DNA from: an uncultured Deinococcota bacterium
GTDB taxonomy: Bacteria; Deinococcota; Deinococci; Deinococcales; Trueperaceae
DNA: 62,660 bases
Direction: 5' to 3'
NCBI GenBank assembly: GCA_947311535.1
Contig: CAMZLP010000072.1
Span: forward strand, 1 to 62,660
The position numbers and the translations under genes are program-made. The notes under the pieces are model-generated. The model was given only the letters and a program-made list of their open reading frames with translations. It made no database searches and had not been told where the DNA came from. Below are positions 1-62,660 of this stretch, piece after piece (the first letter of the stretch is position 1; the number at the start of each line of letters is the position of its first letter).

Positions 1-8
1 CTAGGACA

Positions 9-944
9 GTGAATCTAAAAACGGTTGTAGCAAGCATGGAAAACTGGGCAAAACCAAAGTCAAGTTATAGGCGGGCACAGCGGTTTTTCTCTGAAATAAG
101 AAGTAGTAATCTATTATTTACAAAGATAGTCTTAAAACTTATTCAAAAGGAACGATATGTACTAACTGTAGATAGAACAAACTGGAAGTTTGGAAACATT
201 GACATAAATATACTTATGATAGCAATAGCAGATAAGGGATTGGCTATACCACTAGCATTTCAACTTTTAAATAAAAAAGGGAACTCAAATAGCTTAGAAA
301 GAATTACAATAATGGAGCAGCTATTAAAACATATATCTGTAGAGCAAATAGAAGTTTTAGTTGCCGATAGAGAGTTTATAGGTCAAGACTGGTTTAATTA
401 TCTTGAATCTAAAAAGATAGCATTTGCAATTAGGATGCGAAAGAATGTTTTAGCAGATGAATGGTTTAGAATATCTCTTTTTTTCAATAATCTTAAAATT
501 GGAGAAATAAAAGAGCTTAAATATAGTTATAAGATAAACAATTGCCAATTATCAGTAATAGCCACTAGAGGCAAGGATAAAGAACTTGTCATTATTGTTA
601 CTAATCGTAGTCCTAGATGGGCTTTAACGATGTATAAATTACGCTGGCAGATAGAATCTTTATTCAAGGCCTTAAAGTCTAGTGGCTTTAATCTTGAGGA
701 TACCCACCTAAAACATATTAGTAGATTATCTACTTTAGTTGCTGTTGTAAGCCTAGCTTTTATTTGGGCTTTAAAGACTGGTCATTGGCTTCATAAGTTA
801 AAACCCATTCCTCGTAAATCTCATGGTCGCCGTGAAGTTTCTATTTTTCGCCTTGGGCTTGATTATATTCATCGTGCTATTGCTATCTTTAGCCTTGATA
901 ACAAGCTCCTAGACCATTCTTTTAAGCTTTTGTCGTGTACTTAG
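9..944 (+). mobile_element. IS4-type DDE transposase, N-terminus cut by window edge
   Basis: DDE transposase of an IS4-like insertion sequence. The visible catalytic pattern is LTVDRTNWKFG (first Asp), VADREFIG (second Asp) and the Y-R-E-K signature in YKLRWQIESLFKALK, in the right order and spacing for a DDE_Tnp_1 fold. The reading frame is open to the first base, so the protein probably starts outside the window; 311 residues are visible from a GTG. The gene ends 2 nt before the ribokinase stop codon, so the element abuts that gene. The left end of the element is not visible and no terminal inverted repeat can be defined. It contains no CTCGAG site, unlike most of the window. Confidence 0.88.
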
Positions 945-946
945 AG

Positions 947-1852
947 CTAGGTCAGTATTTTATCTATTTCTTCTCTATTTGGCAAACTAGCTTGAGCACC
1001 TTTTTTTGTAGTAGCCAAGGCCGCAGCAGCATTGGCAAACGCTAGTGAGTTTTCCAAATCTTTATTTTCTGATAGTGCTACTGCAAATGCTCCACAAAAG
1101 CAATCTCCTGCTGAGGTTGTATCTACCACAGTTATTTTATGAGCATTTAAATCTCCATTTGACTCAGGGCTTTGCCAGATTAGCCCATCGGCACCAAGAG
1201 TCACAATTACGGTATTTGCACCCTTATCCACCAATATTTTGGCAGCTTGTTTTGCCGAGTTTTTATCGCTAACTTGCTTATTAGTAAGTAGGGCAGCCTC
1301 GCCCTCATTTACTATTAAATAATCAATGTTTTTTATAACTGACTGACTTAGCTTTTGGGCAGGAGCTACATTTAGGATTGTTTTGATATTTTTAGATTTT
1401 GCCATAATCAAAGCTTCTTCTACAACATCTAAGGGGATTTCTAGTTGTAAAACTAGATATGAGTAGCTTTCAAAGTCTATTTTCTCAAGATTTTGCTTGC
1501 TTATTTTTCGGTTGGCACCACTACTTACTACAATCATGTTTTCACCTTTGGCATCAATTGTTATAAATGCGATTCCGCTCGAGCCTTCTTCATTTAAAAC
1601 TAATCCAGTATCTATACCAACATCTTTCAAGCCCAGTAATAGTTCTTTTGCATAGGCATCAGTACCTAAAGTGCCCATCATGCTAACCTGCCCACCTGCT
1701 TTTGCTGCTGCTACGGCTTGATTTGCACCTTTACCACCGGCAAAAGTCTCTACGTCAGAACCCAAAATAGTGTCACCTGCTTTAGGAATTCTTTCTACAT
1801 TTACCACTAAATCCATATTAATACTGCCAATAACTAAAATATTATTACTCAT
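947..1852 (-). CDS. rbsK: Ribokinase (PfkB family)
   Basis: Phosphorylates D-ribose at O5 with ATP in the cytoplasm. At 301 aa it is close to the usual length of about 309. Visible PfkB motifs are INMDLV near the N-terminus, GGKGANQAVAAAK around residue 40, and the C-terminal anion-hole/catalytic signature DTTSAGDCFCGAF with the base Asp. The last codons (ACC TAG) touch the transposase region, so the insertion sequence may have replaced the original 3' end. It is 20 kb from the RbsABC-like transporter on the same strand, so it could act on ribose brought in by that transporter. A TAAAAT box lies 5 nt upstream of the ATG, suggesting a very short leader. Confidence 0.93.
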   Translation of the reverse strand: MSNNILVIGSINMDLVVNVERIPKAGDTILGSDVETFAGGKGANQAVAAAKAGGQVSMMGTLGTDAYAKELLLGLKDVGIDTGLVLNEEGSSGIAFITIDAKGENMIVVSSGANRKISKQNLEKIDFESYSYLVLQLEIPLDVVEEALIMAKSKNIKTILNVAPAQKLSQSVIKNIDYLIVNEGEAALLTNKQVSDKNSAKQAAKILVDKGANTVIVTLGADGLIWQSPESNGDLNAHKITVVDTTSAGDCFCGAFAVALSENKDLENSLAFANAAAALATTKKGAQASLPNREEIDKILT

Positions 1853-1940
1853 AGTTTATTTTAGCCCAGAGAATTGCTAATTAAAAACTGTTGTTCTTAT
1901 TTTAGCTGTTTACAAAGCTAGTATCAATCCTCATAAAGGT

Positions 1941-1946
1941 TAAAAT
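1941..1946 (+). promoter_or_regulatory. -10 box of a leaderless promoter for the PII-like gene
   Basis: TAAAAT ends 7 nt before the ATG at 1954, so transcription would start at or next to the start codon. No Shine-Dalgarno sequence is present. The same arrangement occurs at several other genes in the window. Confidence 0.5.
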
Positions 1947-1953
1947 CTAGCTT

Positions 1954-2286
1954 ATGAAATTATTAATAATTGTTTACAAAGATAATGAAGCATTAGACAT
2001 CTTTATGGATAAGGTCAAAGCAGAAAATTTGGCTGGTTTTACTATTATGCCTTCTCAAGGTGTTGGTAGAGAATCTAAGAAAAAGCTTGGCGAATTTAGT
2101 ATTGGTAATTTATCCAATCTTTTTAGTGGTGACCGTATTTCAAACGCCACTGTATTTTCGGTAGTTGAAGATGATAACTTAGGAAGGGTTTTGGAAATTT
2201 TAAAAGAAGAACTATCAGCCATTCATGAGCAAGGTGGAGGCTTATATGTGGTTCTACCAATTGACCAATTTGGTGGAGTAGATTAG
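1954..2286 (+). CDS. PII-like small regulatory protein
   Basis: Protein of 110 aa with a ferredoxin-like PII layout: a beta strand at the start (MKLLIIVYKDNEALDIFMDKV), a glycine-rich T-loop-like middle, and a C-terminal strand-helix-strand ending in LYVVLPIDQFGGV. The classical uridylylated Tyr motif of GlnB is not visible, so this is a divergent PII-like protein rather than GlnB or GlnK. The stop lies 5 nt before the start of a CPA2 cation/proton antiporter, so the two are almost certainly co-transcribed. By analogy with other PII-like proteins encoded beside transporters, I infer that it senses a nucleotide and gates the antiporter. It has a leaderless-type promoter. Confidence 0.7.
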   Translation: MKLLIIVYKDNEALDIFMDKVKAENLAGFTIMPSQGVGRESKKKLGEFSIGNLSNLFSGDRISNATVFSVVEDDNLGRVLEILKEELSAIHEQGGGLYVVLPIDQFGGVD

Positions 2287-2291
2287 ATTAA

Positions 2292-3500
2292 ATGATAAGA
2301 ACTGAATTTTTAGAGATTACGATTTTGCTAGCAATAATTGTTATAGGTGCTAAGATTTTTGGCTATTTAGCCTCACGTATCGATTTACCAATGGTTGTAG
2401 GGGAAATTACCTTTGGTATTTTACTTGGACCTACTGTTATAAATATTTTAGGTTTACATATTGCTGGAGTGCCCGTCTTTGCCCATCACGAGACCTCAGC
2501 AGAAATTATTAAGATAATGGCAGAATTAGGTGTTTTGCTGCTAATGTTTTTAGCAGGCTTAGAGACCGACTTAGTAGCCATGAAAAAAGTAGGTGTTGCA
2601 GCCACAAATAGCGCAATTGGTGGAGTGGTTTTACCATTTGCTGGTGGTTTAGGGGTAGGGCTTTTATTCGGTATGCCTTTTAAAGAGGCTATCTTTGTTG
2701 GTACTATTCTGACGGCAACTAGTGTTTCTATTAGTGCCCAAACTTTAATTGAGCTAAAGAAATTACGAACAAGAGAGGGTGCAACTATTTTGGGCGCAGC
2801 TGTAATTGATGATATTGTTGGTATTTTAATTTTATCAGTTGTAGTAGCCGTTTTTGCAACTGGTGGCGGTACACCACCACCACTTTGGTTAGTAGCACTA
2901 AAAATGCTTCTGTTTTTTGTAATAGGCATAGCCCTAAGCCCAATAGTTAAACGTTTTATAGCTTGGTTTTCTAAATTGCCAGTCTCTCAACCATTAGTAG
3001 CAGCTTCTGTGGTTGTAGCTCTTTTTTATGCTTTTGCTGCTGAGCAATGGGGTGGGGTAGCTGCTATTACTGGCTCTTATTTGGCAGGTATTATTTTAGC
3101 TAGTGGCAGCTGGAAGCACGAGTTAGAAGAGAAGTCTCAGGTACTTGTTTATAGTTTATTTGTACCAATATTTTTTGTTGATATAGGCCTTAGGGCAAAC
3201 TTGCGGGAAGCATTAACTGGTAATTTGATTTGGATTGCTTTAGCGATTGTATTGGTGGCAATTCTTGGCAAAATTATTGGCTCTGGAGTGGGTGCCTTGC
3301 TAAGCGGTTTCAGCTTTAAAGAGTCTTTGCGAGTAGGTTCTGGCATGGTTTCACGGGGAGAGGTTGGTCTAATTGTCGCTGGGATTGGGCTCGAGCAGGC
3401 TGTAATAACAGAAGATGTGTTTAGCCTAATGGTATTAATGGTGGTTGTTACTACCTTAGTTACTCCAATTTTATTAAGGCTTAGTTTTAATAATGATTAA
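2292..3500 (+). CDS. CPA2-family cation/proton antiporter (KefB/NapA-like)
   Basis: Integral membrane antiporter, 402 aa with about 12-13 predicted hydrophobic helices. Family features include the early motif LPMVVGEITFGILLGPTV, the discontinuous-helix region TATSVSISAQTLIELK, and the paired acidic ion-binding site in AAVIDDIVGILIL (Asp-Asp, as in NapA-type electrogenic exchangers). A C-terminal TrkA-N or TrkA-C domain, usual in Kef channels, is absent. Regulation may instead come from the PII-like protein encoded immediately upstream. The ORF overlaps the convergent gene at its 3' end by 4 nt. The transported ion (Na+ or K+) cannot be told from sequence alone. Confidence 0.88.
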   Translation: MIRTEFLEITILLAIIVIGAKIFGYLASRIDLPMVVGEITFGILLGPTVINILGLHIAGVPVFAHHETSAEIIKIMAELGVLLLMFLAGLETDLVAMKKVGVAATNSAIGGVVLPFAGGLGVGLLFGMPFKEAIFVGTILTATSVSISAQTLIELKKLRTREGATILGAAVIDDIVGILILSVVVAVFATGGGTPPPLWLVALKMLLFFVIGIALSPIVKRFIAWFSKLPVSQPLVAASVVVALFYAFAAEQWGGVAAITGSYLAGIILASGSWKHELEEKSQVLVYSLFVPIFFVDIGLRANLREALTGNLIWIALAIVLVAILGKIIGSGVGALLSGFSFKESLRVGSGMVSRGEVGLIVAGIGLEQAVITEDVFSLMVLMVVVTTLVTPILLRLSFNND

Positions 3501-4069
3501 ATTAGATTAGAGAAAATATCTAAAAAGTAGTAATTATTAAAGCTAACATGATCATAGTCAAAATTATTATAATTTACTAAAGCTGCTGAAACCCAGGTTT
3601 CGGCGGCTTCTTTGCTATCAAATGGACCAACTAAGAGGTTTTCCTGACCTTGCCAATCATCACTCTTAATAGCCAATGCTAGTTGATGATGTTCTCCAGA
3701 AATGTTATTTAGAACTCGGTAGTATATATTTTTTTTAATCAGTGTTTTTTGCTCAAGTAAAAGGCTTAATTTATCCCAAAATTTATTTAATTCATCCGAG
3801 CTAAGCTCCGGAAAGGCCATTAACTTATTTAGCGTTTTAGTATTGGAATTATCAATTTTAAAAACTTCTCTGTCGCTAAATAAAATTTCAAAAATTGCTA
3901 AAGCTTCTGCTTCTAAACTTTGGTCTACCTCAAGAATCTCCTGAGAATTTAGAATTTTATAAATATTAGGATTTTTAGATTTTAATTCGTCAATTGAGAT
4001 TTTATTTTCTTTAGCATAGCTTATAGTTCGTTTATTTGCCTTGTGGTTTTTTAGATCAAACATAAACAA
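3497..4069 (-). CDS. Hypothetical protein with SPOR-like C-terminal motif
   Basis: A 190-residue soluble protein that I do not recognise. The first 110 residues are lysine- and leucine-rich and mostly helical. The C-terminal third contains LLVGPFDSKEAAETWVSAAL, which resembles the repeated GPF-x-x-x-x-A-A segment of SPOR domains. There is no signal peptide or membrane helix, so a periplasmic peptidoglycan-binding role, usual for SPOR, is not supported. It is transcribed convergently to the antiporter with a 4-nt overlap. Codon use matches the neighbours. Function unknown. Confidence 0.6.
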   Translation of the reverse strand: MFMFDLKNHKANKRTISYAKENKISIDELKSKNPNIYKILNSQEILEVDQSLEAEALAIFEILFSDREVFKIDNSNTKTLNKLMAFPELSSDELNKFWDKLSLLLEQKTLIKKNIYYRVLNNISGEHHQLALAIKSDDWQGQENLLVGPFDSKEAAETWVSAALVNYNNFDYDHVSFNNYYFLDIFSNLI

Positions 4070-4163
4070 AGTTTATCTTGTGGCTTGTTTTTATTTTTAA
4101 ACCAGCTTACTTTTATTGCTAAGAACAATGCAACGGTCACTGAAAGAAACGGTCTTCATGCTC

Positions 4164-4169
4164 TAGAAT
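4164..4169 (+). promoter_or_regulatory. -10 box of a leaderless promoter for the NERD protein
   Basis: TAGAAT ends 7 nt before the ATG at 4177 and no ribosome binding site is present, which supports both this start codon and a leaderless transcript. Confidence 0.45.
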
Positions 4170-4176
4170 AGATGTA

Positions 4177-5133
4177 ATGATTGCAAAAGAACTAGACCCA
4201 TATGTATCAAACCATGATTATGAGCAGGCAATATTAACTGCTCAAGAAGATTTGGCTTTTTTGATGAAAGTTATCTTTGCTAAAAACCCAGCTGTTAAAA
4301 GATTGGGTATAAGAGTGTTTAATGGTTTGCGTTTTGAAATGGACAATTATGCTATTCAAATTGACCACCTAATTTTACATAAATACGGCATGATAGTTAT
4401 AGAGAACCGCTCTGAAACAGCAGATATTGATATTAACTTAATAGGACAATGGACTCAGACATATAAGAATAAAAGCTTAAAAATTACTTCGCCATTAGAG
4501 CAAGGAGAACGTAAGATGGAGTTTATTAGGTCTGTGCTCGAGCATAACCATAAGTTATTGCGCCAAAAAACCAGTAAAAATCAAAATGACTTCAAAGAAT
4601 TTGCATTTGACCTAATAGTAGCAATCTCAGATCATGGCAATATTAACAGCTCTTCAGGAAATAGCCCCATAGAAATATGTCGAAGATCAAACGTTGTAGA
4701 TGCTATTTTGCAAATTGCAGAAGACCAACGCAAAGAAGCAGCTAGTATTTTCCCAAGAATATATAGGCAATCAAAGGCCTTAAATAATGATGAGTTGTTT
4801 AGGCTAACCGCTTATTTTCGTAAAAGCCATACTCCGTTGGATAGAAGTAAAATTCGCCAAAATCAAACCCCTACCCAAGCTAAAGCTTTAAAACCAAGTT
4901 ATTATTCTTGTGAAAACTGTGGTAGTAAACAAGTATTTATGGAGCATAATAACGGCTATCAATTATATTGCTTAGATTGCTCACATATTTTAGAAATCGA
5001 TAAACACTGTAGCTCTTGTAATAAACAAGCATATGTTAGAAGAGATGAAAATAAATTTTATCTTGAATGTGAAAATTGCCTAAATAATGAACTTATTTTT
5101 GTTGACGGCAACATTATTGCTGTTCCAGATTAA
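4177..5133 (+). CDS. NERD-domain protein with C-terminal zinc ribbons
   Basis: A 318-residue cytoplasmic protein. Residues about 20-150 look like a nuclease-related NERD domain: the hallmark segment QIDHLILHKYGMIVIENRS has the Asp and Glu of the PD-(D/E)xK-type core, but the usual Lys after the Glu (E-x-K) is replaced by Arg. Nuclease activity may therefore be reduced or lost. The C-terminal 80 residues carry zinc-ribbon cysteine pairs (CENCGS, CLDC, CSSCNK, CENCL), consistent with nucleic-acid binding. The gene stands alone, followed by the tRNA-Trp gene on the other strand. Role unknown; a DNA or RNA maintenance function is only a guess from the domains. Confidence 0.7.
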   Translation: MIAKELDPYVSNHDYEQAILTAQEDLAFLMKVIFAKNPAVKRLGIRVFNGLRFEMDNYAIQIDHLILHKYGMIVIENRSETADIDINLIGQWTQTYKNKSLKITSPLEQGERKMEFIRSVLEHNHKLLRQKTSKNQNDFKEFAFDLIVAISDHGNINSSSGNSPIEICRRSNVVDAILQIAEDQRKEAASIFPRIYRQSKALNNDELFRLTAYFRKSHTPLDRSKIRQNQTPTQAKALKPSYYSCENCGSKQVFMEHNNGYQLYCLDCSHILEIDKHCSSCNKQAYVRRDENKFYLECENCLNNELIFVDGNIIAVPD

Positions 5134-5174
5134 TTTTTGCTTATGTTTGTTTGCCTAAATACCCAAAAAATAAA

Positions 5175-5206
5175 ACAGGCCTTGCTTAATTTTAAGCGAG
5201 GCCTGT
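5175..5206 (-). terminator. Intrinsic terminator downstream of tRNA-Trp
   Basis: Two 15-nt arms (5175-5189 and 5192-5206) pair across a 2-nt loop with one G-T wobble. Read on the minus strand, the hairpin is followed by a T-rich stretch (complement of 5160-5174). It fits termination of the tRNA-Trp transcript. Confidence 0.8.
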
Positions 5207-5213
5207 CTGTCTA

Positions 5214-5289
5214 TGGCGAGGGCATAGGGACTCGAACCCCAGACCTACGGTTTTGGAGACCGTCGCTCTACCAGCTGAGCTATACCCCC
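5214..5289 (-). tRNA. tRNA-Trp (CCA anticodon)
   Basis: On the minus strand the cloverleaf reads: acceptor GGGGGTA pairing with TGCCCTC, D-arm GCTC/GAGC, anticodon stem ACGGT/ACCGT with loop CTCCAAA (anticodon CCA, Trp), and T-arm containing GGTTCGAGTCC. The 3' CCA is encoded after the discriminator G. An intrinsic terminator follows 8 nt downstream. Confidence 0.97.
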
Positions 5290-5397
5290 AAGCGACTATG
5301 AAGTATAGCAGCTTTAAAGAATTATGCCAAGCCTAGTTTAAACAAAACTAGAATATAAGCTATGTTAGAATGAGATAAGCTGAAAGGAGTGATTTTA

Positions 5398-5763
5398 ATG
5401 ATTACTTTTACAGAATTTGCTGCTGAAAAGGCATTTGAAATGTTAAAAGCTAATAATAAGTTGGATGCGGGTATCCGTATCTTTGTAAAATCAGGCGGAT
5501 GCAGTGGCTATAGCTATGGTATGGCCATTGATGATAAACAATTAGAGGGCGATAAAACCTTTGAAGACAAAGGCGTAAAAATATATGTTGATCAAATGAG
5601 TCTGCCTCTAGTTGACGGCTCTCAAGTAGACTTTGTAGAGAATATGATGGGTGGGGGCTTTAGTGTGAATAACCCTAATGCTACTAGCGCATGCGGTTGT
5701 GGTAGCTCGTTTAGAACAGATGGTGCAGCTGCACCAGATGCTGAAGGAGCTAGTTGCCACTAG
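5398..5763 (+). CDS. A-type iron-sulfur carrier (HesB/IscA/ErpA family)
   Basis: Small Fe-S scaffold or carrier that delivers clusters to apo-proteins. The three conserved cysteines are present: SGGCSGYSY and the C-terminal pair in ACGCGSSF. An extra tail of about 16 residues (rich in Ala, ending ASCH) follows the usual C-terminal Phe, with one additional Cys. I prefer the ATG at 5398 (121 aa) over the in-frame GTG at 5389, because the ribosome binding site AAAGGAG (5383-5389) overlaps the GTG and lies 8 nt before the ATG. It is a single gene between the divergent tRNA-Trp and an intrinsic terminator. No isc or suf operon is in the window. Confidence 0.9.
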
Positions 5764-5782
5764 TAAATTATTTATGAGGATT

Positions 5783-5811
5783 AAAGATGAGACTAAGTTC
5801 TCATCTTTTTT
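5783..5811 (+). terminator. Intrinsic terminator after the Fe-S carrier gene
   Basis: Perfect 10-bp stem AAAGATGAGA / TCTCATCTTT with loop CTAAGT, followed by a short T run. The next gene's ATG is only 4 nt beyond it, so the hairpin also sits in the immediate 5' region of that gene. Confidence 0.8.
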
Positions 5812-5814
5812 ATT

Positions 5815-6507
5815 ATGAGAATAGCTATTTTAGTTTGTCTAAGTTTAATTCTTTCTGCCTGTATGCCTCGGCTTGAGTATGAAGCCCAAGTCCCTGAAAC
5901 CAAGCAAGAACCATTTATAATCATTGACGATCCTGATGATGAAATCATTAGTATTTTTAAAGGCACAATGTCTGATGGAGCTTTGTATGAAAGCCTTATT
6001 GGCGAAGCCGGTATTGAGGCAGGCTCGAGCTTTTACAGTTTTGCCGTTGGGAAAACAATTGCTGAATTTAATCTACCTAAATCTAATAAGGTATTTGATT
6101 CTTTTTTATTTGATGATAGACGGCTTGCCTCTATCGAGTGGGAAGCCAATATTGTCAAGCATTTTGGAAAAGAAGATAATTTTGAGCTAAATTTTTTAAT
6201 TTTTGGTCGCTGGCATCTTAGCCCATTTGACCATTTTGTAAATCTTAATTTTGCTTTTGGTGATGGTCTTTCTTATGCGTCTAAAATTCCATATTATGAA
6301 GATATCCGATGGCCTAAATCTAGTCAGTTACTAAATAATATGACCTTTGAATTTGCTTTTGAAATTCCATATCTTGTAGTTCAAGATATTTCAGAACTCT
6401 CGGCGGTATTAAGATTGCATCATCGCTCAGGAGTATTTGGACTTTTTAATGGTGTTCATGGTGCTTCTAACGTAATTGCTTTAGGTTTGAGAGCTAGGTA
6501 TTTTTAG
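5815..6507 (+). CDS. Lipid-anchored outer-membrane beta-barrel protein, PagL-like
   Basis: A 230-residue protein starting with a lipoprotein signal peptide, MRIAILVCLSLILSAC, with lipobox LSAC. The rest alternates polar and aromatic residues as in a small beta barrel and ends in ALGLRARYF, a terminal aromatic typical of outer-membrane insertion. A segment LRLHHRSGVFGLFNG near the C-terminus recalls the His/Ser region of lipid A deacylase-like (PagL/acyloxyacyl hydrolase) barrels, but catalysis cannot be claimed. The start codon lies 4 nt behind an intrinsic-terminator hairpin and has no visible ribosome binding site. No other start would preserve the signal peptide, so translation control here is odd. 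It implies a diderm envelope. Confidence 0.6.
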   Translation: MRIAILVCLSLILSACMPRLEYEAQVPETKQEPFIIIDDPDDEIISIFKGTMSDGALYESLIGEAGIEAGSSFYSFAVGKTIAEFNLPKSNKVFDSFLFDDRRLASIEWEANIVKHFGKEDNFELNFLIFGRWHLSPFDHFVNLNFAFGDGLSYASKIPYYEDIRWPKSSQLLNNMTFEFAFEIPYLVVQDISELSAVLRLHHRSGVFGLFNGVHGASNVIALGLRARYF

Positions 6508-6785
6508 CATTTTAATAAAACAAATATTTCTGGGATAAGAGTATTTCAGTATCTCAATTGAATGATACTAAACCTAAAAAGATATTCCTTTTAGTTTTAT
6601 TATTAAGATTAAATGAGTGGAAAGTAGAAAGTCTGAGGCTGCGAATCTATAAACAAAAAAATATTATAACAATAAGCTAATTCACAAATTATTCACAATT
6701 TGTTCAATCATTGTTCACGTTTTGCATAGTAAAATTTAATCATGCTTATCTGAAACTACTTAAGCAAATTTTAGGAGCTAATATT

Positions 6786-7352
6786 ATGACAAATAAAAAT
6801 AAACTCTTTATAGGCACAGTATTAATTTTATCTATTTTATTTTCTGCATGTAATGTGGAAAATAAAGAACCTTCAGAATCGGAAGAATCCATTGCTATGC
6901 AAGCAGTATATGACGCCTTAACAGGCCCCGAAGGTGAATATGCGGCATATGCTTTATATGGAGCGGTAATAGATAAATACGGGCAAATTGAGCCATATCT
7001 TACGATTCAACGTTCAGAAGCAAAGCATATTGATGCGTTAAAAAAAATATTGGATAAATATAACATATCTTATCCTAAAACAAACCCATATATTGCTACG
7101 GCAGTTGCACCTGATAATTTGAAGCAAGCAGCTCTAAACTGGGTTGAGGGTGAGGTTGAAAATATCAAAATGTATGATAGACTTTTTGAGAAAACCTCAG
7201 ATTACCCAGACATTACAAGAGTTTTTAACAATCTTCGCAGAGCCTCAGAGGAAAGACATCTGCCAGCTTTTAGGGCAGCAGCAGAAAACGGAGGCAGCTT
7301 AACCCCAGAACAAATGAAGCAACTTTTTCCAGGAGGCAGGGGCAAAAGCTAA
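6786..7352 (+). CDS. Ferritin-like DUF2202 lipoprotein
   Basis: Probable lipoprotein of 188 aa. I take the ATG at 6786 because it follows TTAGGAG and begins the signal sequence MTNKNKLFIGTVLILSILF with lipobox FSAC; the longer frame from 6711 would bury it. The mature part has the helical pattern of DUF2202 ferritin-like domains: EYAAYALYGAVIDKYGQIEP, then a Glu/His pair in IQRSEAKHIDALKKIL and further carboxylate and His residues in EGEVENIKMY and ASEERHLPAF. These could form a di-iron site. Function of the family is unknown. The gene is monocistronic, followed by a hairpin (7352-7370) and by the convergent mglA terminator. Confidence 0.75.
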   Translation: MTNKNKLFIGTVLILSILFSACNVENKEPSESEESIAMQAVYDALTGPEGEYAAYALYGAVIDKYGQIEPYLTIQRSEAKHIDALKKILDKYNISYPKTNPYIATAVAPDNLKQAALNWVEGEVENIKMYDRLFEKTSDYPDITRVFNNLRRASEERHLPAFRAAAENGGSLTPEQMKQLFPGGRGKS

Positions 7353-7413
7353 ACGGGTCATTTGCCCGTTCTAGATACTATTCTATCTCCAAGCTCAGGC
7401 TAGGCTAATAAAA

Positions 7414-7442
7414 AAAGCAGGCTTTTTGTAAAAGCCTGCTTT
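7414..7442 (-). terminator. Intrinsic terminator of mglB-mglA
   Basis: Perfect 13-bp stem (7414-7426 with 7430-7442, sequence AAAGCAGGCTTTT and its complement) with a 3-nt loop. On the minus strand a run of T residues follows directly (complement of the A run at 7408-7416). Confidence 0.85.
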
Positions 7443-7459
7443 AGATATCAAAAAACTTT

Positions 7460-8050
7460 TTAGGCAGTTTGAGCTAGCTTTTCTAAAACTAAACGTGATA
7501 CCTCACGTAGCGGTTCAAGTACACCTTCATTTTTAGCGGCAACAGCTCCAATAAATGGAATTTTACCAGTTGGATCTAAAACCTGCTTAATCATATCAAG
7601 TGGTAAAGCGTCAGGTAAATCCCGCTTATTGATTTGAACAACAAAAGGCAAATCATCAAGGTCTAAGTTATATTCATTTAAATTCTCACGAAGATTACGT
7701 AATGACTCAGCATTGGCACGTAGTCTATTTGGTGCAGAATCACCAACAAAAATTACACCATCAACACCACGCAAAATAAGTTTGCGACTAGAATTATAAA
7801 AAACTTGCCCAGGAACAGTATATAAATGGAAACGAGTTTTAAAACCGTTCACTTCACCTAGGTCAAGTGGTAAAAAGTCAAAAAATAGAGTTCTTTCGTC
7901 CTCGGTGGCTAAACTAACCATTTCCCCTTTTGATTCTTGAGGGATATTTTCATATATCTTTTTTAAGTTTGTAGTTTTACCAGACATACCTGGTCCGTAA
8001 TAAACGATTTTGAAGTTAATTTCATGTGCAGAAAAATTAATTGTGCTCAT
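7460..8050 (-). CDS. mglA: MglA-type small GTPase
   Basis: Ras-like GTPase that sets cell polarity and directs motility or type IV pili in bacteria carrying it. The P-loop GPGMSGKT is at residues 19-26, the switch II region is the MglA form TVPGQVFY, and the guanine-specificity motif is NKRD near residue 140. Length 196 aa matches Thermus and Myxococcus MglA. Its start directly abuts the stop of the roadblock protein upstream (8050/8051), so the pair forms one operon that ends at a strong terminator. Neighbouring mglB supplies the activating (GAP) protein. Confidence 0.95.
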
Positions 8051-8548
8051 TTATTTACTTGCCCCGAAAAGTCCGTCAATTAAAGACTGGGTAGAAGATT
8101 GCCATTTATCATCAAAATTCATAGTTGGTCTTGTATCTGTGCTTGCAGCTAATACAGCCTTAACTTCCACAATTGTCTTTTTGGTAAATAATTTTATTCG
8201 ACCAAGTGCTGCAGAACTATCAAAAACGGTTACTAAAAGTGTTTTGTCGGTAAGTTCTTCTACATACATACCAATGCCATCACCTTGTTGAACCATTTCT
8301 TTAAAGCCTTTTTCACCAAATAATTGAGCGATGGCTATATTTGCGGAGTAGTTGGAAGCAATTAATGTTGCTAGTGAATCTAAGGAAGGTGGTTTAGGTG
8401 CCCACAAAGCTTTATTGTGCGCAATCACAAAGCCTTTTAAGTCAACGATTAAGACATATAGTCCATGACTTTTAGTTAAAAGGTCTTCGAATAAAGCGTC
8501 AACTTTTTCAAAAGTTTCACCGTAGAGGTCTAAGGATGGTTCTAACAT
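8051..8548 (-). CDS. mglB: Roadblock/LC7 protein, MglB-type GAP partner
   Basis: A 165-residue single-domain roadblock/LC7 protein: N-terminal helix, the strand GLYVLIVDLKGFVIAH, a central helix, then the sheet segment GIGMYVEELTDKTLLVTVFD, ending in a long helix. Roadblock proteins encoded next to MglA stimulate its GTP hydrolysis and work as dimers. The start is supported by a TATACT box 7 nt upstream of the ATG, giving a leaderless transcript. It is co-transcribed with mglA with no intergenic space. Confidence 0.9.
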   Translation of the reverse strand: MLEPSLDLYGETFEKVDALFEDLLTKSHGLYVLIVDLKGFVIAHNKALWAPKPPSLDSLATLIASNYSANIAIAQLFGEKGFKEMVQQGDGIGMYVEELTDKTLLVTVFDSSAALGRIKLFTKKTIVEVKAVLAASTDTRPTMNFDDKWQSSTQSLIDGLFGASK

Positions 8549-8555
8549 GAAAGCA

Positions 8556-8561
8556 AGTATA
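8556..8561 (-). promoter_or_regulatory. -10 box of a leaderless promoter for mglB-mglA
   Basis: On the minus strand TATACT ends 7 nt before the mglB ATG with no ribosome binding site between, matching the leaderless spacing seen at 1941 and 4164. Confidence 0.5.
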
Positions 8562-8699
8562 GCACCAATTATATATATTCATTTGCCAGATTCTCCACTT
8601 TATATCCAGAGAATTAAATATTTAATAGATGAACTTAGGAAATTACAAAGAAAAGATACTGAATATTTGCAAAATTAAATATTTTTAATGAGAATAAGT

Positions 8700-9080
8700 T
8701 TATGATTTTAATACTATAGCAAGCCTGTGCCCTAAAAAAACTGCTACAAGCCCTAAAACAATGCTTCCTATAATATTTATAAAAGCCAAGCTATAACGCC
8801 CATTAGAGATAAGCTCATAAGATTCTAATTCAAAAGTTGAAAAGGTGGTTAAAGCACCTAAAAAACCTGTACCTATGGCTAGTTTCCAATTTTGATTGAG
8901 ACCAAAGTAATCAGAAAATAGTAAGAATGATAATAAAAAAGCACCTACAAGATTGACGGTAAGTGTACCTAATGGGAAATTGGCTAGGCTCGAGCCCAAT
9001 CCCTTTTGTATGTAAATAGTTGCTAAATAGCGACTTAAAGCACCTAAGGCTCCGCCAATCATTATGCCAATAATTAACAT
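8700..9080 (-). CDS. crcB: Fluoride exporter CrcB/Fluc
   Basis: A 126-residue four-helix membrane protein that works as a dual-topology dimeric fluoride channel. Family signatures are GGALGALSRY at the N-terminus, GTLTVNLVGAFLL in helix 2, and the Phe-box region GFLGALTTFSTFELE in helix 3 with the Na+-coordinating TTFST segment. The ATG has a ribosome binding site AGGTGA. It is a single gene transcribed away from the alpha-2-macroglobulin cluster. I looked for a fluoride riboswitch upstream and did not find one. One GCTCGAGC palindrome (9107-9114) lies in its upstream region. Confidence 0.94.
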   Translation of the reverse strand: MLIIGIMIGGALGALSRYLATIYIQKGLGSSLANFPLGTLTVNLVGAFLLSFLLFSDYFGLNQNWKLAIGTGFLGALTTFSTFELESYELISNGRYSLAFINIIGSIVLGLVAVFLGHRLAIVLKS

Positions 9081-9210
9081 GGTCTATCACCTAGATATTG
9101 CATTAGGCTCGAGCATAACATATTCAAAGTACGAAACTGTAAATAGCTTAAGGGCTAGATAATAGCAACTATATTGTAATGAGTTCTATATGCAAAATGT
9201 GTAATATGTG

Positions 9211-9216
9211 TATAAT
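9211..9216 (+). promoter_or_regulatory. Extended -10 box before the DUF1175 gene
   Basis: TATAAT preceded by TGTG (extended -10 form) lies 12 nt before the ATG at 9229, so the leader would be only a few nucleotides long. No clear -35 box is visible. Confidence 0.5.
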
Positions 9217-9228
9217 AGTAGTTAATAT

Positions 9229-9939
9229 ATGAGACACTTGCTGGTGAAACTACTTATAATTTTATTTTTTATGACATTTGCAAGTGCATTTAGCCCACTT
9301 GATGCTGATGCTGATGGTTACCCTGATGTAGTCGAATTAAATAGCTTGCGAGAACGTGAAGCTTTTTTAGACTGGTTTTCAGCTATTGCTGAGGCACAGT
9401 ATACGGCTCCTTCTTCTGAGTGGAAATATCGAGATTGTTCTGGCTTAATTCGCTTCGCTTATATAGAGGCATTAAAAAGAAAAGATGGAGCTTGGTTTTC
9501 TAAATTCCCGTACTTGCCAAAAGTCAAAGCTATCCCCATAGAAAATTATCCAATGCCAATTATTAGCCGAAGTGTTTTTCGGGTAGATTCTGGCTCTTTT
9601 CAGCTTGATGATGTTGCCAAGGGGCGTATGGTTGGGATTGCTTCAGCTTTTGAACTTATGAAATATTCATCTAAATTCATTGGCAAGCGTCAAGAACAAG
9701 CCAAAAGGGGGGACTTATTATTCTTTATTCACCCCCTAGCCGAAGGCTCGTCTTATCATAGTATGGTCTATCTTGGTGACGGTAAAATTGTTTATCACAC
9801 TGGTGCAGATTTGCAAGATGACGGCGAGGTTCGCTTACTTAGTTTAGAGACTTTACGCAGGCATCCAGACCCTAGTTGGCACCCCGATCCAAGCAACCCT
9901 AACTTTTTGGGGTTTTACCGTTGGAAGATAGTTGATTGA
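9229..9939 (+). CDS. DUF1175 (YfaT-like) secreted protein
   Basis: Exported protein of 236 aa with signal peptide MRHLLVKLLIILFFMTFASA. The conserved core YRDCSGLIRFAYIEAL (Cys around residue 70) together with SSYHSMVYLGDGKIVYH (His about 110 residues later) resembles an NlpC/P60-like Cys-His arrangement and matches the DUF1175 family. In Escherichia coli the DUF1175 protein YfaT is encoded beside the alpha-2-macroglobulin YfaS, and here too the gene precedes the alpha-2-macroglobulin. I infer a periplasmic partner in envelope defence or peptide trimming. Activity is not known for the family. Confidence 0.8.
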   Translation: MRHLLVKLLIILFFMTFASAFSPLDADADGYPDVVELNSLREREAFLDWFSAIAEAQYTAPSSEWKYRDCSGLIRFAYIEALKRKDGAWFSKFPYLPKVKAIPIENYPMPIISRSVFRVDSGSFQLDDVAKGRMVGIASAFELMKYSSKFIGKRQEQAKRGDLLFFIHPLAEGSSYHSMVYLGDGKIVYHTGADLQDDGEVRLLSLETLRRHPDPSWHPDPSNPNFLGFYRWKIVD

Positions 9940-10015
9940 GCATATATTGACTATATATCGAGTTATGGTGCAATTTATTTGATATTGCTATAAAGTAGTC
10001 GTATTGGAGGACTTT

Positions 10016-13000
10016 ATGTCATGGATTAAACTGATTTTATTACTTGTGTTATTAGCTTTGGGCTTAGCTGGGGCTAGCTTTCAAAATGAGCTCTGGCTCT
10101 ATGGTGGTGGTACTTTTGGTCCAGATGATGAGGTTTCTTTAGAGTATTCTATGAATTCAGAACAAGATGCAAAGCTCTTGTTATATAGAATTAAAGACCC
10201 CGAAGAAATCTTAAAAATGGGTGGGCCACGTTATTTTGAAGGAGCAAATGATTTAAACCTTAAGAAAATTAGAGAAATCAAGATTGTCACCGAGCGTGAT
10301 AGACGTTGGGGAGATATTTCTTTGGGCAAGCTTAAAGTGGGTATGTATTTCGCTCAGCTCGAGTCTAGCCAAAGTAAAAGCGCTACCTTAATTTTGGTCA
10401 CAGATATTTCACTAGTAGTTAAAACAGATACCGATAATATTTTAACCTATACAGCTAATAAATACAGCGGTAAACCGATCGAAGCAACTATTTATATGGT
10501 GCAGGATAAAAAGATAGACCAGTTTGTGATAGCTAGCAAAGGTACTGCCGAAATCAAGAATGGCGGTGAAAACAATAATGAAATGGTGATAGCTGCTAAC
10601 TATGGTGATGCTTGGGCTTTTAGTGCTAGTTACTGGCGTTCTTGGGCCGTTGAAAAATCCAAAACATATATTCAAACCGATAGACCGGTTTATCGACCAG
10701 GGCACACTGTTTATTTTAAAGCAACTGCTCGCTCGGCTTCTGGCTTGCAGCCATTAGTTAATCAAGATATTAATATTACAATTAAAGATGCAAACTATGA
10801 TGATATTTATAAAGAAAGCTTTAAAACTGATGCCTACGGTAGTGTTAATGGTGAACTGATTTTAAGTGTAGAACCACCCTTGGGCAACTATCAAATAGAA
10901 ACCGAAATTGATGGTGAGTACAGCTACTCACAATTTTATGTTGAAGAATTTCAAAAACCAGAATATAAAGTTAATGTCACTACCGCAAAAGATAAAATTA
11001 TACAAGGTGAAACGGTTGAATTTGAAGTTTCAGCAGAATATTTGTTCGGTGGTGCAGTAGCTGCTGGCAAAGTTAATTACGCTGTTCTTAAGCAGCCATA
11101 TTATTATTGGGGTTATCGTTCATATTATGGTTTTTATGATGACTTTTATTACGGCGGTTACTACGATAGCGAAGTAGTAGAACGTGGTGAGGCTGTTTTA
11201 GATGAAAATGGTAAATTAGTTTTAGAATTTGAAACAAGCTTAGATGATGTTGATTATCAATATACCTTGCAAGCTGGGGTAGTTGATGAGGCAAGGCGAG
11301 AGATTAGTGCTTCAGCTAGTGCTACGGTATTTCGCTCTAATATTGTTATAAATGTGCAAGCAGACCGATATGCCTATAAAGAAGATGACAAGGTTAGTTT
11401 AACTGTTTCAATTCAAGATATTTATGGCAAGCCAATTAGTACAGATTTTAGTTTTAATACAGAGCGGTACTATTGGAGTGATAATGGCAGCGAAACTGAT
11501 AACTTAAGTAAAAAACAAGGCCATACTGATGAAAACGGTGAGGCAATAATAAGCTTTGTACCAACGAAGCAAGGTAGCTATAATATTTTTGTAAGTGCTA
11601 AAGACAGCAGCAACAGAAAAGTGGAAAGTTCTGAATATGTTTGGGTTTCTGGTAATTCTAGATGGTATTGGAGCTATGATTCATTAAATATTAGAGCAGA
11701 TAAAGAAGAATATAAACTCGGTGAACAAGCCCGTTTTGTAATTCAGTCACCAGTAGAAGATGCTTATGCTCTAATTACCCGTGAAGGGCAAGAAATTGTT
11801 GACTATGAACTCATAAAAATAAATGGTTCTGTACTCACTTATGAACTAACAGTTACTGAAGATATGAGCCCAAATAGCTATATATCGGTGGTAATAATTG
11901 GTGATGGTAGAACCTATACTGAAACGACAAACTTTAAAGTTCCACCAGATAACAAATTTTTAAATGTAGAAATAAATTCTGACAATGATACTTATGAGCC
12001 AGGCCAAGAAGGGCATTTTCAACTTAGAGTTTCTGATATTGATGGCAAAGGAGTAAGAGCCCAAGTAACTGTGGGTATTGTTGATGAGGGTATTTACTTG
12101 ATACGCAGTGAAACAAATTCAGATATACGTGGCTTTTATTATGCTTTGCGGTCTAATGTTGTCTCAACCGAGATTAGTGACTGGTACTATTTTGGTAGAG
12201 CAGATGTAGAAGAAGGTCTTGCTAGGGCAAGTAGTGCTGTTGGCAACATTGTCAGTGCGCCGGTGGTAGCAAAAGCTGAACTTAGCGATGGTGTTTTTGC
12301 CCAAGGCAAAAGTGATTTTGCAGCAGCAACGCTACGCTCTGATTTTAGAGATACTATTTTGTGGCTACCAACCCAAGAAACAAATGATGAGGGAATTGCT
12401 GATATAACTGTTACCTTTCCGGATAACTTAACCGAATGGCGACTAACTGCTCGAGCAATTACGCTTGATGATAAAGTAGGCCAAGATAACTACAGCGTAA
12501 AGACCACTTTACCAGTTATAGCAAGACTAGCTGCACCACGTTTCTTTATTCGTGGTGATGAGGCTAGTTTGCGTGTGATTGGTCAAAATAATTTAGATGA
12601 AGATTTAATTGCTAGAATTCAATTAGAAGCTCTAGGGCTTATTATTAAAGACCCATTGCAATCAGCTGCAATTTTAGCTGCTAAAAATAGAGCAACTGCT
12701 GACTTTAGAATTAAGGCCAGTGAAACAGGTACTGCTTTAGTAACTGCCACTGTGCTTACTGACCAAGCAAGTGATGCCATGCAATTGCCAATACCGGTTT
12801 TGCCTCATGGCATAAAAGATAATATTGCATGGGCAAGTAGTAATTCGGATACTTGGAACTTTAGCTTGCCTGCTAATACTGACCCAAATACTGTAAATGG
12901 CAAATTGTTTATTAGCCCATCTTTGGCCGCGGCAGTTTCGCCGGCATTGTCTTACTTGGCTGGCTATCCATATGGTTGTACAGAGCAAACCATGAGCCGC

Positions 13001-14431
13001 TTTTACCCAAGTGTATTGGCATCGCAAGCTGGTGATTTGGCTAGTTTACCTGATGATGTTTTAGAAAACTTAGATGATATGGTTGCTAAAGGTCTAAAAC
13101 GTATTTACAACTTCCAACATGATGACGGTGGTTGGGGTTATTGGAAACATGATTCTTCTAGTATATTTATTACAAGCTATGTAATTAATGGTTTATTAGA
13201 TGCTGCAAAAGCAGGTTATAGAACTCAGGATTATAGTTTAAATTGGGCCCTTGAATATTTAGAAAGAGAACTAGAAAACCCGCTTAGTAATGACAACTAT
13301 TACCGAATTGTAGATGCTGATGCTAAAGCTTATGGATATTATGCTTTGGCTCGAGCCGAACGCAATATAGATGCTTTAGGTAAACATGTGGCCGCCAAAG
13401 ATTTGTCTTCTTATGGCTTAGCTCTGAGTGTGCTGGCCTTTGCGGAAGCTGAACGAACTGTAGAAGCCAATTTGTATTTAGACGAGCTTTTAAGCCGTCT
13501 GAGTGAGTTTGAAACTGTGGCGTTTTGGAAATCAGATGTCCCTAGATACTATTGGAATGATGATCAAGTAGAGGCGACCGCTTATGGATTAAATGCCATT
13601 GCGCTGCTACGACCCAATGACCCAATTGTAGCTAAAATTGTCAACTGGCTACTCTTAGAACGCAAAGGTGATAGATGGTACTCCACCAAGGATACTGCAG
13701 CTATTGTAAAGGCTGCCTTAGACCTTGCAAAAGCAACTAATGAAGAAGCAAAAGACTTGCTAATAACAGTTAGTTTAAATGCTAATGAGATATACAGTAC
13801 AAGGCTACAGGGTCAATCAGCAGAGGGTATTGAGATAAAACTAGCTAACTTAGACCTAAATAAAAATAACTTAGTTCTAAATGTGGAAGGTCAAGGTACT
13901 GTTTATAGCAGTGCAAATATTGAGTATTTTGCCGAGCAAGATAATTTTGAGGCAAGTAATGACAATATTAAAATAAATAGAACCTTTGAGCGTTTAGAGC
14001 CTGTTTATGATAAGAAAAATCAAAATTACATCTATAAACGCAAGCCTTTAAATGCTGCCTCTGAAGTTGGTGACTATATCTTAGTAACCGTAGAAATAGA
14101 CCCACAAGATCAGTTTAGGTACGCTATTGTCAATGAACCATTGCCAGCTGGCTTTAGAGTGATAGAAAATGACCAAGTCTTTAAAATTAACGGTATGAGC
14201 CCAAGATACGGCTATGATTATTACGGTTGGAACTATTGGTATGATGGTCGTGACGTTAGAGATGAAAGGGTAGATTATTATTTCACTTATTTAGGTGACA
14301 AAGTTAGCTTTAGCTATATACTACGTGCCGAAACTCCTGGTAAATACAGTGCCCTACCAACCCAAGTTTGGCTAATGTATGCTCCAGAAATTCGGGCTAA
14401 TGGTAGCAACCAGATATTAGAGGTTAAATAA
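10016..14431 (+). CDS. Bacterial alpha-2-macroglobulin with intact thioester
   Basis: Large periplasmic protease-trapping protein, 1471 aa from the ATG at 10016, which follows GGAGG; an in-frame TTG at 10004 is less likely. A signal peptide (MSWIKLILLLVLLALGLAGA) lacks a lipobox Cys, so it is not clearly lipid-anchored. MG-type beta-sandwich repeats run through the first 800 residues (QTDRPVYRPGHTVYFK is a typical MG3 start). The thioester motif GCTEQ is intact at about residue 988, followed by the alpha/alpha toroid. The central region is Tyr-rich. The usual partner PBP1C is not adjacent; instead a DUF1175 protein precedes it and a gluzincin peptidase follows with no gap. Confidence 0.96.
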   Translation: MSWIKLILLLVLLALGLAGASFQNELWLYGGGTFGPDDEVSLEYSMNSEQDAKLLLYRIKDPEEILKMGGPRYFEGANDLNLKKIREIKIVTERDRRWGDISLGKLKVGMYFAQLESSQSKSATLILVTDISLVVKTDTDNILTYTANKYSGKPIEATIYMVQDKKIDQFVIASKGTAEIKNGGENNNEMVIAANYGDAWAFSASYWRSWAVEKSKTYIQTDRPVYRPGHTVYFKATARSASGLQPLVNQDINITIKDANYDDIYKESFKTDAYGSVNGELILSVEPPLGNYQIETEIDGEYSYSQFYVEEFQKPEYKVNVTTAKDKIIQGETVEFEVSAEYLFGGAVAAGKVNYAVLKQPYYYWGYRSYYGFYDDFYYGGYYDSEVVERGEAVLDENGKLVLEFETSLDDVDYQYTLQAGVVDEARREISASASATVFRSNIVINVQADRYAYKEDDKVSLTVSIQDIYGKPISTDFSFNTERYYWSDNGSETDNLSKKQGHTDENGEAIISFVPTKQGSYNIFVSAKDSSNRKVESSEYVWVSGNSRWYWSYDSLNIRADKEEYKLGEQARFVIQSPVEDAYALITREGQEIVDYELIKINGSVLTYELTVTEDMSPNSYISVVIIGDGRTYTETTNFKVPPDNKFLNVEINSDNDTYEPGQEGHFQLRVSDIDGKGVRAQVTVGIVDEGIYLIRSETNSDIRGFYYALRSNVVSTEISDWYYFGRADVEEGLARASSAVGNIVSAPVVAKAELSDGVFAQGKSDFAAATLRSDFRDTILWLPTQETNDEGIADITVTFPDNLTEWRLTARAITLDDKVGQDNYSVKTTLPVIARLAAPRFFIRGDEASLRVIGQNNLDEDLIARIQLEALGLIIKDPLQSAAILAAKNRATADFRIKASETGTALVTATVLTDQASDAMQLPIPVLPHGIKDNIAWASSNSDTWNFSLPANTDPNTVNGKLFISPSLAAAVSPALSYLAGYPYGCTEQTMSRFYPSVLASQAGDLASLPDDVLENLDDMVAKGLKRIYNFQHDDGGWGYWKHDSSSIFITSYVINGLLDAAKAGYRTQDYSLNWALEYLERELENPLSNDNYYRIVDADAKAYGYYALARAERNIDALGKHVAAKDLSSYGLALSVLAFAEAERTVEANLYLDELLSRLSEFETVAFWKSDVPRYYWNDDQVEATAYGLNAIALLRPNDPIVAKIVNWLLLERKGDRWYSTKDTAAIVKAALDLAKATNEEAKDLLITVSLNANEIYSTRLQGQSAEGIEIKLANLDLNKNNLVLNVEGQGTVYSSANIEYFAEQDNFEASNDNIKINRTFERLEPVYDKKNQNYIYKRKPLNAASEVGDYILVTVEIDPQDQFRYAIVNEPLPAGFRVIENDQVFKINGMSPRYGYDYYGWNYWYDGRDVRDERVDYYFTYLGDKVSFSYILRAETPGKYSALPTQVWLMYAPEIRANGSNQILEVK

Positions 14432-15025
14432 ATGAGAGGCAATAGACAATTTATAATTTGTATTGTCTATTGCCTTTTTATTATTGCTCTAAGCCAAGAT
14501 TTTAAACAAGCTAGCGATGGCTTTTTTATTATTGAAACTGCCAGTCTGGCAGATGAATATTATCTGCCAGAGGTTTTTTCTATAACAAATCAAGCCAAGC
14601 TCGATTTACAGCAAGATTGGGGTCTTAGCCTTTCTAAGGATGTTACCATTAGGGTTTACCCCAATATCTCGTCATATTCTCGGGCGACACAAATGCCTTG
14701 GTATTTTGCAGCATTGGCCAGCCCTGCTCAAAATAAAATTGATATTCAGAGATTTAGGGTGTTAGTTGAACGAGGTAGTTTAAAAGCTAGTTTACGCCAT
14801 GAGCTTTTTCATTTGGCCCAGCCTACTAATATGCCACGTTGGCAGGCGGAGGGCAGTGCTATGTTATTTGCTCATGAACTTGCTCAGGCAGAAGCGATAG
14901 CTGATATATCAGAAAGCCAGCTAAATGATTTACTTTTAAATGCTGGTTCACAAGCAGAAATACTAAGAGCTAATGCCACTGCCTTATTGTGGGTTAAAGA
15001 ATTACTAAAAGAGAAGACAGATTAA
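14432..15025 (+). CDS. Small secreted gluzincin-type metallopeptidase (peptidase MA-like)
   Basis: A 197-residue exported protein with signal peptide MRGNRQFIICIVYCLFIIALS. The zinc motif HELFH (around residue 127) plus downstream MPRWQAEGSA, supplying the third Glu ligand, is the pattern of small peptidase-MA-like gluzincins. It begins immediately after the alpha-2-macroglobulin stop codon (TAA ATG) and is translated in the same operon. Its first 16 codons are folded into a perfect intrinsic-terminator hairpin, suggesting that downstream expression is attenuated. Pairing a protease with a protease trap is notable. Substrate unknown. Confidence 0.78.
   Translation: MRGNRQFIICIVYCLFIIALSQDFKQASDGFFIIETASLADEYYLPEVFSITNQAKLDLQQDWGLSLSKDVTIRVYPNISSYSRATQMPWYFAALASPAQNKIDIQRFRVLVERGSLKASLRHELFHLAQPTNMPRWQAEGSAMLFAHELAQAEAIADISESQLNDLLLNAGSQAEILRANATALLWVKELLKEKTD
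14438..14479 (+). terminator. Terminator-like hairpin inside the first codons of the peptidase gene
   Basis: GGCAATAGACAAT (14438-14450) pairs perfectly with ATTGTCTATTGCC (14462-14474) across an 11-nt loop, followed by TTTTTA. It lies within codons 3-16 of the peptidase gene, so it can end most alpha-2-macroglobulin transcripts while still encoding the signal peptide. Confidence 0.75.
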
Positions 15026-15045
15026 AGCTTCTCTTTTATTTTTTT
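15007..15045 (+). terminator. Intrinsic terminator at end of the alpha-2-macroglobulin operon
   Basis: AAAAGAGAAG (15007-15016) pairs with CTTCTCTTTT (15028-15037), followed by A and seven T residues. The upstream arm lies in the last codons of the peptidase gene and the T run reaches into the end of the convergent dsbB-like gene. Confidence 0.8.
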
Positions 15046-15461
15046 GGCAGACTGGTCATAATAAGTAAGAATATTATTAGCAAAAAGGCAATTAATGATA
15101 ATGCTGGTATGCTCAAGAACTCAATATCAAATAAGCCAATATATTTAGTACTACAAGGAATACCAAGTTTGCACAAAGCTGGGGCACCAAAACCTGGGAG
15201 ATTTTGCTCGAGCAGATGGTAAATAGCCACAAAGCTACCTAAAACCGCAATTGGTAGAGCATACTTTATTATTCCTTTGTCTTGCTTAAAACTAGCAATT
15301 GCTAAGGTTAAAACAAAGGGATACATCAATATTCGTTGATACCAACAAAGTGTACAGGGTACAAAAAGTTTGACCTCGCTAAAATATAAACTACCACCAG
15401 TTGCAATTATTGCAATTATCCATGCAAAATATAAGCCATAGTCACTAAAGAAATCACGCAT
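15036..15461 (-). CDS. DsbB/BdbC-type disulfide bond formation protein
   Basis: Four-helix membrane protein of 141 aa that reoxidises the DsbA-like oxidase and passes electrons to quinone. The redox pair CTLC follows helix 1 (VPCTLCWYQRILMYP), and the second cysteine pair lies in the periplasmic loop GAPALCKLGIPCSTKY. It is shorter than E. coli DsbB and of the BdbC form common in Deinococcota and Firmicutes. The start overlaps the stop of the DsbA-like gene by 1 nt, so both form one operon. It converges on the peptidase gene. Confidence 0.93.
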   Translation of the reverse strand: MRDFFSDYGLYFAWIIAIIATGGSLYFSEVKLFVPCTLCWYQRILMYPFVLTLAIASFKQDKGIIKYALPIAVLGSFVAIYHLLEQNLPGFGAPALCKLGIPCSTKYIGLFDIEFLSIPALSLIAFLLIIFLLIMTSLPKK

Positions 15462-16120
15462 TATTTTTTAAGTGCAGCTTCTATAGCTTTCGAAATAAGT
15501 TCATAGTTATTTGAATTTTGGATGAGGTCACCATCAACATATACACTAGGTGTACCCTGAACTCCAGCATTCCTGCCCATATCTAAGTCATTTTGAACAT
15601 CTTTGCTATAACGTTTTTCATCAATGCAAGTACGCATTTTGACAGTATCAACATCAGGAACATATTCTTGGGCTAGCTTGGTCAAAAACTCTGGCGTTGC
15701 CCAAATTTTACTTTCATCTTGCTGTGAGCGAAATAAGACAGTTTTATATTCCCAAAATGAATCTTCACTTTGCTCGTATACACATTCAGAAGCAATTGCA
15801 GCGGTTGTTGAGTCTGGGCCAATAAATGGGAAGTTAATAAAATAAAATTCAACTTTTCCAGTTTCAATATAGTCCATTTTTAGTTTTGGTAGGTTGCGTT
15901 CTTCAAAATATTTACAAGCTGGACATTTAAAATCTTCAAAAACTACAACTTTGACTGGGGCATCTTTCTCGCCAACCGAAGGCTGACCAGTCAAGTTGAT
16001 TTTGCCAACAACGTTTTCTCCAACGGTTGCAGGTTTGTTGCTTTGGATAAAAAAGTACCCACCTAGGGCAATTAGTGCTGCAACTACTGCGGTAATAATA
16101 GTCAGTTTTTGTGTATTCAA
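15461..16120 (-). CDS. DsbA-like thioredoxin-fold disulfide oxidoreductase
   Basis: Membrane-anchored or exported protein of 219 aa (N-terminal helix ITAVVAALIALGGYFFI). The thioredoxin-fold redox site is FEDFKCPACKYFE (CPAC), with the cis-Pro loop GVQGTPSVYVDG near the C-terminus; this is the Thioredoxin_4/BdbD class. The start is a TTG placed 7 nt after GGAG. An ATG just upstream is out of frame and meets a TGA after one codon. Transcribed with the DsbB-like gene, it forms an oxidase/reoxidase pair for exported proteins. Confidence 0.92.
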   Translation of the reverse strand: MNTQKLTIITAVVAALIALGGYFFIQSNKPATVGENVVGKINLTGQPSVGEKDAPVKVVVFEDFKCPACKYFEERNLPKLKMDYIETGKVEFYFINFPFIGPDSTTAAIASECVYEQSEDSFWEYKTVLFRSQQDESKIWATPEFLTKLAQEYVPDVDTVKMRTCIDEKRYSKDVQNDLDMGRNAGVQGTPSVYVDGDLIQNSNNYELISKAIEAALKK

Positions 16121-16253
16121 TTCATTTCTCCTTTTATTCCTTTTGGAATAAGCAATCTCTAATTAATATCATAAACTAATTATTATAAATAGTAGGAATT
16201 TGACAATTCCAAAGCCAAATCTTTTTTACTGGCTAATATTTAGGATTTGCTAA

Positions 16254-17285
16254 TTATTTTTGTGGCTCAATAATTACTTTCATAGAATCATCAGCATTAA
16301 CGGTTAATTCAAAACCTTTGCCAGTTTCTGCCAAGGCTAAACGATGGGTAATTAAATCGCTTACCCTTACTCTTTTAGCTCTTATGAGCTCTAAGGCTTC
16401 AGTTAAATCAATCGGAGCTGCGGCATAAGTAGACAATAATTGTATCTGCTTTTGCCAAAATGGAAATATGTCAAAGTCAATTATAGTTCCGGGAGCCATA
16501 ATGCCATAAAGTAAGACTTTGCCACCATTTTTCACAGCGTGCATGGCTTGTTCAAAGAGGATTTTTGCACCTGCCGTAATTACAACATAGTCTACACCTT
16601 TGCCGTCTGTCTCTGCTAATACTTTTTTAATAACATCATCTTTAGCGGCATCAATTACTAAATCCGCCCCAGATTTTTTGGCAAAATCTAAGCGATATTG
16701 ACTTAGGTCGGTAGCAATTATTTTACCAGCGCCATAAGCCTTGGCGTTTCTTATTACTAATTGCCCCGACAAACCACTGCCTAGCACTAAAATACTGCGG
16801 CTTGGCTTAAGATCTAATTCTCGTAAGCCCCGAACAACACAGCCTAATGGTTCAACAAAACTGCCATCATCATAACTAACGCTATCAGGTAGCTTTATAA
16901 CACCACCTTTTTCTAGGTTTACAGCAGGCAAACGCACAAACTCACTAAAACCACCTGGGTAGTATTTGGTATTATGAATACTATGGCAAAGGCTGTGTTG
17001 ACCACGCTGGCAGTATTCGCAGTTGTTGCATGGTACATGGTGAGTGGCCACAACTCTATCACCCAATTTAAAATTTTTTACATCTTTACCAATTTTAACA
17101 ATATCTCCTGAAATTTCATGACCTAAAACTAACGGAGCTTTTTTAATACGGTACCATTCCATAACATCGCTGCCACAGATTCCGCTAGAGATGATTTTGA
17201 TTAATATCTCATCATCAAAAATACTGGGCTTTTGAGTTTCTTCTAAACGAAGATCGCTATTATTGTAGTACATTGAAACACGCAT
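16254..17285 (-). CDS. Zinc-dependent medium-chain alcohol/polyol dehydrogenase
   Basis: Oxidises a secondary alcohol with NAD. At 343 aa it has the sorbitol/threonine dehydrogenase layout: catalytic zinc ligands in GICGSD and LVLGHEISG, the four structural-zinc cysteines in CNNCEYCQRGQHSLC, Rossmann motif VLGSGLSGQ, and an Asp after the second strand (ATDLSQYR) favouring NAD over NADP. It is the last gene of the pentose operon. I infer that it oxidises C4 of a 5-deoxy- or 5-methylthio-ribulose phosphate to the dione needed by the LsrF-like enzyme. It is separated from that gene by a 26-bp palindrome. Confidence 0.88.
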   Translation of the reverse strand: MRVSMYYNNSDLRLEETQKPSIFDDEILIKIISSGICGSDVMEWYRIKKAPLVLGHEISGDIVKIGKDVKNFKLGDRVVATHHVPCNNCEYCQRGQHSLCHSIHNTKYYPGGFSEFVRLPAVNLEKGGVIKLPDSVSYDDGSFVEPLGCVVRGLRELDLKPSRSILVLGSGLSGQLVIRNAKAYGAGKIIATDLSQYRLDFAKKSGADLVIDAAKDDVIKKVLAETDGKGVDYVVITAGAKILFEQAMHAVKNGGKVLLYGIMAPGTIIDFDIFPFWQKQIQLLSTYAAAPIDLTEALELIRAKRVRVSDLITHRLALAETGKGFELTVNADDSMKVIIEPQK

Positions 17286-17311
17286 ATATTGCCTACCTCT
17301 GTTAATATTTT

Positions 17312-17337
17312 TAGAGACGCGATTAATCGCGTCTCTA
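17312..17337. repeat. REP-like 26-bp perfect palindrome
   Basis: TAGAGACGCGATT followed by its exact reverse complement. It lies in the 57-nt gap between the lsrF-like and dehydrogenase genes. Its outer part (CGTAGAGA-C) matches the palindrome at 34735-34764, so both may belong to one dispersed family. In the transcript it would form a strong hairpin without a T run, probably a processing or stability element rather than a terminator. Confidence 0.7.
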
Positions 17338-17342
17338 CGAAA

Positions 17343-18128
17343 TTATTTTAAATCTTGGAAAATCTTATAAGCCTGTTTGACGCTTAAATCCTCATGGACA
17401 AGGCCGTTTACTGCTCGCATCATAGCAACTGGGTTTTCTGATTGAAAAATATTTCTGCCCATATCAATGCCAACAGCACCCGCTATAAGAGCATTTTTAG
17501 CCATTTGTAAAGCATCTTTTTCAGGAATCTTTTTACCACCAGCAATTACTACTGGCACCAATGAGGTTTCAACAACTTTTTCAAAACCTTCGCAGAAGTA
17601 AGTTTTAACCATTCTGGCACCAAGTTCACCAGCCATACGAGTAGCTAAGCTAAGATATCTTGCATCGCGCTCGAGCCCACGCCCAACAGCAGTAACAGCT
17701 AGTGTTGGCATACCAAATCTTTCAGCTTCGTCAATTAAGGCACTGTAATCTAAAATGGTGTCACGTTCACTAACAGGCATGCCCACAGTGATAGAAAATG
17801 CGGCAATTGCGGTATTTAAACGAATTGCCTCTTCCATAGAAACACTCCAACCCTCATGCAAAAGAGCGTCTTGGTTTAAAATACTAGTACCACTAGAGAC
17901 CCTTAAGGCAATAGGGGTAGTCATTTCTGGGTCTATACCATTGCGCAAGGCACCACGACTTAGCATGAGTACATCTGTATAAGGCAATAATGGTTCGGCT
18001 GCTTTGCTTATATCTTCTAAGCCAGTTGTGGGCCCCATAAAATAGCCGTGATCCACGGCGAAAAAAATTGTCTTACCACTTTTTTTATTAAATAAGCTGT
18101 TATACCTGTTTTGCATTCCCCAGTCCAT
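17343..18128 (-). CDS. LsrF-like class I aldolase/thiolase
   Basis: Cytoplasmic TIM-barrel enzyme, 261 aa, of the DhnA/FbaB family and very close to LsrF: MDWGMQNRYNSLFN, VDHGYFMGPTTGLE, GMPTLAVTAVG, VIAGGKKIPEKDALQMAK and GAVGIDMGRNIFQSENPVAMM align with E. coli LsrF almost segment by segment. The Schiff-base Lys (MVKTYFCEGFE) is kept. LsrF cleaves 3-hydroxy-5-phosphonooxypentane-2,4-dione with CoA to DHAP and acetyl-CoA. No lsrK or lsrG is present here; the neighbours are mtnA, mtnK, an Rpe-like gene and a dehydrogenase, suggesting a different source of the dione. The ribosome binding site AAGGAG overlaps the end of the Rpe-like gene. Confidence 0.9.
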   Translation of the reverse strand: MDWGMQNRYNSLFNKKSGKTIFFAVDHGYFMGPTTGLEDISKAAEPLLPYTDVLMLSRGALRNGIDPEMTTPIALRVSSGTSILNQDALLHEGWSVSMEEAIRLNTAIAAFSITVGMPVSERDTILDYSALIDEAERFGMPTLAVTAVGRGLERDARYLSLATRMAGELGARMVKTYFCEGFEKVVETSLVPVVIAGGKKIPEKDALQMAKNALIAGAVGIDMGRNIFQSENPVAMMRAVNGLVHEDLSVKQAYKIFQDLK

Positions 18129-18129
18129 A

Positions 18130-18810
18130 TTATACTCCTTTTTCTTTCAAGCCTTGCTTGAACTCGCTTCTAAAAGCGTTGATATTATTTTTAATTTCAC
18201 TATTTTTAAATATTGCTGAGCCAGATACAATTATATCCGCTCCAGCGGCTGTAATAATTTTGGCATTATCCAGATTTACACCTCCATCTACTGCGATTTT
18301 GAAATCGAGATTACGCTCTTTACGAATTTTTCTAAGGCGTTTTATTTTATCAAGCGTTGCAGTTATAAATGATTGTTTAGGAAAGGCCGGATTAATTGCA
18401 AGAAGCAGCACCAAATCTAGTTCTGCCAAGACCTCATCTAAGCTAGTTAAAGAAGTCCCTGGGTTTAAAGCTAAGCCCACTTTGGCATCTAGGCTTTTAA
18501 TCTGCTGAACTACTCTATGAAGATGCTTAGTTGCTTCTACATGAGCAGTGATCATATTAGCCCCAGCAAACCGAGCTATATTTTGCTCGAGCCTATTGCT
18601 CATAAGATGCACATCAATTTCTATTTCGGAATTTGCTTTGATAGCCTTCATTAGCAAGCCAGCATCTAAAATCATGGGTACAAAGTCACCATCCATGACA
18701 TCAAGATGAAGATAATCGGCAGCAGCCTCTTTTAGTAATTGCAAATCTCGAGCAAAATTGGCTAAGTCAGCAGAAACAACTCCTACAGATAGTTTGGGCT
18801 CAGAGTTCAA
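18130..18810 (-). CDS. Ribulose-phosphate 3-epimerase-like protein (divergent)
   Basis: TIM-barrel epimerase of 226 aa. Rpe motifs are LHLDVMDGDFVP (metal His and catalytic Asp), IDVHLM, and AVDGGVNLDNA with VSGSAIF at the phosphate site. The usual V-M-S-V-N-P-G-F-G-G-Q segment is altered to LLAINPAFPKQSF, so the substrate may differ from ribulose 5-phosphate (LsrE, AlsE and similar paralogues are precedents). The start is a TTG inside the end of mtnK (10-nt overlap). I infer epimerisation of a 5-substituted ketopentose 1-phosphate in this pathway. Confidence 0.82.
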   Translation of the reverse strand: MNSEPKLSVGVVSADLANFARDLQLLKEAAADYLHLDVMDGDFVPMILDAGLLMKAIKANSEIEIDVHLMSNRLEQNIARFAGANMITAHVEATKHLHRVVQQIKSLDAKVGLALNPGTSLTSLDEVLAELDLVLLLAINPAFPKQSFITATLDKIKRLRKIRKERNLDFKIAVDGGVNLDNAKIITAAGADIIVSGSAIFKNSEIKNNINAFRSEFKQGLKEKGV

Positions 18811-20062
18811 GTTTTTTTGCCTCTTCCTCAGTTATAGCGATAAGCTGATCAATAGAAGTAATTTCATCTTTTTCTAAAACCCACCTACGCCCTAAATTAA
18901 TAATGAATCTTTCAACTTGGGCTCGAGCAGCATCATCTTCTATACTTGAGATATCCCAAACACTTACTATCCCAAGCATACGCCGGAGCATTTTGGTACC
19001 ACCTATGCCAGAGACATCTCTTAAAACAGCTTGGATATAATCTTGTCTAAATCTTGCAAATGCCTTTTCGCCATCTTCAAAATCCCAATAGCTGTTAGGG
19101 CTTAAATCACCGTCATTGTGCTCTTGCCAAAGTGTATCAAATTTTTTGGCAAAGCCATTCCATATATCTCGGATAGTCTCGAGTAAATACTTTTGATATG
19201 CTTCACGTTCTTCTTTATTTTTACTATGGACAAAATGAGAAGCATAATTCAAGACTAAATTTTGAATTACCGCGGCAATGTCATAAGCCATTGGACCAAG
19301 AAATGCAAATTCTGGGTCTATTACTTTTGTCTCTTCTTTATTTAGCATTATGCTGCCCGTGTGCAAATCAGCATGAATAAGTGATTGGGCTTTTAGCACA
19401 TAGTCCATTTTTAGCTTATTAATCGCAATTTTTAATTCACCATCACTACGAATTTCTTTGACCAAATCATCAAGCAGCGGGTTCCACTCATTTTCTTCTG
19501 CCTCCATAAACGGATTGGTATAGACAAAGTCTTCTTGCAATTTTCGTAATTCTGGGTTCATAAATTTCTTTTGCAAAGCCTTTTTCTCTTTTGAGCTTAA
19601 ATACAGGTCAGAGGTTTTGAACAAAACATTGGCTAAAAAACTGGAAATGTGATCTGCAAATCTAGGAAATTGTTCTCGTGAAACTAGCGGTTTGCGCATT
19701 ATTTCATGTTTGTTTAGATTTTCCATAACCGCAACTGACATTTCGTAGTCATTGTCATAAACGATTGGAGAAAACTCAGGAGCAAGCTCATTATAAATCT
19801 TTAGGGCTTCAGTCTCGTAAATTATTCTATCTCTGGTAAGTGGCCAAGATTCGCCGACAACACGTAAGTAGGGCAGGGCTTGCTTAACAATTACAGTTCT
19901 CTCAGGCTTGTTTTTGCCCTGAACAATAAAAACCATATTGAGATTACCATCACCAATTTCGCTTGCCTTGTATTCATCATCATCTGGCAAAATATCTACC
20001 AAGGCAGGGCGAGTTTTTAAATATTCTATTACCGATTTTGTATCTAATTCTTTATAAGCCAT
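18800..20062 (-). CDS. mtnK: S-methyl-5-thioribose kinase
   Basis: Phosphorylates 5-methylthioribose (and related 5-deoxyribose) at C1 with ATP. The length of 420 aa is typical. MtnK signatures are IGDGNLNMVF (nucleotide loop), VKQALPYLRVVGESWPLT with the following R, HADLHTGSIM (catalytic Asp region) and IDPEFAFLGPMAYD (metal-binding). It starts 3 nt after mtnA. In methionine salvage this kinase is used when methylthioribose itself, rather than methylthioadenosine, is the substrate, which fits the transporter in the operon. No mtnB, mtnW, mtnX or mtnD is in the window. Confidence 0.93.
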   Translation of the reverse strand: MAYKELDTKSVIEYLKTRPALVDILPDDDEYKASEIGDGNLNMVFIVQGKNKPERTVIVKQALPYLRVVGESWPLTRDRIIYETEALKIYNELAPEFSPIVYDNDYEMSVAVMENLNKHEIMRKPLVSREQFPRFADHISSFLANVLFKTSDLYLSSKEKKALQKKFMNPELRKLQEDFVYTNPFMEAEENEWNPLLDDLVKEIRSDGELKIAINKLKMDYVLKAQSLIHADLHTGSIMLNKEETKVIDPEFAFLGPMAYDIAAVIQNLVLNYASHFVHSKNKEEREAYQKYLLETIRDIWNGFAKKFDTLWQEHNDGDLSPNSYWDFEDGEKAFARFRQDYIQAVLRDVSGIGGTKMLRRMLGIVSVWDISSIEDDAARAQVERFIINLGRRWVLEKDEITSIDQLIAITEEEAKKLEL

Positions 20063-20065
20063 TAG

Positions 20066-21178
20066 CTATTGCCTTTCAGGATAGAGACCAATTATAGCTT
20101 CTTCATTGGCATCCATAACTCCGCGTTCAGTAATTATTGCCGTCACTAAGCGTGACGGTGTCACATCAAAACTATAGTTTGCAGCGGCAGATTTTTCAGG
20201 GGTCAAAAGTACCGTTTTTAACTCACCATTGTGCATGCCGGCAATATATTTAACTTCTTCACTGCCACGTTCTTCAATTGGTATCTCTTTTACACCATCA
20301 CAGATTTCCCAATCGATTGTTGAAGAGGGAAGAGCTGCATAAAATGGTATGCTATTATCTTTGGCAGCGGCAGCTTTTAGATAGGTACCAATTTTATTAC
20401 CAACATCACCGCAACGACTTGTACGATCAGAACCGACAATGACCATATCTACCATGCCATGCTGCATAAGGTGGCCACCAACATTGTCAGCTATTACCGT
20501 ATGAGCGACACCTTGCTCACCGAGCTCCCAAGCGGTAAGCCTTGCACCTTGGTTACGAGGGCGAGTTTCATCTACCCAAACATGGACTTTTATGCCACGT
20601 TTTTGAGCTTCGTAGATAGGGGCAGTTGCGGAGCCATAATCTACAAAAGCTAGCCAACCTGCATTACAATGGGTAAGAATGTTGACAACATCACCATTTT
20701 TAGCTTTAGATATTTTTTCTATAATAGCTACGCCATTTTCACCAATTGACTTGCAATAATCTGCATCTTCATTGGCGATAGCATGGGCTGTATCTAAGAG
20801 GATTTTATTTATTTCCTCAACTGATTTTGCGTTTTGCACGGCATCTAATTGTCTGTGAACTGCCCATTCTAAATTTACGGCAGTTGGGCGGGTAGCTTTT
20901 AGTTTTTCACCAGCTTCTTTTAGATAATCTAAGAGGCCTTGAGCTGTGCTTTGTTTAGACTCGAGCCCAGCCAAATACATACCATAGCCAGCCGCTGCGC
21001 CTATTAGCCCAGCACCACGCAAGTGCATTTCTTTAATGGCAACAGCCATCTCATCGGTATTTGCTAAATCTTCAAGCACAAATTTGTGCGGCAAAGGTCG
21101 CTGATCAATAATTTGAACAATTTTAGGATTATCCTCTTTTAACCAAATTGTTCGGTAATGTTTATTCCCTACTCTCAT
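20066..21178 (-). CDS. mtnA: S-methyl-5-thioribose-1-phosphate isomerase
   Basis: Converts methylthioribose 1-phosphate to the ribulose 1-phosphate form; homologues also isomerise 5-deoxyribose 1-phosphate. At 370 aa it has the substrate loop HLRGAGLIGAAAGYG (usually V-R-G-A-P-A-I-G), RPTAVNLEWA, catalytic Cys in ILTHCNAGWLA and catalytic Asp in VIVGSDRTSR. The changed residues in the RGAG loop may reflect a modified substrate. It has a good ribosome binding site (AAAAGGAG) after the regulator gene and is followed by mtnK in the same order as in known salvage clusters. Confidence 0.93.
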   Translation of the reverse strand: MRVGNKHYRTIWLKEDNPKIVQIIDQRPLPHKFVLEDLANTDEMAVAIKEMHLRGAGLIGAAAGYGMYLAGLESKQSTAQGLLDYLKEAGEKLKATRPTAVNLEWAVHRQLDAVQNAKSVEEINKILLDTAHAIANEDADYCKSIGENGVAIIEKISKAKNGDVVNILTHCNAGWLAFVDYGSATAPIYEAQKRGIKVHVWVDETRPRNQGARLTAWELGEQGVAHTVIADNVGGHLMQHGMVDMVIVGSDRTSRCGDVGNKIGTYLKAAAAKDNSIPFYAALPSSTIDWEICDGVKEIPIEERGSEEVKYIAGMHNGELKTVLLTPEKSAAANYSFDVTPSRLVTAIITERGVMDANEEAIIGLYPERQ

Positions 21179-21189
21179 AATTCTCCTTT

Positions 21190-22035
21190 TTACAATGTCT
21201 TTTTTACAATCGCTGACCAGAGCTTATGCTCATTATTGTTTGAATGTTCTAAATTTTGCATGCTCAAGGTCAGAAAAATTGATTCTAGAATAATTATTTG
21301 TGATATTCGCGAAGATACGTCTTCGGGTTGTAATGAATTTGTTGCACTAAATAAGCAAACATCAACGTTTTTTGTGATTGGTGAGGCCAGTGAACCGGTT
21401 AGGGCTATGGTTTTTGCACCATGACTTCTGGCTTCCTCCAAAGTGATTATTGGATCAATTGAAGCACCAGTTTGAGATATACTCATGACTACATCATCTT
21501 CGTTTAATAGCGATGCTTCCATAAGTTGTAAGTATGAATCTGTTTGGACTCGGGTATTTATGCCAATCCGAATAAGCCGGTTATAAAATATTTGGGCAAT
21601 TGGGGCAGAGGTACCTACTCCTATTATTAAAACCAGACGAGCATTTTTTATTAAATCTACAGCTCGAGCCAGCTCGAGCATATCCAAACCTTGTAAGCTG
21701 TCATAAAGACCTTTATTAGCAGCTGCAAACGTTTTTTGAGTTATTTCAGAAACACCGTCATGTTCTTTTACCGCTTCACTTATAAATTCGGTCGGGCTTG
21801 CCAAATCTTGAGTAAGGGCTAATTTATAGTCTAAATAACCTGTATAGCCCAAAGAACGACAAAACCTTAGCACACTAGGGTCACTAACATCGCTATTTTT
21901 AGCAACCTCTGACATTGGCATATGAATTACTTCTTTAGCATGAGTAAGAATATAGTCCGCTACCTTTTTTTCTGAGGGCGAGAGTCTTTTGTAAAAACTG
22001 TTTATTCTGCTTAAGGCATTGGATTTAATATCCAT
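21190..22035 (-). CDS. RpiR-family transcriptional regulator (HTH_6 + SIS)
   Basis: About 281 aa: an N-terminal RpiR helix-turn-helix (LSPSEKKVADYILTHAKEV, then MSEVAKNSDVSDPSVLRFCR) and a C-terminal SIS sugar-phosphate domain (VLIIGVGTSAPIAQ, VVMSISQTGASIDPI). I prefer the ATG at 22035 over the TTG at 22047. Its position inside the operon makes it the likely local regulator responding to a phosphorylated pathway intermediate. A candidate operator (22077-22096) lies just upstream and shares ACTGTAGTAA with a larger inverted repeat before the rbsB-like gene. Confidence 0.9.
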   Translation of the reverse strand: MDIKSNALSRINSFYKRLSPSEKKVADYILTHAKEVIHMPMSEVAKNSDVSDPSVLRFCRSLGYTGYLDYKLALTQDLASPTEFISEAVKEHDGVSEITQKTFAAANKGLYDSLQGLDMLELARAVDLIKNARLVLIIGVGTSAPIAQIFYNRLIRIGINTRVQTDSYLQLMEASLLNEDDVVMSISQTGASIDPIITLEEARSHGAKTIALTGSLASPITKNVDVCLFSATNSLQPEDVSSRISQIIILESIFLTLSMQNLEHSNNNEHKLWSAIVKKTL

Positions 22036-22076
22036 TATAATATCCAAACATATTTGCTAATAATACTTCAATTAAA

Positions 22077-22096
22077 CTGTAGTAAAAGTACTACAG
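22077..22096. promoter_or_regulatory. Candidate RpiR operator upstream of the regulator gene
   Basis: Inverted repeat CTGTAGT-N6-ACTACAG. The 10-mer ACTGTAGTAA (22076-22085) also occurs in the inverted repeat at 26110-26144. A TATTAT box lies downstream on the minus strand, so binding could autoregulate rpiR. Confidence 0.5.
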
Positions 22097-22100
22097 GCTT

Positions 22101-22529
22101 TTAATCAGGAAAGATTACGCCTTTCTTTAAAATAACATTGGCATAAAGAGCAGTTTCGCTGGTTGCCACTAGGGCTACCGATTTTTCTGCTCTGTCATAG
22201 TAATCAAATCTTTCTAAATGTTTAATGCGGCAGTCTTCGCCAGAATCTTTTAAGATTTGGTCAAAGTCTTGCCAAATGGCTGGTTTTTCTTTTTCAGAAT
22301 TGTCCATATAAAAAATATTTTCATCAACAAAATTATCAATTGGCAACAAAGCCACTATGGCTTCTAAAATTGCTGGCACACCAAGCCCATCAGCCCGAAT
22401 GACTTGTGGCCCTACTGATTCTGCTGGATAATTGCCATCAACAATTGAGATTTCATCACCGTGGCCCATTTTTGCCAAGACTTTTAATAATTCTGGTGAA
22501 ATCACTGGGGAAATACCTTTAAGCATCAT
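22101..22529 (-). CDS. FucU/RbsD-family sugar mutarotase
   Basis: Protein of 142 aa matching L-fucose mutarotase FucU in most positions: LKGISPVISPELLKVLAKMGHGDEI (catalytic His), VGPQVIRADGLGVP and ERFDYYDRAEKSVALVATSE. It interconverts sugar anomers, speeding delivery of the right anomer to the kinase. Encoded between the permease and the regulator with ribosome binding site GGAGG. FucU enzymes are known to act on ribose as well as fucose, so a 5-deoxypentose substrate is chemically reasonable. Confidence 0.92.
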   Translation of the reverse strand: MMLKGISPVISPELLKVLAKMGHGDEISIVDGNYPAESVGPQVIRADGLGVPAILEAIVALLPIDNFVDENIFYMDNSEKEKPAIWQDFDQILKDSGEDCRIKHLERFDYYDRAEKSVALVATSETALYANVILKKGVIFPD

Positions 22530-22550
22530 AATTTATCCTCCATTAAAAAA

Positions 22551-23504
22551 TTAAATAGCAGCTTCTTCATTACTATTTTTAATGCTATCTATTAATACCG
22601 CTAAAAATATAACTGCGCCTTTAATAAAGCTTTGCCAAAATGGCGGTACATTCATTAAGTTCATGCCGTTGTTAATTACGCCAATTAATAAAACTCCAAT
22701 TACAGTGCCTATAATAGTGCCTTTACCACCAAATAGTGAAGCGCCACCAATAATTACCGCAGCAATTGCATCTAGCTCTGCACCAGTAGCTGCTGTAGGC
22801 ATAGCGGCATCTAATCTACCCGATAAAATAGTGCCAGCAATTGCACAAGAAACACCTGAGGCTATATATACAAAAGTCAATATTCTATTTGTTCTAATTC
22901 CAGATAGGGCAGCAGCTTTTATATTAGAGCCAACTGCGTAAATGTTGCGACCTAAAACAGTTTTTTGTAGCAAAATTTCTGCTGTAATTGCATATAGCAA
23001 AAATATTATTATAGCTACTGGGATTGAAGCAACTTTACCAGCACCAAAATAATTAAAACTTTCAGGAAAGGCAAAAAGAGTTCTACCATCACTGACAACC
23101 ATTGTTAAGCCTCGAGCCATTGCCATTGTCGCCAAAGTGACAATAAAAGGTGCCATGCGCATTTTAGTAATAGAAAAGCCATGGAAAATCCCAATTGTAA
23201 TGCCAAAAACCAGATTTATTGATAAGACTAAGGCTACATTTACACCAGAATTCAGCATAGTAGCCATAAGAATTCCAGAAAGTGCCACGACCGAACCAAC
23301 CGATAGGTCAATGCCTGCGGTTAGAATTACAAAAGTCATGCCTATTGCAATTATCCCCATAATTGAAGATTGTAATATGATGTTTTGTAAATTAAAACTG
23401 CTTAAAAAAACGGGTGATTGAAACGAGAAAAACGCCCCTACAACAAGCAAGCCTAAAAAAACAATAAATTCACTTTTGGCAAAAAGAGATTTAATAAATG
23501 TCAT
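22551..23504 (-). CDS. Ribose-type ABC transporter permease (RbsC-like)
   Basis: Membrane permease of 317 aa with about 8-10 helices, BPD_transp_2 family. The cytoplasmic coupling segment GSNIKAAALSGI (EAA-like) and ATGAELDAIAAVIIGGASLFGGKGTIIG are characteristic of RbsC and related monosaccharide permeases. The start overlaps the rbsA-like stop by 4 nt, showing translational coupling. It would form the channel of the importer with the RbsB and RbsA homologues. Confidence 0.92.
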   Translation of the reverse strand: MTFIKSLFAKSEFIVFLGLLVVGAFFSFQSPVFLSSFNLQNIILQSSIMGIIAIGMTFVILTAGIDLSVGSVVALSGILMATMLNSGVNVALVLSINLVFGITIGIFHGFSITKMRMAPFIVTLATMAMARGLTMVVSDGRTLFAFPESFNYFGAGKVASIPVAIIIFLLYAITAEILLQKTVLGRNIYAVGSNIKAAALSGIRTNRILTFVYIASGVSCAIAGTILSGRLDAAMPTAATGAELDAIAAVIIGGASLFGGKGTIIGTVIGVLLIGVINNGMNLMNVPPFWQSFIKGAVIFLAVLIDSIKNSNEEAAI

Positions 23505-25012
23505 GCTGAGACTCCAAAATCATCTTTTTGCAAACAGTAACGTAAAATATCCTTCTCATTTATTTCTTCTCCTATAAATTCTTGGGTAATTTGACCGTTG
23601 GCCATAGAGTAAACCCTGTCAGAGCTGCCTATAATTTCTGGTAGTTCTGAACTAACTAATATGATTGATTTCCCTGCTCCTGCCAGATTAGCTATAAGCT
23701 TATATATTTCTAATTTTGCGCCAACATCTATCCCTCGGGTAGGCTCATCTAATAAAATAATATCTGGTTCATTGATTAATGCTTTTGCCAAGCAGACTTT
23801 TTGCTGGTTTCCACCTGATAAATTATAAACATCAGCTTCAATATTAGGTGCCTTGACATTCAATTTGTCATAGTAGTCTTTTGATTTAGCTAACTCAGAG
23901 CCATGAGCTATAAAATTGTAGTTTGAAAAGGAGCCCGTTTGTAATGCTAAATAGCTAATATTTTTCCAAATCGGGTTTCCAAAAAATAAGTTTTCAGACT
24001 TTCTATCTTCCGATGAATAAATTATGCCCTGCTTAATTGCATCAATTGGATGTTTGATAGTAATTTCTTTGCCGTTGAGTTTAATACTCTCAATTTTAGA
24101 TTTGCGGGCACCATAAATTGCTTTTAGCAATTCAGTTCGCCCAGAGCCCATCAGTCCATATATTCCTAATACTTCTGAACGCTTTAGGTTTAAATTGATG
24201 TTTTTTAAATAATGATCATTTAAACCCTTTATTTCTAAGATGTTTTCTCCGATACTGTGTTCTTCTTTAAAATAAATATCTTCAATATCTCGACCAACCA
24301 TTTTGGATACTATGCTATTTGTATCTGTTTCAGATATTGCTACTGTGTCAATATTTTTGCCATCTCTAAGGACCTGAACTCGGTCACAAATTTCAAATAT
24401 TTCATCAAGATGGTGAGAAATATAAATAATTGAAATTTCCTTTTCTTTTAGTCTAGATATTATTTTGAACAAGTTCTGAATTTCTGGACCAGCTAAAGAA
24501 GAGGTTGGTTCATCTAATAGTAATATTTTTGAATTATAAGATAAGGCTTTAGCAATTTCTACAGATTGTTTTTGACCAATAGCCAAATCAGCGACCATTG
24601 CTCTTGGGTTTATATCAGCCATACCATTGCTAGACAGTATTTCAGTGGCATCGTTATAAAGTTTTTTCCAATTAACAAAGCCATTAGTTTGATTTAATCT
24701 ATTTATAAAGATATTTTCTGCGACGCTTAAGTGAGGAATTAAATTTAGCTCTTGGTAAACTATTGAGATACCTTTTTCTAAGGATTCTTGGGTAGAATTA
24801 AAAACCACCTCTCTATTAGCCAGAAGAATTTTGCCTTGGCTGGCTTTATAAGCTCCACCAATAATTTTAATTAGAGTAGATTTGCCAGCACCATTTTCAC
24901 CAACTAGGCCAAGAGTTTCGGCCTTTTGTAAAGATAAAGATACATTGTCTAAGGCTAGTACTCCTGGGAATTGCTTTGATATTCCTTTTAACTCTAATGC
25001 GCTTGTAGTCAT
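23501..25012 (-). CDS. Sugar ABC transporter ATP-binding protein (RbsA-like, two domains)
   Basis: A 503-residue fused ATPase. The N-terminal half has Walker A GENGAGKST, a signature region and Walker B LLLDEPTSS. The C-terminal half has the degenerate P-loop GLMGSGRTE, signature LSGGNQQK and Walker B IILLDEPTRG. This two-domain form is typical of ribose, xylose and AI-2 importers. A hairpin between it and the upstream rbsB-like gene probably lets the binding protein be made in excess. Confidence 0.94.
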   Translation of the reverse strand: MTTSALELKGISKQFPGVLALDNVSLSLQKAETLGLVGENGAGKSTLIKIIGGAYKASQGKILLANREVVFNSTQESLEKGISIVYQELNLIPHLSVAENIFINRLNQTNGFVNWKKLYNDATEILSSNGMADINPRAMVADLAIGQKQSVEIAKALSYNSKILLLDEPTSSLAGPEIQNLFKIISRLKEKEISIIYISHHLDEIFEICDRVQVLRDGKNIDTVAISETDTNSIVSKMVGRDIEDIYFKEEHSIGENILEIKGLNDHYLKNINLNLKRSEVLGIYGLMGSGRTELLKAIYGARKSKIESIKLNGKEITIKHPIDAIKQGIIYSSEDRKSENLFFGNPIWKNISYLALQTGSFSNYNFIAHGSELAKSKDYYDKLNVKAPNIEADVYNLSGGNQQKVCLAKALINEPDIILLDEPTRGIDVGAKLEIYKLIANLAGAGKSIILVSSELPEIIGSSDRVYSMANGQITQEFIGEEINEKDILRYCLQKDDFGVSA

Positions 25013-25058
25013 AAAAACCTCTATAGGGTATTCACTGTTTATTAAAACAGATAGCGAA

Positions 25059-25088
25059 AATAAAACAGGACCTAGGCCCTGTTTTATT
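25059..25088 (-). promoter_or_regulatory. Intercistronic stem-loop between rbsB-like and rbsA-like genes
   Basis: AATAAAACAGG (25059-25069) pairs with CCTGTTTTATT (25078-25088) around ACCTAGGC. On the minus strand it is followed by TTTCGC with only a short T run, so partial termination or 3'-end protection of the binding-protein mRNA is more likely than full termination. Confidence 0.6.
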
Positions 25089-25106
25089 CTACATATTTAC
25101 AAAATT

Positions 25107-26066
25107 TTATTCGGCCCAGTTTGCACGGTGGTCTATGTTATAACCTTCAACCGCTGTAAAAGCAGTGAAGAAGTGTGCTGGGAAGCTTTCGCCATTTAAG
25201 TAGGCAATTGCAAAGCCTACGGCTTTTTCACCCATGATTACAGGTTCTTGTGAGATTGTTGCATCTATACTACCTGCTCTAATTAAATCTAGAGCTTGTT
25301 GAATGCCATCAATACCAACGATATAAATATGCCCATCTTGACCTGCAGGAACAAGTCTACCCATAGCTTTAAGAGCTCTTGCTGCACCAACAGTGTTGTC
25401 ATCATTATGACCATAGATTGCATCAACATTTGGGTTGGCAAGTACTAAATTAGTTGTAACATTATAAGCTTTTTCTTGATTAAAGTCAGCAGGTTGAGAA
25501 GCTACAAGGTTAATACCTGGATAAGATTCTAAACGCTCATGGAAGCCTTGCTCTCTATCACGAGCAGCAGTAGTACCAACAAGACCGCCAAGCTCTATTA
25601 CATTACCTTCCACTTTGCCATATTTTTCAAAAAGTGCTTCAGCAATTAAATCAGCAGCTAGTCTACCCATAGCAATATTATCTGTTTCTAAAAAGCCTGT
25701 TATTTCTACTCCAGTTACGCCTCTATCAAGAGCAAATACAGGAATACCAGCATCTAATGCTTTTTGTACTGAAGGAGCAATTGCTTCAGCATCACGAGGG
25801 TTGATGATGATTGCATCAACTTTTTTAGTGATTAAATCTTCTATATCAGCCGCTTGTTTAGCAGAGTCACCGTTAGCGTTAACGGTTAGTATGGTTACAC
25901 CCATATTTTCTCCGCCTTGTTCAACACCTTTTGTCATGCCAACAAAAAAAGCATTGTTCAAAGTACTAATTGAATAGCCAATTGTAATGTCTTGAGCACT
26001 TGCAAACATACCCAGTGCCAAAACAAGGGCCAAACCTGTTGCCAATAAACCTCTGAAAATCTTCAT
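25107..26066 (-). CDS. Ribose-type periplasmic sugar-binding protein (RbsB-like)
   Basis: Exported binding protein of 319 aa (signal peptide MKIFRGLLATGLALVLALGM, then ASA-Q). The ATG at 26066 follows GGAGGAG; a longer frame from 26096 is not needed. Positions that contact ribose in E. coli RbsB appear kept: STLNNAFF, NPRDAEA, ALDRG, TAARDREQG, PADF, GHNDD, VGIDG and ISQEP. The pocket therefore should bind ribose or a close furanose such as 5-deoxyribose or 5-methylthioribose. It is the first gene after the candidate operator. Confidence 0.92.
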   Translation of the reverse strand: MKIFRGLLATGLALVLALGMFASAQDITIGYSISTLNNAFFVGMTKGVEQGGENMGVTILTVNANGDSAKQAADIEDLITKKVDAIIINPRDAEAIAPSVQKALDAGIPVFALDRGVTGVEITGFLETDNIAMGRLAADLIAEALFEKYGKVEGNVIELGGLVGTTAARDREQGFHERLESYPGINLVASQPADFNQEKAYNVTTNLVLANPNVDAIYGHNDDNTVGAARALKAMGRLVPAGQDGHIYIVGIDGIQQALDLIRAGSIDATISQEPVIMGEKAVGFAIAYLNGESFPAHFFTAFTAVEGYNIDHRANWAE

Positions 26067-26109
26067 ATTACTCCTCCTTAGAAGTAGAATTACCAAAAAT
26101 AAATAACTT

Positions 26110-26144
26110 GTAAACTTACTACATAAATACTGTAGTAAGTTTAC
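26110..26144. promoter_or_regulatory. Candidate RpiR operator/promoter region before the rbsB-like gene
   Basis: Perfect inverted repeat with 14-bp arms, GTAAACTTACTACA and TGTAGTAAGTTTAC, and a 7-nt spacer. It sits between the aldolase stop and the rbsB-like start. Read on the minus strand, a -35-like TTTACA lies in the repeat and TAATTC 16 nt later, so a bound repressor would block this internal promoter. It could alternatively act as an RNA hairpin; no T run follows. Confidence 0.6.
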
Positions 26145-26146
26145 TG

Positions 26147-26905
26147 CTAGCTATGAATTTTGTCAATTGTTTCTTTTGACTGCTTTTGCTTTCTGCGGTG
26201 TTCGGCTTCTATATTAAGCACATGATCAAGGCTGAGATAATTAGGGCCAGAAAGTTGGTAGCTCGCTAAAAGTAGTTCTGCCCATTGTTCTAGGGTCCTA
26301 ATAATATTTACTAGTTCTTGGGGGTTTTGAGCAAGAGCTATAGGGCCATGATTTTCCATAAGTAAGATTTTGGGTGTTTGGAAATTAATCTTTTTGAAAC
26401 TTTTTAATTCATTGTAAACAGCTTTAGCCTGAAAGAAGCCAGCCTCTAGAAATGATATTGTGGCTGGAGTTTTACCGCATACAGTGATTGAATCGGCAAT
26501 AATATGGCCTTTAAAGGCTGCGCTACCCATTTGGCTGCACAAAATTTTGTTAACAGCTAGGCTGTGGCTATGGGCAACATATTTTGCCTCGCCATATTTT
26601 AAACAAAGTGCGTGAATTAGCGTTTCGGTAGATGCTTTTTGGCTAGCCCTTGATTTTTGAGAGCTTTTTATAATTTCAAGGATTTTTGATTCGCTCAGGT
26701 ATTCGGAATTGGGGATTTTAAGAACAGGCTCGAGCCTGTATTCATAAATATCCTCCTTAGTTATTTGTTTGCTATTAGTCTCAACTGAGTTAAGTAAAAA
26801 ACTATCTTGATTTACTAAAGCGCTAATACTAATTTGATTTAGCGCTGGCCTAAGCCCTTCTAATTCTTTTGAAAGCGAAACTAAGTCTTCAATTAAATCT
26901 TTCAT
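26147..26905 (-). CDS. Class II aldolase/adducin-family protein
   Basis: A 252-residue zinc aldolase-like protein. The zinc ligands are visible as VAHSHSLAVN (His-x-His) and the later ENHGPIAL; the catalytic Glu lies in ASTETLIHA. The family (FucA, RhaD, AraD, Ald2, DrdA) cleaves or epimerises ketose 1-phosphates. In 5-deoxyribose and methylthioribose salvage, class II aldolases split the ribulose 1-phosphate into DHAP and an aldehyde. Here the gene is first in the operon, with ribosome binding site AAGGCGG, about 100 nt after metH on the same strand. The N-terminal 60 residues are unusually long and Ser-rich. Confidence 0.85.
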   Translation of the reverse strand: MKDLIEDLVSLSKELEGLRPALNQISISALVNQDSFLLNSVETNSKQITKEDIYEYRLEPVLKIPNSEYLSESKILEIIKSSQKSRASQKASTETLIHALCLKYGEAKYVAHSHSLAVNKILCSQMGSAAFKGHIIADSITVCGKTPATISFLEAGFFQAKAVYNELKSFKKINFQTPKILLMENHGPIALAQNPQELVNIIRTLEQWAELLLASYQLSGPNYLSLDHVLNIEAEHRRKQKQSKETIDKIHS

Positions 26906-27003
26906 ATGCCGCCTTTATCTTGCATAATACAATATTTCATCAAAATTAGAAGTGACCATAAAATCAACTTAAGTTTAAACTGATTTGCATTTGACAATAA
27001 AAT

Positions 27004-30000
27004 CTAAAGATAAACTAAATTTGGCATTAATAGTTTTTCGGTTTTTAGGAAATCAATATTTTTTCGTTTAGAGTAGTCTTCGACTTGCTCTTTGGTAATT
27101 TTACCAAGTGCAAAATAACGGCTTTCTGGATGGGCAAAATATAAGCCACTTACAGCAGCGGTCGGATAGATTGCAAAGCTTTCGGTAAGCTCAATATCAA
27201 TAGCATTTTGAGCATCTAAGAGCTTTAAGATAATCTCTTTTTCACTATGGTCCGGCTGAGAAGGATAGCCCGGAGCTGGCCTAATGCCTCGATATTGTTC
27301 TTTAATTAAGCTATTTGCATCTAGCTTTTCATTAGGAGCATAAGCCCAATATTTTTTACGAATCAGCTCATGTAAATGCTCCGCAAATGCTTCGGCAAGC
27401 CTATCTGCTAAAGATTTTACCAAAATGGCATTGTAATCATCTTGTTTTTTCTCAAATTGCTCGGCTAGCTCTTGGGCGCCATGAATACTTACAACAAATG
27501 CACCTAGATAGTCGTTAGCTAAATCTTTTGGGGCTATATAATCAGCCAAAGCAAGGTTGTTGTTTTTGGCTGATTTTTTGCCTTGCTGCCTTAAACTATG
27601 CAATTTGAAGGTTTTTTGCCCGATATATATTTCAATATCATCATCAACTGAATTTGCTTTAAAAATGCCAAAGACTGCTTTTGCAGAAAATAGCTTTTTA
27701 TCAATTATTGTATCTAGCATTTTTTTAGCATCATCAAAGAGTTTTTTTGCTTCTTGGCCAATTTGCTCGTCTTTCAAGATTTGTGGATACTGACCCTTTA
27801 GCTCCCAAGCTCTAAAAAAGGGTGACCAGTCTATTTTGCTTAAAAACTCTTTTATTGGGTAATTACTAAGAATTTTTTTACCAATGAACTCTGGTTTAAC
27901 AATTTGGGCTTTGCTAAGCTCAAATTTAAATTTATTAGCTCGAGCCTTATCTAAACTAATCAATTGCTGAGTATTTTGTCGATTTGCATATTGTTGGCGT
28001 ATATTTGCATATTTTTCAGCTATTTCTTCATAATAATCATTTTTTCTGTTCTCATCTAAAACTATGCTTACAGCCTGCACACTTCTAGAAGCATCATGGA
28101 TATAAATTGCCTTTGAATACTGTGGGTTAATTTTAACAGCGGTATGAGCGCGGCTTGTAGTTGCTCCACCAATTAACAGCGGTATTTTAAAACCTTGGCG
28201 TTTCATTTCGCTGGCTACATGTACCATTTCTTCTAAAGATGGGGTAATTAAGCCAGATAGGCCAATAATATCAACATTATTCGCAACTGCTTCAGCTAAG
28301 ATTTTTTGGCTAGGAACCATTACTCCAAGATCAATAATTTCGTAATTGTTGCAAGATAAAACAACGCCAACAATATTTTTGCCAATGTCATGGACATCAC
28401 CTTTGACCGTTGCCAATAAGACTTTTGGTTTAGTTCTAATAGTCTTTGTTTTATTAGCCGAGTTAGCGTCAATTTCAGCTTGGTATAAGTCGATAAAAGG
28501 TTGTAAATAAGCTACTGCTTGCTTCATAACTCTGGCTGATTTTACTACCTGAGGTAAAAACATTTTGCCACTGCCAAATAAGTCACCAACTTTATTCATG
28601 CCAGCCATCAGCGGTCCCTCAATAATATCTAGCGGATTTGGGTATTTGGCTCGAGCTTCTTCTACATCTGCTTCAATGTTTTTATTTATGCCTTTTAGCA
28701 GCGAATAAGCCAAGCGTTCGCCAATGTCCCAACTTCGCCAGGCTTCGTCTTTAGCTTTAGATTGTGAACTAGTTTTCATGCCCGAAGCAAATTCTATTAG
28801 CCGTTCAGTTGCATCACTACGGCGGTTAAAGATTAAATCTTCGACATGCTCGAGCATGTCTTTATCAATATCTTCATAAAGCCCCAGCATGCCAGCATTT
28901 ACTATAGCCATATCTAAACCAGCTTTTATAGCATGATACAAAAATGCCGAGTGAATGGCCTCACGAACAGGATTATTACCCCGAAAAGAAAAGCTCAGAT
29001 TACTAAGCCCACCAGAGACCAAACTGCCTCTTAGATTATCTTTTATCCATTTTGTTGCTGCTATAAAATCAATAGCGTAGTTGTTGTGTTCACTAATACC
29101 TGTACCAATTGCCAATATATTAGGGTCAAAAATAATATCCTGAGCTTGATAATTTAATTCTTTTGTTAAAATATTATAAGCCCGTTGGCATATTTCAATT
29201 CGCCTCTCAAGGCTATCTGCCTGGCTAGTTTCATCAAAAGCCATCACAATAACGGCAGCACCATAGCGTTTTATGAGTTTGGCTTGTCTTTTAAATTCCT
29301 CTTCACCTTCTTTTAAGGAAATAGAATTAACTATGGCTTTCCCTTGCACTCGTTTTAGGCCAGTTTCTATTACTGAAAATTTGCTCGAGTCTATCATAAT
29401 AGGCACTCTTGAGATATCAGGCTCAGATGCTATTAGGTTTAAAAAATCTTGCATGGCTTGTTCACCATCTAACATGCCCTCGTCCATGTTGATGTCAATA
29501 ATTTGAGCACCATTCTCTACTTGTTGTAAAGCAACACTTAAAGCCTCAGAATATTTATTCTCTTTGATTAATCTGGCAAATCTCTTTGAACCGGTAACAT
29601 TAGTTCGCTCACCGATATTTATAAAATTACTATTTTCTCTTACTACTAAAGGCTCGAGCCCAGAGAATTTAGGATAGACCTTTAGCTTTGGGGCAATCCT
29701 AGGTGAATATTTCTTAGCAGCTTCGGCAAATACTCTTATATGCTCAGGAGTAGTGCCACAGCAGCCGCCGATAATATTTAACCAGCCATTTTCTAGCCAT
29801 TCCTTCATAGTATTTTGCATAGAGCTAGCTGATTCATCGTATTCACCAAAAGCATTTGGTAAGCCAGCATTTGGGTATGCATGGGTAAAATACTCGGTCA
29901 AGCCACTTAATTCAGCGATATATTGACGCATTTCTGTGGGGCCAAGGGCGCAATTTAAGCCAATTGATAAAATATTGGCATGAGATATAGATATTAAAAA

Positions 30001-30663
30001 AGCTTCTAGAGTTTGCCCAGATAGCGTTCTACCGCTGGCATCGGTTATTGTGCCAGAAATAATTATTGCCAATTCTTTGTTTGCTGCAAAGACATTTTGA
30101 GCCGCAAAAATAGCAGCTTTAGCGTTTAAGGTATCAAAAATTGTTTCAATTATTAATAAATCAGCACCACCATCAAGCAAGCCCTTAATTTGGGTTTCAT
30201 ATGATTTTGCTAAGTCATCAAAATCTATTGCTCTAAAACTCGGGTTTTCTATATCTGCCGACATAGAAGCCATGCGATTAGTTGGCCCAATAGAGCCAGC
30301 TACAAAGCGGGGCTTTTCTTTTGTGGAATATTCTAGGACAGCTCTTTTGGCAATTTTAGCTGCTTCAAAATTTATTTCATAAATATAATCATCAAGCTCA
30401 TAATCTGCAAAACCAATACTGCTAGCATTAAAAGTATTGGTCTCGATAATATCAGCACCAGCTTCTAAATAATCTTTATGAATCTTGCTGATAATTTCAG
30501 GCTGAGTTAAACACAAAATATCATTTGCACCCTTTAAGCTAATATGATGGTTTTTAAATCGTTCAGCTCTAAAATCATTTTCACTTAGTTGATACTTTTG
30601 AATCATAGTGCCCATAGCACCATCTAAAACAAGTATTTTCTTTTTTAATAATTCAGCTAACAT
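27004..30663 (-). CDS. metH: Cobalamin-dependent methionine synthase
   Basis: Transfers methyl from 5-methyl-THF to homocysteine through cobalamin. The length of 1219 aa matches full-length MetH (about 1227). Domains in order: homocysteine-binding barrel ([12 protein letters not shown] at the start, zinc Cys in GLNCALG and [10 protein letters not shown]), pterin-binding barrel ([13 protein letters not shown]), cobalamin cap and Rossmann domain with the axial His motif [10 protein letters not shown], and the SAM-binding activation domain at the C-terminus ([18 protein letters not shown]). It overlaps the stop of the metF-like gene by 7 nt, so they are co-transcribed. Adjacent methylthioribose-type genes suggest linked sulfur-methyl metabolism. 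Confidence 0.97.
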
Positions 30664-31559
30664 TGCAGTTTGAGCTTTTCCTTTTTTTGGCTTTCTTGAG
30701 CTAATACCGGCAAAAGATCTTTTACTATTGAGGTTTTTCCAAGGCTATAGATGTGCACCCCCGCAGCACTAGTATTACGTAAATCTTCTATCAATTCTTT
30801 TGCCCACAAAATTCCAGCTTTGGCTCCATCTTTTTCTACTGCTTTTATCAATTCATCAGGCACATTGGCCCATTTACTAACATTTTTAGCCATCTTTAGG
30901 CTCCTAATTGGTAATATGCCAAATAAAAATGCTGCTGGTAGCTTATTGTCAAAGATTTTAGCAAATTCTAAGACATCATTTAGACTAAAAACTGGCTGAG
31001 TCTGGAATAGATTGGCACCTGCTTCTAATTTTGCTTCTATTTTAGATTTTTCAATTTGCAAATCTTTGGCACTAGGGTTTGACGCTGCAATGATAGTAAA
31101 TTTTGAGGGGCTTAATAAGTCTCGGCCTCGGCTTTTACCTTGGTTCAAGGTCTTAGCAATATCGATTAAACCTAAAACATCAACTTCAAAAATAGCTTGC
31201 GCATCGGGGTGGTCACCACGACTAGGCGGGTCACCAGTTAGGGTTAAAACATTGTGTATGCCCAAGGCGGCAGCCCCCAAAAGCTCTGACTGCAAGCCCA
31301 AAATATTGCGGTCACGAGTGGTTAAGTGAAATATTGTTTCTAAACCAGCATGGGTCTGAATAATATGTGACAAGGCAATAGGACTCATGCGTAAATTTGC
31401 CATAGGAGAGTCAGAGATATTAACCGCATGCACAAACGGTCTGACCTCAAGTGCCTGCTTATATGTGGGGCTTGGGTCAGCACCGCGTGGTGGATCTAAC
31501 TCAGTTGTAATTACAAAGTTATTTTTTAATTTTGAAATAAGGTTGTTTTGATTTGCCAT
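30657..31559 (-). CDS. metF: Methylenetetrahydrofolate reductase (short form)
   Basis: Flavin-dependent TIM barrel of 300 aa that makes 5-methyl-THF for MetH. Recognisable segments are [13 protein letters not shown] (catalytic Glu), [39 protein letters not shown] (FAD site) and the folate-site region [13 protein letters not shown]. This is the stand-alone version of the MetF module otherwise fused to a homocysteine methyltransferase domain (YitJ-like). Ribosome binding site AAGGA. First gene of the run that continues into metH. The 5' leader is structured. Confidence 0.9.
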
Positions 31560-31930
31560 GACGATTCCTTTTTAGCACTAAAACATAGCTAAAAGCCATT
31601 ATTTAGACTTTCCAAGTGTTATGCCATCGTGGCGGGATGCTTGGTATTTGTGGTGTGAAGCCTCTATATGAAGAAGCCAATGGTATATTTTGCCTTAAAT
31701 AAAGTAAATAGTCAAATTAGGCCTAAATCTTATGGTAATTTTGCTATCAGGATATTTTGGTAAAAAACAATCACAACATTATAGTAACTGTACAGCTAAT
31801 ACAATGTTGTATTAAATTTAGTTAAATTCTTCTTTTCTATCGAATCTTAAAGTGTGTAATTGTTACAGATTTTTTTTAAAAATTGCTCTAAAATAGAAAT
31901 AATTAAACCTTGTATTGCTAGGAGTTCAAT
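31560..31930. other. Divergent 371-nt intergenic region with structured metF leader
   Basis: No gene found. On the minus strand a TTGACT-like -35 (near 31714) and a leader of about 120 nt precede metF. The leader can fold a stem CCAAG (31640-31644) with CTTGG (31612-31616) enclosing CATC/GATG (31636-31639 with 31625-31628), plus a hairpin GGCTTC/GAGGC further upstream. It does not match the SAM, SAH, cobalamin or THF riboswitch consensus as I know them. On the plus strand the region supplies TAAAAT and the ribosome binding site AGGAG for the membrane-protein gene at 31931. Confidence 0.4.
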
Positions 31931-33151
31931 ATGAACACATCAGTAAGCTACAAGGAAGAGAAAGTAACGGCTAGATTACGGGAGAAGGTAAACTCAGCCA
32001 AACTATCAAAGAGTCTAATCTATAATTTATTTAGTGGATTTATGTTTACTATTGCTTTGGCAATGTCTGGCCTATTTATTGCCTTTGGCCATAAAGCCAT
32101 GCAATTAGTTTATTCTGGTGAAGCAAGCGGTTTTCTTGCCAAAGTTCATATTTCGGCTAAGTTGCCCCTTAACTATTATATTGAACGGGCTGATTGGCTA
32201 GTTGTAGGTACGGTTCTTATGTTGGCTAGCTTGCAGTTTTTGGTCACTTTGGCTTTTATGCCCCAAAAGTTTACAGGAATAAAAGAATTCATTAAAAATA
32301 ATCGAATAAGAGCCTATACCTTAGCAGTTTTTAGTTTATTAATTGCTGCTCTTATACCTGTACCGATTGCAGCTTTCAATTTAATTCGTTTGCTAGTTTT
32401 GTGGTTATCTTTGACGGTTATAGTTAGCTCTGCATTTAAATTGATTGAAAAGAAAAAGTTTAGCGTGGCGATAAGCTCGAGCCTAACCTTAGTATTATTG
32501 GGCTATATCATCTATATTTTTTCAGGTCATGAAAACCAGTTAGGCTATCTATTCGATGAAGACACGGTTGCCGAAAATTTACAAGCAGTATTTTACGGCT
32601 TTGCCGGTGCGCTATTTTTAATAAAATTTATGGCTTCACGCTTAAAAATTACTAAAAGAGACATTTTTTATCTGCTTTTTGCTGCTTTTTTATTATTGGT
32701 GACTGGCGAAGAAGTAAGCTGGGGACAGCGTATTTTTAAGATAAATACGCCTGCATTTTGGGATAGAGTAAATGTTCAAGGCGAAATAACCCTGCACAAT
32801 TTTAGAGGCGTTGATTCTAATATAGGTCTAGTAGTTATTATGCTTACTTGGGCAGTAATTATGCCACTTATGAATAAATTATTTGCTTTTGCTCGAGCTT
32901 TTTTTAATAAAATCTCAATGCCGATTATGCCCCTAAGCTCAACTGTTGCCGTATTAATTGGCTTGAGCCTTTATTTTTTACATTATGACAACCGCTTTGC
33001 TGATGAAGTTTGGGAGCTTTTTGCAAGTTTGAGTTTTGTATTTTTTGCAATGCAAGAGCATTTCTTAATAAATGTGCTTTCTACGCAAGAAGTTGTAGAA
33101 GAAGATGAAGAATTAATAGACTACGAAACTGAGATTTTAGTCCCTGCATAA
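31931..33151 (+). CDS. Multi-pass membrane protein of unknown function
   Basis: A 406-residue integral membrane protein with roughly nine to ten hydrophobic helices and an acidic C-terminal tail (VVEEDEELIDYETE). Its most distinctive segment, TGEEVSWGQRIFKI, followed by NVQGEITLHNF, sits between helices and looks like a conserved functional motif that I have seen only in uncharacterised membrane proteins. The ATG follows AGGAG. It stands apart from its neighbours, so context gives no function. The two charged Glu residues next to Trp and His could form a metal or catalytic site, but this is speculation. Confidence 0.65.
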   Translation: MNTSVSYKEEKVTARLREKVNSAKLSKSLIYNLFSGFMFTIALAMSGLFIAFGHKAMQLVYSGEASGFLAKVHISAKLPLNYYIERADWLVVGTVLMLASLQFLVTLAFMPQKFTGIKEFIKNNRIRAYTLAVFSLLIAALIPVPIAAFNLIRLLVLWLSLTVIVSSAFKLIEKKKFSVAISSSLTLVLLGYIIYIFSGHENQLGYLFDEDTVAENLQAVFYGFAGALFLIKFMASRLKITKRDIFYLLFAAFLLLVTGEEVSWGQRIFKINTPAFWDRVNVQGEITLHNFRGVDSNIGLVVIMLTWAVIMPLMNKLFAFARAFFNKISMPIMPLSSTVAVLIGLSLYFLHYDNRFADEVWELFASLSFVFFAMQEHFLINVLSTQEVVEEDEELIDYETEILVPA

Positions 33152-33190
33152 TTTACTCAATTGTTTTACTTGCTAGGGTAGACTTTAGCT

Positions 33191-33664
33191 GTGTTAAAAG
33201 ATGCTAATTCAAAATACCTAAGTAGTTTGCAAAAGCAAGCAGAAGCAGCAAAAAAGCAAATTGTTGTTTCTGCTTTAATTCTTAACAAGGACAAAATTTT
33301 TGTGCAAAAACGATCCTCAGATCGTAAATTATTCCCAAATTGCTGGGACGTAGTGGGCGGGCATCTGGAAAAGGGCGAAAATATTATCTCGACACTCAGT
33401 CGTGAAATTAAAGAAGAAACCTCTTGGCAATTAGAAAAGATTTTAGGACATTTTTATACTTTTGATTGGCAAGCTCAAGCTCAAGAAAAACGAGAGTTTG
33501 CATTTTTGCTAATTGTGTCGGGTGATTTAAAAAAGCCTATTTTAGAAAAAGACAAACACAGTGAGTTTTTATGGCTTGCTAGTAATCAACTAGAAATCCT
33601 CAAAGATAAGCCAGATGATTTATATATTTATGAATTAGTCAAGAAAGCTTTTAGCTATTTATGA
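33191..33664 (+). CDS. Nudix hydrolase
   Basis: A 157-residue Nudix protein. The box GGHLEKGENIISTLSREIKEETSW agrees with the consensus G-x5-E-x7-REUxEE except that the final Gly is Ser. The catalytic Glu residues of REIKEE are intact. The initiator appears to be a GTG at 33191 with a weak ribosome binding site, and an N-terminal helix precedes the fold. Its stop overlaps the dusA start by 4 nt (ATGA). Substrate class (dNTP, NADH or capped RNA) is not evident. Confidence 0.88.
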   Translation: MLKDANSKYLSSLQKQAEAAKKQIVVSALILNKDKIFVQKRSSDRKLFPNCWDVVGGHLEKGENIISTLSREIKEETSWQLEKILGHFYTFDWQAQAQEKREFAFLLIVSGDLKKPILEKDKHSEFLWLASNQLEILKDKPDDLYIYELVKKAFSYL

Positions 33665-34644
33665 GCTATCCACTTAGTATTGCACCAATGTTAGATAGGA
33701 CGGATAGGCACTACCGCTATATGATGCGGCAAATAACCGCAAAGACTTTGCTCTATACCGAGATGATTACCGCAGCAGCCATTATTTTTGGTAACAAAGA
33801 ACGTCATTTAAACTATTCAGAAGTTGAATTGCCTTTGGCTATTCAATTAGCAGGAGATAATCCAAAGCAACTTGCCGAGGCTGCAGTAATTGCCAAAAAA
33901 TGGGGCTATAGCGAAATTAATCTCAATGTGGGTTGCCCTAGCGGTAGAGTGCAAAATGCCAATTTTGGAGCTTGCTTAATGGCTAAACCTAAGCTAGTTG
34001 CGGAGCTTGTTAGTACCATGAAAGATGCAGTTAATTTGCCAATTACGGTAAAGCACCGAATTGGTATTGACGAGCTAGATAGCTATGATGATATGAAAGT
34101 ATTTGTAGAAGCTTTGCTTCTTGCTAAGGTAGACCGTTTGACTATTCATGCTCGTAAGGCTTGGCTGAGTGGGCTTAGCCCCAAGGCTAATCGAAATGTA
34201 CCACCTTTGCGATACAATGAAGTTTATAAACTAAAAGAAGAAATACCTGAATTGATGATAGAAATTAATGGCGGTATTATAACTTTGGCCCAAGCAAAAG
34301 AGCATTTGCAATATGTTGATGCAGTGATGATTGGGCGAGCAGCTTATGACAACCCGTTTATGTTTTTAGAAGCAGATGCTGAGTTCTTTGGCGTACAGGC
34401 CCGAGCCAAAACAAGACGTGAAGTCATAGAAGCAATGTGCCAATATATTGATGAATTACGTGAAAAAGATGTGTATTTAAGCTATATAAGCAAACACATG
34501 CTCAAAATGTTTACAGCAATCCCCGGAGCCAAAGCATGGCGTAGGCATATTAGTGAAAATAGCCATAAAAAAGGGGCTGGTTCAGAAGTGATTTTGCAGG
34601 CAATGGCTTTTATACCTGATGAAATACTAGAGGCTCGAGTCTAA
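33661..34644 (+). CDS. dusA: tRNA-dihydrouridine synthase A
   Basis: FMN-dependent reductase that makes dihydrouridine in the tRNA D-loop. At 327 aa it matches DusA: LSIAPMLDRTDRHYRYMMR at the N-terminus, ITAAAI, LAIQLAGDNPKQLA, the catalytic Cys in INLNVGCPSGRVQ, VKHRIGID, LTIHARKAWL and INGGI, all in DusA-specific form. The last codons contain a CTCGAG site in frame. Translationally coupled with the Nudix gene upstream. Confidence 0.95.
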   Translation: MSYPLSIAPMLDRTDRHYRYMMRQITAKTLLYTEMITAAAIIFGNKERHLNYSEVELPLAIQLAGDNPKQLAEAAVIAKKWGYSEINLNVGCPSGRVQNANFGACLMAKPKLVAELVSTMKDAVNLPITVKHRIGIDELDSYDDMKVFVEALLLAKVDRLTIHARKAWLSGLSPKANRNVPPLRYNEVYKLKEEIPELMIEINGGIITLAQAKEHLQYVDAVMIGRAAYDNPFMFLEADAEFFGVQARAKTRREVIEAMCQYIDELREKDVYLSYISKHMLKMFTAIPGAKAWRRHISENSHKKGAGSEVILQAMAFIPDEILEARV

Positions 34645-34734
34645 AAGGATTTGATACTTGCATATTTTGAATTTCGAAATTGCTTTAGCTAAACCCTAGC
34701 ATTAAAATTTAATCTATTTTGATTTAATAAAAAT

Positions 34735-34764
34735 CGTAGAGATACAATGCATTGTGTCTCTACG
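34735..34764. terminator. Bidirectional terminator formed by a REP-like palindrome
   Basis: A 30-nt inverted repeat, CGTAGAGATACAATG with its near-perfect complement (one G-T wobble). T-rich runs follow on both strands (GTTTTTTG on plus; ATTTTTATT on minus), so it can end both dusA and the convergent acyl-CoA dehydrogenase. Its ends match the palindrome at 17312-17337. Confidence 0.8.
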
Positions 34765-34783
34765 GTTTTTTGATTTAAAATTT

Positions 34784-35956
34784 TTATGAAAATTGTTTTA
34801 AATATTCTCTAGCAATAATCAAATGTTGTATTTCGTCAGTACCTTCACCGATACGAGTGAGCCTGTTATCACGCCACATACGCTCAACTTCATAGTCCAC
34901 CATATAACCATTGCCACCCATTATTTGTATGGCATAGTCATTTGCTTGTACCCCTGCCACGCTGCCTTTTAGTTTAGCCATGGCAGCAGCTTCGGTATAG
35001 TCTCTGCCTGCATCTTTTAGGGCTGCTGCCTTAAATACTAAGAGCCTAGCAGCTTCTAATTCGGTAGCCATTTCAGCAATTTTAAAGGCGATAGCTTGGT
35101 TTTTAACCAGTGGTTTTCCAAATTGCTCACGTTCTAAAGCATATTTAGCAGCAATTTCTAAGGCCCCACGCCCTAAGCCAATCCCCATTGCCCCTATACC
35201 TATACGTCCACCGTTTAGTACTTTCATTACATCAACAAAAGCTTTGCCACGTTCACCAACTAGGTTTTCTTTGGGTACTTTTAAGTTTTCAAAACTGAGC
35301 GGGGTAGTATCAGAAGAATGCAAGCCTAGTTTATTTTCAGGAATGCCTCTTATTAATCCTTCAGAATCGCCATCTACAATAAATGCACTAATGCCACTTG
35401 CTAGTGACCTATCGCTGGCATCAGTTCTGGCGGTAATTAGATACGTACCTGCTACTGTTCCTTGGGTAATAAAGGCTTTTGAGCCATTAATTAAAAAATG
35501 GTCGCTCTTTTCTTCAGCTTTTGTTTTTAGGGCTGCAGCATCAGAGCCAGATACCGTTTCGGTGAGCCCCCAAGCACCTAGTTTTTTGGCGCTTGCTAAG
35601 TCAGGTAAATATTTTGCTTTTAAATCATCATTGGCAGCTAATAAAATGTGACCTGTGCAAAGAGAATTATGAGAGGCAACTGTTAAAGCTAATGAACCGT
35701 CAACCGTTGAGATCTCTTCAATAATTAGAGCCATAGTTTTTGTATCTAAGTTAGAACCGCCATATTGCTCCGGAACTTGCATGCCCATTATGCCCATAGC
35801 CCCGAGTTCATTTACGATTTTTCTTGGAAACTCAGAGCTCTTATCACGTTCAATTGCTCCTGGCGCAACTTCATTTTTTAGATAATCTTTAAGTGATGCG
35901 ATTATTGCTTTTTGATCAGGATTTAGTTCAAACCAAAGTTGATTATTTTTTGTCAT
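34784..35956 (-). CDS. Acyl-CoA dehydrogenase
   Basis: FAD enzyme that oxidises acyl-CoA to enoyl-CoA. About 390 aa, typical length. Family regions: MGMQVPEQYGGSNLD, LGAWGLTETVSGSDAAALKT, ITQGTVAG, REQFGKPLVKNQAIAFK, IMGGNGYMVDYEVERMWRDNRL and the catalytic Glu in EGTDEIQHLIIAR. The Glu position is that of short/medium-chain or butyryl-CoA dehydrogenases. I prefer the ATG at 35956, preceded 5 nt upstream by TAAAAT, over the one at 35971. It stands alone; no electron-transfer flavoprotein genes are in view. Confidence 0.93.
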   Translation of the reverse strand: MTKNNQLWFELNPDQKAIIASLKDYLKNEVAPGAIERDKSSEFPRKIVNELGAMGIMGMQVPEQYGGSNLDTKTMALIIEEISTVDGSLALTVASHNSLCTGHILLAANDDLKAKYLPDLASAKKLGAWGLTETVSGSDAAALKTKAEEKSDHFLINGSKAFITQGTVAGTYLITARTDASDRSLASGISAFIVDGDSEGLIRGIPENKLGLHSSDTTPLSFENLKVPKENLVGERGKAFVDVMKVLNGGRIGIGAMGIGLGRGALEIAAKYALEREQFGKPLVKNQAIAFKIAEMATELEAARLLVFKAAALKDAGRDYTEAAAMAKLKGSVAGVQANDYAIQIMGGNGYMVDYEVERMWRDNRLTRIGEGTDEIQHLIIAREYLKQFS

Positions 35957-36061
35957 GCTAGATTTTAGCATTTAGAAACTAAGTTTGAGCCTAGTCATTG
36001 TTTTTGTACTAAGTCTTGACAATTTTAAAAGCATATCAAGATTGCAAGGGCCAAAAATGAA

Positions 36062-36457
36062 ATGTTAAGCTTAGTAAATATGGAAAAATTACTATTAAGA
36101 GGTTTGCGCGGGGCAACAACCGTGACTAAAGATGATGCGGAATTAATTTTAACTGCTACTAAAGAGCTACTCGAGCTTATGCTCGAGCATAACCAAATTA
36201 CTGATTTTGATTTAATTGCCTCTATCTTTTTTACCACTAGCCCAGATTTATCATCTGTTTTCCCGGCTGAGGCAGCTAGAGCAGTTGGTATGAAGCATGT
36301 TGCTTTGATCTGTAGTCGTGAAATCCCAGTAGAAAATAGTTTAGAAAAAGCAATTCGCATTTTGATGCATGTGAATACTAGTAAAAAGCAGTCTGAAATG
36401 AAGCATATTTATTTAAACAATGCAAAAAAATTACGACCTGACTTAAGCAAGCCTTAA
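36062..36457 (+). CDS. aroH: Chorismate mutase (AroH type)
   Basis: Trimeric monofunctional chorismate mutase converting chorismate to prephenate. At 131 aa it keeps the active-site residues of Bacillus AroH: Arg in RGLRGATTV, Glu in ICSREIPV, Arg in IRILMHVNT and Tyr in HIYLNNAKKLRPDLS. An internal ATG at 36080 (MEKLLLRG) is an alternative start that would better match the family N-terminus. Two GCTCGAGC-type sites 12 nt apart lie inside the gene, encoding LLELMLEHN. Confidence 0.93.
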   Translation: MLSLVNMEKLLLRGLRGATTVTKDDAELILTATKELLELMLEHNQITDFDLIASIFFTTSPDLSSVFPAEAARAVGMKHVALICSREIPVENSLEKAIRILMHVNTSKKQSEMKHIYLNNAKKLRPDLSKP

Positions 36458-36512
36458 AGCCCAGACAGAATACTTTTGTAGCTAAATTCTAAGAAAATAG
36501 GAGTTTATCTAA

Positions 36513-36518
36513 TATAAT
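36513..36518 (+). promoter_or_regulatory. -10 box of a leaderless promoter for the GDPD gene
   Basis: TATAAT ends 7 nt before the ATG at 36526, with no ribosome binding site between, giving the clearest leaderless arrangement in the window. Confidence 0.6.
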
Positions 36519-36525
36519 CCTAGGC

Positions 36526-37317
36526 ATGATTTCATTTTTGTTCTGGTTTGCTATATTGCTGGTATTAATATTAATATGGCGATTTCCGCTCTGGCGAGGG
36601 CGTGAAATCTTTCCGGGTTATCAAAAAGATAGAACTTTGTTGTTTGGTCATAGAGGTGTCAGATTAGACAATATGACCGAGAATTCTGAAGAGGCAATAC
36701 GCTATGCTTTTGAATCAGGCTTAGATGGAATTGAGTTTGATGTTAGGCTTACTAAAGATAGAAAACTAGCAGTTCAGCATGATTCACATATTAATAATAA
36801 ACATATCAGAACATACAAATTTGATGAGTTAAAAGAGATTAACCCCGAAATGCTCGAGCTTAATGATGTATTTAGAATTGCAAAAGAGTACCCAGATAAG
36901 CTATTAAATTTGGAAATAAAAACAGAAACTATTAAGACCTTTAGGCTCGAGTATGACACAATCAAAGCAATTAAAGCATCAGGTCTAGAAAATAGGCTAA
37001 TAGTTTCTAGCTTTAACCCAATTTCTTTGTTTTGGGTGCGTTTACTAGCTCCCAAGCTTAGAACAGGCCTATTATATCTCCCTGATGGCCCAGTGGTTGC
37101 CCAATCTGATAGATTGGCAGGGTTTTTGCATGTAGATGCTATTCACCCTTATGTTGATTTAGTTAGCCAAAGCCAAATTATTGCTGCTCACAAAAGACGA
37201 GTAAAAATTAACACTTGGACAGTAAACGACAAAAAGAGAATTTCCTCGCTTAAAACTATGGGAATAGACGCTATAGTGGGTGATAACCCAGCTATCTTAT
37301 TGGCTGAAAACCCATAG
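36526..37317 (+). CDS. Glycerophosphodiester phosphodiesterase
   Basis: Hydrolyses glycerophosphodiesters to glycerol 3-phosphate and an alcohol. A 263-residue GDPD TIM barrel preceded by one N-terminal membrane helix (FLFWFAILLVLILIW), so it is probably membrane-tethered. Catalytic features are FGHRGVRLDN, the metal Glu/Asp set in TENSEEAI and GIEFDVRLTKD, and the second His in AVQHDSHIN, with late motifs KINTWTVND and GIDAIVGDNP. Its product could feed the glpK/glpD genes 3 kb away. It is followed closely by a Cse60-like gene. Confidence 0.92.
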   Translation: MISFLFWFAILLVLILIWRFPLWRGREIFPGYQKDRTLLFGHRGVRLDNMTENSEEAIRYAFESGLDGIEFDVRLTKDRKLAVQHDSHINNKHIRTYKFDELKEINPEMLELNDVFRIAKEYPDKLLNLEIKTETIKTFRLEYDTIKAIKASGLENRLIVSSFNPISLFWVRLLAPKLRTGLLYLPDGPVVAQSDRLAGFLHVDAIHPYVDLVSQSQIIAAHKRRVKINTWTVNDKKRISSLKTMGIDAIVGDNPAILLAENP

Positions 37318-37330
37318 GGGGATAGTTAAT

Positions 37331-37519
37331 ATGACTTCGAAATTTAAACTTATTACGTCAAATAGCGTAGAGCGTTTTGAGGAACGTTTGGCAGACTTTT
37401 TGGCTCTGCTCGAGCCTGACGATATAATTGCAGATATAGAATTTTCAACTGTGGGGCTTACAAGCTCTATTGAATACTCAGTTTTAATTCATTATACTAG
37501 AACTGAAAAGTGGGCTTAA
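37331..37519 (+). CDS. Small Cse60-like protein
   Basis: A 62-residue protein (start ATG at 37331 after AGGGGGA). The pattern of a first strand KLITSNSVERFEERLADFL, a middle DIIADIEFSTVG and a final SIEYSVLIHYTR resembles the small Cse60 family first seen as a SigE-controlled gene in Bacillus subtilis. Its function is unknown there too. It lies between the GDPD gene (14-nt gap) and the response regulator (34-nt gap) on the same strand, so it may be part of a three-gene unit. Confidence 0.65.
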   Translation: MTSKFKLITSNSVERFEERLADFLALLEPDDIIADIEFSTVGLTSSIEYSVLIHYTRTEKWA

Positions 37520-37553
37520 ATGTATAGTAATCATTTGGGAGAGGAGTGGTATA

Positions 37554-38609
37554 ATGTCTAACCATTTAGTACTAGCTGTAGATGATGAACGAGCAATGTT
37601 AAAACTTGTTCAAATAAGCTTAGAAAACTCTGGCTATGATATTGTTAGTTTTGACAATCCATATGATGCCTTAGAAGCGCTCCATGATGGCTTGCATCCT
37701 GATGTAATCATTAGTGATATTCAAATGCCACAGTTAGACGGTTATTCTTTTTATGAAGCTGCTCGAGAAATAAACGAAATTAAGGGCGTACCATTTTTAT
37801 TTTTAACAGCCCTTGATGCCCGCAAAGATGTTAGAAAAGGTATGACCCTAGGAGCTGACGACTATTTAACCAAACCATTTACAAAGGCTGAATTGATAGA
37901 GTCAGTTGCAGTTAGGCTAACCAGGGTTAATGAGCTACGCAATCCTGTAAGAGGTAGTGTAGAGGCGACAGCCTTAGGCGCACCAATTATAGAAAGAGAT
38001 AACCAGCGCCTTGATTGGGATTCTTTAAAAGCCTTAGAATTATTATTCTTCTTATTAGAAAACCGCTCGGGTGTTACTACTTACGAAGTTGCCGAGGCTT
38101 TGTGGCCAGGCAAAACAGAATCTAAAGCTAGCAGTAGCTTTCATACCACTCTCTATCGCTTACGTAAGGTTATGGGTGGTGAGTTGATAGAATCTGTTAA
38201 TAGGCGCTACTATTTACATAGTAAATTTAAAATCAATTATGATGCTGATAGTTACCGTGAATTAACTGTAAAAGCAAAAAGTACTAAAAATATCGCAATG
38301 TATGAAAGAGCTATTGCTCTTTATAAAGGTCCTTATTTAAAAAGCTTTGATTCTGTATGGGTAGAAGAAATAAGACATGTTTTAGAAACTGAGCAGTCAG
38401 CACTTTTATATTCAGCCGCAGAAGCTGCTTTAAAGTATAATGATCTTGAAAAGGCGACTAGATTCTTCCAGCTTATGACCGAGCACGACCCCTATAGCTT
38501 TGATGCAGTAGAAGGCCTAGCTAAAGTTTGGGAAATGCGTGGTAATAATGCTAAGGCAATAGAGGCTCGGGCCCAATTTGAAGAGCTTATGGCCGAAGAA
38601 GTTTGGTAA
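37554..38609 (+). CDS. Response regulator with winged-helix and BTAD output
   Basis: A 351-residue protein. Residues 1-125 form a receiver domain with acidic pocket VDDE (Asp10/Asp11), phospho-acceptor Asp55 in VIISDIQMP, Thr in FLFLTALD and Lys in DDYLTKPF. Residues about 145-225 are a DNA-binding winged helix (LLENRSGVTTYEVAEALWPG, then FHTTLYRLRKVMGG). The rest is a bacterial transcriptional activator (BTAD) TPR-like domain. This SARP-like output is unusual for a phosphorelay regulator. No histidine kinase gene is nearby, so it is an orphan. A strong terminator follows. Confidence 0.9.
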   Translation: MSNHLVLAVDDERAMLKLVQISLENSGYDIVSFDNPYDALEALHDGLHPDVIISDIQMPQLDGYSFYEAAREINEIKGVPFLFLTALDARKDVRKGMTLGADDYLTKPFTKAELIESVAVRLTRVNELRNPVRGSVEATALGAPIIERDNQRLDWDSLKALELLFFLLENRSGVTTYEVAEALWPGKTESKASSSFHTTLYRLRKVMGGELIESVNRRYYLHSKFKINYDADSYRELTVKAKSTKNIAMYERAIALYKGPYLKSFDSVWVEEIRHVLETEQSALLYSAAEAALKYNDLEKATRFFQLMTEHDPYSFDAVEGLAKVWEMRGNNAKAIEARAQFEELMAEEVW

Positions 38610-38630
38610 AAATTAATTTAGGAATTTATA

Positions 38631-38670
38631 AAAAGTCCACGGTTATTAGCTAATAACCGTGGACTTTTTT
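38631..38670. terminator. Bidirectional intrinsic terminator
   Basis: Perfect palindrome of about 38 nt (AAAAGTCCACGGTTATTAG then its complement) with A and T runs at the ends, placed between the convergent response-regulator gene and the Asn-rich membrane protein gene. It can stop transcription from both sides. Confidence 0.9.
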
Positions 38671-38682
38671 TGTAACTGAGCT

Positions 38683-39420
38683 TTATTGAATTAAATTTAG
38701 GCTAGGTTTGCTGATAATTTCAACACCAGCAGGAATCTGTGCTTGTGTAAATTCACCAAGTTTCCTAATAGCTTCGGCAGCTGCTTCATCTTTGGCTGCA
38801 ATTACATAGGTAAGATACTCATAACCTAGGCTGCCATATTTTACATTTGCAGTCCAAAAACCATCGTTAGCTAATTGCAATTCTCTTTGCAAGTAAATCA
38901 TTGGTGGATTTTGAGTAGTGCTTTCAACTACGATAAATAGCCTTTCACCCAATCTACTTTGATTTACATTTACATTGCCATGTATATTTACCCAACCATT
39001 TTCACTGTTTACCAAATCGCCATCAATAGGATAATTGATATTGGCACGCCAAATCTTATTTGCATAAAAACTGTTGTCTCGGTATTGCCTAGCTTGGCTG
39101 TTAATTGTACCTTGACTTGCTGCTGTAACAGTACTTGCTTGAGTATTTGATAGTGGTGGGTTTATTACGGTAACCGTAGAGCCATTTTGGCGTGGATTTA
39201 AAGTGTTCGTATTTGTATCTGTATTTGCAACATTATTATTATTAGCTAGACCATTATTAGCTAAGCCATTATTAGCTAAGCCACTATTTAAATTGATAGT
39301 ATTAGACCCTAAATTACTATTATCAGTTTTTGGTCTATTAAAGTACCAATATGCCGCTGCAATTAAAGCTAGATATAACAATGCGAGAACAACTAGTTTT
39401 CCAAAATTTGTATTTTTCAT
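38683..39420 (-). CDS. Membrane-anchored protein with Asn-rich linker
   Basis: A 245-residue protein with one N-terminal helix (LVVLALLYLALIAAAYWYF), a linker of about 75 residues dominated by Asn, Thr and Ser with three GLANN repeats, and a C-terminal domain (residues 125-245) of beta character containing GDLVNSENGWVNIHGNVNV. The end (EAAAEAIRKLGEFTQAQ) is helical. It is likely exposed outside the inner membrane, with the linker spanning the periplasm or cell wall. I do not recognise the C-terminal domain. It follows tRNA-Leu on the same strand. Confidence 0.6.
   Translation of the reverse strand: MKNTNFGKLVVLALLYLALIAAAYWYFNRPKTDNSNLGSNTINLNSGLANNGLANNGLANNNNVANTDTNTNTLNPRQNGSTVTVINPPLSNTQASTVTAASQGTINSQARQYRDNSFYANKIWRANINYPIDGDLVNSENGWVNIHGNVNVNQSRLGERLFIVVESTTQNPPMIYLQRELQLANDGFWTANVKYGSLGYEYLTYVIAAKDEAAAEAIRKLGEFTQAQIPAGVEIISKPSLNLIQ
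39245..39289. repeat. Three 15-bp tandem repeats in the Asn-rich linker
   Basis: Units GCTAGACCATTATTA, GCTAAGCCATTATTA and GCTAAGCCACTATTT in direct succession, each encoding five residues (LANNG-type). The unit length is a multiple of three, so copy-number change would lengthen or shorten the linker without a frameshift. Confidence 0.85.
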
Positions 39421-39625
39421 AGTTTCGACCCCTTTTTCCTAAGAGTTATACAAGTTGATTGTAGTAGATAATACAATTCTACTCCCATAAGGGTATTATA
39501 ACGGCCTGTTTTAATATAACCCACAACATCTATCACTTTATAAAAAATATTGATGAACTATGGCCATAAACTATATAAAATTAATACTTGATTAATTTTA
39601 TAATTATTTTGAAATTATAGAAAAT

Positions 39626-39711
39626 TGGTGCCGGGAATGGGACTTGAACCCACACGCCCAAAGGGCAACAGATTTTAAGTCTGCAGCGTCTACCAATTCC
39701 GCCATCCCGGC
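39626..39711 (-). tRNA. tRNA-Leu (TAA anticodon)
   Basis: Minus-strand cloverleaf: acceptor GCCGGGA pairing with TCCCGGC, D-arm with TGGTAGACG, anticodon stem GCAGA/TCTGT with loop CTTAAAA (anticodon TAA), a long variable arm (GCCCTTTGGGC) typical of class II tRNA, T-arm GGTTCAAGTCC, discriminator A and encoded CCA. Confidence 0.97.
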
Positions 39712-39754
39712 ATCCGCAAAGCGTAGTATATATCTTCTTTGCTTAGTAGTCAAA

Positions 39755-41353
39755 TTATTTTAAGTATTTCTGACTATCTTGAAAATCTTTGTGAGCTTCT
39801 TCACTGCTCCAATTTAGTTCGGCAGCCAATATTTCATTGGTTTTAGGAAGGGCACTAAGTGCAGCATCATGGTCAATAAAGGCAAGTCTAGTACGTCTGC
39901 ACAAAATATCTCTACTATTTCGCGCTGATTCTTCATGGATAGCATAGACTACCTCTGCCTCTATATAAGGATAGTTTTGAGCTAGTTTTGAGGAATAGCC
40001 TTTTTTAGCAATGTCGGCAACTTTTGTTGCTCTATTGCCATAAGCATGATTTAAGTGATTGGCAATGTCTAAGTCTATGCCATAATCTTCTTGTAAATGT
40101 CCAGTACCACTTGGGCTAAAGCTTTTACTGCCTACAAGCAGAAGGCTATCGGTCTTAGATTCAATATGTCCTAGTTTGGCTAGTTTTTCAGCTTGATCTA
40201 CAGCATCTTCAGCCATTTTTCGATAAGTTGTCCATTTGCCGCCAGCAATTGTCATCAGCCCAGAGTCGCTGATGTTAATGATATGGTCTCGAGATAGCTC
40301 AGCGGTATCAGCGGCTGTTGGGTCAGAAACTAATGGACGCAGGCCAGACCAAGCTGCTTTGACATCAGCCCTTGTTACCGGTACAGAAAAATATTTATCT
40401 ACATGGCGTAAAATATATTCAATCTCTTTTTCAGTTGCTTTTGGGTTATCTTCAACTTTGGCAGGATTATCGGTTGTGCCAACAATTGTATTACCTTCCC
40501 AAGGAAGTAGAAATAGTACTCGTCCATCTTCGGTTTCTGGGATTAAAAGTGCAGTATTTGGAGGTGAAAATTTTGCATCTAAGACAATATGAACTCCAGA
40601 GCTAGTTGTTACCATTGTGTTAGCATTTGGGTCATCTAATTTTCTTATATTATCTGTAAATGGACCGGTTGCATTAATAATAACTTTTGCTTTTGTGATC
40701 CAAGTTTCACCGCTGATAGTGTTACTGAGTTTTACCCCGACTATCTTATCATTTTCTTTTTCTAAGGCAATAACCTTAACGTGATTAACAATTTGGGCAC
40801 CTTGCTCAGAAGCAGTTTTGGCAATGCTAATGTTCATTCTGGCATCGTCAAATTGACCATCATAGTATATTACCGCACCGCGCAGACCTTTAGGCTCGAG
40901 CATAGGGAATTTATGTAGTGCTTCTTTAGCGTCGACAAATTTACTAGGGGCTAAGTTAGCTTTACCAGCGAGCCAATCATATAGTTTTAAGCCTGTCATA
41001 AAATATGGAACTTCTAACCAATTATAAAGCGGAGTAACTAATGGTAAAGGTTTGCTAAGATGAGGTGCAATTTTAAGCAAAGTGGCTCTTTCGGCCAAAG
41101 CATCTCTAACCAAATTAAACTGGCTTCTGTCAAAATGCTTTACAGCGGCTTCTAGGTATCTGACTCCACCATGAATTAGCTTAGTACTACGACTACTTGT
41201 ACCCGAAGAATAGTCATCTGCTTCAACCAAGGCAGTTTTATAACCACGATGGGCTGCATCTAAGGCAATACCAGTACCAGTTGCTCCACCACCGATTATT
41301 AAAATATCAAAACTATTATTCTTAAGTTGCTCTATACTTTGCTCACGATTCAT
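39755..41353 (-). CDS. glpD: Glycerol-3-phosphate dehydrogenase (FAD)
   Basis: Membrane-associated flavoenzyme oxidising glycerol 3-phosphate to DHAP and passing electrons to quinone. At 532 aa it begins with the FAD-binding segment DILIIGGGATGTGIALDAAHRGY, followed by DYSSGTSSRSTKLIHGGVRYLE, the GlpD signature. Further family segments are INATGPFTDNIR, GTTDNPAKVEDNP and SGLRPLV, and the C-terminal DAO_C helical domain is complete. It begins 5 nt after glpK with ribosome binding site GAGGAG, so the two are one operon. tRNA-Leu lies 44 nt downstream on the same strand. Confidence 0.95.
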   Translation of the reverse strand: MNREQSIEQLKNNSFDILIIGGGATGTGIALDAAHRGYKTALVEADDYSSGTSSRSTKLIHGGVRYLEAAVKHFDRSQFNLVRDALAERATLLKIAPHLSKPLPLVTPLYNWLEVPYFMTGLKLYDWLAGKANLAPSKFVDAKEALHKFPMLEPKGLRGAVIYYDGQFDDARMNISIAKTASEQGAQIVNHVKVIALEKENDKIVGVKLSNTISGETWITKAKVIINATGPFTDNIRKLDDPNANTMVTTSSGVHIVLDAKFSPPNTALLIPETEDGRVLFLLPWEGNTIVGTTDNPAKVEDNPKATEKEIEYILRHVDKYFSVPVTRADVKAAWSGLRPLVSDPTAADTAELSRDHIINISDSGLMTIAGGKWTTYRKMAEDAVDQAEKLAKLGHIESKTDSLLLVGSKSFSPSGTGHLQEDYGIDLDIANHLNHAYGNRATKVADIAKKGYSSKLAQNYPYIEAEVVYAIHEESARNSRDILCRRTRLAFIDHDAALSALPKTNEILAAELNWSSEEAHKDFQDSQKYLK

Positions 41354-41358
41354 AATTA

Positions 41359-42831
41359 TTACTCCTCAACCCAATTTCTTGAGCGATCTAAGGCTTTTTG
41401 CCAGCCTTTAAGCAATTTTGCTCTTGTTTCAGCCGTCATATTTGGTTTAAACTCTTTATCAATTTTCCATTGTTTGCTAATTTGCTCTTGGTTTTGCCAA
41501 TAGCCAACCGCAAGACCAGCCAAGTATGCTGCCCCCAAGGCAGTAGTTTCGGTGATTTTGGGTCTTTGCACCGTCACATTAAGAATATCTGCCTGAAATT
41601 GCATTAAAAAGTCGTTATTGGCAGCCCCGCCATCAACTTTTAATTCTTTTAATTTAATACCACTATCTGCTTGCATTGCCTGCAATAGGTCATAAGTCTG
41701 AAATGCTATCGACTCGAGCGCAGCTCTGGCGATATGGCTAGCTCCTGTACCTCTGCTTAGCCCAATAATAAGCCCACGAGCGTATTGGTCCCAATGTGGA
41801 GCACCGAGGCCGGCAAAAGCTGGTACAAGGTAAACACCCTCATTAGACTCGAGTCCTTTTGCTAATTCTTCTATTTCACTTGCTTGCTTTATAATCTTTA
41901 GCTCATCACGTAACCACTGAACCACAGCCCCAGCCATAAAAACACTGCCTTCTAAAGCATAAGTAATTTGATTTTTTTGCCAAGCAATTGTAGTTAATAA
42001 ATTATTTTGAGAGGCTATGGCTTTTTGGCCAGTATTTAGCATCAAAAAACAACCTGTACCGTAAGTGTTTTTAGCTTCGCCAGGATTAAAACATGTTTGT
42101 CCAAAGCTAGCTGCTTGCTGATCACCAGCAATACCAGCAATTGGAATAGCTTGCTCAAAAACCTCGGTATAGCCGTATAATTCTGAAGAAGGTTTTACAC
42201 TTGCAAGCATTGACTTAGGTATATTTAATATTTCTAAAAGTTCATCATCCCAGGTTAAAGAGTGTATATTGAAAAGCATTGTTCGGCTTGCATTGGAAGG
42301 ATCGCTTATATGTAATTTCCCTTTAGTCAAATTATATATTAACCAACTGTCAATTGTGCCGAAAGCTAATTTACCAGCTTCAGCTTTTTCTCTGGCAAAG
42401 GTAACATTATTTAATATCCAAGCAATTTTAGTTGCTGAGAAATAAGCATCTAAAATCAAACCGGTTTTTTCTTTAAAGAGCTCAGCTAAGCCTTGTTCTT
42501 TTAATTTATCAATGTCTTTGGAGGTTCTTCTATCTTGCCAAACAATTGCATTATAAATTGCTTTACCAGTTTCTCTATCCCAAACGACTGTTGTTTCTCT
42601 TTGATTGGTAATACCAATCGCCGCAATTTCATGCTTTTCTTTTAGTAGTTCTTGAGCAACCTGATACTGGCTTTGCCAAATTTCATCTGGATTATGTTCT
42701 ACCCAAGCTGCTTTAGGATAAATTTGTTTAAATTCTTTTTGTACCTTGGCTACAATATTTCCATGTTGATCAAAAAGAATAGCCCGAGAGCTAGTTGTGC
42801 CTTGGTCGAGGGCAAGGATTAGTTTAGCCAT
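41359..42831 (-). CDS. glpK: Glycerol kinase
   Basis: Phosphorylates glycerol to glycerol 3-phosphate. The full length is 490 aa. FGGY-family features: [15 protein letters not shown] (phosphate 1), [39 protein letters not shown] (phosphate 2), [14 protein letters not shown] and [20 protein letters not shown] (adenosine site). It lies between an extracellular solute-binding protein and glpD; all three read in the same direction and probably form one operon for glycerol or glycerol phosphate use. Confidence 0.97.
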
Positions 42832-42849
42832 AGAAACTATTTTATCATT

Positions 42850-44004
42850 TTATTCAGTTTGATTTATGTCTTGTGCAGCTTGTTTAAAAATGCCAGATAT
42901 ATTTGAATTATCAGAAACTAATATTTTAAATAGCGCATTGCTAATAGGGCCCCAAGAGTTAGCCATTTTGCTATTATTGGGGATTACATCAGCACGGGCT
43001 AAGGCTCGAGCAAAACCAATAATCAATTCATTATCCAGATTATTTGTGGCCTCTTTTGAACTGGGTATCTTATCAGTTGCTTTTGATAGTGCCAACTGAG
43101 CTTCAGGACGTGATAACCATTTTGCAAGATTTATAGCATTTATATTTGTTTCAGTTTTATTTGTAAGCATTAGCCCATAAACATTAGTTAAGCCATTTAG
43201 CTCGAGCCCAGCCTCGGTAGCTGGTAATGGTATAACTATTAGATTTAAATTTGCCTGAGCATAAGTTTTTAGTGACCATGGTCCATCATAAATCATCATT
43301 TGCTTGCTGTAGTAAAAATCTTCGACTACTTCTTGATAATAGCTAGTATGTTCAAATAGTCCGTATTTAAACTTTAAATCTCGTAAAAATTTAGCACCTT
43401 TGATGAAATTATCATCTTCAATATTAATTTCGTCATCAACAAATAGCTTTGCACCATAGCTTGTTAAAAATGGATAGGCAAAATACAAATTGCTAATATC
43501 AAATCTAAAAGCAAATGGTTCAGATTCACTGATTTCCTTAATGGCAACAATATCTTCAAAACTTTTTGGGGGTTTTGATAGCAAATCACGATTGATAATT
43601 AAGGCGGGGCCTTCTAAATATAAAGGAAAGCCAAATAATTTTTCATCAACAGTAAATGATTCTCGAGCATTTTTATACAAGTCATCTAAGTAATCTTGGG
43701 TTGTAAAGGCATGTATATCGGTTAAAAGATCTTCTTTACTTAAAATAGGAACTTGGTCACTGCTTAGACCAACTATTATATCAGCTAGCAGAATACTAGA
43801 ATCGGTTTTAGATAAAATTATTTTTTGCTTAATTTCGCCAATATTATAATTGCTAATTTTTACTTCTTGCTTAAATAGCTCACTGTAAAGCTGGCTTTGA
43901 GAATTTAACCAATCGAGCTCGAGCCCAGTGAAGCTAGTCCAAATTGATATTTCTTGGGCAATTGCAAAACCAAAAAAGATTGCTAATATTAATATCTGTC
44001 TCAT
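42850..44004 (-). CDS. Extracellular solute-binding protein (family 1)
   Basis: Exported 384-residue binding protein (signal peptide MRQILILAIFFGFAIA-Q). MalE/UgpB-like layout: ISIWTSFTG at the mature N-terminus, DIIVGLSSDQVP, KLFGFPLYLEGPALIINRDLL, AYPFLTSYGAKLF and MIYDGPWSLKTY. It is 18 nt upstream of glpK. No permease or ATPase gene accompanies it, so it is an orphan binding protein that must share a transporter encoded elsewhere. Its ligand may be a maltose-like sugar or glycerol 3-phosphate; context favours the latter. Confidence 0.85.
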   Translation of the reverse strand: MRQILILAIFFGFAIAQEISIWTSFTGLELDWLNSQSQLYSELFKQEVKISNYNIGEIKQKIILSKTDSSILLADIIVGLSSDQVPILSKEDLLTDIHAFTTQDYLDDLYKNARESFTVDEKLFGFPLYLEGPALIINRDLLSKPPKSFEDIVAIKEISESEPFAFRFDISNLYFAYPFLTSYGAKLFVDDEINIEDDNFIKGAKFLRDLKFKYGLFEHTSYYQEVVEDFYYSKQMMIYDGPWSLKTYAQANLNLIVIPLPATEAGLELNGLTNVYGLMLTNKTETNINAINLAKWLSRPEAQLALSKATDKIPSSKEATNNLDNELIIGFARALARADVIPNNSKMANSWGPISNALFKILVSDNSNISGIFKQAAQDINQTE

Positions 44005-44154
44005 GACAATTCTTCCTTTCTGGCCCTAGAATCTAGGATTAAAGACAAAGACAAGTAATTCTAACAAATAATAAACAGTGATGATTGTAAGAATATTTGC
44101 TTAAAAAACACTACAACTTACTTGGTTGACCAGTAAATATAATAGAATGAGCAA

Positions 44155-45585
44155 ATGAAGTACCCAAAAACACGAGTAATTGACAACGAGGGTAAGAAAT
44201 ATCAATTTACAATTGGCGAAATTGTAGAGAGTTTGCAAGGTGTGGGTGTTCAAACAGATGAGGCTATTAAACTTGCTGAAAAAGTAGAAAAACACTTTTT
44301 AAATCAAAAGATAATTCCAATTAATGATTTACAGGAATATATCAGCTCAATTTTGGAAAAATTGCACGATAGCTCGATTGCCGAGCGGTTTTTATTACAG
44401 ACTTTACCTTTTGTGCCTTTGACTATATATAGCGATAAAAAGAAAACTGCCTTTTCAAATCGCTTGGTGGCTAAGTCTTTAGAAAAACTAGGTATAAGCT
44501 TAAAAGATGCTTTTGCTGTTGCTGAAGAAGTAAAACAAAATTTGCGTAACAAAGGTTATGAAAGAATATCAAAACGAGAACTAAGCCATCAGATAGCCCT
44601 GATTTTAGAAGCAAAATATGGCCTAGAAATACGTAGCCAGTTTGAATCTAGCCTAGTTAAGCCTATGCAATTGAATGTGCTCGAGCCTAGTGGAGAAGCG
44701 TTTCCGTTTTCAAGAGGGATATTGTCACAGTCACTCATGTTAGTTGGTTTTAACCCAGAACTATCTTATGCTTATGCCAAACAAATAGAAGATAGTTTGT
44801 GGCACAAAAATATATTAGAAATTAAAAGAACTGATTTACGCGCTGCTGTACATGTTTTGCTTGTAGCCGAAGCAGGGGAGAGCTTTGCTGAGAGATATAA
44901 CCTAAGCCGTTTAATTAGGCATAGAGATGAGCCTATTATTATAATCATAGGAGGTGCGCCAGGAGTTGGTAAATCAACCCTTGCCCGTGAGCTAGCTTAC
45001 CGCTTAGGAATACGCCGAATTGTTTCATCTGATGCAATCCGTGAAGCCCTGCGCTCTCTTATTAGCAAGCAACTTAGTCCTAGTTTGCATGCTTCTAGCT
45101 ATACAGCTTGGCGTACTACGCTGTTACCTACCGAAGACGAAGAAAACACCAAACCAAAAACCAAACCGGTAATACGTGGCTTTTTATCGCAAGCCCAGCA
45201 ATTAAAGGCAGCTCTTTTGGGTATTATAGAAAGAAGCATTAAAGAAAATACATCTTTGATTATTGAAGGTGTTCATTTGGTTCCGGGCATACTTTCTGAA
45301 TCAGTCTCAAATGCTTGTATCGTAGAACTAGTTTTAAGTGTTGAAGATGTAAAAGACCATAAAAGAAATTTTTCAAACAGAGATCTTTCAACTGCTCAAA
45401 AACGCGGTAAAGACCAATATTTAAAGCACTTTACCGAAATTAGAATCTTAAATCAATTTATATCTGAGCAAGCCGAAGAAGAAGGAGTAGCTATAATTGA
45501 TAAAGATGATTTAGATGAAAGTATTTATATTGCTCTTGAGCACGTGCTCAATACTGTGTTGACTTATGAAAATAAAAGCAACTGA
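44155..45585 (+). CDS. 2-phosphoglycerate kinase with ATP-cone repeats
   Basis: A 476-residue protein. Residues 1-245 contain three ATP-cone-like repeats, each beginning with a short strand and a helix of the type FTIGEIVESLQGVGV, FSNRLVAKSLEKLGIS and FSRGILSQSLMLVGF. The kinase domain begins around residue 260 with P-loop GGAPGVGKST, then SSDAIREALRSLI and ASSYTAW, as in 2-phosphoglycerate kinases. In methanogens this enzyme makes 2,3-bisphosphoglycerate for cyclic 2,3-bisphosphoglycerate; the bacterial role is uncertain. Three ATP-cones suggest allosteric nucleotide sensing. It stands alone. Confidence 0.83.
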   Translation: MKYPKTRVIDNEGKKYQFTIGEIVESLQGVGVQTDEAIKLAEKVEKHFLNQKIIPINDLQEYISSILEKLHDSSIAERFLLQTLPFVPLTIYSDKKKTAFSNRLVAKSLEKLGISLKDAFAVAEEVKQNLRNKGYERISKRELSHQIALILEAKYGLEIRSQFESSLVKPMQLNVLEPSGEAFPFSRGILSQSLMLVGFNPELSYAYAKQIEDSLWHKNILEIKRTDLRAAVHVLLVAEAGESFAERYNLSRLIRHRDEPIIIIIGGAPGVGKSTLARELAYRLGIRRIVSSDAIREALRSLISKQLSPSLHASSYTAWRTTLLPTEDEENTKPKTKPVIRGFLSQAQQLKAALLGIIERSIKENTSLIIEGVHLVPGILSESVSNACIVELVLSVEDVKDHKRNFSNRDLSTAQKRGKDQYLKHFTEIRILNQFISEQAEEEGVAIIDKDDLDESIYIALEHVLNTVLTYENKSN

Positions 45586-45695
45586 AATAGTAAGTTGCTT
45601 AGATGTTAGATTCTTGATATTAGTTATTGTCAAGCTTGGTATGATTGCCTCAATTATAAGGGGATTTTGTAGATTGAAAATCTTGAGGAGAAAAA

Positions 45696-46619
45696 GTGCA
45701 AACTCTTATTGAAGTTAATAATCTTAGTAAAAGATATGGTAAAAAAACTATTATCGATGATATTAGTTTTAAAGTAAACGCTGGCGAAGTATACGCCCTT
45801 GTCGGCCCAAACGGAGCTGGCAAAACAACCGTCATCCGCCTTGTTACGGGTCTTTCCTTTCCTACAGATGGGGAGGTCAAACTTTTTGGTGAAAACGCAT
45901 CTAAAAAACCGAGCTTACGTCATAAGCTTGGTGCGGTAGTAGAAGCTCCTGCAGCATTTTATCCTTACCTGAGTGGTGAAGATAATTTAAAGCTACATGC
46001 CAAATTAGCAGGTGGAGTAAAAGCTGAGCGTATTGACGAAGTTTTGGAAATGATGGAATTAAGTTATGCTCGAGCCCAAAAACTAGCTACTTATAGCTTA
46101 GGCATGCGGCAAAGGCTTGGGGTAGCTGCGGCAGTTTTAACTAAGCCTGATATTTTAATTTTAGATGAGCCAGCTAGTGGTATGGATCCTTTGAGTTTAC
46201 ATTTGGTCCACTCCGTTTTACGAGAGGCTGCCCGAAATGGTGCCGCCGTTTTACTCTCTACTCATCACCTAGACGAAGTAGTGACTTACTGTTCGCGGGT
46301 TGCAATATTAGAAGAAGGTAAATTAATTGATGAAGTAAATCTGCATGATAGACGGCAGCGCTATCGAGCCAAGGTTTCTCAGATTCAAAGAGCAGAAGAT
46401 ATACTAGCCGATACGGATTTTGTTCGACATATTAAGCAAAGAGCTGATGAATTAGTTTTTATTCTTGCTGAAAAAGAAGATTTAGCCAAAGTTACTGCTA
46501 CTTTATTTGAAAATAATATTTCATTATTTGAGCTAATGCCAGATACTTTTAACTTAAAAGCTTATTATCGTGAGCAGATTAATATTAACCCAAGATTTCA
46601 AGAACGTGTGGTGAGATGA
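45696..46619 (+). CDS. ABC transporter ATP-binding protein (ABC-2 exporter type)
   Basis: ATPase of 307 aa with Walker A GPNGAGKTT, signature LGMRQRLGVA (a relaxed form of LSGGQ), Walker B ILILDEPASGMDP and the H-loop in LLSTHHLDEV. DrrA/CcmA-like proteins with a C-terminal extension of about 90 residues usually work with ABC-2 permeases. The initiator is GTG at 45696 behind GAGGAG. The stop overlaps the permease start by 4 nt. Substrate unknown. Confidence 0.93.
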   Translation: MQTLIEVNNLSKRYGKKTIIDDISFKVNAGEVYALVGPNGAGKTTVIRLVTGLSFPTDGEVKLFGENASKKPSLRHKLGAVVEAPAAFYPYLSGEDNLKLHAKLAGGVKAERIDEVLEMMELSYARAQKLATYSLGMRQRLGVAAAVLTKPDILILDEPASGMDPLSLHLVHSVLREAARNGAAVLLSTHHLDEVVTYCSRVAILEEGKLIDEVNLHDRRQRYRAKVSQIQRAEDILADTDFVRHIKQRADELVFILAEKEDLAKVTATLFENNISLFELMPDTFNLKAYYREQININPRFQERVVR

Positions 46620-47392
46620 TGATTAGATTATTATCTATCGAATTTGGTAAACTATTGCGCCTTAGTAGTTTGCGATTTAGTTTAATAGTTTTGGCAATAT
46701 ACCCATTTTTATGGGCATATGCGCCAGGTGTATTTAAAGCCTACGGTAGCTATGTGGTATCTGCCTTTCAAGTACCGGCGCTTAGTTTGCTGTCGAGCAT
46801 GCAGTTTTTATTGCCACTATTAGTTGCTATTGCTAGCGCAGAGCTTTTGGGTTTAGAGATGATTCATGGTACTCTGGCAACTGTTTTACTCAGGCCAGTA
46901 ACTCGCTCTGGGTTACTATTATCAAAGATAATTATTGCCATTAGCTATCCATTTTTATTAATAGGATTTATGTTTATAGTTTCTTTAATTGCTGGTATTC
47001 CCTTAGGTTTCTCTGATTTTGTTGGTGGTACCGGAGTTGGACCTAGTGGTTTGGTTGGTGATGGGCTTTTAACTGCTAGTGGGGCTATGCTCGAGCTTAT
47101 TCGAGCTTATTTTATAGCCGGAATTAGTCTTTTACCAATTAGTTTGTTATCGATTTTGTTTACAGTAATATTTATGAATGTTGCCAGCGGTGCTTTGGCA
47201 ACCTTAACCGTACTAATATTAATGCAGTTATTAGTAGTATTCCCTTGGCTCGAGCCTTATCTATTATCAAGCCAGCTAAACAGCTATTTTTCATCTGGTG
47301 TTAGCTTGGGGCGTGCATTTGCTTTAATAGCCTTGTATAGTGCAGTATTTGCAGTTTCTGCTATGCTTATTTTTGAAAGGAAAGACTACTAA
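46616..47392 (+). CDS. ABC-2 type permease
   Basis: A 258-residue membrane protein with about six helices. The segment GLEMIHGTLATVLLRPVTRSGLLLSKI after helix 2 is the typical cytoplasmic coupling region of ABC-2 permeases (E-x-x-x-GT-x-x-x-x-L-x-x-P). It is coupled to the ATPase gene by ATGA overlap and is followed after 2 nt by a SPOR-domain gene, implying a three-gene envelope-related operon. Likely an exporter; the substrate is not evident. Confidence 0.9.
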   Translation: MMIRLLSIEFGKLLRLSSLRFSLIVLAIYPFLWAYAPGVFKAYGSYVVSAFQVPALSLLSSMQFLLPLLVAIASAELLGLEMIHGTLATVLLRPVTRSGLLLSKIIIAISYPFLLIGFMFIVSLIAGIPLGFSDFVGGTGVGPSGLVGDGLLTASGAMLELIRAYFIAGISLLPISLLSILFTVIFMNVASGALATLTVLILMQLLVVFPWLEPYLLSSQLNSYFSSGVSLGRAFALIALYSAVFAVSAMLIFERKDY

Positions 47393-47394
47393 TT

Positions 47395-48441
47395 ATGACT
47401 AGGCTACTAGTAAACCAAAAACTATTTAAAGTATTACTAACACTAATGCTATTGGGGTTTTTTACTAATAGCCTTGCAATTTCTTATACTGTACAGGTTA
47501 TTGCCCTGTCTAGCGAATCTAATGTTAAATTACTAGAAGAGCGTTTAAAAAAACTTGGGTTTCCAGCCTATACTATTACCATACCTACAAATCAGGGGCA
47601 AATATTTAGATTACGGGTAGGAAGCTTTGCTAATCGAGAAGCTGCGCAAAAATATGCTCAAGCCATGCAGGGGTTTTTAGATAGTGCTCCGGTAGCTCAG
47701 TTAGCTGAAGGAATACCAGATAATCTTGTACCATTCGAGGCCAAAACCTGGGCTAGTTTTTCTACTAAAGATACTATTATTAAGATAGATTCGAAGCAAG
47801 ATAAAACTATTATTAGGATTCAAACCCTAGGTGAATTTACTGAAGCTAGTTACTTTATTGATGAACTTAGTTTTACAGCGTATCGAGCAATTCTAACTGA
47901 TGATAATAAAATTGTTCGGGTATCCTCACGAAGATTGTGGCCAGAAGTCTACCCCTTAGATTCAAATACCGAGCGTGATATTTTTTATCAAAACACCGTG
48001 GCAGAATTAGCAGTTAAACTTGATATAGAGCTTGGTGAAATACAAAAACATCAATTTTTAAATCAGAAATCTGAACCCTTCTTGGTTTTAGTCGAACAAA
48101 TGGATATACAAACTGGTAATTTTGAATTGTTAAAAGCCTTAGGTAAGCCTGAATCTAGGATAAACGAGTACGGTCCAGAATTAGAGTGGTTTGACGCAAA
48201 CTCAAAAGTTGAAATTGTTGAATCTAAACCTGAGCTTATAATAACAAACCAATCCAAAGCAATAGCACAAGAACTAGAAACCCCAACCTGGATTGCTAGA
48301 AGTCAAAATAATTTTACAGAATTAGAAATTATTGCTACAAAACAAAAATGGTTGCTTGTAGCTGGTCAACCAATCTGGGCTACTGAGGGCTTATTATTAA
48401 CAAAATATAATGATATGTTTGAGCTCTATCAATTAAAATAA
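47395..48441 (+). CDS. Exported SPOR-domain protein
   Basis: A 348-residue protein with a signal peptide (VLLTLMLLGFFTNSLAIS). A SPOR domain follows directly (about residues 30-100): YTVQVIALSSESNVKLLEERLKKLG, then IFRLRVGSFANREAAQKYAQ with the G-x-F-x-x-x-x-x-A motif. SPOR domains bind denuded glycan strands at division sites. The C-terminal 250 residues have no recognisable domain; they include SFIDELSFTAYR-like beta segments. Co-transcribed with the ABC-2 pair. It may link export with septal peptidoglycan. Confidence 0.82.
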   Translation: MTRLLVNQKLFKVLLTLMLLGFFTNSLAISYTVQVIALSSESNVKLLEERLKKLGFPAYTITIPTNQGQIFRLRVGSFANREAAQKYAQAMQGFLDSAPVAQLAEGIPDNLVPFEAKTWASFSTKDTIIKIDSKQDKTIIRIQTLGEFTEASYFIDELSFTAYRAILTDDNKIVRVSSRRLWPEVYPLDSNTERDIFYQNTVAELAVKLDIELGEIQKHQFLNQKSEPFLVLVEQMDIQTGNFELLKALGKPESRINEYGPELEWFDANSKVEIVESKPELIITNQSKAIAQELETPTWIARSQNNFTELEIIATKQKWLLVAGQPIWATEGLLLTKYNDMFELYQLK

Positions 48442-48463
48442 AAGCCATACTTTTGTATGGCTT
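48442..48463 (-). terminator. Intrinsic terminator of trxB
   Basis: AAGCCATAC pairs with GTATGGCTT across a TTTT loop. On the minus strand the stem is followed by TTTATTTT, fitting trxB termination; on the plus strand the tail is weaker (AATAATAAATTT). Confidence 0.7.
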
Positions 48464-48483
48464 AATAATAAATTTAAAACTGA

Positions 48484-49485
48484 TTATATTTTTAAGTTAA
48501 ACCCTGTAGCTGATTTTTCACTTACTGTGTCATCAATGCCAATTGTTTCAATGCCTTTTTCGGCCAACCAATGTTCAGCCTTCATAGCGGCTTTTGTGCC
48601 AGCACCAACACTTGTAGAAAGCTGCCTATAAATTTCATCAGACACATCGCCTGCGGCAAATAGACCTTCAATATTTGTATAAATCTCATTTTTTACAGCC
48701 ACATAGCCATGGTTATTTAATTCTACAAAACCTTTTAAGAAATCCGTATTGGGCTCATGACCAATATATACAAAGACTCCATCAGTTTCTAAAATAGACT
48801 CTTCGCCAGTTTTTCTGTTTTTTAGCTTCACGCCGGTAACTTGCTCATCGCCTAATATCTCTTCAACTACTGTATCCCAAACAAATTCCATTTTTGCATT
48901 TGCAAAAGCACGTTCTTGAGCTGCTTTATTTGCTCTTAGTTCATCTCGTCGATGTATGACTCTTACCTTATTAGCAAACTTGGTTAAAAATAAGCCTTCT
49001 TCAATAGCAGCATCGCCACCACCAATAACTACAACATCTTTGTTTTTGTAGAAAAACCCATCACAGGTTGCACAAGTCGAGACACCCCTGCCATAGAATT
49101 TATCTTCGCCAGGTACGTTAATTTTTTTAGGATTAGCACCCGTAGCAATAATTACAGTTGGTGCATAATAGTCGGTATCGTAACCTTCTACAACAAAGCT
49201 ATTATCAGCATTCTTAGATAACTTTAAAACTTCTTCCATTATAATTTCTGAGCCAAACTTTTCAGCTTGAGCAACCATTCTTTGTGAAAGCTCTGGCCCT
49301 GTTATTAAATCGGGAAAACCGGGATAGTTTTCAACCTCGTCTGTTTGAGCAATTTGCCCACCGGGCAAGCCTTTTTCTAAAATTACTGTTTTTAACTGGC
49401 CACGCCCTGTGTAAATACCAGAGGTAAGCCCAGCAGGACCGCCACCTATTATGATTACATCTGAATTATGTTGTTTTTTTGACAT
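48484..49485 (-). CDS. trxB: Thioredoxin reductase
   Basis: NADPH-dependent flavoprotein of 333 aa reducing thioredoxin. FAD motif [18 protein letters not shown] at residue 10, redox pair CATC in [18 protein letters not shown] motif [13 protein letters not shown], and the second FAD segment [21 protein letters not shown]. The C-terminal extension of about 25 residues is slightly longer than in E. coli. Single gene with its own terminator; ribosome binding site AGGAG. Confidence 0.95.
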
Positions 49486-49595
49486 AAAATAACTCCTAAT
49501 CGTCGTTAATATTATTTAATATTAGCATTCTGCAAAATGATACTCTGTACAACAGAATACCCATAGGGGGTATCAAAATATTATTTATGTGCTTA

Positions 49596-50483
49596 CTAAG
49601 CTAATAGCTTTAACGCAAGTTCTTTGTCTGCTTGGAGTTGCTTTTTTAATTCACCAAGGCTACTAAACTTTTTCTCTTTACGAATAAAGCGGTGAAAATT
49701 AACTTTGATCCTATCTTCATATAAGTCATCATTAAAATCAAATAAATGAGCTTCTAAGGTGGCTGGTATTTCTTTAAAACTCGGACGTTTACCAAGATTA
49801 GCCATAGCTTTAAAAACTCCGTAGCTAGTTTCAATAGTTACTGCAAATACTCCTGAGGGGAGAGCTTTGCTGTCAGTAATTTGAGTGTTAGCAGTAGGAA
49901 AACCAATTGTACGGCCACGCTGCTGCCCTTTTATAACTAAGCCAACAGCACTATAAGGCCTACCTAATAGCTTTGCTGCAGCTTCTACCTTAGATTCAGC
50001 AATTAAGGCTCTAATTCTAGAAGAGCTAATTGGGCCTTTTGCATCACTAAGTAAATTAAATACTTCTAAAGAACCTGCAATTTTTGAAAGATCATTAATA
50101 TTACCCTCTCGACGATTGCCAAATCTAAAATCTTCACCGATTATAATGTGCACAGGCTCGAGCCTGTGCAATTCCTGAATGAAAACCTCTTTCGAGAGCT
50201 GAGCATAGTCATGATCAAAAGGAATCATGACAATAGCATCAGGTTTATAGATCTCTAATAGCTCACGTTTCTCTGAGCGACTAGATAAAAACTTTCCACC
50301 ACGTAAAAGTAACTTGGCGGGTGGAAAAAAACTAATTACTACAGATTTTTTATTATTTGTTATGGCTTTTTTATGTAAACTTTCTAAAAGCATTTGATGT
50401 CCTAAATGAACACCGTCAAAATTCCCAATTGAAATAATAGTATTTTTTAGATTTAGTGCGGATAAAGTAGTGGTAAAAATCAT
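49596..50483 (-). CDS. ribF: Bifunctional riboflavin kinase/FAD synthetase
   Basis: Makes FMN from riboflavin and then FAD. At 295 aa, the N-terminal adenylyltransferase has ISIGNFDGVHLGHQML and IIGEDFRFGNRREGNI with SSSRIRALI. The C-terminal kinase has GRTIGFPTANTQI and FDFNDDLYEDRIKVNFHRFIRKEKKF. It lies between trxB and ftsZ on the same strand but with large gaps to both. The gene contains a 22-bp perfect palindrome centred on CTCGAG (50149-50170). Confidence 0.95.
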   Translation of the reverse strand: MIFTTTLSALNLKNTIISIGNFDGVHLGHQMLLESLHKKAITNNKKSVVISFFPPAKLLLRGGKFLSSRSEKRELLEIYKPDAIVMIPFDHDYAQLSKEVFIQELHRLEPVHIIIGEDFRFGNRREGNINDLSKIAGSLEVFNLLSDAKGPISSSRIRALIAESKVEAAAKLLGRPYSAVGLVIKGQQRGRTIGFPTANTQITDSKALPSGVFAVTIETSYGVFKAMANLGKRPSFKEIPATLEAHLFDFNDDLYEDRIKVNFHRFIRKEKKFSSLGELKKQLQADKELALKLLA

Positions 50484-50581
50484 TGTATTTCTAGGTCCTA
50501 TTTTTAATTTGTAGATTTTAACGCAATTGAAAATTATTTTTTAGAGAAGGAGATAATAAGACCTTGTGGATGATGACAGTA

Positions 50582-50614
50582 CTGAAAGTATGCCAACTAT
50601 TAGCATACTTTCAG
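50582..50614 (-). other. Perfect hairpin after ftsZ
   Basis: CTGAAAGTATGC (50582-50593) pairs with GCATACTTTCAG (50603-50614) across a 9-nt loop, 12 nt after the ftsZ stop on the minus strand. There is no T run, so it is more likely an mRNA 3'-end stabiliser or processing site for the dcw transcript than a classical terminator. Confidence 0.6.
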
Positions 50615-50625
50615 CCTCAATAATA

Positions 50626-51687
50626 CTAATCTTCAGGTTTATATCTCAAAAAAGCTGGTATATCATAATTATCTTGATCATAGGTTTTACTACCTGCAAC
50701 CGCGCGAATTTTTGAAGGTCTTAAAGGTTTAGCTCTTTGTTGTTGCTCAAAACCTGAAGCAATAACGGTCACTAAAACATCATCACCTAAATCGTTATCG
50801 TAGGTAACCCCAAAAATCACTTCAGGTTCTTCTATTTCAGTTGCATCGCAAATCCTATCAACAATTTCGGTAGTTTCTATAAGTGATAAATCTTCAGAGC
50901 CAGAAATATTGATAAGAAGGTTTTGTGCGCCTTCAATACTTCTTGATAAAAGTGGGCTGTTTATTGCTGATTGAGCAGCTTCTTCAACTAGGTTATCTCC
51001 ACTTCCAGAGCCAATACCCATTAATACAGTGCCTGCTTCTAAAAGGTGAGTTCTTACATCTGCAAAATCAACATTGATTAGACCTGGGATATTTATAACA
51101 TCACTAATACCTTTTACACCATGTAAAAGAACTCGGTCAACCATTCTAAAGGCATCTTTCAATGATGCTTTCTTATCTAAGACCTGAAATAGTCTCTGAT
51201 TTTCCACGATGATTAATGCATCAACTTTATCTTCTAGTTTGGCAATACCCTCTGCAGCTTTTTTCTGACGTTTTGGACCTTCAAAGCTAAAAGGTGTTGT
51301 CACTACGGCAATTGTTAAGGCACCCTCTTGCCGAGCTATCTCGGCGACTACAGGAGCACTTCCTGTACCTGTGCCACCACCCATGCCTGCTGTTATGAAT
51401 ACTAAATCTGACCCCCTTAAAGCATCAGTAATTTTTTCAGCATCTTCTCTGGCAGCCTTTTCACCTATATCCGGATTAGCACCAGCCCCTAGACCTTTTG
51501 TTAAATGGTCACCCATTTGAATACGATTATCTGCAAGATTATTAGCTAAAATCTGTGCATCAGTATTTGCAGCAATAAATTCTACCCCCTGAAGATTTGC
51601 TGTAATCATTCTATCGATAGCGTTATTACCACCACCGCCTAAGCCAATGACTTTTATAATTGCGTTTTCTGAAAATACCTTACTCAC
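50626..51687 (-). CDS. ftsZ: Cell division GTPase FtsZ
   Basis: Tubulin-like GTPase forming the Z ring. The GTP-binding glycine loop is GGGTGTGSAPVVAE, with IKVIGLGGGGNNAIDRM at the N-terminus and the T7 synergy region VNVDFADVR. The C-terminal peptide DIPAFLR that docks FtsA is present after a short linker. I choose the GTG at 51687 (353 aa): it lies 9 nt after AAGGGG, whereas the GTG at 51696 abuts that ribosome binding site. Last gene of the dcw cluster, 12 nt after ftsA. Confidence 0.97.
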   Translation of the reverse strand: MSKVFSENAIIKVIGLGGGGNNAIDRMITANLQGVEFIAANTDAQILANNLADNRIQMGDHLTKGLGAGANPDIGEKAAREDAEKITDALRGSDLVFITAGMGGGTGTGSAPVVAEIARQEGALTIAVVTTPFSFEGPKRQKKAAEGIAKLEDKVDALIIVENQRLFQVLDKKASLKDAFRMVDRVLLHGVKGISDVINIPGLINVDFADVRTHLLEAGTVLMGIGSGSGDNLVEEAAQSAINSPLLSRSIEGAQNLLINISGSEDLSLIETTEIVDRICDATEIEEPEVIFGVTYDNDLGDDVLVTVIASGFEQQQRAKPLRPSKIRAVAGSKTYDQDNYDIPAFLRYKPED

Positions 51688-51699
51688 TGCACTCACCCC

Positions 51700-52929
51700 T
51701 TAAAAAAAATCTTTAAAGAAACTAGTAATAGAATCTAATAAAGTTGAATTTGATGCCTGCTTTGTTGTGACAGGCTTATCGCTATTGCTATGAAGGTTAT
51801 CCATACCAAACCTAATTAACCCTACTGCTGTAGAATGTGCCGGACTCGAGACTATATCTTTCATCCCAGAAATATTATATGGTTTGGCAATTCTAACAGG
51901 CAAATGGAACCTTTCAGTTGCTACCTGATCGATACCAGACATTAGTGATGCGCCGCCTGTTAAGACAACATTACTTGCTAAAATTTCTAAAGAACCAAGC
52001 GATTGCTCGATGTTTTGCTTCGCTAAATCTAGTATTTCAACAATACGTGGATTTACAATTTGAGCTAATTCAAAAGTGGAAACTGATGTTGTGTAATTAG
52101 GATTAGATACTTCCAGAATTACGTCTCTATCGGCAAGGTTAGGTATGGCTACAGCGTATTGTTTTTTAACTCTCTCAGCTTCGTTAAATGGAATTTTGGC
52201 AACTAGGCTAATATCTTTGGTAATATGGTCTCCGCCTAAAGGTATAACAGAAGAGTGAGCTAGCGTACCTCGCCTAAAAACACCTAAATCTGTCGTTCCG
52301 CCACCAATGTCAATTAAGATAATTGTTGTTTCTTTTTCATCTGGTTCTAAAACAGCTAATCCAGATGCTAAAGCTTGATAGATAGTTCCTTGAACTTCTA
52401 TACCTGCATCTAAAACACAGCGTCTTAAATTTTGTAATTCTCCAAAGGTATTGCTAATTATATGAACATCTACCTCTAGGCGTATTCCTGACATTCCTAA
52501 TGGATCTTTAATGCCGTCATTACCATCAATTACATATTCTTGAGGGATGACATGAATGACTTCCATATTATTTTCTACAGGTATGGCTTGGGCAGCCTCG
52601 ATTGTTCTGCTAATATCTGCGGCAGTTATTGATTGCCCACGCCTAATTGCAGACATACCATGGCTAGTGACAGCTTTTAAATGTTTACCAGAAACCCCAA
52701 GCCATGCTTTTTCAACATTAATACCTGCCATGCGCTCAGCAGTTTTTACAGACTGTCGAACAGAATCAATGGTTCGTTCTAAGTTTGTCACTACACCTCT
52801 ACGCATACCATCAGATGGTACTGTGCCTTCACCAATAATATCTAGCACGCCATCATTAGCAATTTCACCAATAACAGTACATATTTTGGTAGTACCAATG
52901 TCTATTCCTATGATTATATTATCATTCAT
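51700..52929 (-). CDS. ftsA: Cell division protein FtsA
   Basis: Actin-like membrane tether for FtsZ. About 409 aa from the ATG at 52929 (a GTG at 52938 is possible). Features: IIIGIDIGTTKICTVIGE (phosphate 1), the 1C subdomain region, IDIGGGTTDLGVFRRG (phosphate 2), VVLTGGASLMSGI (adenosine) and the C-terminal amphipathic helix LLDSITSFFKDFF for membrane attachment. It overlaps the end of ftsQ and precedes ftsZ by 12 nt. Confidence 0.96.
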   Translation of the reverse strand: MNDNIIIGIDIGTTKICTVIGEIANDGVLDIIGEGTVPSDGMRRGVVTNLERTIDSVRQSVKTAERMAGINVEKAWLGVSGKHLKAVTSHGMSAIRRGQSITAADISRTIEAAQAIPVENNMEVIHVIPQEYVIDGNDGIKDPLGMSGIRLEVDVHIISNTFGELQNLRRCVLDAGIEVQGTIYQALASGLAVLEPDEKETTIILIDIGGGTTDLGVFRRGTLAHSSVIPLGGDHITKDISLVAKIPFNEAERVKKQYAVAIPNLADRDVILEVSNPNYTTSVSTFELAQIVNPRIVEILDLAKQNIEQSLGSLEILASNVVLTGGASLMSGIDQVATERFHLPVRIAKPYNISGMKDIVSSPAHSTAVGLIRFGMDNLHSNSDKPVTTKQASNSTLLDSITSFFKDFF

Positions 52930-53527
52930 TTTGACCACTCACTCCCCAAGGATAAATATAACTATGGCTATATTTACCAACTTGGCTTAGAAAACCACCC
53001 CAATGGATTTTTAGCATTTGAACAGAAGGTGTATATACTTCAATCGCAGCTAATTTAACTGTCAGCCCAGAAGGTAAATACGATATTTTTTCAATCTCGT
53101 AATCGTCAAATAAATTTACTAGTTTTATTACCTCGTCTAGTTTGGATTCTCCCCAGCCATCTAGCTGAATCAGAGCCTTTTGTTGCTCAGGACTAACATT
53201 ACTAAGTATAGTACCATCTATTGCATAATTTTGTAAGCCATTTGTTAAAATAGGCTTTCTTTCTAATACAGAAATAGAAACGGTATTAGGCCAGCGCTTA
53301 AAAATGCTTGCTTCCTTTATCCAAGGGTCTTTAATTAATGCATTGCTGGTCCATGTTGTAATCCAAAAAAATGGCCTGCCTATATGGATATTGGCTAAAT
53401 CCATTATCTCTTCAGAGCTATAATGCTCATTATTATTAACCACAATTTTATTAACTTTTGGATAGAAAAAACTTGCTATAACAAGCACTATAGCGATAAC
53501 CAAGCCTAGAATCATTATAGTTCGCAT
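52922..53527 (-). CDS. ftsQ: Cell division protein FtsQ (short)
   Basis: Bitopic divisome protein. One membrane helix at the N-terminus (RTIMILGLVIAIVLVIASFF), then a POTRA-like beta-alpha domain beginning VNKIVVNNNEHYSSEEIMDLANI. The segment ALIKDPWIKEASIFKRWPNTVSI is the clearest FtsQ match. The start used is the ATG at 53527, which overlaps the murB stop as TGATG; a longer frame starting at 53548 is less likely. At 201 aa it is short for the family. It overlaps the start of ftsA. Confidence 0.88.
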   Translation of the reverse strand: MRTIMILGLVIAIVLVIASFFYPKVNKIVVNNNEHYSSEEIMDLANIHIGRPFFWITTWTSNALIKDPWIKEASIFKRWPNTVSISVLERKPILTNGLQNYAIDGTILSNVSPEQQKALIQLDGWGESKLDEVIKLVNLFDDYEIEKISYLPSGLTVKLAAIEVYTPSVQMLKIHWGGFLSQVGKYSHSYIYPWGVSGQNE

Positions 53528-55716
53528 CAAAAGCCCCACATTTCCCACTCTACTTCAAGATTTTTATCTAAACTATCATTGATTTTTTGTAATAGTGCTG
53601 TTATATCTGCTGACTTAGCATTACCAAGGTTTACGATGAAATTTGCATGCTCATAAGTGACCATTGCATCACCAATTTGTAAGCCTTTTAAGCCGGCATC
53701 ATCAATTATTTTACCAGCACTTGCATAGCTTGGGTTTTTAAAAGCGCAGCCAGCTGATTTCTTTTTTGGTTGATTTTTGCGAGCAGCGTCAACTTTTGCT
53801 AATTTTTGCTGAATTTTTGATTTTGCTGCTTTATTTAAAACAAGCCTTGCGCGAGTAATGACTGCGTTTTTGGCTAAATCACTATGGCGATAAGATAAAC
53901 CTAGTTCCGAAGCTGACAAAATCTTTAATTGACCTTCATGGAAAACTTCAATTTCTTTAAGGCAATCAGATATTTCACCAAAACGAGTACCAGCATTCAT
54001 TTTTATAGCTCCTCCTAATTGTGCAGGAATACCTAACAAGCCCTCTACGCCAGATAAGTTAAATTTACTTGCTTTGCGTACTAGACCAGGTAGAGGTGTT
54101 GCGGCAGAAAACCAAAAATCATTTTCTCCCTGCCAAGTATTTAAATTATTAAAGCCCTTACCAAGTTTAATTACTCGCTCATCAACACCTTTATCTGAAA
54201 TTAAGAGGTTTGAGCCAGCACCTATTATTCTAAATTCTTTTTGAACGGCTTGTTTTAACTCTTCAATATTATTTACTTCCCACAATTCGGCTGTTCCGCC
54301 AACTTTTAAGCTACAATAGTCTTTTAATTCAACAATATTTTGATTATCTTTTAGTTTGCTAAAAGCAATCAATTTTTCGGCAATTCGCCAGACATCGCCA
54401 GCACCTAGTGTGATTATTAAGTCGTTGCTTTCTAAGCTGCTAAATAAATATCTTGCAGCGGAGTTTATATCGTGATGGCTAACTTTTTTATTTTTATTTT
54501 GTAAATAGTCGATTATAAGTTGTGAAGATATTCCTGGAATTTCTTTTTCGCCAAAATTGTAAATATCTAAGACAATTATCTCGTCAGCAACGCTGACTGC
54601 TTTTGCCAATTCTTGCCAATTTTGAGCAGTTCGAACCATTCTATGTGGTTGTAAAACGGCTCTAACTCTTTTTTTAGTATTTTTGGCAGTTTTTAATGTG
54701 GCTTTAATTTCAGTTTGGTGAACGGCATAATCGTCAATAATTAGGGCTCCTTTGACTTTGCCCCATATTTGCCAGCGTCGACCCACTCCATGAAATTTTT
54801 CTAAGGCCTTGACTGCCTTATTTATATCTAAGCCATAGAGCTCAGCCAAAGCCAAAGCGGCGCTTGCATTTTGAACATTGTGGGCTCCGGGTACATTGAG
54901 TTTTACTGCTACCGTATTGCCGTTTCTTAATTTTAATTGAAATAGGCTCGAGCCTGAACAAAGCTCCTCATTAAGAATCCTATAATCAGCTAATTCACTG
55001 TAGCCATAGCTAAAATAATTTTTTGACTTAGTATCAATTAGCTTTTCTAAATTTGGGCAATCAGCGTAATAAATCAATTTATTTGTCTTGCTAATATATT
55101 GTTTTACCGCATTATTTAAATCTGCCTTGCTAGCATAATAATTTCGTCTTTCATCAAACTCGCCTGCAATATGGTCATAGCCCAAATTGGCAATTATTGC
55201 CGCATCGGTTTTTAAATTAGCAAAAGCTGGGTTAGACTCATCAACTTCAGCTATTAAATACTTACTATTCCCATAACGCCAGTTTCCTGAAATCTCTGCT
55301 AATTCTGCCCCGATTTGTATTGAGGGGTCTTGCTTTAGAGCTAAAAAGATTACAGCTACCATAGCAGTAATAGTACTTTTACCGTGGCTACCAGTTATGC
55401 CAATTGTTTTGTGGTTGGTAAATAATTCAGCTAAAAGCTCTAATCTACCGATTCGTTCTATGTCGTTTTCTATTGCAGTTTTGAGTTCGGCTTCATTATC
55501 GCTAATAGCCTTATTGTAGACTAGTCTGTCTATACCTTCTAAGTGATCAACAGAGTGACCAATTTGAACATTTATACCTTCTTTGAGAAGCTCTAAGATA
55601 GTATTTGATTCTTTAATATCGCAGCCACTTACCTGATAACCTTTGGCAGAATAGTAGCGTGCCAAGCCACTCATACTAATGCCACCGATACCTAAAAAAT
55701 GAAGATGCTTGCTCAT
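53527..55716 (-). CDS. murCB: MurC-MurB fusion protein
   Basis: One 729-aa ORF encodes two peptidoglycan enzymes. Residues 1 to about 430 are UDP-MurNAc:L-alanine ligase MurC: HFLGIGGISMSGLARYY, P-loop GITGSHGKSTITAM, EVDESNPAF and DDYAVHQTEIKATL. Residues about 445-729 are UDP-enolpyruvoylglucosamine reductase MurB: RIIGAGSNLLISD, GIPAQLGGAIKMNAG, SYRHSDL and SAGCAFKNP (Cys where E. coli has catalytic Ser, as in type II enzymes). No stop or frameshift occurs at the junction (about KLIAFSKLKDNQNIVELKDY). The enzymes catalyse consecutive steps, MurB before MurC. Confidence 0.95.
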   Translation of the reverse strand: MSKHLHFLGIGGISMSGLARYYSAKGYQVSGCDIKESNTILELLKEGINVQIGHSVDHLEGIDRLVYNKAISDNEAELKTAIENDIERIGRLELLAELFTNHKTIGITGSHGKSTITAMVAVIFLALKQDPSIQIGAELAEISGNWRYGNSKYLIAEVDESNPAFANLKTDAAIIANLGYDHIAGEFDERRNYYASKADLNNAVKQYISKTNKLIYYADCPNLEKLIDTKSKNYFSYGYSELADYRILNEELCSGSSLFQLKLRNGNTVAVKLNVPGAHNVQNASAALALAELYGLDINKAVKALEKFHGVGRRWQIWGKVKGALIIDDYAVHQTEIKATLKTAKNTKKRVRAVLQPHRMVRTAQNWQELAKAVSVADEIIVLDIYNFGEKEIPGISSQLIIDYLQNKNKKVSHHDINSAARYLFSSLESNDLIITLGAGDVWRIAEKLIAFSKLKDNQNIVELKDYCSLKVGGTAELWEVNNIEELKQAVQKEFRIIGAGSNLLISDKGVDERVIKLGKGFNNLNTWQGENDFWFSAATPLPGLVRKASKFNLSGVEGLLGIPAQLGGAIKMNAGTRFGEISDCLKEIEVFHEGQLKILSASELGLSYRHSDLAKNAVITRARLVLNKAAKSKIQQKLAKVDAARKNQPKKKSAGCAFKNPSYASAGKIIDDAGLKGLQIGDAMVTYEHANFIVNLGNAKSADITALLQKINDSLDKNLEVEWEMWGF

Positions 55717-56783
55717 GAATTATCCTTTTCATTTATTAAATTCTTAATGGCTTTTAGAAATTCTTTTGCCGAACCAGCGGGGGAGAGTTTTTTTGCGTTT
55801 TGAGAAGCTTCTTGCAAAACATCTGGATTTAAAGCGTTTTGCCAAATTTGACTTAAGTTTGCTATCTCTTTTTGCTCTACTACCCAGCCTGCTCCTGCTT
55901 TTTCAACGGCTCGAGCATTGTGTAATTGATGGTTTTCAGCAGAACTTGCTAATGGAATCATAATACAAGGAACGCCATAAAATGCTGCTTCAGAAAGTGT
56001 ACCAACCCCTGCGCGACAAATTGCAATATTGGCCGCAGACCAAGCTAAGGAGGCATCAACGAATCCTTGGACTTGGTAGTTTTTTAACAGAACTGTTTTT
56101 TCTATCATATCATTTTGCCATTTACTTCCACTTGAGTGTAAAACGCTTATGCTCGAGCCTAATTGCTCAAAAGCCTTTGGAACTTCATTATTTAAAAAAA
56201 CTGAACCTTGTGAACCGCCCATCACAAATGCTACTAAGTCTTGCTCGGGTAAATCTAGTCTATGTCTTGCCTCTAACCTATCTATTATTTGCTCTCTTAT
56301 AGGATAGGCAATTTGTAAGCTATTTTTCACTTTTGGTAAGAATTCTAAAGCTTCTTTATAGCCATAAGCTAATAATTCTGAAGATTTTGCAAACCACCTA
56401 GTTACTTTTCCTGGAAAAGCGTTACCTTCTTGAAGAATAAAAGGAATGCCTAATAACTTTGCAGCCAAAATACCCGGGAAACTAGCAAATCCACCAAAAC
56501 CAATAACTATGCTTGGTTTAAGCCTTTGTAGAATTCTAATTGCTTTTAGTAAACCTAAAAAGATATTTATAAGAACAAAAGGATTTGGTCTACTGCGGTT
56601 TAGCTTACCAGTTTTAACGCCATAAAATTTAAAACCAGCTTCGGGTATAATTTTGGCTTCCATGCCATTTTTGGAACCAATGAAAGCAATTTTAAAGTCT
56701 TCACTTGCTTCTTTTGCTATAGCTATTGCAGGAAATATATGACCACCTGTACCACCAGTTGCAAAGACAATTAACTTTTTCAT
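55713..56783 (-). CDS. murG: UDP-GlcNAc:lipid I transferase MurG
   Basis: GT-B glycosyltransferase making lipid II at the inner membrane. At 356 aa it has the N-terminal motif FATGGTGGHIFPAIAIAKE, GFGGFASFPGILAAKLL, the UDP-binding MGGSQGSVFLNNEVP, and the C-terminal ICRAGVGTLSEAAFYGVPCIMIPL with the following AENHQLHNA. Overlaps murC-murB and ftsW by 4 nt each, showing translational coupling through the cluster. Confidence 0.96.
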   Translation of the reverse strand: MKKLIVFATGGTGGHIFPAIAIAKEASEDFKIAFIGSKNGMEAKIIPEAGFKFYGVKTGKLNRSRPNPFVLINIFLGLLKAIRILQRLKPSIVIGFGGFASFPGILAAKLLGIPFILQEGNAFPGKVTRWFAKSSELLAYGYKEALEFLPKVKNSLQIAYPIREQIIDRLEARHRLDLPEQDLVAFVMGGSQGSVFLNNEVPKAFEQLGSSISVLHSSGSKWQNDMIEKTVLLKNYQVQGFVDASLAWSAANIAICRAGVGTLSEAAFYGVPCIMIPLASSAENHQLHNARAVEKAGAGWVVEQKEIANLSQIWQNALNPDVLQEASQNAKKLSPAGSAKEFLKAIKNLINEKDNS

Positions 56784-57829
56784 TTAACTAACCCTTGCTT
56801 TCTAGCAGCACGATAATTGCTTTGAATAAAACCTAAAGCAATAGAAACTGATAAAAGATTATTAACACCATGACTTACAAATGGTAAAACAACCCCGGTA
56901 ATTGGTAATAAACCTGCTGATACTAATAAATTTAAAATTGCTTGACCAGATATATAAGTCACTGCACCAGCAGATAACAGGCTACCAGGGCCAGGTTTTA
57001 AAGAAGCAATTTGCATACCCCTAATTGCAATAATGAAATAGATGACAACCAAACTTAGTATTCCTGAAAGACCAATTGCTTGCCAGATAGAAACTGAAAC
57101 CATATCAGTGTGAGCTGCTGGAACACGTACAGGTATTCCTGGACCCAATCCTGTAAAGCCTGCTTGCTCGATGCTTCTTTTAGCAACTCTAGGTTGGTAA
57201 GATGCATCAACATCAGCATCAGCATTAAAAAATACTGTAATGCGGTTCATAACGTGGTCATATTTATTTAACATAGGTGCTAAAACAAAAATAGCAATTA
57301 CCCCAGCAAAGAGAGAAATTCCTATTAGCCTTAAGAAATTTGTGCCAGCAATTGCCATTATTAATACTGCTAAAAGGAAAACAAAGATAGCTGTTGAAAA
57401 ATCTGTTTCGACTAAAATTAAGCCACTTGCAATACCAATAATCAACATAGGCCTCCACAGTGCCCAATTATCTAAATTGCTTCTGTGATTATAAAAAAAA
57501 CTTGCAAGATAAGCTACAACTGCCACTTTGGCCAATTCGGAAGGTTGTAGGGTAAATGGCCCTATGGGTATCCAACGTTGGGCATGCTGGCCTGGGGTTG
57601 AAACACCAATAAACAAAACTACAATTAATAACCCTATACTAAAGAGGTAAAAAAATGGGCTAATTTTGGCGAGGGATTTTGGAGGGATATAAGAAATAAT
57701 AGCTATCATCAAAAAAGCTATTATGATATAAATAACTTGCTCAAGAAACATATTCGGAGAATGGTTTGTAACGCCTAAGACACCTAATAAGCCAAGCAGT
57801 ATCTGACAATATATCAATATTCTGTCCAT
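56780..57829 (-). CDS. ftsW: SEDS-family glycosyltransferase FtsW
   Basis: Polytopic peptidoglycan polymerase, 349 aa with about 10 helices. SEDS features: QRWIPIGPFTLQPSELAKVAVVAYLA (with the catalytic Asp region DFSTA after it), SIEQAGFTGLGPG and a C-terminal GVVLPFVSHGVNNLLSVSIALGF. Position between murD and murG in the dcw order identifies FtsW rather than RodA. Starts at the murD stop (1-nt overlap). Confidence 0.94.
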   Translation of the reverse strand: MDRILIYCQILLGLLGVLGVTNHSPNMFLEQVIYIIIAFLMIAIISYIPPKSLAKISPFFYLFSIGLLIVVLFIGVSTPGQHAQRWIPIGPFTLQPSELAKVAVVAYLASFFYNHRSNLDNWALWRPMLIIGIASGLILVETDFSTAIFVFLLAVLIMAIAGTNFLRLIGISLFAGVIAIFVLAPMLNKYDHVMNRITVFFNADADVDASYQPRVAKRSIEQAGFTGLGPGIPVRVPAAHTDMVSVSIWQAIGLSGILSLVVIYFIIAIRGMQIASLKPGPGSLLSAGAVTYISGQAILNLLVSAGLLPITGVVLPFVSHGVNNLLSVSIALGFIQSNYRAARKQGLVK

Positions 57830-59136
57830 TAGAGACTGGCCTTTACTAATGCTCTAAATATTTCCCCACGCTCTTTATAGCTTTTAAACTGATCAAAAGA
57901 AGATGCTAAGGGTGCCAATAAAATACTGCCACCAGAGTCCTTTAAGTTCTTTTGAGCAATATCTATTGCATATTTTAGAGATTCTTTACCATCGCTATTG
58001 TTGCAAATAACTGTTTTGCACCAATTGCCTAGCTCGTTTGTAAATTCATTAGCTGATTCTCCGATGGCAATCATTAAACTAACTTTAGTTTTTATGAGCT
58101 CTTCTAACTGAGAAAAGTCTGCACCTTTATTTACCCCACCAGCTATCCAAACAATTGGGGCTTGGCTAGCCTCTAGAGCGGCTTTAACCGCTAGGGTTCT
58201 GGTTGCAATTGAATCTTCGATATAAACGATATTGTCTTTTTGGGCAAATAGCGAATAACGACCAGGCTCTGGCTCTAGCTCTTTTAAAAGCTTGCTAATT
58301 TGCTCATGCTCGAGCCCTTTTTCATAAACTACCAAAGCTGCTGCTAAGGCATTTGCTATAAAGTGCTTAGCATTAAATTTTAATTCATCAACTGAAAGTA
58401 GTTCTTTATCAAAAAGAAAGAGCTTAGCATCATCTAAGTAGGCATCGGCTTTATTTTTTAAGGAAAAGCTTTGAGTTCTTGCCATAGTTTCATTTGCCCA
58501 AATTCTTAGCTTAGGGCTATCTTGATTAAAAATAAAGAGCTCGCTCTCGCCTAAATTATTAAGAATATTCTTTTTAGCAGCATGGTAGCTATTTATATCT
58601 TTGTGATAATCAAGATGATCTATATCTAAATTTGCAATAACAGCAATGCTTGGTTTTAAACTAGGTACTCGCTCCAATTGAAAAGAAGAGAGCTCAACTA
58701 CCGAGATTTTATCAGTACTGGCGACCTCAGCTAATGCTGGCTCAATATTACCGCCAGCTACGGCATCAATCCGTGCTGCATTAAGCATTTTAGTAACCCA
58801 GCGTGTGATACTACCTTTGCCAGCTGTACCTGTAATTGCAATTATTTCGCTATCGATAGTTCTATAGACCCATTCAACTTCACCAATTGTTTCAAGATCA
58901 TTTTTACGAAGATAAACTAAATCTTTGTGCATATAAGGAACGCCAGGGGCAGCAATACAAATATCAATACTAGAATTGCGAATATTGTTAATCGCAATTG
59001 CGTTAATTTCTTGCATTAGTTTTATATCCTCAGCTTGAGGATTGTGGTCAAAATAATAAATCTGCTGCCCTTGAGAAAATGCCAGCTTTGCGGCAGCTCT
59101 ACCGCTGCGACCAAGCCCATATACTAAGACCTTCAT
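57829..59136 (-). CDS. murD: UDP-MurNAc-L-Ala:D-glutamate ligase
   Basis: Adds D-Glu to the peptidoglycan precursor. At 435 aa it has the N-terminal Rossmann motif VYGLGRSGRAAAKLA, ATP loop ITGTAGKGSITRW (the usual T-N-G-K-T-T is here T-A-G-K-G-S), VVELSSFQLERV, ANLDIDHLDYH and EPGRYSLFAQKDNIVYIEDSIATR. The loop variant keeps the Lys and a hydroxyl residue, so activity is expected. Overlaps mraY by 4 nt. Confidence 0.95.
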   Translation of the reverse strand: MKVLVYGLGRSGRAAAKLAFSQGQQIYYFDHNPQAEDIKLMQEINAIAINNIRNSSIDICIAAPGVPYMHKDLVYLRKNDLETIGEVEWVYRTIDSEIIAITGTAGKGSITRWVTKMLNAARIDAVAGGNIEPALAEVASTDKISVVELSSFQLERVPSLKPSIAVIANLDIDHLDYHKDINSYHAAKKNILNNLGESELFIFNQDSPKLRIWANETMARTQSFSLKNKADAYLDDAKLFLFDKELLSVDELKFNAKHFIANALAAALVVYEKGLEHEQISKLLKELEPEPGRYSLFAQKDNIVYIEDSIATRTLAVKAALEASQAPIVWIAGGVNKGADFSQLEELIKTKVSLMIAIGESANEFTNELGNWCKTVICNNSDGKESLKYAIDIAQKNLKDSGGSILLAPLASSFDQFKSYKERGEIFRALVKASL

Positions 59137-60044
59137 AAGATTTTACCTGTGTATACAAGAGCTAATAAAACAACAAAGCTTGTGATAAGTAAAAAACGTG
59201 CAACCACTTTGCTCTCTGGCCAGCCGGTTAATTCAAAATGGTGATGGATTGGAGTCATTTTAAAAACTCTTTTGCCATTAGTGAGCTTAAAATAGCTGAC
59301 TTGAATAATGACTGACAACATCTCGATAAGAGGGATTATGGCGATAAGTGGTAAATACCAGACTTTGTCAGATAATATTGCTGTAGCTGCAATTGCAGCT
59401 CCTAATGCTTCTGAACCAACTCCACCCATAAAGACTCGAGCTGGTTTGTTGTTGTACCACAAAAAACCAAGTAGAGCACCTATTAGAGCTTTTGAGAAGC
59501 TGAGTTCAATAAAAACAATTAATACTAAAACGCTTACCCCAGCGGCTAGACCATCTAAACCATCTGTAAAATTAAGAGCGTTTATCATGCCCATAATAAC
59601 AATGGTAAAACCTATAATATCCAAATAATAATTGCCAAACATAGCGTGACCATTATTTGCGGCATAGACTGCAAAGCTAAGTGCAAAAATTCCCTGTCCA
59701 AGCAAGCGATAGCGGGCTAATAGGCCAGTAGAAGCGTCTTCACCACGGGCAACTTTATTCTTTTTTTGTAAAGATAAAATATCGTCATAGAAGCCGATTA
59801 AGGCTGTGGTAACAGTTAATAAAACTAAAATTTGGCTTGCTTGGGTTTTTTGACCCCAAATTAGATAACTAATAATAGCAGCAGATAAAAAACCAAGCCC
59901 ACCCATTGTTGGGGTGCCTTCTTTACTTAAGTGGCTTTTGGGGCCAGCCTTACGAATGCTTTTACCCCAAGAAAATCTTTTGGCAAATTGAATAAAATTT
60001 CCGACAAATAAAATAGATAGAAGTACGGAGTAAATGATTATCAT
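59133..60044 (-). CDS. mraY: Phospho-MurNAc-pentapeptide transferase
   Basis: Integral membrane transferase making lipid I. At 303 aa (shorter than the usual 320-360) it has GPKSHLSKEGTPTMGGLGFL, DDILSLQKKNKVARG, the Mg site NALNFTDGLDGLAAG and the cytoplasmic HHHFELTGWPESKVV motif (TPIHHHFE). Overlaps murF and murD by 4 nt each. Confidence 0.96.
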   Translation of the reverse strand: MIIIYSVLLSILFVGNFIQFAKRFSWGKSIRKAGPKSHLSKEGTPTMGGLGFLSAAIISYLIWGQKTQASQILVLLTVTTALIGFYDDILSLQKKNKVARGEDASTGLLARYRLLGQGIFALSFAVYAANNGHAMFGNYYLDIIGFTIVIMGMINALNFTDGLDGLAAGVSVLVLIVFIELSFSKALIGALLGFLWYNNKPARVFMGGVGSEALGAAIAATAILSDKVWYLPLIAIIPLIEMLSVIIQVSYFKLTNGKRVFKMTPIHHHFELTGWPESKVVARFLLITSFVVLLALVYTGKIL

Positions 60045-61330
60045 GGTGCTGCCTCTAGTATACTAAGAACTTTTTCAAATTTCATTCCACGTGATGCCTT
60101 GATTAAAATACTACCTTCTTTTTTTAAGCTTTTTAAATATTCTTGTGAGCTTTTTATGCTATCAAAATGCATAGCTTTGGGAATGTCTTTTGAAATAAAT
60201 TGAGCATTGTCACCAATTGTGATTAGTTTTAAATTAGACATGTATTTAGATAAGCCCTGATGGTATTTTGCAGAATTAGGACCAAGCTCGAGCATATCCC
60301 CAAGAATTACCGTATGAGGTTTGGGCAAACTAGCAAGTACTTTTAGAGCTTCTTTTACAGCTATAGGGCTAGAATTATAACTGTCATCTAAAATCAAATA
60401 GTTAGCATGTTTTCTTATTTCTAATCGACCAGGCTCGAGCCTAAGCCCAGCTAATCTTTGAGCAGCTTTGTTTAAATCGTAGTTTAATTCTTTGGCCAAA
60501 GCTAGTGCAACAGTGGCAGCTTTTGCCATTGCTGACGATAAAACTGGGATTTTAAATTCCAAACCCTCAAATTCTAAGATTTGGCCACTGCTATCTTGTT
60601 TTATGATTTTGGATAGATAGTCGGCATTATTGGGAAATATGCCATATGTTTTGATATTGCTAGATTTCCTAATAAATTGCTCAGCATCACTAGAAACAAA
60701 GGACATCTTTGGACCATTCAAGATTTTTTTCTTTTCTTTAGCTATGTTTTCTAAGCTTTTTAATCCAGATAAATGACTCTCAGCAATGAGGGTTAAAACA
60801 GCATAATCAGGCTTTGCCAAATTAAGCAAAATATCCATTTCACCAATATGATCAATGCCTAATTCTAAGACTAAATCTTGTTTTTGCTCTTTGGCTATAA
60901 TTGTTTCAATAAGAGTTTTGGCTAAAGCCAAAGGAGTATTAAAATTCCCAGGGCTTTTGGGTATAGCTAAGGCGCTGGCAATAAAGCTTTTGCTACTAGT
61001 TTTACCAGCAGATCCTGTGACTGCAATTATATTGCCGCTGTGTTGGGCTCGAGCCCAATGCCCTAAATCCATTAATATCTGTGCGGGGTCAGTAACTAAA
61101 ATAGCTTTGTCATGGGCAATGTTAGAAACAATAAATTTAGCACCACGTTCAAGAGCCTGACTAGCGTATTTTATTCCATGTGAGTTCTCACCAGCAAAAG
61201 CAAAAAATATATCACCTTTTTTTACCCGATTGCTATGAAATGAAACCCCGCTTGCCAATCCAAAATCGGTTTCTAATTCGATGTTGGCAATCTTTGCAAT
61301 TAGTTGGGAGTCAAAGTCTGTAGTTGTCAT
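60041..61330 (-). CDS. murF: UDP-MurNAc-tripeptide:D-Ala-D-Ala ligase
   Basis: Adds D-Ala-D-Ala to the precursor. At 429 aa it has the N-terminal substrate domain (GVSFHSNRVKKGDIFFAFAGENSHG), ATP loop AVTGSAGKTSSKSF, LVLELGIDHIGEM, ILDDSYNSSPIAVKEAL and VILGDMLELG. It follows the ftsI-like gene by 15 nt. The gene normally between them, murE, is missing from this position, so the third amino-acid ligase must be encoded elsewhere. Confidence 0.95.
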   Translation of the reverse strand: MTTTDFDSQLIAKIANIELETDFGLASGVSFHSNRVKKGDIFFAFAGENSHGIKYASQALERGAKFIVSNIAHDKAILVTDPAQILMDLGHWARAQHSGNIIAVTGSAGKTSSKSFIASALAIPKSPGNFNTPLALAKTLIETIIAKEQKQDLVLELGIDHIGEMDILLNLAKPDYAVLTLIAESHLSGLKSLENIAKEKKKILNGPKMSFVSSDAEQFIRKSSNIKTYGIFPNNADYLSKIIKQDSSGQILEFEGLEFKIPVLSSAMAKAATVALALAKELNYDLNKAAQRLAGLRLEPGRLEIRKHANYLILDDSYNSSPIAVKEALKVLASLPKPHTVILGDMLELGPNSAKYHQGLSKYMSNLKLITIGDNAQFISKDIPKAMHFDSIKSSQEYLKSLKKEGSILIKASRGMKFEKVLSILEAAP

Positions 61331-61345
61331 AACTTGCTCTCAATG

Positions 61346-62660
61346 CTACTGACTTCCAAAGTCTGCATAAGAATTTTGTTTAGGAGAGGTCTGCCATAGT
61401 GCGCTAATTGCCTCTTGGATTTTTGCAAATAATGGTGCAGCAACATAAGTGCTAGAAACATCTTTTTGAGGTTTTTGTAAAGAGACAACTATTGTGAGCT
61501 TGGGGTTTTCAATTGGGAACATACCTGCAAAAGTAAGGCTAAAATCACCTTTAATATAGCGACCTAAAGCATTGTCGTAAATATCGGCTGTACCCGTTTT
61601 ACCGCCAATAGATGAGCCTTGTGGCATAATTTTGGCTAGGCTTGAGTTATCTACTACATACTTCAATAATGCTCGCATTGTTCTGGCAGTTTCTATAGAA
61701 ATAACCTGACGGGCATTTTCTTTTTTCTCAGATTCTATTAGATATGGTGGAATGTAAACCCCATCATTTGCAAAAATACTATATAAAGCGGCTAATTGAA
61801 GAGTTGTAGTAGAAATGCTTTGACCAATGGTTATAGATGCGTGATCTTGTGGGTACCAATTTGGACTACGGATACTTGCTGAACGAGTGTATGCAGAACT
61901 AAGTCCTACGTCTGTACCAAATCCAAAATGTTTTAGCCAATCATAAAGCTCTTTGTCTGTAAAACGGCCACTTAGGTTAATCATGCCTGTATTGCTAGAA
62001 AAACGTAATATATCCCAAACATTCATTGGTGAAGCATGATGAGCAACATCTCTAAAAGTCTTTTCGCCTACAGTTTTTGTCATAGGCGTATTGATATATT
62101 CGTTAAGATTTAATTTACCACTTTCTAAAAGTGACGCAACAACAAATGGCTTCATCACAGAACCAGGCTCAAAGAGATTTAAAAAAGCTTTATTGATAAT
62201 GATGCTTCGGTCATAAACTGATGATTGCCTATTGAGATTGTAGTCAGGATAGCTAGCTGATGCTAAAATTCGGCCTGTACCTGCTTCTAAAACAACGGCA
62301 GTACCATTTTCGGCCTCTTGAGCAATGATAGTCTCTTTTAAAAAAGCTTGGGTAATTGCTTGGATATTTGGGTCTATAGTAATTACTAGATTTTGACCAT
62401 TTTGCAGTGTTTTATCTTTACTATACTCCAAGCCCTCTAGGCCATAACGATCATCATCTTGTTTTTTGCCACTAAAGCCAATAATATGAGCTGCTAAATC
62501 ATCTTGTGGATAGCGTCTATGCTCAGCTAGGCCTTCTGCAAATACTGTGCCGTTACGGCTAATTATTTTACCTCTTGGAACAATGTCACTAAGGCCACTA
62601 GGCCAAGAGGGAAGAGCTTTAGCTGGGTTTACAAAACCGGTTAAAATATATATAAATAAA
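61346..62660 (-). CDS. ftsI: Penicillin-binding protein FtsI/PBP2-type, cut by window edge
   Basis: Monofunctional transpeptidase of septal peptidoglycan. The reading frame continues past the right edge, and an apparent TTG start at 62431 is internal. The visible N-terminal part has a hydrophobic stretch near the edge (LFIYILTG), then VPRGKIISRNGTVFAEG and HRRYPQDDLAAHIIGFSG, then GLEGLEYSKDKTL: the class B dimerisation domain. Transpeptidase motifs: SxxK in FEPGSVMKP, SxN in RFSSNTGM and KTG in GGKTGTAD. Only a few N-terminal residues are missing. First visible gene of the dcw cluster, followed by murF after 15 nt. Confidence 0.94.
   Translation of the reverse strand, partial: LFIYILTGFVNPAKALPSWPSGLSDIVPRGKIISRNGTVFAEGLAEHRRYPQDDLAAHIIGFSGKKQDDDRYGLEGLEYSKDKTLQNGQNLVITIDPNIQAITQAFLKETIIAQEAENGTAVVLEAGTGRILASASYPDYNLNRQSSVYDRSIIINKAFLNLFEPGSVMKPFVVASLLESGKLNLNEYINTPMTKTVGEKTFRDVAHHASPMNVWDILRFSSNTGMINLSGRFTDKELYDWLKHFGFGTDVGLSSAYTRSASIRSPNWYPQDHASITIGQSISTTTLQLAALYSIFANDGVYIPPYLIESEKKENARQVISIETARTMRALLKYVVDNSSLAKIMPQGSSIGGKTGTADIYDNALGRYIKGDFSLTFAGMFPIENPKLTIVVSLQKPQKDVSSTYVAAPLFAKIQEAISALWQTSPKQNSYADFGSQ

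Follow-up and report, generated by a model that had tools for sequence, protein, structure and literature searches.

Attenuation of a secreted enzyme by the terminator of the gene upstream is established for nlpD1-penA in Burkholderia (PMC6045580), whose hairpin is intergenic (the region spans 174 bp for penA), and the frd-ampC attenuator of E. coli is cited in that paper as being of the same type. In the pil1 locus of S. gallolyticus a leader peptide with variable repeats, ending immediately upstream of the terminator or running through it, opens the terminator (PMC3894217), and in M. maripaludis internal operon terminators (ioTTS), which are intergenic and mapped by Term-seq, set unequal expression of the genes in an operon (PMC10450193). 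Coupled ribosomes antiterminate intrinsic terminators, and E. coli terminators that lie within 100 nt of the beginning of an ORF have an efficiency near 100% (PMC7858274).

The locus described here lies in a stretch of 62,660 nucleotides (the window), which is contig 72 (CAMZLP010000072.1) of the 2.7-Mb genome of a Trueperaceae (Deinococcota) MAG, GCA_947311535.1; the portion of this genome that was sampled has a GC content of 37%. The locus resembles nlpD1-penA and frd-ampC in that the terminator of an upstream gene would attenuate the gene for a secreted enzyme, but departs from both in that the hairpin (hairpin 1) is within the signal-peptide codons of the downstream gene, with no intergenic base, and in that a second hairpin (hairpin 2) is present in the same ORF. 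It shares with pil1 the geometry of a terminator that is next to the ribosome's end point or is translated through, although the upstream ORF is a 1475-residue alpha-2-macroglobulin (A2M) rather than a repeat leader peptide, it is the enzyme itself that the embedded ORF encodes, and phase-variable repeats are absent. As with the ioTTS, partial termination within an operon would lower the amount of the downstream product, although these are bacterial hairpins, located in coding sequence and known from sequence, rather than intergenic archaeal sites. Each principle has precedent (PMC6045580, PMC3894217, PMC10450193), whereas the embedding in coding sequence and the tandem layout are new.

The genes are arranged in the order DUF1175 protein, A2M, peptidase, and then convergent dsbB/dsbA-like genes; all features listed below are numbered by position in the window and are on the plus strand. 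The upstream neighbor of A2M encodes a DUF1175/NlpC-P60-like secreted protein (9229–9939; Pfam PF06672, E=1e-53). The 4.4-kb A2M gene (10004–14431) encodes a bacterial protease trap with matches to the Pfam families A2M, A2M_BRD, TED and bMG10, including the bait and TED regions, and with an intact CTEQ thioester motif (YPYGCTEQ in the translation). Its TAA stop (14429–14431) is followed at the next base by the ATG of the peptidase gene (14432–15025, 197 aa), such that the gap is 0 nt and the two are in the same frame. A Shine-Dalgarno-like TTAGAGG (14417–14423) is located within the A2M 3′ end, with GAGG 8 nt to the 5′ side of the peptidase ATG; SD-like motifs are found 5′ of 36% of ATG ORFs compared to 4% in the control. 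A terminator-like hairpin (15006–15038) spans the peptidase stop, between the convergent peptidase and dsbB genes, and is a candidate for the end of the operon.

The first-pass annotation had called the gene directly following A2M a gluzincin peptidase gene, and this assignment of the predicted secreted protein holds, because its confident AlphaFold model (mean pLDDT 91) has its best Foldseek matches in the PDB among M1 enzymes and the peptidase domains of clostridial collagenases (E 2e-4, TM about 0.5), and because the HExxH motif and E140, the Glu of WxAEG, are invariant. The protein itself has no match in Pfam, and two of its relatives match DUF5700 (best E 3e-4). Those relatives of the peptidase locus that carry a name belong to Trueperaceae and Meiothermus. 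A first scan of genome contigs with a single protein as query gave no matches. A2M and the peptidase occur in the same 6 of 39 genomes of the family, and among 111 genomes of the order A2M is present in 26, the peptidase in 24 and both in 23 (p=1.6e-19). This defines an A2M-peptidase pair in the Deinococcota and a candidate protease/inhibitor relationship.

Hairpin 1 (14438–14479) has a perfect 13-bp stem, with arms GGCAATAGACAAT (14438–14450) and ATTGTCTATTGCC (14462–14474) separated by an 11-nt loop and followed by T5 (14475–14479); the stem reaches 17 bp once outer A-T and G-T pairs are added. It occupies codons 3–16 of the peptidase gene, at exactly the location reported previously, where the codons specify both the n-region and the hydrophobic core of the signal peptide. 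The folding z-score is −8.05, and none of 200 dinucleotide shuffles is as stable. Its terminator score, on a d'Aubenton-Carafa-style scale, is +16.5, compared to a median of +12.4 for hairpins after stop codons in the genome sample, and with a stable GC-containing hairpin followed by a U-tract it has the composition of an intrinsic terminator. The stretch is genuinely coding, since the ATG abuts the A2M TAA, an SD lies upstream, and the next start-like codon is codon 88, with no in-frame ATG, GTG or TTG found between the two. A start codon to the 3′ side of the hairpin was considered and rejected, there being no normal start before codon 88 and the signal peptides of the relatives being alignable. 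The earlier proposal that one stretch of DNA serves both as coding sequence and as terminator is thus supported, with a predicted terminator of ordinary strength for this genome. Among 229 same-strand junctions with gaps of 20 nt or less in the 1.03 Mb sampled, a terminator-like hairpin is present only at that between A2M and the peptidase. With the protein fixed and the codon usage of the genome, an equally stable fold is reached by only 5 of 20,000 synonymous recodings. A search of positions 9000–16500 against Rfam gave no match up to E=1, so that this is not a catalogued riboswitch or leader RNA. A dispersed repeat or mobile palindrome was also rejected, as the 2.7 Mb contain just two further copies of the 13-mer, both located in coding sequence that is unrelated and neither part of a hairpin. 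Just 3′ of the U-tract, the sequence CTCTAA (14487–14492) is complementary to TTAGAG of the SD region; the two can pair to form a longer stem that encloses hairpin 1, which would conceal the SD. Neither this pairing nor the distance of the hairpin from the A2M stop was part of the first-pass annotation.

Hairpin 2, which had likewise gone unreported, is in the same ORF about 100 nt past hairpin 1 (14540–14579, stem region 14540–14574; codons 37–50). Its 12-bp stem gains a further 3 bp beyond a 2-nt bulge and is followed by T5, and it scores +17.9; it too has the form of an intrinsic terminator, although it reaches its U-tract only by way of the bulge. It encodes part of the conserved ADExYLPxVF motif using two rare CTG leucine codons, each accounting for 4% of Leu, and under the codon usage of the genome 1 of 20,000 synonymous versions folds as well. 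Codon choice favors both hairpins, as equally stable synonymous folds are so rare at each; together with the rare CTG codons in stem 2, this speaks for selection acting on the pairing, or at the least for its having had a directed origin. A scan that tolerates bulges, covering 8,953 T-tracts in 855 ORFs, gives four sense-oriented terminators within ORFs with scores above 15. Two of these are in the peptidase ORF, which is also the only one of the 855 with two internal hairpins scoring above 10. The highest of the four (in L106) probably lies 5′ of where an RNA-methyltransferase-like gene truly begins, the likely start being an ATG just past the T-run.

The suggestion that the hairpin be compared in relatives, made when it was initially described, has a mixed outcome. 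The stem sequence of hairpin 1 was not found in any relative, the closest peptidases being 44–52% identical, and there is no junction hairpin in the GC-rich Trueperaceae (L002, L020) or in most Meiothermus. Different hairpins do occur at the junction in the other mid-GC Trueperaceae, usually just 5′ of the ATG and often with no U-tract: that of L003 has 13 bp and a T6 ending at the ATG, and those of L004 (11 bp) and L005 (12 bp) are not terminators by score because they are without a proper U-tract. In the deeper-branching relative L021 the same junction carries a strong terminator, which is intergenic. Hairpins at the A2M/peptidase junction thus recur, and this genome is the only one in which a shift into the signal peptide is clear. 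In Meiothermus hypogaeus (L029/L048) and a sister species (L030) a hairpin with T7–T8 about 2 nt past the A2M stop spans the peptidase ATG and signal codons, with scores of 14.3 and 4.0 in L029 and L030 respectively; it is suggestive by score as a parallel case, but its fold is no better than shuffles (z −1.3) and we do not rely on it. In one further genome (L199; G069:C1:1977094–1977456) A2M is detected only as a C-terminal fragment (an open frame of 158 aa) next to a peptidase frame that is intact, and may be decaying. We also note by eye that CTCGAG is strikingly frequent in the sequences of the relatives L008, L009, L010, L021 and L038, in the manner of a highly iterated palindrome.

Stop-to-stem distances among 75 scored terminators in the genome sample (L053–L132) and window have a median of 23 nt and cluster at 17–24 nt, with a sharp lower edge near 17; hairpin 1, at 6 nt past the A2M stop, is one of only three at 12 nt or less. 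Such spacing is expected if ribosomes are close behind the polymerase, since they would mask nearer stems, and the cluster, with almost nothing below 13 nt, may indicate that transcription and translation are tightly coupled in the lineage; Deinococcota are not on the list of runaway-transcribing phyla in PMC13323073. The end of the A2M ORF is near enough to the stem for masking, and a ribosome on the A2M stop would, judging by the spacing, cover the base of stem 1. If hairpin 1 is as efficient as similarly placed terminators in E. coli, little peptidase would be made unless A2M ribosomes help. The predicted terminator sits at the junction of co-oriented genes; with a gap of 0 nt and the hairpin inside the ORF, no promoter could fit between the hairpin and the peptidase gene, as in an attenuator of the nlpD1-penA type. 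The first-pass annotation had raised the possibilities of an attenuator and of a protease held well below its trap; attenuation that keeps the protease below its trap is still the best reading, and the 6-nt distance suggests read-through that depends on ribosomes more than it does a fixed terminator.

Our main interpretation, to which we assign a probability of roughly 0.5, is that hairpin 1 is the terminator of the A2M gene with the peptidase gene fitted over it, that read-through is partial and gated by ribosomes, and that hairpin 2 is a second checkpoint inside the ORF. Most transcripts from an upstream promoter would end at 14475–14480 and yield A2M only, with a minority reading through to give the peptidase. 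A ribosome at the A2M stop and close behind the polymerase would cover the base of the stem, because stem 1 begins in a zone that other terminators avoid, such that the polymerase could pass and the ribosome restart at the adjacent ATG; in the read-through RNA the SD:CTCTAA pairing would hide the peptidase start unless an A2M ribosome arrives. With ribosome-dependent read-through, the ratio of peptidase would be low and its production largely confined to times when translation keeps up. Probably much less protease than trap is made; the protease may be made only while ribosomes keep pace, and its expression would depend on translation of A2M to its end. The sequence features themselves (both hairpins with their U-tracts, their rarity, the codon bias, the SD pairing, the unusual stop-to-stem distance and the occurrence of A2M and peptidase together) are strongly supported, and from them we infer the functions (termination, the ratio, ribosome gating, and a peptidase that acts with A2M or is checked by it). 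Our preferred reading of the locus is an attenuator within the operon that lies in coding sequence and that coupled translation probably relieves. More tentatively, and in a form that we think doubtful, the two codon-tuned terminators in the first 150 nt would be successive checkpoints requiring first trap and then protease ribosomes close behind the polymerase, so that protease is made only in trap-making cells.

Some of the same features would serve a translational coupling device in which the peptidase start is concealed by hairpin 1 together with the SD:CTCTAA pairing, with access given only by ribosomes that complete A2M and with termination playing a small part. The pairing around the hairpin, the in-frame ATG abutting the A2M stop, the junction hairpins of L004 and L005 that are without U-tracts, and the overlapping or abutting A2M and peptidase genes of most Meiothermus all fit with this; we consider it rather unlikely, however, as the U-tract and score of hairpin 1 are those of a genuine terminator, and the device needs neither T5 nor a second hairpin with T5 at codons 37–50. 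A score above the genome median would also be expected of a plain, full-strength A2M terminator, with the peptidase silent on this transcript or expressed from a weak promoter in the A2M 3′ end, where a promoter-like GTGACA-16-TATACT (14295–14322) has 10 of 12 matches. Such matches are barely more common than in shuffles (78 vs 63.5), though, and an internal promoter must still read through both hairpins; furthermore, a peptidase that is conserved and that genomes keep alongside A2M would be expressed at some time, which makes this explanation improbable.

Template switching yields perfect inverted repeats without selection, and the palindromes could be chance or mutational by-products, formed by template switching at a quasi-palindrome and kept because they do little harm. 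The absence of the stem sequence from relatives is in keeping with such an origin, but the presence of two independent hairpins, both with sense-oriented U-tracts, in one 594-nt ORF, the use, in a conserved motif, of rare CTG codons by which stem 2 is completed, and the recurrence of other hairpins at the junction in relatives leave it, if anything, slightly more improbable still. A stable hairpin directly 3′ of a 4.4-kb gene could alternatively stabilize the 3′ end of the A2M mRNA or act as a barrier to exonucleases after processing, but this needs neither a second hairpin inside the ORF nor U-tracts, and we regard it as very improbable. Ribosome-gated attenuation, if correct, would mean that protein-coding bases, here those for a signal peptide, can double as a terminator. 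It would also mean that, with no spare DNA, an operon can fix the ratio of trap to protease and tie its second gene to translation of the first; the 17–24 nt stop-to-stem rule would serve as a simple marker, readable from genomes, of transcription-translation coupling and would flag the genes that depart from the rule.

Several other arrangements of hairpins and coding sequence were seen in this genome. A general tendency of terminators to spell signal-peptide-like segments was considered and is weak, with 26% of ordinary terminators encoding such stretches compared to 18% of base-shuffled controls. A NUDIX-like ORF in the window (33191–33664) has a 15-bp hairpin in codons 16–29, although its assigned GTG start is doubtful, and a 174-aa ORF elsewhere (L069, 3485–4009, plus strand) contains a terminator-like hairpin with a score of 20.1 near codons 39–50. 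A terminator-like hairpin followed by an ATG is a recurring junction layout, with the T-run extending into the ATG or stopping a few bases short of it in L106 (G000:C54; 4893–4915, minus strand), in L124 (G000:C67; just after 7026), and in L117 (G000:C12:20001–40000; 1345–1364).
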